DNA of 38,463 nt from Bacillus sp. JCM 19058 (GTDB lineage: Bacteria > Bacillota > Bacilli > Bacillales_H > Bacillaceae_D): positions 1-38,463 of the forward strand of contig BAXO01000056.1 of the NCBI GenBank assembly GCA_001310555.1, in the 5' to 3' direction. A program made the translations under genes and the position numbers. Positions 1-38,463 of the stretch are shown here, in pieces. The first letter of the stretch is position 1; each line of letters opens with the position of its first letter. The notes beneath the pieces are model-generated. The model saw only the letters and a program-made list of their open reading frames with translations, had not been told where the DNA came from and did not search any database.

Positions 1-330
1 CTCGGTGATGCAGATGATAAGGAGTTAGGCGACGATCCTTCACGCGGTGATGCAGATGATAAGGAATCAGGTGGTAATCTTCCTCGTGATGACTCTGATG
101 ATAACCATTCAGGTGGCAATCCTTCTCGTACTGAATCCGATGAAGACCGTTATAGTAACAGCGGAGGTGTCGACAAAAAAGAGTCATTGGACGAACGAGG
201 CAGCTTACTTCCTAATACAGCAACATCGACGCTGTTCTATCTCTCTTTAGGAATCGTAATAACGGTAATGTCCGCATTGATTCTCTTGTTCTTGAGCTTA
301 AGAAACCGTAATAAGAGCAGGTCAGTATAA
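1..330 (+). CDS. C-terminus of LPNTA-type sortase-anchored surface protein (5' end outside window)
   Basis: This reading frame is open from base 1 to a TAA at 328-330 and has no start in the window. It ends with a classic cell-wall sorting signal: LPNTA (codons at about 208-222), a hydrophobic stretch of about 20 residues, and a basic tail RNRNKSRSV. Before it comes an Asp/Gly/Ser-rich region with 14-residue repeats (GDADDKE-type). LPNTA, rather than LPxTG, is the signal used by class D-type Bacillus sortases such as B. anthracis SrtC, so covalent attachment to peptidoglycan, possibly linked to sporulation, is inferred. No sortase gene is visible nearby. The acidic repeats look like a spacer or cation-binding stalk; the functional N-terminal part is not seen. 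Confidence 0.85.
   Translation, partial: LGDADDKELGDDPSRGDADDKESGGNLPRDDSDDNHSGGNPSRTESDEDRYSNSGGVDKKESLDERGSLLPNTATSTLFYLSLGIVITVMSALILLFLSLRNRNKSRSV
4..129 (+). repeat. 42-bp tandem repeats coding 14-residue acidic units
   Basis: Three in-frame 42-bp units occupy 4-45, 46-87 and 88-129, with a degenerate fourth after them. Units one and two both begin GDADDKE; unit three begins DDSDDNH; all end with a Pro/Ser/Arg-type triplet. The array continues beyond the left edge, so copy number is unknown. Confidence 0.8.
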
Positions 331-362
331 AGAGTTCATACGTTTTCTAATCGTTTGGCTAG

Positions 363-402
363 GAAAGAGAAGAGCAAAATGATCTTCTCTTTCGCCTTTT
401 TC
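363..402 (+). terminator. Rho-independent terminator of the surface protein gene
   Basis: Perfect 11-bp stem (GAAAGAGAAGA at 363-373 with TCTTCTCTTTC at 383-393), a 9-base loop and a following GCCTTTTT, 33 bases after the stop codon. Confidence 0.8.
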
Positions 403-442
403 GTAACTCCACTTTCTAGGTTAAATCTCATAATACAAGTGT

Positions 443-470
443 GCGCATTTCAAAGGGATGCGCCTTTTTT
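443..470 (+). terminator. second intrinsic terminator
   Basis: Stem GCGCAT (443-448) with ATGCGC (458-463), then CTTTTTT. It lies close behind the first terminator with no gene between, so it is probably the end of a lost gene. Confidence 0.65.
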
Positions 471-474
471 ATAG

Positions 475-513
475 AAACGGAGCTAGTTTGAGTAAATTAG
501 CTACCGTTTTTTT
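475..513 (+). terminator. third intrinsic terminator in tandem
   Basis: AAACGG-AGCTA (475-485) pairs with TAGCT-A-CCGTTT (498-509) with one bulged A, followed by a T run to 513. Three terminators within 150 bases suggest deletion of the genes they once ended. Confidence 0.55.
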
Positions 514-530
514 CATATTAATGTGATGCG

Positions 531-707
531 ATGATTCAATTACAATTGCTCGGATTAGGAGGAGTGGTTCACGCCGTAGGTGCAGCACTAATTGCCCTGT
601 TATGTTGGTTTAGTGGCTTGCTATTATCTATGATTTTGGAGAAAAGAGGAAAACCAGGACCCGCAGATGTCCTACTTCGACGTCTGATTTATTCACGCAA
701 AGCCTAA
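531..707 (+). pseudogene. DUF418-family membrane protein, C-terminal remnant
   Basis: A 58-codon frame from ATG 531 to TAA 705-707 encodes a membrane segment followed by KRGKPGPADVLLRRLIY. A glycine-proline-acidic motif followed by LLRRLtY just before the stop is the signature of the DUF418 C-terminus (YrkO/YxaH-like membrane proteins of about 350-400 residues). The frame is closed just upstream by TAA at 519-521 and no other part of such a gene is visible, so this is a 3' relic. No ribosome binding site precedes the ATG. The assignment rests on recognising the tail motif only. Confidence 0.45.
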
Positions 708-821
708 AACAGTTCAAATAGAAAGACGGTTTTCTATGCTTAGGAAAGTTTACTTTCGATATTTAGGGGATATGATCGGTTTCGCTTTCGATTAGCTACC
801 TTCGACCATAGTCGTAGTATG

Positions 822-849
822 GGTCTTAGTATTACTAAGGCCTTTTTTT
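822..849 (+). terminator. terminator-like hairpin before the DHA2 exporter
   Basis: GGTCTTAGT (822-830) pairs with ACTAAGGCC (834-842), one G-T pair, loop of three, followed by seven T (843-849). The stretch 708-936 holds no gene that I can see; this hairpin insulates the exporter gene from upstream transcription. Confidence 0.65.
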
Positions 850-936
850 GTATGGGAAGTTTAGACAATCAGTGGATTTAATTGGAATGAGTCCGTGTCA
901 CAATATGAATAGATTTACAGTAGGGAGTGAAGACAA

Positions 937-2561
937 ATGAACAACACTGAAAATAGCAATATAATGAAAGAAGCCCCCTCTCGGCGACCTGGCGTGAGTG
1001 GGTAGGCTGGTAGCTTGATGCTGCCGATTTTCATGCTAGCCACAGACATGGGTGGATTATTCCTCGCTATCCCTACCATTACCGCTGATTTAACACCAAG
1101 CAGTACACAAATGCTGTGGATTCTTCACATTGGCGAGCTCTTAACCGTCGGATTTGTACTAACGATGGGGCGTTTGGCTGATCGCATCGGGAGGCGCAGG
1201 CTGCTCGTGATCGGCGTGGCGGTATATGGGATAGCGTCTGTCGCTGCGGCGTTTTCGACCAGCACTTGGATGCTGATTGCCACTCGGGCGTTACTTGGCA
1301 TAGCGGCTGCGACGATCACACCATCTACGATGTCTTTGTTACGTAATATGTTCCCAGATCCGAAGCAATTCTCGATTGCGATCGCAGTGAACTTGAGTGC
1401 TTTTTCCGCTGGGTTGACATTAGGTCCGCCAATCGGTGGTCTGTTGCTAGATCACTTCTGGTGGGGTGCGATATTCCTCGCCAATGTGCCGGCTGCCCTC
1501 GTATTTTTATTGGGAGCCCGTTTGCTCCCTACCTATCGTAATTCTAACGTCGGACGTCTCGATCTCGTCAGTGTGGCATTGTCCCTTCTTGCTCTGATGG
1601 CCATTATTTTCGGACTGCAGGAAATCGCGCAGAATGGATTCGCTGTTCTTTACGTCAGTGCGGTTGTAGCTGGCATAGCTTCGGGGTCGTCTTTGTTCGC
1701 AGGCAGTTCCATCTGAAGAATCCGTTGTTAGATTTAACAATGTTTCGGGCACCAGCGTTCTCTATCTCATTGCTCGCAGTTATGTTTGTGCTTTTCCTAA
1801 ACGGTGGACCTGATATGCTTTTCACTCAATATTTGCAAACAGTTCTTGGACTCTCCCCAACTCAGGCAGGCATGCTGCTCATTATACCTGCGATTCTTGC
1901 ACTTGTGGGGACTTTAGTGGCACCAGTACTTACACGTTTGATGCGCCCAGCCTTCGCCATGGCAGCGGGACTCATCGTTGCAGTAGGAGGGGCAGCGTTG
2001 ATCATGCTAACTGCAAATGATGCGAGTGCTGGCATCCTTATTATCGGGGTTTCGCTCATCTCACTTGGTGGAGGACCGGCGATGACAATTGGCAGCGAAT
2101 TGCTTGTTTCCAGTGTATCGGTGGAGCGCGCGGGTTCTGCATCGGCAATGCAAGATGTTGGCACTGGACTCGGCAATGCACTTGGGATCGCGTTCCTTGG
2201 CAGTATCGGTATGTTAATTTACCGAAGGGGGTTAGCTGATTCGATCCCGCAAGGAGTATCTCCAGAAGAAACAAACGCGGCAATGGAAAGCATCGGTGCT
2301 GCCATCGCGGTTGCCGAACAGTATCCTGCTGAGAAGCGGGCGGAGTTGCTCGAAGCGATGCAGGCATCATTTACTTTTGGTATACAGGTCGTGTATGCGA
2401 TCGCTGCTCTGGGCATGATTATGTTGGCTATCATGGTCGTGTGGAAGCTTCGCCATTTACGCAATGACGCTGCTGACTCGTCCGATTCGGAAAACCAAAC
2501 GGACCAAGCAGTTGGTACAGATGACCAAAATGACGCGAAAGATAAAGTGTATAGTACCTAA
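937..2561 (+). pseudogene. DHA2-family MFS multidrug exporter (14 TMS), frameshifted
   Basis: Two long frames (1018-1716 and 1725-2561) read as one 14-helix drug:proton antiporter of the QacA/SmvA type. Motif A (GRLADRIGRRR) follows TM2 and the antiporter motif C (GLTLGPPIGG) lies in TM5. Joining them needs one base added near 1684-1689 in a G run, giving VVFVRRQFHLKNPLLDL. The natural start is probably ATG 937, after GGGAGTGAAG. From there the frame hits TAG at 1003, but shifting by one base near 988 gives WREWVG and shifting back near 1009 gives AVLMLPIF, so two compensating losses (1 and 2 bases) garble the N-terminus. The C-terminal tail is hydrophilic and acidic. Its GC content is clearly higher than that of the AT-rich gene at 3806. 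No adjacent regulator is seen. Confidence 0.8.
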
Positions 2562-2615
2562 AAACAGTAAATGAATTGACACAATGACTTTAAGCAGCTG
2601 AGCTCAGGTTTAATT

Positions 2616-2655
2616 CCCAACTTTTCCTTTATCTCAGTGAAAGGTTGGGGTTTTT
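2616..2655 (+). terminator. terminator of the DHA2 exporter
   Basis: CCCAACTTTTC (2616-2626) pairs with GAAAGGTTGGG (2639-2649) with one G-T pair, followed by G and TTTTT. It sits about 55 bases after the stop codon. Confidence 0.8.
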
Positions 2656-2767
2656 ACTAGAATCCAGTATCATGAGTATGATGAATATTTTTGTGCGTCT
2701 AGTTCTGGATGTAGTTAAAGGTTTCAAAGCTGTTGGCATTAAATAATATAACAATTTCACGGAACTT

Positions 2768-2808
2768 AGAGAAGGTGATCCCCGTTTAATACAGGAATCA
2801 TCTTCTCT
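2768..2808. repeat. 12-bp inverted repeat with 17-base loop
   Basis: AGAGAAGGTGAT (2768-2779) and ATCATCTTCTCT (2797-2808) can pair with one G-T wobble. Neither side has a T run, so it is not a standard terminator. It lies downstream of the convergent VOC gene; function unknown. Confidence 0.5.
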
Positions 2809-2873
2809 ATGTGGTATAATCTTTTACACAGGGTACGCCTTTAATTCTAGTTAACCGTTCTTACAATAAATAC

Positions 2874-3288
2874 TTACTTAATAGATTTAATCCACCAAAT
2901 GTTCCTAAATGGATCGACGAAGCCTCCCATGCTTTCATTATCTTCGGTGACCTCTATGAGGGAAGTTGCTCCTGCGTCCATGGCTTTCTTATATGTATCA
3001 GCAACATCGTTAACAAAAGCCTGCATTTGGATAGGCACAAGACCATCAGTATTGATATCGCCACATACGCCTGGTCCACAGCTTCCATCATAAGAAGTAT
3101 CAGCAAAGTAAATCGTACTACCTCCTATTCTCATTTCTGCATGAATGACACCCTCTGTATCTCCCGCCTTTTCAACAGCTACTACTTCAGAATCGAAGAC
3201 TTTTTTTGGTGAAATTAATAAATTTAGGTGCGCTTAGTACCATGAAGTAGGGGACAATCAATGGAGTTCTTTGTGGTGGCCTATTCAT
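2874..3288 (-). pseudogene. VOC-family (PhnB/glyoxalase-like) protein, single frameshift
   Basis: Read from ATG 3288-3286 (AAGGAG upstream) the protein starts MNRPPQRTPLIVPYFMV and enters a run of seven A (complement of 3201-3207). With six A the frame continues as KKVFDSEVVAVEKAGDTEGV and then IGGSTIYFADTS, ending with GGFVDPFRNIWWI before TAA. This is the PhnB-type vicinal oxygen chelate fold: about 137 residues, the substrate-binding strand GGSTIYFAD and the C-terminal DPFRNIWWI strand. VOC proteins of this type include fosfomycin, bleomycin and glyoxalase relatives; the substrate cannot be told. It stands alone, convergent with the DHA2 exporter. The single extra A is probably a sequencing error. 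Confidence 0.8.
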
Positions 3289-3316
3289 TTTAAACAGCTC
3301 CTTATATATAGAATGT

Positions 3317-3348
3317 AATAAGGGGATTTAAATCACCTTATTTTTTAT
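3317..3348 (+). terminator. AT-rich palindrome followed by T run
   Basis: AATAAGGGGATTT (3317-3329) and AAATCACCTTATT (3330-3342) form a near-perfect dyad followed by TTTT. It lies just upstream of the VOC gene start, so it could be an operator for that minus-strand gene rather than a terminator. Confidence 0.35.
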
Positions 3349-3456
3349 AATATAATATTGGTGCAAATGATAAGGTTTTAATAGAAAACATTATTTTAAC
3401 AAGGATTTAATTTAGAAAAACGCCATCAACTTTAAAGGTGAATGATAAGGGAGTGA

Positions 3457-3677
3457 ATGTTAAGGCGAATGCGAAATGGCCCAAAAGCAACATATTGGCA
3501 TAAGAGCTTAAATGATGAAGCTTTGGAGGCATGATACTAAAATTAGAAGAGTGGTAAGTGGGTATCGAATTTGTACGAGGCCTAGATCCAGAAGCTGCTC
3601 CTTCTGATGAGTCAGAGGTTTATTACAAATTCCCAGGAGTTTTCCTCGATATGATCTGTACTGCAAGATCCAAATAA
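3457..3677 (+). pseudogene. degenerate coding debris, possibly a toxin C-terminus
   Basis: Two short frames sit close together before the next gene: 3457-3534, containing RRMRNGPKATYWHKSL, and 3558-3677, containing FVRGLDPEAAPSDESEVYYK. Both have protein-like composition but no good start signals, and they are in different frames. The first vaguely resembles the end of secreted polymorphic toxins of Bacillus, which would fit an immunity gene next door, but the match is too short to trust. The rest of 3289-3805 shows no gene. Confidence 0.25.
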
Positions 3678-3805
3678 ACTTGTAGTAATAAATGCTCTGA
3701 AAAAGACTGCCACTATTGACTTTGAGAACTTATCAATGAGTATAATCAATCAATTGATATTTCTAATAAAAAGCCAATACGATTCCATGAAAAAGGAGAA
3801 GTTAA

Positions 3806-4411
3806 ATGAAATTTAACCAACTTAAAATATATAACTATCACGGCTTGGAGGACATACGTCTTTTTAGAGTGAAAACAGAAAATGTGAAATTATGGAATGA
3901 ACAAGTGTTGGTATTTGACGTTAGAAATGATAATTATAATTCAATATTGAGAAATTATTCTTTCTACGATAAATGGTTCGAAATTAATTGTACTTTTGAT
4001 ATGAAAGGTAACCTTCTTCCCGAAAATGGCCCAATAGAATGGAGCTTTAATTGTGATATATGTTCACCGTGCTTTAGTTTTGAAAACAATATTTATAATA
4101 TAGATCTTGAACTTGATGTGCTGGTAAACCCTAACGGGAAGGACTTTATCATAATAGATGAAGAGGACTTTAAGGATGAAATAAAAAGAAATAATATTAC
4201 ATCCTTTGAAGAAAAAGGGGCTTTAGCTGGGTTAAGCAATCTAATTGAAATTATAAAAAGCGGGGGGTTAATCAATTTTCTAAATGACATCTATCCTTTT
4301 GTTGATGTAACAAATTGTACAAGCTCATTACCTATGGAAAAACTGACCCAAAAAGAAGGATCGCTTTTTGAAAAAGAGATTAGACATACTTTGTATGGAA
4401 AAAGGAAATGA
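3806..4411 (+). CDS. DUF402-like protein of unknown function
   Basis: This intact 201-codon gene has AAAAAGGAG nine bases before ATG 3806. The middle holds NIDLELDVLVNPNGKDF followed by IIDEEDF at about residues 94-118, which resembles the DUF402 pattern (a D-x-x-L-D-x-x-V strand, then D-E-D-E/D-F). Characterised DUF402 proteins are nucleoside tri/diphosphate phosphatases (S. aureus Sa1684/Ntdp) or the FomD hydrolase, which use such acidic clusters to bind divalent metals. The N-terminal 60 residues and the Cys pair CDICSPC at about 84-90 are not typical, so this may be a distant or different family, for instance an immunity protein. The gene is markedly more AT-rich than its neighbours, a hint of recent acquisition. 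Confidence 0.5.
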   Translation: MKFNQLKIYNYHGLEDIRLFRVKTENVKLWNEQVLVFDVRNDNYNSILRNYSFYDKWFEINCTFDMKGNLLPENGPIEWSFNCDICSPCFSFENNIYNIDLELDVLVNPNGKDFIIIDEEDFKDEIKRNNITSFEEKGALAGLSNLIEIIKSGGLINFLNDIYPFVDVTNCTSSLPMEKLTQKEGSLFEKEIRHTLYGKRK

Positions 4412-4462
4412 ATCTAAAAACTTTTAATTTCTATAACTAGATCTCTTTAAGACAAGGGTTAC

Positions 4463-5416
4463 CTATAAACCTTTTTTTCTTGTGTTTAGTAACAATTGAG
4501 AGACGACAGCAAGTACAGGTAATTCAATCAAGGGCCCTATAACTAAAGCTAATGCAATTAACGGTTGGTCTGGGAAAGCAGTTACAGCAATCGCTAATGC
4601 TACGGGTGAATTACGTGCGATTGTGGTTAGATTTAAGCTCACTGTATCTTCATAAGAAAACTTTAGTATTTTGCCAGCGATCTTTGCCAATAAAAAGTTA
4701 ATAATAAAGTAAAGCAGTATAGGGGTTATTAAGATATATATAATTTCAAGATTGTTCGTTAAATATGAACCTTGTGAGGCAAACATAGCAGTAATAGCTA
4801 ATGATAAGAAAAAGATTTGAGCAGAGGAAAAGAAAGGTAAGACTCTCTCTTTCAATAGAGTTACCTTATTTCTCAGTATAAAGCGTGTCAATTGTGCAAG
4901 CGAAAAAGGAATAAATAGAACGAATACTACGCTCTCTATTATAGTAGATAACGAAACAGATTGAAGCGTACCTGCAAAAATAAATAAATAAACAGGTAAC
5001 AGTAAAACTTGCAATATCAAATTAATCGGCAGGACAGAAGTCGATAATGAAAGATTGCCTTTAGCTATCGAAGTGAAGACTAAATACCAATCCGTACATG
5101 GTGTGACCATTAACATGATAAATCCAACCCACAATGCAGGGTGTTCTGCAAGGAAAATCGCACCTAGTCCCCAAGCGAATAACGGGGTCCAAATAAAATT
5201 CATGATAGTATTAGCGCTTAAAAAGCGTATATTTTTAAATGCATTTTTTAGTTGAGTTAAAGGAATCGTTAAAAATAATCCATAAAGCATTAACAATAAG
5301 AATGGAATAATGAATGATTCTGCATTATTTTCAAAAAAAGCAAATTGACCTAGCATGAGTCCAATTCCTATTGCAAATAAAATAATGACCGTCTGTAGCT
5401 TCTCTAATATACTCAT
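4463..5416 (-). CDS. arsenic-resistance/bile-acid:sodium symporter family permease (ACR3-like)
   Basis: A 317-residue integral membrane protein with about ten hydrophobic helices and short loops, started by ATG 5416-5414 after a good GGAGG. It belongs to the BASS superfamily, with the typical VTPCTDWYLVFT segment at about residues 105-116 (an invariant Cys in a helix break, as in the arsenite carriers ACR3) and NLTTIARNSPVALAIA in the second inverted repeat. NCBI usually names such Bacillus proteins arsenic resistance protein. No ArsR or ArsC gene is near, so arsenite export is only a family-based guess. The 7-T run near its 3' end (4472-4478) could alter the last few residues; another 7-base run at about 5334-5340 is in frame and looks correct. 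Confidence 0.75.
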   Translation of the reverse strand: MSILEKLQTVIILFAIGIGLMLGQFAFFENNAESFIIPFLLLMLYGLFLTIPLTQLKNAFKNIRFLSANTIMNFIWTPLFAWGLGAIFLAEHPALWVGFIMLMVTPCTDWYLVFTSIAKGNLSLSTSVLPINLILQVLLLPVYLFIFAGTLQSVSLSTIIESVVFVLFIPFSLAQLTRFILRNKVTLLKERVLPFFSSAQIFFLSLAITAMFASQGSYLTNNLEIIYILITPILLYFIINFLLAKIAGKILKFSYEDTVSLNLTTIARNSPVALAIAVTAFPDQPLIALALVIGPLIELPVLAVVSQLLLNTRKKGL

Positions 5417-5860
5417 AACATATCCTCCGAGTTTGGTAGAGGTGTCGTATTCGATTGTTTCTATGCATAATACATGGATGCTATTAATTTTCAGATCACC
5501 AGCACTTCACGATTGAAGAATGCAGTATATGTTTTACAAACGAGTGGCCGGCAGCAATAGCATTTTGTGGCAGGCAGAAACGTTAAAAGAAGCTGCGCTC
5601 CTTGCTTTGTTCTCTTTACTCTTAGTCGAGGAATATTGTGACAAATGTCAGTAGTATCTCAAGCCTATTATATATATATTTAGATATGTATACAAAAGTT
5701 GTTGATTTGAATAGGGAATTAGGCAATGCCACATTTGATGATATCAACGGTTAACAAAGCACGGTTAGAATAGCGGCGTGCTTTGTAGGTTCGTCCATAG
5801 CTGGCAAGGTAGGGTGCTGTTGTCGAATCTAGTTAAAATAAATTCAGGAGTGAGAATGAG
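5417..5860. other. intergenic region with a 10-bp hairpin
   Basis: No convincing gene is present. A perfect inverted repeat ACAAAGCACG (5754-5763) / CGTGCTTTGT (5777-5786) with a 13-base loop lies about 70 bases before the CPBP gene. It lacks a T run on either strand, so it is either a degenerate terminator or a regulatory site. Confidence 0.4.
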
Positions 5861-6757
5861 ATGGGAACTGACTATACGATCCTGTTTCCGAAATGGGGGC
5901 GATTAATAGGAATAATAAGTTTTTTAATCATCTTTTTAGCTTCCCTTTGGTTAATTTGGAGCGGGAACATAGGTATTCGATATTCCGGTGATCATGAAGG
6001 AACAATACCTATTTGGAACAAATGGGTACCCGCTGTTGTTGGGATTATTCTTGTTCGTCTCATTCCTTTTCGCCTTGAGAGCGATAATCCGCTTTATGAC
6101 TTGAATCAGAGAATCCTTACGATCCAAGCATCGGTTTTAGTAATGGGGGGAGTGTTATTCACAACCTCTCTTCTCATCGTAAGTGGGCAAGGGTGGGAAT
6201 CCGAGTTTTGGTACCTTGGACTTAAGCTCGTTTTGTTACTGATTATGCCTTGGCTTATGTTCAATGTTTATCAATCCAATCAAACAAATCGACCTAGACC
6301 TACAAAACCTCATTCATTTACTCGGTCTTGGTTGGCACCGCTCATTGTCTCAAGTGTCTGGTTTTATTTGAGCTTCTATTCTATATTTGCCATGCCTAGT
6401 GTTCCGACTGGACTAGCCGATCCGAGCATGTTGATTATTCCATTGCTAAGTGGCTTTCTCATTAACAGTGTACTAGAAGAAATTTTTTATAGGGTTTGGC
6501 TGCAAACCCGTTTGGAAAGGTTACTAGGAACGTGGCCGGCGATCCTCCTTACGTCCATTCTTTGGGCTAGCTGGCACATTGCAATCCATGGAACTGGGCA
6601 ATGGGATATCGATGCGGCAACAGTGCTCGCTAACCATGGAGTCACAGGCTTATTCTTTGGCTATTTATGGGCACGGTATCGAAACGTCTGGGTCTTAATA
6701 ATTATCCACGGTCTAATAAATGCACCTCCTCATTATATTCTTGAAATATTTTTTTAA
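5861..6757 (+). CDS. CPBP-family intramembrane metalloprotease
   Basis: A 298-residue membrane protein preceded by TTCAGGAGTGAGAATGAG. The C-terminal third carries the CPBP (CAAX protease and bacteriocin-processing, Abi) signature: EEIFYR at residues 206-211 (E206, E207, R211), His239 in LWASWHI, and HGLIN with H283 and N287. These residues build the metal site of the Rce1-type glutamate protease inside the membrane. About seven hydrophobic segments are visible, and residues 1-150 form an extra N-terminal membrane region. In Gram-positives such proteins often process or confer immunity to peptides; no bacteriocin gene is near, so the substrate is unknown. Both ends look intact. Confidence 0.8.
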   Translation: MGTDYTILFPKWGRLIGIISFLIIFLASLWLIWSGNIGIRYSGDHEGTIPIWNKWVPAVVGIILVRLIPFRLESDNPLYDLNQRILTIQASVLVMGGVLFTTSLLIVSGQGWESEFWYLGLKLVLLLIMPWLMFNVYQSNQTNRPRPTKPHSFTRSWLAPLIVSSVWFYLSFYSIFAMPSVPTGLADPSMLIIPLLSGFLINSVLEEIFYRVWLQTRLERLLGTWPAILLTSILWASWHIAIHGTGQWDIDAATVLANHGVTGLFFGYLWARYRNVWVLIIIHGLINAPPHYILEIFF

Positions 6758-6779
6758 TTAATGGACGGACGGAATAAAG

Positions 6780-6811
6780 GGAACTGCTAAATATATAAAT
6801 AGCAGTTCCTT
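6780..6811 (+). terminator. terminator-like hairpin after CPBP gene
   Basis: GGAACTGCTA (6780-6789) pairs with TAGCAGTTCC (6800-6809) around a 10-base AT loop. The trailing T run is only two bases. Between it and the M3 peptidase end at 7028 I see no gene. Confidence 0.6.
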
Positions 6812-7027
6812 GAGTCGTGGAATACCAAAAATTCCTTCATGAAATTCGAAGTGTCTATTCAAACGATGTGAAGGCGGCTAAGGAGAGGAATAACATCCAA
6901 AGCATTTCCGATAGTCCTTCGTAATCGTTCGATGGATATGGTAGTGAATGAATTGACTTTATATTTTTTTTGAAATATAGTTAAAGGTTTTTTTAGAAAA
7001 TAAACGGTGACCATGCTAAGTATGTCA

Positions 7028-8727
7028 TTACAATGCTTTATCATCAATGGAGTCAAGCCATTCCTCAATAGTGCCGACAGCCTCTCTAACAGTCCCTTCT
7101 TCAAATGGTGAACGGAGGTTGGCTGCTTTGACTAGATCTAGGAATGATTTTGAGCCGCCAAGCTTGCATAAATTTAAATAATCATTCCATGCTGTTTCGC
7201 TATTCTCACGTGACCTTTTCCAAAACTGGAAGGCGCAAATTGCGCTAGCGTATAGTCTATATAATAGAACGGAGCTTCGTAAATGTGACCTTGTCTTTGC
7301 CAAAAACCTCCTGCTTCCAAATAGGAATTCCCGTCATAATCACGATGCGGAAGGTACGTTTCTTCCAATCCTCTCCATGCCTCTTTACGTTCATCAGGTG
7401 TCCAATGCGGATTTTCGTAAACGAGATGCTGAAATTCGTCAACTGCTACTCCATACGGTAAGAATTGAAGACCATCCGCTAGGTGGGAGTACTTATATTT
7501 TTCTGTGTCCTCTTTAAAAAATAACTCCATCCACGGCCATGTAATAAATTCCATGCTCATCGAATGAATTTCTGCGGCTTCGTGAGTTGGGAATAAGTAT
7601 TCAGGAATTCCGATGTCTCTACTTAAATAGGTTTGGAAGGCATGACCAGCTTCGTGTGTTAGTACATCGATATCGGCAGAGGTTCCGTTAAAGTTGGCGA
7701 AAATAAAAGGTGAACGATGATTTTCGATGAACGTACAGTAGCCACCCGCCTCTTTGCCTTTTTTTCGCTTCGAGATCCATTAATTTGCGATCAAGCATAA
7801 ACTGGAAAAATTCTTTCGTTTCTGAAGATAGTTCTTCATACATTTTTTTTCCGTTTTCAATGATCCATTCTGGTGTTCCTTTAGGCTTTGCGTTCCCTGT
7901 ATTAAACTTAAAACTCTCATCATAGTATTTCAGTGAACCTACACCGATCCGGCTCGCTTGTTTTTCGTATAGTTTGGATACCAGTGGTACGATCACATCT
8001 CGAACTTGCTGACGGAACACCTCTACCATTTCTGAATGATAACCGATTCTTAGCATACGTATATAGCCCAGTTCTACAAAGTTTTTGTATCCAAGTGAAG
8101 TTGCAATCTCGTGCCGTACTTTTACTAGCTGGTCATAAATATCATCAAATTTGGAAGCATGACTTTCGAAAAAAAACCCGCACTGGCATTCACGGCTTCC
8201 TTTCGAATGCTGCGATCTCTATCCTGCGTGAACGGTCCAAGCTGAGCTAATGTGTAAGTCTTGCCATTAAACTCGACTTCTGCTGATGCGACGAGCTTGG
8301 CATACTCGGATGATAATTTATTTTCCCTTTGAAGCAGGCTAATGACCTCTGAAGAAAATGCCTGTATTTCGAATTCAGCAATTTGAAATAGTTGCGATCC
8401 CCATTGTTTTTCAAGTTCATCGCGAAAAGGAGATTGGATTAATTCTTTGTAAAAGTCTGTGTTCAATTCTTTTATTTCCGGTTCTACCTCATCAAAGAAA
8501 TCGCGTTCCTTTTGATAAAACTCGTTATTCGTATCGACGGATGAACGAATGTAAACGAGATTGAACAACGTCGATAGTCGGTTACGAAATTTGTTTATCG
8601 CCTCAATCGCTTTCGTTGCTTCCTCTGATGAGTTAGCGCTAGAAAAGGTTTGAAGAAGCTTCTCAAACTTAGCTTTTTCTTCCTGCAAATCTGGTCGTTC
8701 ATACGTGTAATTTTCAAATGTTTTCAT
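7028..8727 (-). pseudogene. M3-family oligoendopeptidase (PepF-type), three frameshifts
   Basis: Four frames read as one zinc metallopeptidase of about 565 residues, the normal length for the PepF/M3 oligoendopeptidases that cut short peptides in the cytoplasm. It begins MKTFENYTYERPDLQ at ATG 8727, after AAAGGGGG. The zinc motif HEAGH is encoded at 7656-7642 (HExxH, with the rest of the site further on). Frame breaks: an 8-base run at 8169-8176 (six gives AGFFESHASKFDDIYDQL); a 7-base run at 7759-7765 (six gives EAKKGKEAGGYCTFI); and a one-base loss near 7236 (restoring it gives LAQICAFQFWKRS). The stop is TAA at 7030-7028. Monocistronic. The homopolymer pattern suggests the gene is really intact. 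Confidence 0.85.
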
Positions 8728-8856
8728 GAAAATCCCCCTTTATATGTAATATTCGACGTATTATTAGAATTCCTTTAATAACATTTTAAGAGTAAAAGCG
8801 AAAGCGTTTGGGTATAAGAACCTTGACTAATTGCTATTCTAAAGCTGCGGTTTCTC

Positions 8857-8895
8857 TTGACATTCTTATTCAATGTAACTATTATAGTTTTATTG
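8857..8895 (+). promoter_or_regulatory. promoter and overlapping operator of the Rrf2 gene
   Basis: TTGACA (8857-8862), a 17-base spacer and TATTAT (8880-8885) form a strong sigma-A promoter. A dyad CAATGTAACT (8871-8880), five bases, AGTTTTATTG (8886-8895) covers the -10 box. The same 10-5-10 motif recurs before the exporter gene at 9395-9419, so autoregulation by the Rrf2 protein is likely. Confidence 0.75.
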
Positions 8896-8917
8896 GGAAA
8901 GAAAGGGAGCGAACATT

Positions 8918-9368
8918 ATGGCTATAGCGAGCAGGTACACGGTTGCACTGCATGCACTAACTTGGATTGCTCAGATGGCGGTAGATAAAGACGACTATGT
9001 CCCTTCTAATCAGGTAGCGGTCAGCGTGGGGACCAGCTCAGTCTTCATCCGTCGTATTCTAGGGAAGCTTAAAAAAAGCGGGCCTGGTCAATGTAAAACA
9101 TGGGGGGACAGAGACTGGTTGGAAATTAGCAAAAAGCCCAGTAGACATTTCGCTATTGGAGGTATATGAAGCTCTTGAACAAAAGCCCTTGTTTGAACTC
9201 CATCATAGTACACCAAGCAATAGCTGTCTTATCGCTCGGGGCATTCAACCCACCTTAAGTCGTGTATATGGCCAAACAGAAGGTGCTATGAAACAGCATT
9301 TGTCTGAGTACTCCATATCAGATGTGTTAAAAGAAACTCTTGCCCAAGCCCCTGCTAAGAAGCTTTAG
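8918..9368 (+). pseudogene. Rrf2-family transcriptional regulator, one frameshift
   Basis: A small winged-helix DNA-binding protein of about 149 residues starting MAIASRYTVALHALTWIAQ at ATG 8918 (GAAAGGGAGCG upstream). The recognition helix region SNQVAVSVGTSSVFIRRIL is followed by the run LKK. With six rather than seven A at 9071-9077 the frame continues LKKAGLVNVKHGGTETGW, the conserved Rrf2 wing, and on through LLEVYEALEQKPLFELH to the stop at 9366. Only one Cys (in SNSCLIARG) is present in the C-terminal half, not the three-Cys cluster of IscR or NsrR, so an Fe-S cofactor is unlikely and thiol sensing is possible. It lies directly upstream of an MFS exporter that it probably represses. 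Confidence 0.85.
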
Positions 9369-9392
9369 AAGGGGAGTGGCATTTTTTTGGCA

Positions 9393-9445
9393 ATCAATGT
9401 AACTTCTTTAGTTACGTTGATAATTGACGTTAATAAAATAGTAAA
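9393..9445 (+). promoter_or_regulatory. operator/promoter of the MFS exporter
   Basis: ATCAATGTAACT (9393-9404), five bases, AGTTACGTTGAT (9410-9421) is a 12-bp dyad with one mismatch, the same motif as in the Rrf2 promoter. A -35-like TTGATA (9417-9422) overlaps its right arm. Binding here would block transcription of the exporter. Confidence 0.75.
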
Positions 9446-9466
9446 ATGCTAGGAAGGATGGGAATA

Positions 9467-10642
9467 ATGAGCCGTTGGAGTATCTACCTTTTGACCGTTG
9501 GTGCATTTTTAGCAGGAACAGCAGAATATATGATCGCTGGTGTAGTTGATATGGTAGCTCACGATTTGCAAATCAGCGTAGCGTTAGCAGGACAACTGGT
9601 GACTGCTTATGCGCTAGCGTATGCGCTTGGAGCCCCTGTTGTGGTTATGCTCACAGCACGGTTGGAACGAAAAAAAGTAATGACTGCAGCCATCTGCGTA
9701 TTTATCTTGGGAAATATAATTGCTTGGTGGAGCCCGAATTTTACTGTATTGCTAGGCTCACGCATTTTGCTCGGCTTAGGCGGTGGTGTTTATACAGTTG
9801 TCGCAATGAGTACCGTCTCAAAACTCGTGTCGTCAGAGAAGTTGGGGAATGCGATCGGCACATTAACCATGGGAATTAGTGGCTCACTCGTGTTTGGAGT
9901 GCCATTAGGTGTGGTTCTTAGCGGTTGGCTGGGCTGGCGTTCGGCTTTTGGTGTGCTTGCTGTAGCAAGCCTTATCATCATGCTCGGCATTTTACGATTG
10001 ATTCCATCTTTACCAGGGGGAAAAGCGGTGCCTTTTAAACAGCAATTCTCTGTATTAAGAAACCGTAAGATAGTCAGTGGATTCTTTATTACATTGTTTT
10101 GGATTGCTGGCTATGCGGTCGCTTACACCTTTTTAACGCCATTTTTGCGTGAAACAGTAAATATGGATACAGCAGCTATTAGCATTACTCTTTTTGTGTT
10201 AGGTGTATTTGCCATGTTAGGTTCGCGTTTAGGCGGTTATGGCGCGGATAGATGGGGAGTAATCAAAACGGTTTTGATCAGTATGAGTATACACGCAGTT
10301 GCACTATTGTTCTTACCGATTCTAAACGCAACTATAGTATCGGCAATAGCTATCGTCGCGCTCTGGATCGGTTCGGCCTGGATGACCTCGCCTACTTTAC
10401 AAACTTATTTTATCCAACAAACTCGACATTCTCCAGATTTGGTCTTAAGTTTGAATACATCAGTATTGCAAATGGGGATTGCTTTAGGAGCTGGTTTTGG
10501 AGGGATTGTAGTTAATGCTGTCGGTACGGTAGCTATGACACCTTGGATAGGGGCAGGTGTCGTTATGTTAGGAATAGCTGCTGCAAGTATTTCTTTCTCT
10601 CTACGATCAAGCTCTGGAAAACAACTAAAGAATACGCAGTGA
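9467..10642 (+). CDS. MFS efflux transporter (DHA1, AraJ/YdhP type)
   Basis: An intact 12-helix major facilitator of 391 residues. I choose ATG 9467 (MSRWSIYLLTVGAFLAG) because AGGAAGG lies nine bases before it; the in-frame ATG at 9446 has no binding site. Features: TAEYMIAGVV in TM1, a motif A-like ARLERKK after TM2, the motif C-like GISGSLVFGVPLGVVLSGW in TM5 and SRLGGYGADRWG between TM8 and TM9. This matches DHA1 drug or arabinose-polymer exporters of the AraJ/YdhP group. The operator shared with the Rrf2 gene indicates induction by a compound or stress sensed by that regulator. The 7-A run at 9670-9676 is in frame and fits the family (LERKKVM). Confidence 0.85.
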   Translation: MSRWSIYLLTVGAFLAGTAEYMIAGVVDMVAHDLQISVALAGQLVTAYALAYALGAPVVVMLTARLERKKVMTAAICVFILGNIIAWWSPNFTVLLGSRILLGLGGGVYTVVAMSTVSKLVSSEKLGNAIGTLTMGISGSLVFGVPLGVVLSGWLGWRSAFGVLAVASLIIMLGILRLIPSLPGGKAVPFKQQFSVLRNRKIVSGFFITLFWIAGYAVAYTFLTPFLRETVNMDTAAISITLFVLGVFAMLGSRLGGYGADRWGVIKTVLISMSIHAVALLFLPILNATIVSAIAIVALWIGSAWMTSPTLQTYFIQQTRHSPDLVLSLNTSVLQMGIALGAGFGGIVVNAVGTVAMTPWIGAGVVMLGIAAASISFSLRSSSGKQLKNTQ

Positions 10643-10799
10643 CCTGTTGATCCTTACGGAAAATGCTTCGTGTTCATGTGAAAGACAAGAGCAATTTAGC
10701 GAATGGTCTAATAGCTTGGTCACTCTAAGCATAGCCCAATGGCTATACCGAATTGAAAGTCGACGGTACCAAAGGAGAGGCACAACTTTTTCTGTTTTT

Positions 10800-10863
10800 A
10801 TGGGGCGTCCCAAAGGCCCCATTAAACAATCGACATCTCGATACTCGAGGTGTCGAATTTTAT
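10800..10863 (+). terminator. two hairpins ending the Rrf2-exporter unit
   Basis: ATGGGGC (10800-10806) / GCCCCAT (10816-10822) is followed by a second, stronger hairpin TCGACATCTCGA (10830-10841) / TCGAGGTGTCGA (10845-10856) and ATTTTAT. The region 10643-10799 shows no gene. Confidence 0.55.
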
Positions 10864-10950
10864 AGATAAATATAGCTTTTGCGAGTGGTAACTCCATTCG
10901 AAAAGAGTCGATTTTTTTTGCGCGCTTTTTATGAAAGAAAGTCAAACGTA

Positions 10951-11060
10951 GCGGAGGATGGGGTGGCCGACTCCAGCAGGAGGAGAGGCAAGTTGAAATT
11001 CACCGGCGTGCCAGTTAGTTCAACGCCCGTCTGCGGAAAGCGCTCCATCCCGGGAACGAC
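10951..11060. repeat. divergent copy of a Bacillaceae interspersed hairpin element
   Basis: About 110 bases of high GC embedded in AT-rich DNA. It resembles an intergenic element I recall from many Bacillaceae: a GCGGAG start, GACTCCAGCAGG, then an internal hairpin (GTTGAA / TTCAAC), CGCCCG, and the hallmark GCGGAAAGCG near the right end. The outer ends GGATGG (10955-10960) and CCATCC (11045-11050) can pair, so the whole unit folds as a long hairpin. It has no coding capacity. Its identity rests on memory of the pattern, not on a search. Confidence 0.5.
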
Positions 11061-11242
11061 TGCATACCCTCTTACAAAAATAGAAAGAGGCTTTCCCTTA
11101 AAGATCATTTTCATTGCCCTTTTGTCAACCTTCCGCTTCTTTAGCTCTACCACCACAACTATAATTGGGTATAGTCTCTGTATCGCAAGCCCCCGAAAGG
11201 CTTGTACTGAAATATTCCATTTACTTTTCGCCCTTCTTCATC

Positions 11243-11295
11243 TTGACAATCGGTTAATCGCCGCTGCATACTAACTTAATAAAGCGCTTTATTAA
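11243..11295 (+). promoter_or_regulatory. promoter with 20-bp palindromic operator upstream of the isomerase
   Basis: TTGACA (11243-11248), 18 bases, CATACT (11267-11272), then the perfect palindrome TTAATAAAGCGCTTTATTAA (11276-11295) at the expected start of transcription. The AAAGCGCTTT core is typical of LacI/CcpA-family operators. No LacI gene is in the neighbourhood. Confidence 0.7.
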
Positions 11296-11383
11296 ATAAC
11301 GATATCACAATGATCTCAGATTAGTGCTAGTCCCGTTTCTAAATGAATGAAGAATTACAATCAAAAGGAAGGGGAAACGTAAA

Positions 11384-12178
11384 ATGCCATTTTTATCATT
11401 AACAACTTGGAGTCTTCACCGGGTGCTTGGCCCACTTTACTGGACAGAATGGGACGAAAATGCTCAGGAGCAAATAACAGTTGTGGAGCAGCAACCAGAC
11501 ATCCATAGCTTACTTGAACTCCCAAAGATTTTAACAAAGAAAGGATATACCGCAGTGGAGGTTGGTCATTTTCATTTCCCTTCAACAGATGAAGCATATC
11601 TCAACAGCCTTCGCAGATCATGCGAAGAAGCGGGAGTTCGTTTCTATACTTTACTAGCCGATTATGGGGATATAACTAGTCCGGATCCAGTTCGACGTGA
11701 GAAGGATATGGAATGGATCAAACGTTGGATTGATGTCGCCTCGATGGTTGGGGCTGAACATGTGCGAGTTATTGGTGGACTTGCGGAACCCGATAATGCC
11801 TCCGCTTTGGAACTAGCTGTTCAACAATTTAATGAGCTTAGCTCTTATGCAAAGAAGAGAGATGTCAAGCTATTAACCGAAAACTTTCGCTCGCTAACTT
11901 CAACAGTAGAAAATTGTCTGTTTCTCCTAGACCAAACGGATATCGGATTTACGTGTGACTTTGGCAATTATAAAGGAGCAGATAAGCTCGCTTTTCTTAA
12001 AGAAATCATTCCGAAGAGCAGCTCAATCCATGCAAAGGCCATCACAAACCCTGATGGAAGCCTTGATGAATCTGAGCTTTCCCGATGTCTAGATATTATG
12101 GAAGAGGTTAACTATGAGGGGGCTATTACTCTTGTATATGACGGCCCAGGCGATATGTGGAAGGTATTCATCATGTAA
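11384..12178 (+). CDS. sugar phosphate isomerase/epimerase (TIM barrel, AP endonuclease 2 family)
   Basis: ATG 11384 follows GGAAGGGGAAACGTAAA. The 264-residue product has the xylose isomerase-like TIM barrel pattern: alternating strands such as AVEVGHFHFP (about 63-72), VRFYTLLADYGD (about 85-96), EHVRVIGGL, VKLLTENFRS (a metal-ligand Glu in the usual strand) and IGFTCDFGNYKGA (the usual Asp). Such enzymes interconvert ketoses and aldoses in carbohydrate catabolism. The last codons are probably wrong: after DMW one base seems lost near 12160; restoring it gives GIHHVRQVVKRYV and a stop at 12202-12204. The palindromic operator upstream suggests sugar-responsive repression. The sugar is not identifiable. 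Confidence 0.8.
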   Translation: MPFLSLTTWSLHRVLGPLYWTEWDENAQEQITVVEQQPDIHSLLELPKILTKKGYTAVEVGHFHFPSTDEAYLNSLRRSCEEAGVRFYTLLADYGDITSPDPVRREKDMEWIKRWIDVASMVGAEHVRVIGGLAEPDNASALELAVQQFNELSSYAKKRDVKLLTENFRSLTSTVENCLFLLDQTDIGFTCDFGNYKGADKLAFLKEIIPKSSSIHAKAITNPDGSLDESELSRCLDIMEEVNYEGAITLVYDGPGDMWKVFIM

Positions 12179-12226
12179 GACAGGTAGTTAAACGTTATGT
12201 TTAATGAAAAGTAAAGGTGAAAAGGT

Positions 12227-12376
12227 GTGACCAATTTGACGGCATTCACTAAATTAAGGGTTGTCACGGGTAATCCACAGCTACTTGCCTTTGGAAAACT
12301 CTATGAATATAAGATGGAAGGAGTCGGCGATGGATATAGATTTTATTATCGTGCACGGTTCCCCAGGCTGTGGTAA
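12227..12376 (+). other. short overlapping ORF between isomerase and kinase
   Basis: A GTG (12227) preceded by AAAGGTG opens a 49-residue frame starting VTNLTAFTKLRVVTGNPQLL; it runs through the start of the kinase gene in another frame and stops at 12374-12376. The first 25 residues look protein-like and may be the N-terminus of a second isomerase-operon gene that was cut off. I do not recognise the family. Confidence 0.25.
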
Positions 12377-12911
12377 AACAACAATATCAAAGAAGCTTCA
12401 TAGGTACTTTGAATCGCCGTATTTTGAGTTTGGTTGGATTCCAGAGTATCGTATGTTGGCACCAGCAATCAAGATTTCTCAGCAGCAAGAAGAGCAGCTG
12501 TCATTTGAAAACCTTATTACAGTTGCTATAAATTATAACAAACACGGATTTAAAAACGTCATCCTTACTGATTTAAATGACGCGAGATTATTAGATATTC
12601 CTACTGCCTTTTCTGAATATAACTATATCATTTTAACACTGTATATCGACAGTGATGATGTGATTAAGCAAAGGATTCTCACTAGAAGCAACGGGAATAC
12701 TTATAAAGACTGGGAGCAATCCGTAAATATAAACAGTTTTATAAAACGGCGTAAAGAGCTTCCTAACGAATACCGTGTTTTAAATTCGGGGGATGATATA
12801 ATTATCCCTTTTAAAGAGATGATAACGATAATAGAGAGCCATACTCCTACTGCACCTTGTGATATAACTGGTTTTACAAAGGAAGATTTTTATAGTTACT
12901 TGCCCGATTAG
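12330..12911 (+). CDS. P-loop nucleoside/small-molecule kinase-like ATPase
   Basis: ATG 12330 is chosen because GGAAGGAG lies six bases upstream and the protein then begins with a beta strand and Walker A (FIIVHGSPGCGKTT, P-loop at residues 8-15). The frame is open from 12261 but without a better signal. The 193-residue product continues with a switch region (FEFGWIPEYRML), a Walker B-like strand VILTDLNDARLL, and an Arg-rich lid (IKQRILTRSNG), the layout of uridine kinase or shikimate kinase-like proteins. It is probably a small-molecule kinase; the substrate is unknown. The C-terminal tail DITGFTKEDFYSYLPD is conserved-looking but not a known motif. No frameshift is seen. Confidence 0.65.
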   Translation: MDIDFIIVHGSPGCGKTTISKKLHRYFESPYFEFGWIPEYRMLAPAIKISQQQEEQLSFENLITVAINYNKHGFKNVILTDLNDARLLDIPTAFSEYNYIILTLYIDSDDVIKQRILTRSNGNTYKDWEQSVNINSFIKRRKELPNEYRVLNSGDDIIIPFKEMITIIESHTPTAPCDITGFTKEDFYSYLPD

Positions 12912-13213
12912 ATCTAGAACTCACTTTTTTTTCTCATCTCAGATTCTCTCCACCATGAACGGCTAATTGTATAATCCTACCACAGTCGTATTGCATTTTC
13001 TGCGTATCCCTTGAACTCATCCACCAAGATTTAACTTCTGCGAAAATACGAGAAGTGTTTATGAAACATTTTAAACTGACTCCTCCCCCCTAGTCTCGTT
13101 CCGTACTTCAAGGGGGATTATTACCCTAATAGAATCGACAGGTCCGTTTTCAAATACGATAGATATATACCAAGATTCTACCTATGATCCGCAATGATGG
13201 AAGGGAGATACCA
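12912..13213. other. intergenic region before methionine aminopeptidase
   Basis: No gene seen. CCCCC at 13086-13090 can pair with GGGGG at 13111-13115 to give a weak hairpin; there is no T run. A promoter for the aminopeptidase should lie here but I cannot point to clear boxes. Confidence 0.3.
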
Positions 13214-13960
13214 ATGATTACTTTAAAATCGCAAAGAGAAATCAATCATATGCACGAAGCGGGGAAATTATTAGCAGCTTGTCATAAGGAGATTGCCAAA
13301 ATAATCAAACCTGGAATGTCAACTCTAACCATCGACCAATTTGTTGAAAATTATTTAAAGAAGAATGGAGCAACTCCAGAACAGAAAGGGTATAAGGGTT
13401 ACCAATATGCGACATGCGCCTCTGTTAACGATGAAATATGTCATGGTTATCCCCGCAAATCTCCTTTAAAAGATGGTGATATCGTAACGGTTGACTTTGT
13501 TGTAAACGTTAACGGCAGTTTGGCAGATTCGGCTTGGACTTACGCGGTCGGAACTATATCACAAAAAACAAAAGCTTTATTGGAGGTTACTCAAAATTGC
13601 CTTTATAAAGGTATTGAAAAAGCGTGTATCGGCAATCGAATTGGAGATATTGGGCATGTCATTCAATCTTATGCTGAAGCGGAGGGACTTTCAGTCGTCA
13701 GAGATTTTTCGGGTCACGGCATCGGAGCAAAGATACATGAAGCACCGCAGATCCCTCACTATGGTTCTCCGGGAAAAGGTGTGAGATTAAAAGAAGGTAT
13801 GGTGATTACCATTGAGCCAATGATAAATGAAGGCACGTGGTATAGCCAAATGGATGCAAACGGATGGACAGCAAGGACCGTTGACGGAAAATTATCAGCA
13901 CAGTACGAGCATACGATAGCAATAACTAAAGACGGACCACTCATTTTGACCCTCCAATAA
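13214..13960 (+). CDS. map: type I methionine aminopeptidase
   Basis: ATG 13214 (AAGGGAGATACCA upstream) gives a 248-residue protein, close to the 249 residues of the second B. subtilis enzyme (MapB/YflG). The creatinase/pita-bread fold residues are all present: His77 (CHGYP), metal ligands Asp94 (TVDFV), Asp105 (ADSAWT), His168 (GHGIG), Glu201 (TIEP) and Glu232 (YEHTI), plus His175. It removes the initiator Met from nascent cytoplasmic proteins. An upstream in-frame ATG at 13184 would add ten unlikely residues. The main housekeeping copy normally sits in the ribosomal protein cluster, so this is a second, accessory copy. No shift or missing residue. Confidence 0.92.
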   Translation: MITLKSQREINHMHEAGKLLAACHKEIAKIIKPGMSTLTIDQFVENYLKKNGATPEQKGYKGYQYATCASVNDEICHGYPRKSPLKDGDIVTVDFVVNVNGSLADSAWTYAVGTISQKTKALLEVTQNCLYKGIEKACIGNRIGDIGHVIQSYAEAEGLSVVRDFSGHGIGAKIHEAPQIPHYGSPGKGVRLKEGMVITIEPMINEGTWYSQMDANGWTARTVDGKLSAQYEHTIAITKDGPLILTLQ

Positions 13961-14086
13961 TATTGCTTTGTAGCTCAGATAAAAGGGAGCGATTGCCGGA
14001 TTGTAATCTAAACTAACTCACTAGTTCATCTATAGGGTAAAATATGGTATTCTTATGTTAATTATAAATTGGAGGTGCTGTATATT

Positions 14087-14143
14087 ATGTCTGCAGCAAA
14101 ATATGAGATGGGGTATAACAAACAAAAGGGGTTTATCGCCTAA
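14087..14143 (+). CDS. 18-residue ORF, possible leader peptide
   Basis: TTGGAGG lies ten bases before ATG 14087; the frame encodes MSAAKYEMGYNKQKGFIA and stops 44 bases before the kinase start. Its own good ribosome binding site and its position directly ahead of an APH-family gene recall leader peptides of inducible resistance genes. It could also be the relic of a longer gene. Confidence 0.4.
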   Translation: MSAAKYEMGYNKQKGFIA

Positions 14144-14180
14144 CTAGCCCCCGAAACTGCGAGCCCCTTATTAAGTGGGG
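14128..14180 (+). promoter_or_regulatory. alternative G/C-run hairpins before the APH gene
   Basis: GGGG (14128-14131) can pair with CCCCC (14148-14152), and CCCC (14164-14167) with GGGG (14177-14180). The last GGGG is the likely ribosome binding site of the next gene, so pairing would hide it. CCCCC (14148-14152) could also pair with that GGGG, giving mutually exclusive folds. Confidence 0.35.
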
Positions 14181-14187
14181 TATATGA

Positions 14188-15066
14188 ATGATTCAAAACA
14201 ATTTGTCATTTGTGCGAAATTTAATTGCCGAACAATTTCCTGAATGGGCAGACCTGCCCATTCAACCATTAACGTCTATTGGTACAGACAACGCCATTTA
14301 TAGATTGGGGGAGGAACTTGCGATTAGGTTACCCTCTGATAAAGGTGGATCTTTACAAATTAACAAGGAATACCAATGGCTTCCGATTATTGAAAGACAC
14401 TTACCAATTTCGGTACCTACGCCGATAGTTTTAGGAATGCCAGTAGAAGACTATCCTTGGAATTGGACGGTTTATAAATGGATAGATGGGGAAGACGCAA
14501 CTACAGCGAGCATTGATGATCCTTATCAATTGGCAGTCGATCTAGGTCAGTTTATAAATGCCTTACAAAGGATGGATGCATCCGATGGTCCAGCTCCAGG
14601 GAACCATAATTTTTGGCGTGGTGTTCCTCTTGCGATGCGAGATCGTGATGTTCGGAATGCGGTTAAGGATTTACAAAATGATTTTGATACAGCCCATATA
14701 ACAAGAGCTTGGGAAGATGCGTTAAGCGTACCCATTTGGCGGGAGAGTCCTGTCTGGATTCATGGAGATCTTCTTGCGGGAAATTATCTTGTTAGAGATG
14801 GTAAGTTATGTGCTGTTATTGATTTTGGTGGTTTAGGTGTTGGAGATCCTGCCTGCGATTGGTTATTTGCATGGGATTTACTATCGGCAAAAGATCGTGA
14901 GAAGTTGCGTGGCAGTCTCGAGGTGGATGCTTCAACGTGGGAACGCGCCAGAGGTTGGGCGCTATCGTTAGGGGTAATTGCTCTGCCTTATCATAAAACT
15001 AGAAACCCTATGTTCGCAAATTTGGCTAGACGGTTAATTAAAGAAGTTCTTGAGGATTACAAATAG
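14188..15066 (+). CDS. aminoglycoside phosphotransferase-family kinase
   Basis: A 292-residue protein with the APH/choline kinase fold. The N-lobe carries SIGTDNAIYRLGEELAIRLP (nucleotide-binding strands); the catalytic loop is WIHGDLLAGN (H192, D194, N199) and the metal loop is IDFGGLGVGDPACD (D212). The length and the tail (LARRLIKEVLEDY) match chromosomal members annotated as aminoglycoside phosphotransferase in Bacillus, many of which have no proven drug substrate; macrolide kinases share the fold. ATG 14188 follows GTGGGG at a spacing of seven. It may be controlled by the short ORF and hairpins just upstream. Intact. Confidence 0.8.
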   Translation: MIQNNLSFVRNLIAEQFPEWADLPIQPLTSIGTDNAIYRLGEELAIRLPSDKGGSLQINKEYQWLPIIERHLPISVPTPIVLGMPVEDYPWNWTVYKWIDGEDATTASIDDPYQLAVDLGQFINALQRMDASDGPAPGNHNFWRGVPLAMRDRDVRNAVKDLQNDFDTAHITRAWEDALSVPIWRESPVWIHGDLLAGNYLVRDGKLCAVIDFGGLGVGDPACDWLFAWDLLSAKDREKLRGSLEVDASTWERARGWALSLGVIALPYHKTRNPMFANLARRLIKEVLEDYK

Positions 15067-15147
15067 GAAAATATTTGTTCAATTTAACAAACACAAAGAC
15101 AGGGAAAAATAGAACTGAATCTTAAGTATGCAATTTAATTGGTCTCG

Positions 15148-15183
15148 AGTAACCCTGGCACCGCAATGTGTGTCAGGGTTACT
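15148..15183. repeat. perfect 10-bp inverted repeat
   Basis: AGTAACCCTG (15148-15157) and CAGGGTTACT (15174-15183) with a 16-base loop, about 80 bases after the APH gene. It may act as its terminator although no T run follows. The remainder of 15067-15495 has no gene; a 12-bp palindrome ATGCAATTGCAT is at 15333-15344. Confidence 0.5.
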
Positions 15184-15495
15184 GCTTTCGAATTTTATAT
15201 AAGTTCCTGCTGCTATCATACGATTTGGGGTAATACAAACGAACATGTTATTTCCCGCTAGTAGTATCCAAAGGATGTGGGGTATTTTTTTGAAGTATCG
15301 ATAAAAAAGCAACCATGTCTTCCTATTCTAATATGCAATTGCATCCATATTAGCTTCGTCTGTTCACTTTTTCGGAAGGCTTAAACAGTGCTCTCCCTTA
15401 TTTACATTATAAAGTTTTTTTCTTTACAAAAGCGATTTAGTTCGGTATGATGGATGAAATTTACATAACTAAATCGGACGGTAATGGGGGTAAAT

Positions 15496-16737
15496 ATGCT
15501 CAACCGTTTTTTTCTATTTCTTTTTGGTCGCGAGAAGTACAACAGTGTTTGCAGACATTGTTTATGTTATGGTCATCTCGCTTTTTATTTATGAGATTAC
15601 AGGATCAGCAACTTATGCAGCAATTTTTCCCTTTATTAGTACAATGGGAGGGTTACTAGCCAGTTTTCTTTCTCCTTTATTTGTAGAAAAACTAGGAAGT
15701 AAAACAATTTTGTTTTATGTACCGCTGATCAAAGCATTTATTGTTTCTTTATTTGTTCTCATGTTCGAAGCTATATCACAATGGTGGTTTATTATTTTTA
15801 TTGTGGTGGGAATCGTATCGTTACTTCAAGGTGTCGTCCGTCCGTTATTTAGCTCATCAATTCCCATGTTAGTGCACCAGAAAGGACTTGTAAAAGCAAA
15901 TGGCATGTTATCATTCTCATTTCAACTATACAAATCGCGGGGTATACGTTAACGGGAATGCTAGTAGCTATAATCGGGACAATGTCTACTTTTTATCTAT
16001 GTATCATCTTTTTATGGCTCTCCTGGCTCTGTTTACTATTTGCCTTAAAGGGCTTATATGATATTAGTGAAGTAACTAAAGAAGAAAAAAAACTGCACGA
16101 CAATGGGATGTTTTAAAAGAAGGCTGGGTGAAGTTATGGAAAAATAAAAAAAGTACGCGCAGTTACACTTATGGACGTTTCAGAAGGGATTGCTGGGGCA
16201 GTATGGATAGGGGCTATTACACTTGTTTTTGTGACAGAAGCATTAAATCAAACTACGGAGTGGTGGGGATACATCAACTCAGCATATTATATTGGGGCAA
16301 TTTTTGGTGGTGGGATTGCTATAGCATTTTCTAAATACATAACTAAAAATTTGTTAGTTAATATGGCTGTAGGTACTATGTCGTACGGGATTTTATGCAT
16401 TATTTATGGCCTTAATAGTTTTCCTATTATTGCTATTTTACTTGTTTTATGTATGGGCCCAGTGTATCAAATTCGGGATATTTCCCAACAAACCATTTTA
16501 CAGAATAGTGCACCCCCATCTGACCTTTCAAAAATTTATGCGGCACACACTGTACTTTTGTCAACGGCAACTGGTTTATCAGTTTTGCTTGTAGGAATTG
16601 TAGCAGATGTGTTTGGGATTCGTTGGGTTTATATTCTCGGAGGAGTGCTCGTTATCATCGTATCAGGGATATCATTAACCATACTCAAACGCAAGGGTAC
16701 ACATGACTCTAAGAGAGGTTTTTCTCATTCGAGGTAG
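15496..16737 (+). pseudogene. MFS transporter (EntS/macrolide-efflux type), four frameshifts
   Basis: Several frames add up to one carrier of about 413 residues starting MLNRFFYFFLVARSTTVFA (ATG 15496 after GGGGG). Frame repairs: seven T to six at 15507-15513; one base lost near 15930, after which the frame reads TIQIAGYTLTGMLVAIIG; eight A to six at 16085-16092, giving EEKTARQWDVLKEGW; and seven A to six at 16146-16152, giving NKKVRAVTLMDVSEG. Twelve helices can be counted, with a charged central loop. The pattern SLFIYEITGSATYAA in TM1-2 and SEGIAGAVWIGAITL in TM7 is typical of the EntS/MefA group. The substrate is unknown and no regulator is adjacent. It is probably intact in reality. Confidence 0.75.
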
Positions 16738-17193
16738 AAATCTTATCATCGACTAATAGTCTAATCGAATCATGCCTGCTCGTACTTATACTGTGAAACA
16801 CATTTTTAATCGAATATGAGGTTTAAAAGATTACTAACCGGGGACAAAACTCCTTTTATTGCTTCTGCTATCTTAGTCGGTCAACATTGGTCATGCTCGT
16901 TGATTGTTCCTCTACTTTGGAGGAACCGATATGGACGCATGGAGCTTTTCAAATCGTCGTTTCTGGATATTTTAAGTTTCAAAGTTTGAATTGAAAATTG
17001 TAAGTTCTTTAGTTTTTATTTATACTATAGGTGTTTTAATGGGAACAACAATTTAAAGCAGTTTTTTTTAAAAGCCTTGTTCTGAAATATAGATCAAAAG
17101 TAAAGTTGTAAATGTTAGTTTTACAACTTTAAAATTTAAAAAGTAATGAGTTACTTTTCAAATGAATGGATAACGAGTGGAGGAAATATAGAT
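16738..17193. other. AT-rich intergenic region with promoter and hairpin before yjdM
   Basis: A promoter TTGTAA, 17 bases, TATACT is visible near 17000-17030. A perfect 11-bp hairpin AAAGTTGTAAA (17102-17112) / TTTACAACTTT (17120-17130) follows in the transcript leader and may be a regulatory or stabilising stem. Near 16892-16912, GTTCCTC and GAGGAAC form another small hairpin. No gene is seen. Confidence 0.4.
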
Positions 17194-17535
17194 ATGTCTA
17201 ATTTACCAAATTGCCAAAAATGTAATTCAGAGTACACTTACGAAGATGGAAACCTTTTTGTTTGCCCAGAATGTGCCCACGAGTGGACTGTTGAATTAGA
17301 AAACGCAAGTAGTGATGATGCAAAGATTATCAAAGATGCAAACGGAAATGTTTTAAACGATGGTGATTCTGTAACAGTAATCAAAGACCTTAAAGTAAAA
17401 GGAACTTCTAAGGTTGTGAAAATCGGTACAAAAGTAAAAAATATCCATTTGGTAGATGGAGATCATGATATTGATTGTAAAATAGATGGTTTTGGAGCTA
17501 TGAAGCTAAAATCAGAATTTGTTAAAAAGGTTTAA
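17194..17535 (+). CDS. yjdM: YjdM/PhnA zinc-ribbon protein
   Basis: ATG 17194 is preceded by GTGGAGGAAATATAGAT; the frame is open from 17146 but the family starts at [10 protein letters not shown]. The 113-residue product has an N-terminal zinc ribbon (C7, C10, C24, C27; CQKC and CPEC) and the PhnA C-terminal domain with [20 protein letters not shown] and the [19 protein letters not shown] segment. PhnA was named for phosphonate use in E. coli, but no such role has been shown for most members, and no phosphonate genes are near. The length and all conserved positions match the family. Intact. Confidence 0.92.
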
Positions 17536-17682
17536 ACGTAGGTTTTATTTAAGAAAAGTAATATGAGTTGGACAGGCAGGCGGAGACCGCGCAATTTGGT
17601 GACCTGGATGGAAATATAGGTGAGCGTCTTGCCGACAAGGTTGTATGTAACTACAACTCATGGTATCTGGAGGATGAAAACA

Positions 17683-18160
17683 ATGCAAATTCGAACAATC
17701 AAAGGAGCCGATTATTACGTATTGTCGCCATTAATCAATGATTGGTGGGGAGGGCGACAAATGTCAGATATGTTGCCAAAGTTGTTCTTTGATCACTTCA
17801 ATAACACGAGCATTATTGCCGAAAAAAAACGGCGAAATAATAGGATTCTTAATTGGATTTTTGTCTCAGTCTCATCCCGATGAAGCCTATATACATTTTG
17901 TCGGTGTCCACCCCGAGCATCGAGAGCAAAATGTCGGTAAAGAGCTCTATGAGCGATTTTTTAGCCTCGTCAAAAGGGAAAAGCGCTCGAAGGTTCGTTG
18001 TGTAACCTCGCCGATAAATACAACATCTATTGCTTTTCATACAAAGATCGGGTTTGAAATTGAAAAAGGTAATAAAGTTGTTAACGGTGTCGCAGTCCAC
18101 GCTGATTATGATGGGCTTAATCAAGATCGGGTTTTATTTGTAAAAAGATTAACTGAATAA
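17683..18160 (+). pseudogene. GNAT N-acetyltransferase, single frameshift
   Basis: ATG 17683 follows GGAGGATGAAAACA. The frame begins MQIRTIKGADYYVLSPLIN and enters eight A at 17822-17829; with seven A it continues AEKNGEIIGFLIGFLSQSH and reaches the stop at 18158. The acetyl-CoA binding loop is HPEHREQNVGKELYERFF (motif A, consensus Q/RxxGxG/A, here QNVGKE), followed by SPINTTSIAFHTKIGFE (motif B). About 158 residues, the usual size for a single-domain GNAT. The substrate is unknown. It lies downstream of yjdM with a gap of about 150 bases and is probably transcribed alone. Confidence 0.8.
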
Positions 18161-18358
18161 GTGCGTAATCCATGAGAAGTTGATTACTGTCGGCTGATAA
18201 GCCCGCCATATCGGCAGGCATCCGTACTCTTTTGCCTTCGTGTAGGTGGTTATTTTTCCACTGTGGTGGAAAGAGTCGATGAGAGAGTGTCGATTGGAAA
18301 GGTTGTACAAAAATAATGGTGAGCCGGAATGACATAATCTCATATTTCCCCGCTTCAC

Positions 18359-18708
18359 TTACGTAAAGTCTTCCCATGTAAAATCGACACTTAAAATACC
18401 AATAGCCTCTTTTTTTAGAATAATAGTTTCTGTCAGAGGCTATTTCTGGTTTGCGAAAACAAACGAGATTTTTGTAATAACCAAATGCTTGACAAATTGA
18501 TGGTCGTACTGAATGAATGCCGCAGCGATCGTTTACTTCGTCATAGAAAATACAGGTCCCAAAGGAGCGTTGTTGCTGTTTCAACTCCTGCCGCTTCTTT
18601 GCGGGCATTGCTTTTATTTTCTTTTTTTATTTTCCTCATTTCGTCTTTCGTAATTGGAATGGGACCACAACACATTCCTCTGCAACCGTTACAAGGCAAT
18701 CTTTCCAT
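18359..18708 (-). pseudogene. YkgJ-family cysteine cluster protein, two frameshifts
   Basis: Starts at ATG 18708-18706 (GGAGATGATTGG upstream) with MERLPCNGCRGMCCGPIPI, the diagnostic CxxCxxxCC cluster of the YkgJ family, presumed to bind zinc or an Fe-S cluster. A further set follows, CIFYDEVNDRCGIHSVRPSI ending with a Cys, again typical. Two 7-base runs break the frame: 18622-18628 (six gives RKIKKKIKAMPAKKRQELK) and 18410-18416 (six gives SKKEAIGILSVDFTWEDFT and stop at 18359). The repaired length is about 115 residues. It is convergent with the GNAT gene. No biochemical role is established for the family. Confidence 0.8.
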
Positions 18709-19155
18709 CCAATCATCTCCTATAATGTTATTCTCGTTATTTAAAGGGTATGAAGTTCTAATTCCTAAACGGAAATCGTTCATTAAATTAGAATACAGTT
18801 TCATAATTATTGGATACTCTCGGTTACTGCCTACGATTTTTTTCATCCGACGCTGCCGGCAATTCACTCTTTGACTCCATCGAATGATTGTTAAAAGACG
18901 CAAAAAAAATCTTTAGACGCACTTGAAGACGGAAGTATCTCCAAATGAATCTAAAGACCTTAATTTGTAATACGAGATAAAGTCTGACAACTATCCCTTA
19001 CTTAAGTATTCTATTATAATTTTATCACACTTATCCGCTCACAACAAATTATTAACTATCGAATCGCCGTCAAATAGCTTTTTTTTCGGGGCGAAGGGAT
19101 CTGAAACCTATTCAAGAAAAGGTAATGTTGAACAAACAAATGATCTATAAAGGAG
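18709..19155. other. intergenic region between divergent genes
   Basis: AT-rich DNA with no convincing gene between the YkgJ start and the ABM gene. Several -10-like boxes (for example TATAAT near 19014) are present, but no -35 partner is clear. Confidence 0.3.
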
Positions 19156-19499
19156 ATGCTAGTTAGTGGAAAAACGAAAAAAACTAATAATAAACCGGTT
19201 GTGTGGATTAATGTGTTACCGCTAAGCCCGGTAAACTTGATGAATTAGTTGCGGTCCAAGCAGAAGAATTACGTAAATTCGAAAGAAATGATAAAGTTCA
19301 TGGTTGGATCGGCAGTCATTGGCATCGTTCAACTGAAGGTAATAAAGCGATCATGATGTCCATCTTCGAGAGCGTCGAAGCACACAAAAGCTGGCATGAG
19401 AAAATGGACTTCACGGAGCATTTGAGCAAGGTTGATCATTTGGTTGAAAGTGCGGAAGGAGGCTATTACACATTAGAGGAAAGCGTTGGGAGACAATGA
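19156..19499 (+). pseudogene. antibiotic biosynthesis monooxygenase (ABM)-fold protein, frameshifted
   Basis: Between 19220 and the TGA at 19497-19499 one frame encodes a compact dimeric alpha+beta barrel protein: KPGKLDELVAVQAEELRKFE, then GWIGSHWHRSTEGNKAIMMS, then FESVEAHKSWHEKMDFTEHL. This is the ABM pattern (tandem strand plus W/H-rich SHWHRS, and the xWHxxxxF helix), common in small quinol or heme-related monooxygenases. The N-terminus NNKPVVWINVL is in another frame and joins after restoring one base near 19218 (VLTAKPGK). The start is either GTG 19166 (AAAGGAG ten bases upstream, needing one more A) or ATG 19156, which sits too close to that site. The full protein would be about 112 residues. 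Confidence 0.65.
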
Positions 19500-19568
19500 G
19501 TGCTCGTTACATGTTTTCCTTTTTAAAATCATGATTCGGCTGTCAAAACTGCCTCACGCACTTTCTGG

Positions 19569-19610
19569 AAATACCGTGTCAGTTATTTATCACTGACGCG
19601 GTATTTTCAT
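19569..19610. terminator. bidirectional terminator between ABM and hydrolase genes
   Basis: AAATACCGTGTCAGT (19569-19583) pairs with ACTGACGCGGTATTT (19592-19606) with one wobble, loop of eight, T-rich on the right and the complement on the left. It serves both converging genes. Confidence 0.8.
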
Positions 19611-19619
19611 TAATCACTA

Positions 19620-20491
19620 CTAAACGTTTAGTTTGACCAGAAAGCTTTTAATTATTTTTGTGAACTTTTCCGGATATTCTTTTTGCGGCCAATGTCTAGC
19701 TTCTTCCATAATATGCAGCTCCGAATCGGCGATAAGCTCGTGTGCCTTACGGGCATGGGCAACCGGTACGGACCGATCTTGTGCACCATGGACAATTATT
19801 GACGGCACACCGATTTCCGACATCCTGTCCCCATAGGAGCTTCGTAAGCCTTTACGTCCCATGTACTCGCTCCTTTGCCATGTTTCAAATGCTCGGCCGA
19901 AATGAGGAACAAAGGCTTCCTGATAGATCTCGTCAACTAACTGATCGGTAATATTCTCAGGCTTGCAGATCAGACCGGCTTTAAGGATTAGCCGAATAAA
20001 TGCCTTTCTGCGCATCAAAAAAATAGCTTAGGCGATTCAGTGGTGTTCGCACGTAAAAATGATAGGTGATAAAATGCCATTCCCATTTTTTTTGCGATTC
20101 CGTTGGAGCTGACCAAACCAAGTGCACTTACCTTCTCCGGATATTGCAGCGTAAAACCTAAGGCAATCCCCCCGCCTAACGACAGTCCCATGACCATCGC
20201 CTTCTCTAATTGTAATTCGTCCATGAAGGCTTTAAGGAATTGGACGTAAAAATCGTTGGTATAAACCAATCCGTTGCGATATTCACTCTGACCGTAACCG
20301 GGCAAGTCCACGGCATAGACACGTGCCTGTTCGGATAGAGGACGAATCGCTTCACCCCATGATAACTTAGCTGAATCCATCCCAGCTCCGTGAACGAGAA
20401 TGAGCGGTGGGCCCGATTCTCCCGCTGTATAACAGTGAGTGTTGAAACCATTGACTTTGAACCAAATACTTTTTACTTCATTGGTTTCCAT
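19620..20491 (-). pseudogene. alpha/beta hydrolase, two frameshifts
   Basis: ATG 20491 (GGGAGGAATAGTA upstream) starts METNEVKSIWFKVNG. The product of about 290 residues has the alpha/beta hydrolase fold: oxyanion-hole HGAG, DLPGYGQS, the nucleophile elbow GLSLGG (Ser), the acid in VHGAQDRSVPVAHA and the catalytic His in EEARHWPQKEYP. Frame breaks: a T run on the coding strand near 20054 (one base too many; repaired FYVRTPLNRL) and seven T at the complement of 20017-20023 (six gives SYFLMRRKAFIRL). It is the second gene of a two-hydrolase unit, 38 bases after the first, and probably belongs to the TetR regulon. The substrate is unknown; the meta-cleavage hydrolase or haloperoxidase-like group is plausible. 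Confidence 0.8.
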
Positions 20492-20529
20492 TACTATTCC
20501 TCCCGTTAATGAGTCTTGTTTCACATCCT

Positions 20530-21302
20530 TCAAAATTGTTGTAAAAAAAATTCAATATTTTCGTTTACTTCCTGTGGATTGTCTAAATTGGTAGCATGGT
20601 GGGCGTCTTTTATCATTTTCAATTCAGCTTTTGGGATTTGGGTTTTCATGTAGGATGCTGTCGCAAAGTCATCGTGTCGTGGTCGCCACACAATAAAAGA
20701 GTTGGAAAGGCGACCTTATGCAAACTATCGCGGCTTTCCATTCTGGTAATGGCATCCCAAACACGAATCCAGTTATTGTGTGGGATCATCTGTACCGCTT
20801 CTTCAATGTACGTTTGGTTGTCCGGGTTAAATTTCGACATCATTTTGGCAGACAGTCTGGCCGAATGCTTCATCGATAAAAGCCGGGACGACCAGCGATT
20901 AAAGGGAACAAACAGTTTCTCATACCAATTAAATGTGTTCGTAAAAGGCGTTCCAATTAAAATTAATCCTGCGACTCGTTTCGGGTATTTGAACGCCGTC
21001 TGCAATGAAATGTGGCCACCCATGGATAATCCGCATAATACTGCTGACTTTATTTCCAAATGATCTAGCAACCCGTTCAAATCTTTGCTGAAATCGTTTG
21101 AATTAACTTTCCCTGCAGGAAGGGTTGAGTACCCATGCCCCCGCACATCCCAGACGACAGTCTGGTAAAACTGAGAGAAATAGTCCACTTGCTTCTCCCA
21201 TTGCTTATGATTAAAGGAAGCGCCGTGCGTGAACACAATAGGCTGCCCGGTTCCCCGAACTTCATAATACAGCTTCACGTTATTCACTTCATATATTGAC
21301 AT
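20530..21302 (-). pseudogene. alpha/beta hydrolase, one frameshift near the 3' end
   Basis: ATG 21302 (GAGGAGAGTGAGCAA upstream) starts MSIYEVNNVKLYYEVRGTGQ. Hydrolase landmarks are THGASFNHKQW, WDVRGHGYS, nucleophile GLSMGG, acid in LLCGDHDTM and His in KDAHHATNLDNP. One base, probably a G, is missing near 20665; restoring it gives HDTMDFATASYMKTQIPK and a stop at TGA 20532-20530. Length is about 258 residues. It is the promoter-proximal gene of the pair, divergent from the TetR gene, with two dyads between them. The two hydrolases are clearly different sequences, not a recent duplication. Confidence 0.85.
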
Positions 21303-21358
21303 TTGCTCACTCTCCTCAGGTCCAAGAATGATGAACACATTCTTAAGATAATTTAATT

Positions 21359-21471
21359 ATAAATATGAAATATAAAATAAATAAATTTCATATTTATATC
21401 TATATATTACGCAGAAAGGTAATCAAAGTCAAGATATTATGAAATTTTTCGTTTGAAATAGTTCATAATAT
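21359..21471. promoter_or_regulatory. two operator-like dyads between hydrolase and TetR genes
   Basis: Dyad 1: ATAAATATGAAAT (21359-21371) / ATTTCATATTTAT (21385-21397), perfect 13 bp. Dyad 2: ATATTATGAA (21434-21443) / TTCATAATAT (21462-21471), perfect 10 bp. Both contain TATGAA half-sites, one near each start. This is the layout expected for a TetR repressor that controls itself and the divergent hydrolases. Confidence 0.65.
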
Positions 21472-21504
21472 TTAGTATGCTGAACTCGAGGTGGAAAACA
21501 ATGA

Positions 21505-22146
21505 ATGGATTTGAAAGACGAAAAGAACGTAAAAAAAGAAAATATTCGCCTTGCTGCTTTACAGTTATTCATGGAGCACGGCTTTCGTAAGGTAAATATT
21601 TGGGAGATCGCTAAGAAGGCAGGCGTATCCCAAGTGACGATCTACAATTACTTCGGAAGCAAAGACGATTTAGCAAGGTATGTTCTCGAGCTCTATATGG
21701 AAGAACAGCTTAAAGAATTTACTCGATTTTATAATAGCTCCCAGCCTTTCTTGGAAAAGCTCGAATGGATTTTTTTTCAAAAAAAAGTGAAGGCATTTGA
21801 CACGATGAGTGTTGAGTTTTTGGACTCGTTTATATCGAGTGATCCGGAGATCGCTGAGGCGATAAAACAGTTTGAAGCGAAGTCAGTACCTTTGTTTGTG
21901 GGATTTATCGAGCAAGGGAAGGAGCAAGGATACTTCAATAATGATCTATCGATGGAAACGATTATGTTTTACATGAAACTGTTTAGCAGCCAAGCGATGC
22001 AACAGCTCGAGAAGATGCCGGAGGGCGAGCAGAAACGACGCGTATACAAGGAGCTGGTGACTGTGTTTTTTAAAGGAGTAATGGGAGAGCGCGTCGATGA
22101 ATTGCAAGAATTGCTGGATAACAACAGTAAAGCCGAAAACACATAA
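21505..22146 (+). CDS. TetR/AcrR-family transcriptional regulator
   Basis: A 213-residue regulator with an N-terminal helix-turn-helix (IRLAALQLFMEHGF, then IWEIAKKAGVSQVTIYNYF, residues about 14-50) and a divergent all-helical ligand domain. ATG 21505 keeps the frame open, but ATG 21501 (after GAGGTGG) followed by six rather than seven A at 21531-21537 would give MNGFERRKERKKENIRLAA, the usual opening of Bacillus members; I suspect that is the true start. An 8-T and an 8-A run in the middle (about 21770-21788) are in frame as given but should be verified. It is divergent from the two hydrolases, which it probably represses. The inducer is unknown. Confidence 0.85.
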   Translation: MDLKDEKNVKKENIRLAALQLFMEHGFRKVNIWEIAKKAGVSQVTIYNYFGSKDDLARYVLELYMEEQLKEFTRFYNSSQPFLEKLEWIFFQKKVKAFDTMSVEFLDSFISSDPEIAEAIKQFEAKSVPLFVGFIEQGKEQGYFNNDLSMETIMFYMKLFSSQAMQQLEKMPEGEQKRRVYKELVTVFFKGVMGERVDELQELLDNNSKAENT

Positions 22147-22173
22147 GTACATGCTTGAACATCCATAGTTTTT

Positions 22174-22196
22174 AAGGGGCGGGAAGCCCCTTTTTT
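22174..22196. terminator. terminator of the TetR gene
   Basis: AAGGGGC (22174-22180) and GCCCCTT (22186-22192) around a GGGAA loop, followed by T to 22196. It is nearly symmetric and probably also ends the lipoprotein gene from the other side. Confidence 0.8.
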
Positions 22197-22199
22197 ATG

Positions 22200-22683
22200 A
22201 TGGTGGTCATGGTTTCCGTCGTGCTTACTGTTCTTTGGTCGAAATTCATTCATAAGGGCTTCTACTTTCTCCGCAGGCACATCTCCAACAAGGAATCACT
22301 TTTTTTGGCATGACATGCATGCCGTGAGCAGTAACGTGGGTTTGGACGTAGTATATTCCTTATTCTTCAACTGTTCTGTTCACGGCATAGATTCCTTCTC
22401 CCTCATGCTCAGCTTCTTCCCAGTCACGCTCTTCTCGATCGTGCGCTTTCCAAATTTCAAATTCGACTTCATCAGCGTCTGTCACACGCCCCTCTCCTTG
22501 CGTTAATAGGAGCTTAAGTTCTGCTTCATCATTCACTGCAAGTTCATCGGGAATTTGAAGATATACTTCTAGTACACTGTACGATTGTTCCTCCTGAACT
22601 GCCTCTCCTCCCGTTGATGGGCAAGCGGATAACCATAATAAAGAAAACAAGATCATTGCATGATGCATTTTAACACTCATCAT
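22200..22683 (-). pseudogene. FixH/YtkA-like lipoprotein, disrupted
   Basis: ATG 22683 (AAGGAGAAAATA upstream) starts a protein with a lipoprotein signal peptide (MILFSLLWLSAC; the lipobox LSAC gives the acylated Cys). The mature part, YSVLEVYLQIPDELAVNDEA, then EVEFEIWKAHDRE and EGIYAVNRTVEE, follows the YtkA/FixH beta-sandwich pattern. An in-frame TAA stops it there, but the same frame continues as GIYYVQTHVTAHGMHVMPKK, the family's last strands. After one more base shift it continues FLVGDVPAEKVEALMNEF, ending in a His-rich tail (NHDHHH). The exact end near 22200 is uncertain. Its gene starts 16 bases after the PepSY gene stop, so they form an operon. Confidence 0.65.
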
Positions 22684-22699
22684 TATTTTCTCCTTTTTC

Positions 22700-24063
22700 T
22701 TAATCGAGCCAGGCTTTAATCGAGCGAAATTTAGGTAAAATCAGGCGGTCAAGGATAAAAACTAGGATGAGTGACAGACCGACAAGCGGCATAAGTAGCC
22801 CATGACGAGCATCATGCCAAACACAGTCCGAGTAACTACCTTATCCTTAGGCTTAGCGGGAGCTCTCATTTTTCCTTGTGGTTTACGTTTTCTCCACATC
22901 ATAAACGAACTGATAATGAGACCGATCAGCCTATGCAAACGATTAGTCCAATTATTTGATTGGCTAACCCGAACAAACGGCCTTCATGTAGGGCAATTCC
23001 ACCCTCGACAAGCTTGGCACCAAAGCTAAAATCGCTGAAGCGTACATCGCTCAAGATCGCTCCACTATACTGGTCGACATGTAAAGTGGCGAGCTCGCTC
23101 GGAGTGTGTAAGTTTGAAATTGTATAAACTCCCGTTTCATCAGCTGGGAGTGATAGTGTATATGGTTTGTTAACTCCTTCATTTGAAGCGATATGATTCA
23201 CCTCATCAAGGGTTAGCGGAACGTGGCCGCTAGAAGCCGAATCAGGGACAGGTAATTTCTCAGTGGCCCACGGGATATTCTGTGCTATATCTTTCGTATA
23301 TGAAATCGATTCAGGCTTCTCTCCGAAACTATAAGCGTATTGAGGTGCAGTAGTTAGCTCTGAATTTGTTTGCCTAAGACTCCAGACCAAGGCAGGCCAG
23401 TTGCAATTAAGACCAATATAAATAGAGATAGCCAAAACGCAGGAACGACATGCAAATCACGCCAAAACACTCTGCCTTTCCTTTTCAATCGAGGCAAAAT
23501 GGTTCCAAAAATGGCAGATTTATTTCGTGGCCACCAAATATACAGTCCCGTGATGAGCAAAATGATAGCCCAGCAGGCAGCCAACTCCACTAAACGATTG
23601 GCGAAAGCTCCTCCAATAATGAGCTCACTATGGAGCTTTTTAAAAAGCTCAGTCAATTTCTGTTCGTTGTTCAGCGACCCTTTTACTTTTCCATTGTATG
23701 GATTAACATAGGCAGAAAAGGCTTGTCCTTCTTTCATATAGCTGATTTCCGTCGTCCGAGACGGATCGTCCATCAACTTGATCGCTAATACTGAGCTTTC
23801 CGGTTCGATATTTCGTACAGCTTCCACTTGGTGCTCTAGCGGTAAAGTAGTTTCCCCGAGTTCCTTTACATAATAAAGCTCCTGATAGAGATAAGACTCA
23901 ATCTGCGGTTTGAACAAATAAACGGAGCCGCTAAAGGCGAGAATAATTAAAAAAAGGAGCAAAAAAACACTCCAGCGTAAAAATGCCAACGCCAAACGGA
24001 TTGATAGAGAGAGGCGCTTCTTCTTTTTTTCACTGATTTTAAGGGATGTTTTCTCTGTCTCAT
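22700..24063 (-). pseudogene. PepSY-associated TM protein, frameshifted
   Basis: The gene begins near ATG 24063 (AAGGA upstream). The true N-terminal frame reads SLYQSVWRWHFYAGVFF, the hallmark first helix of PepSY-TM proteins, and joins LIILAFSGSVYLFKPQIESY after removing one base from each of two 7-base runs (23949-23955 and 23961-23967). The middle holds a PepSY-like domain (EQAFSAYVNPYNGKV region), HSELIIGG, a second helix (IILLITGLYIWWPR), RDLHVVPAFW, and a third helix before a second extracellular domain ending LHEGRLFGLANQIIG. A break near 23400 joins VLGKQ to LRQTNSELT, and one near 22790 gives the last helix (PLVGLSLILVFILDRL) and TAA at 22702-22700. About 450 residues. Possibly involved in metal or ferric reductase-like membrane functions; unproven. 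Confidence 0.8.
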
Positions 24064-24657
24064 TTTCAATTCCTTCATCCTTTTATTTTGTTTACTGAAA
24101 TTTGTCGACGTATGGCGAGAGTAATATATGACCGTCGACTAACCTTATTAAATAAAAGAGTTGTGAAATATAGGTGAACTGGATATGTCAATTCAGAGAA
24201 AGTTACGTTCAAGCGCGAAGTATTAACGGCAAGGGAGTTGAACGAAGCTCAGAAAAAGAAAGAGCAGGAGGTATGCATTAGCAAATGACCTAAAGGCTAT
24301 CAAACTATGGTCGGAGAATGAGGGAAGCTCTTAGTGGGTGGAACTTCGATTCTTCAAGGTGAAGGATTAGAACTCATACAAGGTTGTTGAAAAAGGGTTG
24401 GCCGATCATTTTGAAAGTAAGACAAAGTCAATAAGGGAAAAAGGGTGACATACATGTTATTGTTTTTCTAAAAAGGAAACGTTATTTTAAATGAAAGGTA
24501 TGATTGAGGCTTTTCTTCGATTTTTAAAATGCTTAGTTTAAACGTTTAAAGTTGCTTAACGGGTATGGCTTAGGAATACCTATATCATGATAAAAAACAT
24601 TAGCACTTGCATGAAAGTAATATAATTAAAAGATATCAATATAAAAGGGGTGTATCG
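24064..24657. other. 600-base intergenic region upstream of divergent PepSY and VOC genes
   Basis: No real gene seen. A 14-bp palindrome TTTAAACGTTTAAA lies at 24537-24550, about 110 bases before the VOC gene. GTCGAC occurs twice (about 24104 and 24153) as an inverted pair close to the PepSY start. Short open frames here lack ribosome binding sites. Confidence 0.35.
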
Positions 24658-24996
24658 ATGAAACTTAATCATCTAAATCTGACAGTGAACGATGTTTCAG
24701 CTTCGAGAGAGTTTTTGGAAAAATACTTTGGTATGAAGTGTGTAGGAAGCCGAGGAAATGGCTTTGCTGCAATGTTTGACGCGGATGGATTCGTGTTAAC
24801 TTTAATGAAAGGAAACAATGTCCAGTACCCTAAGACGTTCCATATCGGTTTCCCTCAAGAGAATGAAGAACAAGTTGACAGAATCAACCAGCGACTGAAA
24901 AATGACGGATTCGATGTCACACCACCAGAACACGCTCATGGATATACCTTCTATGTAGAAGCCCCAGGGGGATTCACAGTTGAGGTACTATGTTAA
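24658..24996 (+). CDS. VOC-family (glyoxalase/dioxygenase-like) protein
   Basis: ATG 24658 is preceded by AAAGGGGTGTATCG; an upstream in-frame ATG at 24607 has no binding site. The 112-residue product is one complete VOC module: MKLNHLNLTVND at the N-terminus (His5), YFGMKCVGSRGNGFAAMF, TFHIGF (His62), and GGFTVEVLC at the end (Glu109). These three residues are the standard metal ligands of glyoxalase I, bleomycin/fosfomycin resistance proteins and extradiol dioxygenases. With a full ligand set it is probably an active enzyme; the substrate is not known. Intact, and followed by a hairpin. Confidence 0.85.
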   Translation: MKLNHLNLTVNDVSASREFLEKYFGMKCVGSRGNGFAAMFDADGFVLTLMKGNNVQYPKTFHIGFPQENEEQVDRINQRLKNDGFDVTPPEHAHGYTFYVEAPGGFTVEVLC

Positions 24997-25004
24997 ATGT
25001 ACTT

Positions 25005-25033
25005 GGAAAGATCGCTTTCTTAGCGGTCTTTCC
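25005..25033 (+). terminator. hairpin after VOC gene
   Basis: GGAAAGATCGCT (25005-25016) pairs with AGCGGTCTTTCC (25022-25033), one G-T pair, loop of five. It begins nine bases after the stop codon. No T run follows, but the position fits a terminator. Confidence 0.65.
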
Positions 25034-25546
25034 GGATAAATTATAACGATTCTCCTGAGAGATAATTTGAGCAAACACTTGAACGCAAACGGCTTACCGA
25101 TGAAACGGTAATTTGACACTGTAAACCTTAATAAACCAATTTTATGATAACCGTTCGACCTAAATACTTATTAAAGAAAGGTATGCAAGATTTATAGAAT
25201 TCGAACCAAGTAAATGGGAAGGTGAATTCTACAGATGGTTTTTAATCTGCAAATCATTCAAGGTTAGCGATCCTTGATGATTAAGCGTGGAAGAAGCTTA
25301 CAAAAAGTTTAAGGAAGAGAATTGTAACGATCCGAACAAGTATTAGTACAGTTGTTCTTATCCAAAATTGACATTATTCAAACCAAAAAAAATTAGGAAT
25401 AAAAGCATGTCTCTTTCAAAATCCGGAGGACGTCCAGCCCTTCAAATTATCGTAAAATAATACTATCCTTTCCTTAGACCTTATACATTTCGCCCTTCTT
25501 ATGGTAAAGTCTAGTAAACGTTTATTTTTCATGAGGAGGAATTTTA
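25034..25546. other. intergenic region with coding debris
   Basis: From about 25178 one frame reads ARFIEFEPSKWEGEFYRWFL and, after two stops, EEAYKKFKEENCNDPNKY before a further stop near 25345. It looks like the remnant of a gene I cannot identify. No other feature is seen up to the ferredoxin ribosome binding site (GAGGAGG). Confidence 0.3.
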
Positions 25547-25870
25547 ATGCCAACGATTCAAGTAGAGGGAAAAGGGGCCATTCAGGTAGAACAAGGAAAA
25601 AAGCTAGTACTAGGTTTAGAGGATAACGGCGTCGACATCCTGCATCGCTGTGGCGGAAATGCCCGCTGTACGACCTGTCGGGTCGAGCTCTTGGATGGGG
25701 ATGCCGGGCCTGTTGGGGAAGCGGAGGCGGCCATTCTTGAGAAGAAAGGTTATCAAGATTCAAATATCCGTCTTTCCTGTCAAATCCGGGTGCAATCAGA
25801 GCTTTGTGTTAAACCGGTGATGACAGCTTCTGAATCGGGAATCGAGCCCGGAAAACGTCCACTTGATTAA
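25547..25870 (+). CDS. 2Fe-2S plant-type ferredoxin
   Basis: ATG 25547 follows ATGAGGAGGAATTTTA, an excellent ribosome binding site. The 107-residue protein has the beta-grasp ferredoxin fold with cluster ligands C35, C41, C44 (CGGNARCTTC) and C78 (LSCQI). The spacing C-x5-C-x2-C-xn-C is that of plant-type [2Fe-2S] ferredoxins. The short C-terminal tail (SGIEPGKRPLD) is hydrophilic. It is a soluble electron carrier; no partner reductase or oxygenase is adjacent, so its client is unknown. Intact and ended by a strong terminator. Confidence 0.9.
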   Translation: MPTIQVEGKGAIQVEQGKKLVLGLEDNGVDILHRCGGNARCTTCRVELLDGDAGPVGEAEAAILEKKGYQDSNIRLSCQIRVQSELCVKPVMTASESGIEPGKRPLD

Positions 25871-25930
25871 TGAGACAGTTTAACCAACCAGCTGTCAGCC
25901 GACCGTGACGGCATTTATTTGAACCAAGTC

Positions 25931-25974
25931 AAAAACGCACGAGGTGGGGGAACCACCGCTTCGTGCGTTTTTTT
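25931..25974. terminator. bidirectional terminator between ferredoxin and ion channel
   Basis: AAAAACGCACGA (25931-25942) pairs with TCGTGCGTTTTT (25961-25972), with an inner GGTGG/CCACC stem. T run on the right, A run on the left, so it serves both converging genes. Confidence 0.9.
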
Positions 25975-25976
25975 GA

Positions 25977-26605
25977 CTAGGACACACGTCGATTTGCTTC
26001 TCTGCTTTTCATCTTCTTAACTAGTGCTTCAACTTTTGTCAGTCCCCATTGCAGCGCTAGGCCTTGAATGATGATCCCGATGATCGATGTTGCTGTTAAT
26101 GCCAAGATGATCCCTAAGTTTTCTATGACATTGATCGGTCGCCCGAAAAAGAAGAGGTGACCGAATGTTATCGCCAACGCTTCAAAAAACGTAGACACCG
26201 ACTGTTCAACAGCTAAAATAACTACTGCCTCGGTCATTAACAGAAACAAAAGAAACGAAATGAGTAGCGTAATCGATGAGTAAGAAAACTTTTTTTAAGT
26301 ATGGGGTAATATAATATTTTGTGATCGTTTTAATTCGAAAAAAATAAATCACTCGGACGATTCGTGCAACTTGAAAAAAATTGATCAAACGGAATAATCG
26401 CGATGATCAAGAAGGGGTTCTTTTTCAAAAATAACCATTTTTCCTTTACGATGAATAGCCGAATGAGGAAATCAGCTACAAAAATACCCCATACGATCCA
26501 ATTAATGATTGAATGATAGCTTTGGTCTGTCCAAATCGTTGTAATTGTCAGTAGCACGAGCAGTAACATGACCGCTTCGTAGCCTCTTTTCATGATAAGT
26601 TCCAT
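25977..26605 (-). pseudogene. ion transporter / voltage-gated channel-like membrane protein, two frameshifts
   Basis: Three frames form one protein of about 209 residues. It starts MELIMKRGYEAVMLLLVLLT at ATG 26605, has KNPFLIIAIIPFDQFF, then, after reducing seven T to six (complement of 26374-26380), QVARIVRVIYFFRIKTITKY. This Arg-rich helix is the S4 voltage-sensor-like segment of the ion transport family. Reducing a second 7-base run (complement of 26290-26296) gives KKFSYSSITLLISFLLFLL and the last helix. The TM-RVxRVxYFFR-TM order fits small Bacillus 'ion transporter' proteins. No canonical TVGYG potassium filter is seen in the pore region, so the ion is uncertain. Confidence 0.7.
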
Positions 26606-26749
26606 CGCGCAACCTCACTAATCTTTCAATGCTTTACTAAGCTCGATCTCCTGTCTAGGAAACGAGGAGAAGGAATTTAATTGCTAATTATATATACCTT
26701 AACACAGTCTAACGGGCCATGTGAGAGTATAGGTGTACTGGCAACACTT

Positions 26750-26826
26750 CACTCGATCTAAGGTAATGACAAATTCAATTACCTTTTGAAAAGAAGACAG
26801 CTAACGGCCCAAGTATTGATCGAGTG
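26750..26826. repeat. nested inverted repeats in the intergenic region
   Basis: CACTCGATC (26750-26758) and GATCGAGTG (26818-26826) enclose AAGGTAAT (26760-26767) / ATTACCTT (26778-26785). Flanking strings AACGGGCC (about 26711) and AACGGCCC (about 26803) also match each other closely. It could be a small folded RNA, a terminator or a mobile-element relic; nothing codes here. Confidence 0.4.
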
Positions 26827-26861
26827 GGATTTTATAGAGTACTATGCTAAATAGGGTTATA

Positions 26862-27441
26862 CTATAATGAATAATACCACATTAACTGTGCTACCTCTGG
26901 TTTATCCGGATAGGCATAAAGGTTCACTTCTCCTAATGCGGCCCCCTGTTTAGCGTAAAAGTTGCATGCATGGACATTATTGTTTTGACACTCGATTTTG
27001 AGCAGGTGACACTTTTGGGATTTTGCCCATTCTAAGCATTTACGGAAAATGCTAGAACCGATGCCCTTTCCGCGATAGCTATAATCAATTCTAAGATCCC
27101 ATAGTGCAGCAATATCTTTCCTGCCTTCAAGAATATTAACCGCTGGAGTATCATAAGCGATAACAGCTCCACCGACCCGGCTACCTTGATGAAACGCTGA
27201 TACGATCACCCATTTTTCAGTATTCCATCGTTTTTTTCCACCTTTCTGGCCCCATTCCTTTTTCAGCATCAAAGTCAACGCAATAAGAATGTTCTACAGG
27301 CGCTTCTTCAAAAATAATTCCTCCCAGTCCATTTTTTACGCGTTTAATATTCAAGTGTGAATGAACCTCGAATGAAATTGGAATACTTCCATATTCTTTT
27401 AGTACACGAGTACTTTCAAATTTATATTGAATACTTTCCAT
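26862..27441 (-). pseudogene. GNAT N-acetyltransferase, single frameshift
   Basis: ATG 27441 (AAAAGGAGCAACAAAT upstream) starts MESIQYKFESTRVLKEYGSI. Reducing seven T to six (27231-27237) joins GPERWKKRWNTEKWVIVSAF to the GNAT core: LWDLRIDYSYRGKGIGSSIF (motif A with RGKGIG) and IECQNNNVHACNFYAKQGA (motif B). The full length is about 193 residues. The arrangement of an N-terminal strand region followed by WDLxIxxxxRGKGIG resembles streptothricin- and other antibiotic-type acetyltransferases found in Bacillus, but the substrate is inferred only from family resemblance. Confidence 0.8.
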
Positions 27442-27528
27442 ATTTGTTGCTCCTTTTATCATAAGTATAATTTTTACGAGTGTGCATCTCTAGGCTTAGA
27501 GGTTTCCCAAAAGGCTCTATGAGCTATC

Positions 27529-27861
27529 GTGTATTCGATTCACTTTTGTCCTTCCTTTATAGTCCTTTTTTTAAGTGTACGTGGTGAGCTTTCAACACGC
27601 AACTGCTCTTCATCTATTGACCCCATGCTTAACAGGGTAAGTACTTCTCTCTTTCTACTTCGGGTGAATTATGCAATCATTGAAGTAGCTCGAGCGTCAT
27701 CGTTTCGCCTAAAGCGTAAAGGATTTGATTCAAAAGTTCCTTTGTTTTTCTGTAATCGTAAAATCTTCCCGATATTACAAGATCTTTATGAAATCGCTGG
27801 TAGGATGACCGGCTCCTATTTGCTTTTCAATTATTGGCATAAAAAGAATAAAAATGTATAA
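27529..27861 (+). other. possible gene remnant of unknown family
   Basis: An open frame of 110 codons without ribosome binding site. Its second half (RVNYAIIEVARASSFRLKRK, then LFFCNRKIFPILQDLYEIAG) has protein-like composition and ends TGSYLLFNYWHKKNKNV. It may be the 3' end of a decayed gene. I do not recognise it; a chance frame is equally possible. The rest of 27442-27995 has only the repeat at 27876. Confidence 0.3.
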
Positions 27862-27875
27862 TGTAGAATAAGAGT

Positions 27876-27931
27876 GAAAATTCCAAATTGGAGGTTAACC
27901 TTTTGAAGTGACACTTTTGATATGATGCACG
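27876..27931 (+). repeat. 56-bp dispersed repeat, copy A
   Basis: This 56-bp segment (GAAAATTCCAAATTGGAGGT ... TGATATGATGCACG) aligns without gaps to the complement of 37315-37370 with eight mismatches. The right part GACACTTTTGATATGATGCA is best conserved. It looks like the end of a lost insertion sequence or another mobile unit; no transposase is visible. Confidence 0.65.
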
Positions 27932-27995
27932 TGCCCCTCCTAACGAAGCTGTCGCATGAGCTAAAGGAAACGATAATGGTTATGAGGGGGAATAC

Positions 27996-28538
27996 ATGTC
28001 TATGAAATTATTTACGGTAACAATCGTGTCTTGCGAAACTGGTAGTGAGTATGAGGTTATTAGACAAGCCCTGGAGTCTTGTAGTATTCGTGTCATTAAT
28101 GAAGCAGTCGGTAGACCGCAAGATTTTATCGATTTTTTGTCAGGTGAAGGGTATTTTTCGTCTGATTTTGTCATCTTTTCCTTTCACGGAATGGACGGAA
28201 AATTCTGCATGCCGGAATTAGGAGAGCGCGTATACTTTGATAATGAACCGAGAACGGATTTCGGAATTGAGGAAATTCAAACCTATTGCCAAATAAAAAC
28301 ACCGGTCATGATCAATATGGGATGCGGCTTAGGTTATCAAGCATTGGCTGATGCTTTCCTCGAAAAGCATACGAACGTCTATATTGGAGCGGAAGATGTG
28401 ATCGACGGGCTTAGCAGTAACTTCTTTGTCATTCGATTCTTTTATGAACATTGCCAAAATAAACGCTCGCTGCGGGAGGCATTTCAGTTAGCAAGAAACA
28501 CAGATCCCGAAACGATGCTTTTTCGGTGGTTCGATTAA
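27996..28538 (+). CDS. stand-alone caspase-like (clan CD) cysteine peptidase candidate
   Basis: An intact 180-residue protein (ATG 27996 after GAGGGGGAATAC, or ATG 28002). The sequence reads as an alternating alpha/beta fold: strand TVTIVSCETG, helix YEVIRQALESC, strand DFVIFSFHGMDG with His64, strand TPVMINMGCGLG with Cys110, then NVYIGAEDVIDGLSSNFFVI, RFFYEHCQ and SLREAFQLAR. His-Gly at the end of one core strand and Cys at the end of the next, followed by an 'I-G-A-x-x-x-x-x-G' strand and a helix with SLREAFxxAR, is the caspase/CHAT/gingipain arrangement. No signal peptide or sensor domain is seen. I believe relatives in Bacillus carry the misleading name delta-aminolevulinic acid dehydratase; that enzyme's active-site lysines and zinc cysteines are absent here. 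The substrate is unknown. Confidence 0.6.
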   Translation: MSMKLFTVTIVSCETGSEYEVIRQALESCSIRVINEAVGRPQDFIDFLSGEGYFSSDFVIFSFHGMDGKFCMPELGERVYFDNEPRTDFGIEEIQTYCQIKTPVMINMGCGLGYQALADAFLEKHTNVYIGAEDVIDGLSSNFFVIRFFYEHCQNKRSLREAFQLARNTDPETMLFRWFD

Positions 28539-28566
28539 GGTCATTTAATTAAATATTTGTCTGATG

Positions 28567-28592
28567 AAGGTGGCCAATGGTGGCCGCCTTTT
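28567..28592 (+). terminator. terminator of the caspase-like gene
   Basis: AAGGTGGCC (28567-28575) pairs with GGCCGCCTT (28582-28590), one G-T pair, loop of six, followed by TT. Located 29 bases after the stop. Confidence 0.7.
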
Positions 28593-28673
28593 CTTACGAT
28601 AGGAATGAGGAAGGAACAGTAGGAAAGGTATGGTATAATAGTGATAATAATAAATGGGAATGGTGGAATACGG

Positions 28674-29191
28674 ATGGATATCACACTTGATAAACTACTA
28701 ATGACAGATGCTGAAGCATTATTAACGTTTGAGCGAGAAAACAGAGCTTATTTTGAAAAAATGGTACCTACTCGGGGAGATGATTACTACAATATTGCAA
28801 GTTTTATAGAGAGGCATAAGGCTTTATTAGATGAACAAGCGAAGGAAGAGTCGTATTTCTATTTAATAAAGGACAAAAAAAGGATCTATCCTTGGGAGAA
28901 TTAATTTGATTGACATTGAGAAATCAAAAGGAATAGGCGATCTAGGGTATAGAGTTGGGCAAGTACATACTGGAAAAGGAATTGCGAACCATGCATTGAA
29001 AATATTATTGGAAAAAAATCGTTAATGAAGGTCGAATCACACAAATTAATGCGAAAACGACAACAAATAACGTAGCCTCACAAAAAATTTTAGAGAAAAA
29101 CGGCTTCGAACGCCGCAGCATTGCCAATGATGAAGCGTTCGAAATCGACGGGCAAGAATTTAAATTTGTCTATTATGTTTGGACCAACTAG
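28674..29191 (+). pseudogene. GNAT N-acetyltransferase (RimJ/RimL type), two frameshifts
   Basis: ATG 28674 (GGTGGAATACG upstream) starts MDITLDKLLMTDAEALLTFE. Reducing seven A to six at 28875-28881 gives IKDKKGSILGRINLIDIEK, and at 29012-29018 gives LLEKIVNEGRITQINAKTT; the frame then runs to TAG 29189-29191. The acetyl-CoA loop is GQVHTGKGIANHAL (GKGIA) and the C-terminal core is NNVASQKILEKNGFE, the RimJ/RimL pattern of ribosomal-protein alanine acetyltransferases and related resistance enzymes. About 171 residues. An upstream in-frame start at 28641 has no binding site. Likely intact in reality. Confidence 0.85.
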
Positions 29192-29334
29192 TGTGCCCGG
29201 CTTTGATGTTACGCGTGCGATTGAGCAAGGCATAAAAATAAAATTACCTTCTAACAAATGCAGAAGTGATTTCGTGTGTAAGTTATGAAAGCAGGGAGGT
29301 CTGTGGTTCGTTATCATTTCGTAATCGTAGGCTA

Positions 29335-29370
29335 AAAATAAACGTTAGATAAGCAACTAACGTTTATTTT
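29335..29370. terminator. strong bidirectional terminator
   Basis: AAAATAAACGTTAG (29335-29348) and CTAACGTTTATTTT (29357-29370): perfect 14 bp, loop of eight. It separates the GNAT gene from the ABC exporter operon. Confidence 0.8.
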
Positions 29371-29408
29371 AGCGCGTAAATGAGATTATTTTTTTTAAAG
29401 AATAGAAA

Positions 29409-29422
29409 TGTAAACGCTTTAA
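29409..29422 (+). promoter_or_regulatory. cre-like CcpA site before the ABC exporter genes
   Basis: TGTAAACGCTTTAA matches the cre consensus TGWAANCGNTNWCA at all but one fixed base. It sits 22 bases before the ATG, near the ribosome binding site GGAGGGGG, where CcpA binding would block transcription. One site alone is suggestive only. Confidence 0.45.
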
Positions 29423-29443
29423 TGGAATGGAGGGGGTCACAGC

Positions 29444-31290
29444 ATGGGGTATTCAAACAATGAAACAACATTCAAATTAAAAAATATCGGAGCATATAAG
29501 AATGTTGTTCGTTTGCTGTTCATTTTGTGGAAGGAACATCCTTTCTTCGCTACCTTGCTCTGTTTGACTACTACGATATTAGGAATTATCCCGGCCCTGG
29601 AATTATGGGTAACGGGAAGGCTAGTGGATCAGTTTTCTAGCTTATTTTCCAATAGCGATTTAAGCTTAACACCGGTTGTTATAAATGGTTTGATACTTAT
29701 TGCGCTAATGATTGGGCATAATTGGATTCGGATATTTTCTGAAACGATTCAGGATTACCTTCGTGATAAAGTAGCGGGAGAGCTGCAGCAAGAAATTTTA
29801 GAAAAATCTTATAATATCGAGCTTTCTTTTTTTCGAACATGAGGAATCATACAATCAGTTACAAAGAGCAAATGAAGGCTTAAAAACTAGACTAGTGAAC
29901 ATTTATATGGACGCTATTTCTTTGATCCAGCTAATCATCACTGCGGTTGCGTATACGATCACCCTTATGGCGGCTCATTGGTTGCTTGGGCCGCTCATAT
30001 TTATCGCTATTATTCCTTCCCTGATCCTGAAAATTCTACGAGCCAGACAATTGTATATATTTGACTATGACACGCTTACACCGACACGGCGTCGGCTTGC
30101 CTATTTTCGGGACTTACAGTCGAAGGATGAATTTGCAAAAGAAACGCGAATTTTTAATTTGGGCAAGCACTTTCTGTCCCAATGGCGACTCACACAAAAC
30201 AAGTGGAAAAATGAAGTTTTAAAGGATGAGGGGCGTGAAATCAAAGCATCGGCCATTAACGATCTCGTGTTAAATGTCGTCTTTGCTCTTTCTTCCGTCT
30301 TTATTGTCTATTTAATTATCGGCGACCAAATGAGCATAGGCTCATTCGTCATTATGACCCAGGCCATCATCAGACTTCAAGAGGGAGTAGAAGCGGTTCT
30401 TAGGATTTTAAGAAATTTATATCAAGACGGATTATTCGCGTATAACCTTTTTCACTTTCTTGACCAACCGATATCACGAGTTTCGACTGGATCTACAAGT
30501 TTTCCTAAGCCGATTAAGAAAGGAATATCATTTGAACATGTATGGTTTAAATATCCGGGAAGCGAGACTTGGACATTAAAAGACATCTCATTTCATGTTC
30601 AAGTCGGTGAAACAATTTCGCTTGTAGGTCAAAACGGTTCAGGGAAAACGACGTTAATTAAATTATTATTAGGGATGTTCAAGCCACAGAAAGGTCGGAT
30701 CTTAATCGATGGAATAGCGATTGAACAGCTTGCTGAAGATGAGTTAAGGCAAAATATGACCGCTATTTTTCAGGATTTCGTTCAATACGATTTTTCGCTG
30801 CGTGAAAATATTGAGCTTGGAAGCTTATACGAAAAAAAATGAGCATGTGCGCTTTAAAGAAGCAGCGAGGCTGAGCGGTGTCGATCAGATTGCTGCTCAG
30901 CTTGAGCATGGATTTGAAACTATTCTCAGTAAAGAATACGGGGGGACAGAGCTTTCCGGTGGTCAATGGCAAAAGGTGGCCATAGCTAGAGCGATGGTGA
31001 GAAATGCTCAAATTGTCATTTTAGATGAACCAACGGCAGCACTCGATCCGCTTGCGGAATTATCGATCTTCGAAGAATTTCGAAGGCTCTCCAAGGAGCA
31101 AACAGCTTTCCTTATCTCCCATCGAATCGGAACAGCGCGGAATGCTGATCGAATCCTTGTTTTACAAAGCGGAGAATTAATAGAAAGCGGTAATCACGAG
31201 CAATTAATCAAGCATAATGGCGAATACGCAACATTATTTCGCCTACAGGCTCAATGGTACGCTGACGAAGAAGGAGGTGAGACAAAGTGA
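29444..31290 (+). pseudogene. ABC exporter half-transporter 1 (TMD-NBD), two frameshifts
   Basis: ATG 29444 after GGAGGGGGTCACAGC. The fused membrane and ATPase subunit has about 614 residues. The membrane domain (from LFILWKEHPFFATLL) has a transporter pattern PALELWVTGRLVDQF that is repeated in the partner gene. Frame breaks: seven T to six at 29827-29833 gives ELSFFEHEESYNQLQRANEG; eight A to seven at 30832-30839 gives YEKNEHVRFKEAARLSG. The ATPase domain has Walker A GQNGSGKTT (about 30627), Q-loop AIFQDF, signature ELSGGQWQK (about 30950), Walker B VILDEPTAALD (about 31014) and H-loop ISHR. Exporter-type; substrate unknown. Its stop overlaps the next start (GTGA), so both are translationally coupled. 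Confidence 0.85.
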
Positions 31291-33164
31291 ACACTAACAA
31301 AGGAAAGAAGTATTGGAAGGAATTCAAAAATATGCTAGATGGGATGGGTAGGCTGGGGCAGTTTGCATTGAAAGTCGGACCATGGATAACGGTAGGCATC
31401 ATTTCAGTCACCATTTTAATTGGAACGATTCCGTCACTGGAACTATGGCTGCTCGGGAAGCTAGTGGATGAATTAACACAGACCGTTGAAAGTAGTAACG
31501 CTCATTCCCTTTGGCAGTTGACTCCGATACTAATGCTCATAGCGTTTCTTTCGAGTATTAGACTGACCGGTACTTTCCTTAATCATCTCATGAGGTGGAG
31601 CAAGACATGGTTTGAGGAAGCGATGGTTTACCATATTCAGTCGGATGTATTAACGAAGGCAAATCGAATTCCTCTGAGCCATTTTGAAAGCTCGCTATTT
31701 CACGATAAGCTTTCACGAGCAAACTCAGGATTAGGCTTAACTTTTTCAAATTTACTGTTTCAATTGTTCAAAATTATTGAGTCGTACGTTATGATCATCG
31801 GCTTAACGATATTGACGTTTCAGGTTCACTGGCTCATCCCCCTTCTTATTATCGGGACAGGAGCGCCGATTTTATTGCTACAAAATAAGTACAATGTCGA
31901 TCGCTATCGTCTATTCTCAAAAAAATACAAAAAAAGCAAAGGTTAATGAATTATTTCGTACATGTACTCTCCGGCCGTGCTGCAGCTAAAGAAGTTCGCT
32001 TATTTGGCCTTGGCCCTACCGTGACGGCTAGATGGAAAAGCTTATACACGGAAGTAAGAAATGCAGTATTAAAGCAAAATATTAGACAGCGGGTCAAATT
32101 GGGGTTGGTCGAATGCGTGTCTCCACTGACATTTGCTATTTGTCTCGGTCTATTGCTGTCATCTCTTATGTCAGGGACCGCTAGTTTAGGTGATGTTGTC
32201 ATGGCGTTTTATGCCATCATCCGAATGCGCGAGCAGTGGGAATGGTGTATTCGCTGGATGGGATGGGTGCATGAAGATTATTTGCATTTTATTCGTGATT
32301 TAATCGGTTTTTTTGGATTTGCCGGAACACGCTCGAGCCTTGCAGGAAGGGCAGGATACTAATGAGGGAAATAAAACACGAGACGAACGAAATAAGTATG
32401 ACTTAATCAATCAACCTCATAGCCTGACCGTAAACAACGTTTTCTTTCGTTATCCTTATACAGAATCGCTCGTTTTAAACGATGTCACGTTTAGCCTTAA
32501 GCCAGGGGAAAAGGTAGCACTACTAGGGGAAAACGGTTCGGGGAAATCCACGCTCGTTAAATTACTACTTGGCTTGTATGAGCCTGACAATGGATCGATT
32601 ACATTTAGCGGTCATGATATAAAAATGTTGAATTCTGATTCGCTCTGGAGACAAGTGTCAGGAGTTTTTCAAGACTTTTCTAAATATCACCTTACTTTAA
32701 AGGAAAACATTGGCTTCGGTAATATAAGTAAACTAAATGAGCAATTAGCTATTGAAAAAGCGGCGCGTTTAGGAGGCGCGGCTACAATTGCTGAATCACA
32801 TAAGTTGCGATATGAAAGGATGCTTGGGGCGACGTTTGGCGGCTCCGACCTTTCCGGAGGCCAATGGCAAAAAGTAGCGACGGCTCGAGGTTCATGAGAG
32901 AGCCGCAACTTTTAGTTTTGGATGAACCGACAGCTTCCCTAGATCCACAGGCAGAAGTTGAGGTATACAAAAGGTTTCAGGAAATGGCTGGCTCCAGAAC
33001 GGCTCTGCTTATCTCCCATCGTATTGGCTTTGCGCGCTTGGCTGATCGAATCATTGTATTAAAAAAATGGAAGACTAGTTGAAATGGGAACGCATCATGA
33101 ATTGCTCTCTGAAGGTGGAGAATATGCAAAGCTATTGGAAATACAAGCGAAATGGTATCAATAA
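31287..33164 (+). pseudogene. ABC exporter half-transporter 2 (TMD-NBD), five frameshifts
   Basis: GTG 31287 overlaps the TGA of the previous gene by four bases; GAAGGAGG precedes it. The product of about 625 residues is a fused TMD-NBD half-transporter and, with gene 1, should form a heterodimer of the BmrCD/LmrCD kind. Repairs: 7-A runs at 31919-31925 and 31929-31935, joining FSKNTKKQRLMNYFVHVLSG; seven T at 32308-32314, giving LIGFLDLPEHARALQEG; one base lost near 32890, giving ARGFMREPQLLVLDEP; and seven A at 33061-33067, giving VLKNGRLVEMGTHHELL, to a stop at 33162-33164. ATPase motifs: GENGSGKST, DLSGGQWQK, LVLDEPTASLD. Both subunits keep the catalytic Glu, so no degenerate site is obvious. 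Confidence 0.85.
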
Positions 33165-33183
33165 TATATAAGGGAACAGAGCT

Positions 33184-33230
33184 AGGGGAAGTTGCATAGA
33201 AGGGGGGTGAACCTTCAGCAGCTTCCCCTT
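33184..33230. terminator. terminator between the ABC operon and BCCT gene
   Basis: AGGGGAAG (33184-33191) pairs with CTTCCCCT (33222-33229), with extra pairing inside (AAGG with CCTT). It lies between convergent genes and probably serves both; no long T run. Confidence 0.6.
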
Positions 33231-33251
33231 ATAAAATCATACTGAAAGGGA

Positions 33252-34849
33252 TCATCGTTTTCGGCTTTTTTCCTTGCGTTTCGCTTGTTTCTCCTTTCGC
33301 TCCTGCTCCTTTCGCCATTTTCTCCATTCCCTTTTTTTCTTTTCTCTCTTTTGCTTGAGAGCGTACCCGTTCTTGTCTTAATGCTTTAAACAAGGCTATG
33401 ACCATTAACAGCATAATAATCGAAAACGGAAATGCCACAAGGATCATCGTGTTTTGCAAAGCCTGTAGTCCGCCGCTGTAAAGAAGAACAGCAGCTGTGG
33501 CGGACATGAGGATTCCCCACGTGATTTTAATACGGTTCGGTGGGTGAAGCGAGCCGTTGGTCGACTGACTTCCGAGTACGAACGTCGCCGAATCGGCAGA
33601 TGTAATGAAGAAGACAGCAATGAGAAGGATCGTAATGTACGATGTGATTGTACTGAAAGGCATCGTAGAAAGTACTCCGAAGAGGGCCTCCTCTTCTGCA
33701 AGCGAAGAAATGCTGACGATTCCTTCCGATTCTAAGGAAATCGCTGTTCCACCTAAAAAAGAGAACCAAATAAATCCAAGCAAAGAAGGTAAGAGGAGAA
33801 CGGCAATGACAAACTCACGCAGCGTCCGCCCCCTTGAAACACGAGCAATAAACGTGCCAACATAAGGGGACCAAGCCATCCACCAGGCCCAATAGAAAAG
33901 AGTCCAGGCATTAATCCATTCCCGCTGAGCGGCACTAGTCGGGGCGATGCGAAAGCTCAAGCTTGGCAAAGTCTGAATATATCGACCGAGCGTGTCGGTA
34001 AACAAATTAAGAGAAAAAAAGTGTCGAACCGAAGATGATGAAAAAGACGAGCATGAGAAAAATGAGCGTCATATTGACGGTGCTGAGAATTCGAATGCCT
34101 TTATCAAGCCCTGTACTCGCTGAAATTAAAAAGAGAACAGTCACAATCGCAATAATGATTACTTGCATGAGAAAGCTACTTGGGACATTCGTTAAAAAAG
34201 AGATTCCTCCGTTCATTTGTACTGCCCCGAATCCGAGCGTTGTGGCAATACCGGCGAGGGTAGCGATGATTGCAATAACATCAATGGCTTTGCCGAAAAC
34301 TCCGTCTGTATGAAAAAGGGGGAGAGTGTCGAACTGATTAACCCCGTTTTTTTCTTTACGATAGTTAAAATAAGCTAAACAAATCGCAACAATGGCATAT
34401 ATGCTCCAGCCGTGAAATCCCCAATGTAGAAAGACAAAGCGCATCGATTCAATCGCTGCCTTGTCCGTCCCTTCAGTAGCTGTCGGCGATTGGAGCGCAA
34501 AATGGGCAATCGGCTCGGCAGCTCCAAAAAAATAATAAGCCTACCCCAAGCCCTGCGCTGAACAGAAAGGCAAACCACGTTGGATACGAGTATTCTGGCC
34601 GATCATCATCTTTTCCTAATCTCACCTTTCCATAAGGGCTGACAATAAACACTATGCAAACAAGAAGAAACAATGTAACAACGATTAAGTAATACCAGCC
34701 AAAGGCGGTTGAAATAAAAGCCTGCGCCCGATCGGTTACAAATTCAAGTGTTTTTGGGACAAAGACGCCTGTTAAGATAAGGACAGCAAGAATACCGATA
34801 GTCCAGTAAAAGACAGGTCCGGCAATTGTTTGATTTGATTTTTTTTCAT
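33252..34849 (-). pseudogene. BCCT-family glycine betaine/choline transporter, four frameshifts
   Basis: ATG 34849 (AAAGGAG upstream) starts the 12-helix betaine/choline/carnitine carrier of about 530 residues, similar to OpuD/BetT. Key motifs: FSAGLGVGLLFFGAAEP, VFLHWGFHGWS, and the BCCT signature WTLFYWAWWMAWSPYVG, then FIARVSRGRT. Repairs: eight A to six at the start (complement of 34839-34846, giving MKKSNQTIAGPVF), seven to six at 34526-34532, at 34014-34020 (GSTLFFLNLFTDTLG) and at 33332-33338. The last one restores a basic C-terminal tail of the REWRKWRKEQE kind, ending at 33252. A long charged C-terminal tail is an osmosensing feature in BetP-type members. It takes up compatible solutes with sodium under osmotic stress. 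Confidence 0.85.
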
Positions 34850-35273
34850 CGGATGGACTCCTTTGTAAATTGCGCTCACAAATATAGTGTCCAATTTAAA
34901 GAGAATCATTTAGGAATCCGGTAAACAAAGGCGAGATTCACTTATGCCGATCGGATAATAAAAATTGGCGAAATCTCCTGACTTAAATTTGGCTTATTTA
35001 GGTGGTTGCAGCGAACCTGCCTTTAAGAACCCCTTCATACATGTGGCTAATGTGAAGTACAGTCTTTTTTAATACTATTTGGGCAAGGAGTTGTGTGTTT
35101 ACATGTCCTTCGATTAACAACCGAGAGTATTTATTCCTCTAATAAGGCTTCCTTAGCTACTGTTGGAGTGAGTGTGGTTTTAGGACTAATAGAAGGAAAG
35201 TAATTTAAAAAGGGTTTTTATATTTATTGGCGAATGGATGTTCTGTAAGGATTTTATTCTGGAGGGAGCGTGT
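34850..35273. other. intergenic region between divergent BCCT and hydrolase genes
   Basis: No real gene is visible. A frame near 35130-35202 reads SNKASLATVGVSVVLGLIEG and stops; it may be the end of a lost membrane protein. I see no clear promoter boxes. Confidence 0.3.
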
Positions 35274-36178
35274 GTGGTGCTATTAATTGATCGAACAAAT
35301 GAAAGATTTGATCCTATATTGTCCTATGTAAAACAATCCCAATTAGATTTCGATTCATCAGCGGTAGCATTAATGGTTATAAAAAATAAAGAGGTTATAT
35401 TCGAATGGTACGACGGTTTCCATCATTTTAAAAGGGGAGCAAGAGAAGTGGATCAGAACTCACTTTTCAATGTTTATTCTATTAGAAAAACTTATGTATG
35501 CTTAGCGATGGCTATTGCAATCATTAAAGAAAAAGTACCTGCCGCCACACCTGTGTATGAATTGATTGATGATCTTGGAAAGGATGAGCTAGGGAAAATA
35601 ACAATAAGCGATCTATGTACGGGAACGGGTCCAAAATACTTTGGAGATGAAGGTATAGAGAGAGGAGCTACAAAATAGGATTATTGAAAAACTTACAGGT
35701 ATGAATGTTGCTCAATTGATTAACAAAAATGTCCTAGAACCAATGCAATTAAACGATACTAAATGGATTACAGTTCCTCAAGAAAATTTAGTTTGTGACT
35801 TTACTGCTTTAGATGGATATGCCTCTGTCAGGATTGAGTCCGGCGAAGGTCATGAACGTAATTTATACACAAGTACTCAAGAGCTTGCCTTTTGGGGATA
35901 TCTTCACTTAAAAAAAAGGAAAAATTAATTCTAAACAAGTGTTGCCTAAAGAAATTTTTGAACTGTCCGATCATTTGAAAGCGCAAAGACCTCATAAACG
36001 AATATTAGGCTGGTATTATCAAAAGGACTGGTATTATGCAACCGGGGCCGTAGGCTGCCATTGTGTTATTTTTCCGGCTCATGATGCTGTTGGTGTCAGA
36101 ATGCTCAATAATTACACTAAGAAGTATAAGGACGACCAAATAGCATTTAATCGTACCTTGTTGAACTGTTTGAAATAA
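35274..36178 (+). pseudogene. serine beta-lactamase-like hydrolase (penicillin-binding fold), disrupted
   Basis: The probable start is GTG 35274 (GGAGGGAG upstream), although the frame is open from 35238. The N-terminal half carries the S-x-x-K motif (YSIRKTY, Ser-Ile-Arg-Lys) of class C-like beta-lactamases and DD-peptidases and the usual following helix. After FGDEGIER the frame is lost; it resumes at about 35664 as LQNRIIEKLTGMNVAQLINK, and after removing two A from an 8-A run (35910-35917) continues LHLKKEKINSKQVLPKEIF, GWYYQKDWYYATGAVG to TAA. Compared with relatives the span between SIRK and IIEKLTG is short by roughly 25 residues, and the usual Y-x-N motif is missing, so a real deletion seems likely near 35665. 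Confidence 0.7.
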
Positions 36179-36216
36179 AGTTAATTCCTTCACCGATTGT
36201 TAATCGAAACCTGTGA

Positions 36217-36252
36217 ACAGAAGGTGGTCATTTTAAGACCACCTTCTGTTTC
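36217..36252. terminator. terminator between hydrolase and GNAT genes
   Basis: ACAGAAGGTGGTC (36217-36229) and GACCACCTTCTGT (36237-36249), a perfect 13-bp stem with a 7-base loop and a short T run. Serves the two converging genes. Confidence 0.85.
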
Positions 36253-36306
36253 ACAATAGTATATTCGATTCAGGCATTGACTCAGATTCGCCCATTGATA
36301 CTTCTG

Positions 36307-37254
36307 TTATAAGTTTGTACAAAACCAATGGAGAATCGGTCCTTTCTCAAACCCTGCCCTTTCAGCCAGCCTTATCATTTGTTGATTGTCTACTTCTGTC
36401 CACAGCATAAACCTGTTGAAGCTATAATTAGAAAGATATTGTTTCATTTGCATTAAAGCGACTTGGCCAAACCGCTTTCCTCTAAATTCATTATTTATCT
36501 CAATATATTCAATATCAGCAATCCCTATTTGATTTAGGCTTTTAGAAAGTGAAGATGGGAACCATACAGCGATTTCACCACAAGCATTCCCATCGATATA
36601 AAATTTAAATTCTAAAGTTTTTTTTCCGCATCGCACCAAAGTGTAGTAAAGGTAAATTGTTCCGGACTACTTACATCTACTAGCTCGTCATTTAAAAAAA
36701 TAACTTTGCCAATTGTCGTGGAAAGAGAAGTCATTTTCTATTAGAGCTGTAGAAATATGCTCCCAACAATCTGGACAGCCAGCCCATCCAATCCCAAACG
36801 GATTTCTAGTAGCACTAATTTTTCTTTTGTTTCTGTCTGCAACGACAATCTTTATTTGTTTGACAAATAAGTTAGTTACTTTTTGATAGTTCGGCTTAGC
36901 TACTAACCAACGAATCTAGGCAATATCCGAGGAATCTTCAAAATAAATTTGTGTAGCTGCTAAAACTTCATTATTTTCTAAAGTAATAAAGATGGCGTTT
37001 TCATCAGGTTCGCTTCCTTTGTCATTATGATCTGGCCTTAAATTCTCAAGATGATCCGGAGCATTTAAAATTGCTTTTATTTCGCTATTGTCGATTTCTA
37101 GGTATGGGGGGACCTTCCTCATATGCTCTCTAATAAGGTCATAAAGCTGAATAAAATAATCTTCGTCCCAGCATTCTAAGCCACCCTCTTTTACTAGAGC
37201 AGGGCTTTTACCCTCGATAGATACAATGGTGATTGCAAATAATGGTTTGGACAT
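36307..37254 (-). pseudogene. double-domain GNAT acetyltransferase, in-frame TAG plus two run errors
   Basis: ATG 37254 (AAAAGGAGTCGTAT upstream) starts MSKPLFAITIVSIEGKSPAL. A first domain of 112 residues ends at TAG 36918-36916, but the same frame continues as IRWLVAKPNYQKVTNLFVKQ, then GWAGCPDCWEHISTALIEND. Removing one base from seven A (36694-36700) gives NWQSYFLNDELVDVSSPEQF; removing two from eight (36618-36625) gives CDAEKTLEFKFYIDGNACGE and then the C-terminal GNAT core IEYIEINNEFRGKRFGQVAL with NQQMIRLAERAGFEKG. Altogether about 314 residues, with two tandem GNAT-like halves as in several Bacillus acetyltransferases. The TAG probably replaces a Tyr codon (DIA-Y-IRW). The CPDC pair in the middle is notable. 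Substrate unknown. Confidence 0.65.
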
Positions 37255-37314
37255 ATACGACTCCTTTTAAATTAAGTTAAATTCCTTTAGCTAACTCAAT
37301 TTTTAGGGGGTCCC

Positions 37315-37370
37315 CGTGCATCATATCAGAAGTGTCAATTCAATATAAAAACCTCCAATTTTGAATTTTC
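37315..37370 (-). repeat. 56-bp dispersed repeat, copy B (inverted)
   Basis: The complement of copy A at 27876-27931, 48 of 56 positions identical. It is followed outward by GGGGACCCCC (complement of 37305-37314), whereas copy A is followed by TGCCCCTCC, so the conserved border is at TGCACG. The two copies face each other across 9.4 kb. Confidence 0.65.
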
Positions 37371-37435
37371 GAACATTATAATTCGAATATAAATACTCTG
37401 TCAACAATTAGACTTATTTAAACGATACCGAGTTT

Positions 37436-37552
37436 ATGAGTGACAAGATTTTATCACCTACTAAATACAGTGCTTTTTTTCGAGATGAGCATAATATTGA
37501 TGAAAGTCAGTACCAGGGTGTAGAAGAGGAATTATTGAATTCAGAAACTTGA
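37436..37552 (+). CDS. 38-residue ORF of unknown function
   Basis: ATG 37436 to TGA 37550-37552 encodes a small acidic peptide (MSDKILSPTKYSAFFRDEHN..., ending VEEELLNSET). There is only a weak GAG upstream. Composition is protein-like, but no family is recognised and a 7-T run lies inside it. It may be a gene fragment. Confidence 0.25.
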   Translation: MSDKILSPTKYSAFFRDEHNIDESQYQGVEEELLNSET

Positions 37553-37688
37553 TTAGTGCTTTTTGGACGAAAGAGAAAAAGACATTCTGTTTTCAGAGCG
37601 GTTGGTTATCGCAGGAAGGAAGGTATGTATGATAGAATGTATGAATAGGCTTTTACAGCTTGAGTTTGACTTTTTTTTAAAAAATGAG

Positions 37689-37717
37689 TTGCTTAATTGC
37701 GCTAAAAGTGATATATT
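37689..37717 (+). promoter_or_regulatory. probable promoter of the tRNA cluster
   Basis: TTGCTT (37689-37694), a 17-base spacer and TATATT (37712-37717), about 80 bases before the tRNA-Arg gene. No gene intervenes. Confidence 0.5.
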
Positions 37718-37797
37718 ACTACTTGTCGCAGGAAATTAATATTTTTTTGATGTCTCTACATATCGAAGAAATTATTCCTCTCCGTCGTTAAATATTT

Positions 37798-37874
37798 GCG
37801 CCCGTAGCTCAATTGGATAGAGCGTTTGACTACGGATCAAGAGGTTAGGGGTTCGACTCCTCTCGGGCGCGCCA
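37798..37874 (+). tRNA. tRNA-Arg (ACG)
   Basis: Acceptor GCGCCCG (37798-37804) pairs with CGGGCGC (37864-37870); D arm GCTC...GAGC; anticodon loop CTACGGA with anticodon ACG; T arm GAGG-TTCGACT-CCTC; discriminator G and encoded CCA (37872-37874). The A34 is normally deaminated to inosine by TadA so that it reads CGU, CGC and CGA. Confidence 0.96.
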
Positions 37875-38000
37875 TGCTTTAATAAAATTGGATAAAGCTT
37901 TTGACGAAAAAAATCCAACCAAGATAAATTATCTTAATACTTTATTGTTGAATTTCAGCAATGAGTAAAAAGTAGCCTCGTCAGCTAATTTTATCAACAA

Positions 38001-38077
38001 CGGGAAGTAGCTCAGCTTGGCAGAGCACTTGGTTTGGGACCAAGGGGTCGCAGGTTCAAATCCTGTCTTCCCGACCA
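38001..38077 (+). tRNA. tRNA-Pro (TGG)
   Basis: Acceptor CGGGAAG (38001-38007) / CTTCCCG (38067-38073); anticodon stem CTTGG/CCAAG with loop TTTGGGA, anticodon TGG; T loop TTCAAAT; discriminator A and encoded CCA (38075-38077). Confidence 0.96.
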
Positions 38078-38092
38078 TTTAATTTTAAATAA

Positions 38093-38166
38093 GCGGGTGT
38101 AGTTTAGTGGTAAAACCTCAGCCTTCCAAGCTGATGTCGTGGGTTCGATTCCCATCACCCGCTCCA
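38093..38166 (+). tRNA. tRNA-Gly (TCC)
   Basis: Acceptor GCGGGTG (38093-38099) / CACCCGC (38156-38162); anticodon stem TCAGC/GCTGA with loop CTTCCAA, anticodon TCC; T loop TTCGATT; discriminator T and encoded CCA (38164-38166). Confidence 0.96.
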
Positions 38167-38210
38167 AAACAATATATTTCATCGGAAGTGCTTTTTTTGT
38201 GCCCATTAAC

Positions 38211-38287
<77 letters not shown>

Positions 38288-38298
38288 AAAAAAAGTTA

Positions 38299-38327
38299 TT
38301 GACATATTTGTTTCAATTATGTATAAT
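38299..38327 (+). promoter_or_regulatory. rRNA operon promoter
   Basis: Consensus TTGACA (38299-38304), exactly 17 bases, consensus TATAAT (38322-38327). Such perfect spacing and boxes are typical of rrn promoters; the rRNA leader box follows 25 bases later. Confidence 0.93.
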
Positions 38328-38463
38328 TCTAAAAGTCGCCAAAAAGCGATGAAGTTCTTTGAAAACTGAACAAAAGCCAAGCGAAAAAGAGAAACGTGGA
38401 CGAAGAGTGGAAGCTATTCGCGGACAGCCAAAAGTCGGACGGTGCGTGCTTATGCATGTAGGG
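38328..38463 (+). ncRNA. 16S pre-rRNA leader (5' external transcribed spacer), partial
   Basis: Contains the conserved leader string TTCTTTGAAAACTGAAC (about 38353-38370) seen before 16S genes in Bacillaceae, thought to act in antitermination and processing. The mature 16S start (consensus TTTATCGGAGAGTTTGATCC) is not reached before the window ends, so no rRNA sequence itself is present. Confidence 0.85.

Follow-up and report, generated by a model that had tools for sequence, protein, structure and literature searches.

A stand-alone caspase-like (clan CD) gene of Bacillus predicted to encode a bare CHAT-type catalytic domain

We describe a 180-residue protein, P0001, encoded in a 38,463-nucleotide stretch of DNA from Bacillus sp. 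JCM 19058 (contig BAXO01000056.1; the whole stretch is here called the window). The protein is likely to be a bare clan CD catalytic domain that works as a cysteine endopeptidase and is switched in trans.

A caspase-like open reading frame and its flanking signals

The gene runs on the forward strand from an ATG at 27996 to a stop at 28538. A preliminary description of this DNA had pointed to FVIFSFHG with His64, to VMINMGCG with Cys110 and to a SLREAFQLAR helix; the ORF translation contains all three, the last of them towards the C-terminus. The predicted catalytic His is encoded by CAC (28185..28187, forward strand) and the predicted nucleophile Cys by TGC (28323..28325, forward strand). The coding frame is real, since a single-sequence search with P0001 returned 9 other proteins of 176-184 aa that are 58-66% identical to it; the opposite strand has several stops in the one frame viewed. 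Upstream lies a candidate sigma-A-type promoter, TTGGCA-17-TATAAT (27834..27862, forward strand), with 11 of 12 consensus bases, which we regard as a weak candidate because promoter-like sites are about as numerous in shuffled sequence (mean 3.6, sd 1.9) as around the gene (5 observed). By eye we found a candidate ribosome binding site, GAGGGGG (27984..27990, forward strand), and, 3′ of the stop, a candidate hairpin with a 9-pair stem including one G-T pair (28567..28590, forward strand), a possible terminator that is absent from the terminator scan output.

The neighbours in the window are an opposite-strand GNAT gene, a broken gene that we read as GNAT-like, ABC exporters, a glyoxalase and a ferredoxin. 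Several genes near the caspase-like gene are split (26862-27462, reverse strand; 28641-29191 and 29444-32897, forward strand; 22926-23995, reverse strand), and comprise the GNAT and GNAT-like genes, the ABC exporters and a membrane gene that by our reading is PepSY-like. Splitting across frames suggests either an indel-prone assembly or gene decay; the caspase-like gene is intact among these split neighbours. At the end of the window there is a tRNA cluster, Arg-Pro-Gly-Ile (37798-38287, forward strand).

Predicted fold and the placement of the dyad

Two AlphaFold2 models and their PDB matches give P0001 the caspase-haemoglobinase fold, with a six-stranded sheet between helices, and thus bear out the clan CD assignment of the preliminary description. 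The predicted structure has the CHAT-type catalytic fold, and its nearest structural relatives are SAVED-CHAT and the Craspase TPR-CHAT. In Foldseek the clan CD rows have a query TM-score of 0.49-0.63, and a few non-caspase chains (4nfy, 3f7a, 3eq2, 7tai) come near E 0.001 with a query TM-score of 0.33-0.39, so that no other fold, which would have spoken against the assignment, matches better. Since all six core strands lie within the 180 residues, a separate p10-like subunit is not needed. His64 stands just after the third core strand (58-62) and Cys110 after the fourth (102-107), and the clan CD order of His-Gly before Cys (His64-Gly65, then Cys110) is present in 50 of 50 aligned sequences. 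Judging from topology and superposition, His64 and Cys110 would be within catalytic distance of each other.

Conservation and selection

The predicted dyad is kept throughout our main alignment (A6), which comprises 50 sequences, P0001 included, the rest being 20-66% identical to it; non-conservation of His64 and Cys110 among homologues had been named as grounds for abandoning the assignment. Ten columns are invariant, namely Arg23, Glu27, Gly39, Pro41, His64, Gly65, Cys110, Gly113, Phe121 and Ala162, and among the 3 His and 6 Cys residues of P0001 the invariant ones are His64 and Cys110 alone. The chance that both residues named beforehand would fall among 10 invariant columns of 180 is ~0.003 (10*9/(180*179)), so the two motifs are not a chance likeness. 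Alignments of 29, 27 and 51 rows, all of which overlap with A6, likewise keep both residues without exception. Sequences omitted from A6 are P0018, P0019, P0024, P0031, P0042, P0043, P0044, a plasmid copy, redundant loci and two damaged copies (L025 and L030). Both dyad residues are present in P0024, P0031, P0042, P0019 and the plasmid copy, and P0018, which is apparently frame-damaged, is gapped at Cys110.

For 8 close relative loci, which are ~40% identical to P0001 (L013, of nine such loci, was omitted), NG86 dN/dS was below 1 in 28 of 28 pairs (0.055-0.274, median 0.115), showing purifying selection at the relatives' loci. For the P0001 gene itself against the Paenibacillus bovis locus L001, dN is 0.244 and dS is unusable. 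An acidic residue is found at position 14 in 27 of 50 sequences and at position 134 in 41 of 50. Loops around such positions can line the S1 pocket in clan CD, and these residues are a hint of Arg/Lys preference that is too weak to claim.

Relation to the CHAT and Peptidase_C14 families

Scanned against Pfam and NCBIfam at E up to 10, P0001 matches zero families. CHAT was found at E up to 0.1 in 10 of 20 relatives scanned singly, of which L027 alone passes the cut-off (24.9 against 24 bits, covering model positions 108-263 of 289) and the other nine score 13.1-21.8 bits; P0001 fails the PF12770 gathering score. None of 29 members matched PF00656 (Peptidase_C14) at E up to 1. Toprim was matched below threshold by 8 of 27 members, several distant relatives among them (best E 0.0032), and by some of the 20 singly scanned relatives. 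Searches of PDB sequences returned no significant relative among solved structures, with a SAVED-CHAT chain at E 0.88 when A3 was the query.

To compare the catalytic columns we used 22 of 24 C14 and 6 of 7 CHAT matches from Bacillota genomes (L090, L091 and L098 were dropped as short or weak) and ran MAFFT in three modes to align these domains with the 50 members of the family. In every mode His64 falls on a His, and Cys110 on a Cys, in 21 of the 22 C14 and all 6 CHAT domains. The profile-profile comparison that had been proposed as a check gave modest support: with 51 members hhalign returned probabilities of 68% for C14 and 45% for CHAT, and with the nearer 27 members 30% and 40%, but among 33 control clusters one (ctl23) reached 40% with 51 members and 18% with the nearer 27, the other controls being at or below 1.3% with 51 members. 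Because hhalign is weak, with ctl23 at 40%, our case rests on the structure and the alignment columns, and on these P0001 is placed in clan CD, nearest to CHAT, and is not filed as a Pfam CHAT member.

Several features set P0001 apart from known systems. The CHAT family was named from its association with TPR repeats. Compared with CHAT proteins (PF12770), including SAVED-CHAT (8tl0) and the Craspase TPR-CHAT (Csx29), P0001 is a bare 180 aa with no TPR or SAVED part; it lacks a second domain, and no partner family recurs in the 34 loci examined. From Peptidase_C14 it differs in failing to match the Pfam model, although the catalytic His and Cys columns coincide. Metacaspases usually have an Asp two positions before the catalytic Cys, whereas none of the 50 aligned sequences has an acidic residue there. 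Gingipain C25 (RgpB) is large and secreted, and separase C50 is large and eukaryotic, both with extra domains; beside these clan CD relatives P0001 is small and has none. The length of 180 aa, the absence of Pfam or NCBIfam matches and the size of the matches in its class (at most 233 aa) agree with the earlier view that no recruitment, sensor or repeat domain is fused to it. The same description had called this unlike most bacterial caspase homologues, which does not hold: in a published survey, 398 of 671 prokaryotic metacaspases consist of the peptidase domain alone (PMC3501461). P0001 stands out instead by combining a small size with the absence of any Pfam or NCBIfam model able to recognise it.

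Distribution and naming of relatives

Searching with a profile yielded 19 rows altogether, and with a wider one at least 35 rows from the best 7994 candidates scored. One relative carries the source name hypothetical protein (Bacillus sp. J14TS2), and one distant member comes from an Anaerolineales metagenome assembly. UniRef already names two distant members, P0023 (Aneurinibacillus) and P0026 (Paenibacillus elgii), CHAT domain-containing; our literature search, covering titles, the starts of abstracts and few subscription papers, recognised no description of the family.

We found family matches in 32 of 398 genomes of one class, counting G001, the genome of the Paenibacillus bovis locus L001, which was picked because it carries the gene and whose class defined the sample. 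None of these matches lies in an open frame longer than 233 aa, and each genome has a single copy. Two copies are damaged: that of G322 (L025/L059) has no in-frame match to the first 30 residues, and that of G328 (L030/L064) has an in-frame stop and appears as two pieces. Damage in 2 of 32 genomes suggests that the gene is dispensable. A phylum-wide draw gave matches in 6 of 398 genomes, of which 3 were already in the class sample, 2 are short pieces and 1 is a different protein, of 969 aa. In this last ORF (L037, genome G004; profile match E 1.1e-4) a linker rich in Thr and Pro occurs along with a caspase-like stretch, THGD ... NGSC, and the product is possibly a clan CD peptidase that is secreted.

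Two relatives from Bacillus sp. JJ722, P0019 and P0020, were deposited as delta-aminolevulinic acid dehydratase (ALAD), an enzyme of haem synthesis, and these source names are what would favour reading the family as a true ALAD or a fragment of one. Against this, none of 29 members matches PF00490 at E up to 1, all 32 of the 32 carrier genomes encode ALAD at another place, and the predicted fold is that of clan CD and not the TIM barrel of ALAD. The ALAD reading thus has next to no chance of being right, and we rejected it; the separate ALAD in every carrier and the lack of a match settle the misannotation that had been suspected, for the two deposited relatives P0019 and P0020.

Gene neighbourhoods

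Pfam matches on 9 nearby ORFs revealed no adjacent defence system in the window, in keeping with the preliminary description. For a wider view we examined up to 19 kb around relatives, in 34 loci that include the window and two loci with damaged copies. By our grouping these represent about twenty unrelated contexts, and no gene family recurs beside the caspase-like gene outside obviously syntenic groups. The families that the fetched stretches share, named from our reading of the sequences, are widespread ones, such as ABC ATPases, sensor kinases, response regulators, sigma factors, TetR and transposon genes, and a polysaccharide-deacetylase-like family is found in three loci. Nine loci form a group with a stable context, which includes a glutamine synthetase-like gene and which we read as housekeeping. 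A 361-aa gene of Paenibacillus bovis, which ends ~40 bases upstream of the caspase-like gene, was at first taken for a TPR-like partner. It was ruled out because no Pfam family matches it at E up to 0.001 and none of the genes at other loci falls into a cluster with it.

For defence genes we took neighbours of at least 110 aa within five genes, one per cluster, and used 150 of 153, leaving aside one gene each from L066 and L068 and a window ORF that is probably spurious. PADLOC matched 54 families at 1e-10, and among the 25 of these 54 that were listed, 23 are each confined to one protein, while mad2 occurs in 3 and Csa3 in 2, so that the survey of homologue neighbourhoods that had been called for found no recurring defence neighbour. 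The single-protein matches include AbiEi/AbiEii, DrmD and RT, and a Cas12f-type match to one L048 protein, which by our reading probably comes from a transposon gene of TnpB-like kind. In L059 (G322) a type II restriction-modification pair lies near the N-terminally damaged copy, with transposase-like genes also close. Run against the family itself, PADLOC models gave a best E of 0.025, in 1 of 29 members.

Three family members used as queries had no match in phage records, and a search of viral contigs with A1, P0020 and P0023 found no relative; on these two results, both from searches of limited sensitivity, we set aside the reading of the gene as phage or prophage cargo. At the DNA level the window gene matched nothing among plasmids. 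One plasmid record of the family was found, the mobilizable pBEH1 of Priestia filamentosa, in which GNAT, alpha/beta hydrolase and glyoxalase genes surround the copy and a BglII-type restriction gene lies ~8 kb away. A related alpha/beta hydrolase is present in both this plasmid and the window (L003 13392-16038; window 20646-24996 and 26862-27278), and both have GNAT and glyoxalase-type genes within ~8 kb, in a different order and not co-clustering; this likeness is possibly a coincidence.

Proposed function and alternatives

In the mechanism that we favour, P0001 would be a compact cytosolic protein equivalent to the catalytic domain of the caspase/CHAT type, in which His64 would activate Cys110 for attack on a peptide bond of one particular protein. 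Since P0001 lacks a sensor or repeat domain and, among the loci examined, a conserved neighbour, it is presumably controlled in trans, either through dimerisation or through a partner, a protein or a small molecule, that is encoded at another site. Its role may lie in a lineage-specific accessory pathway, of stress or regulation, in Bacillales-type bacteria. Against this mechanism stand the modest hhalign probabilities, the lack of a Pfam or NCBIfam match to P0001, the sub-threshold Toprim matches and the two damaged copies. In the Craspase CHAT the dyad residues H585 and C627 are ~7 Å apart and come to ~3 Å once non-self target RNA binds (PMC9729208). By analogy with this closure, a bare CHAT-like domain might need an activating event. 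A further reading, possible but somewhat doubtful, is that the family is a bare CHAT-type lineage of 180-200 aa, mainly in Bacilli, of autonomous minimal proteases. Characterised CHAT proteases have a sensor fused to them, and such a lineage would have lost its sensor or never had one; it would be regulated by oligomerisation or by a small metabolite at the invariant Arg23/Glu27/Gly39-x-Pro41 and serve as a non-defence proteolytic switch.

The caspase fold could also be used without proteolysis, as a binding or scaffold module or with the His/Cys pair doing other chemistry, which we consider unlikely. Pseudo-enzymes usually lose the dyad, which here is retained in 50 of 50 sequences down to ~20% identity, and among surveyed bacterial metacaspases 84% keep the dyad and 16% are without an intact one (PMC3501461). 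In favour of this alternative, Arg23, Glu27, Gly39 and Pro41 are equally invariant (50 of 50 each), and pseudo-orthocaspases with a substituted dyad do exist (PMC6426788).

A protease that acts alone in anti-phage defence or abortive infection, setting off cell death when the host is infected, is a special case of the peptidase reading, with which its odds overlap, and appears quite improbable. It draws on SAVED-CHAT and the Craspase TPR-CHAT, the nearest structural relatives, which act in CRISPR-linked defence (PMC9729208, PMC11417357), on the patchy distribution (32 of 398 genomes) and on the mobilizable-plasmid copy with its BglII-type restriction gene. These are countered by the PADLOC result for the family (no match better than E 0.025, in 1 of 29 members), by the lack of a recurring defence family among the 25 of 54 listed, by the lack of a match in phage records for the three members queried and by the nine-locus group in its housekeeping-type context; the type II restriction pair, moreover, lies near an N-terminally damaged copy.

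Significance

The analysis corrects a misleading enzyme name on deposited relatives and draws attention to a family most of whose tested members go unrecognised by the present Pfam and NCBIfam models. The bacterial caspase-like proteases whose mechanism has been solved are linked to sensors and to defence systems. The present family, of single-domain proteins from Bacilli with a strict dyad and no visible partner gene, offers a very small and tractable protein for asking what purpose a bare caspase fold serves in bacterial cells and how its activity is restrained.
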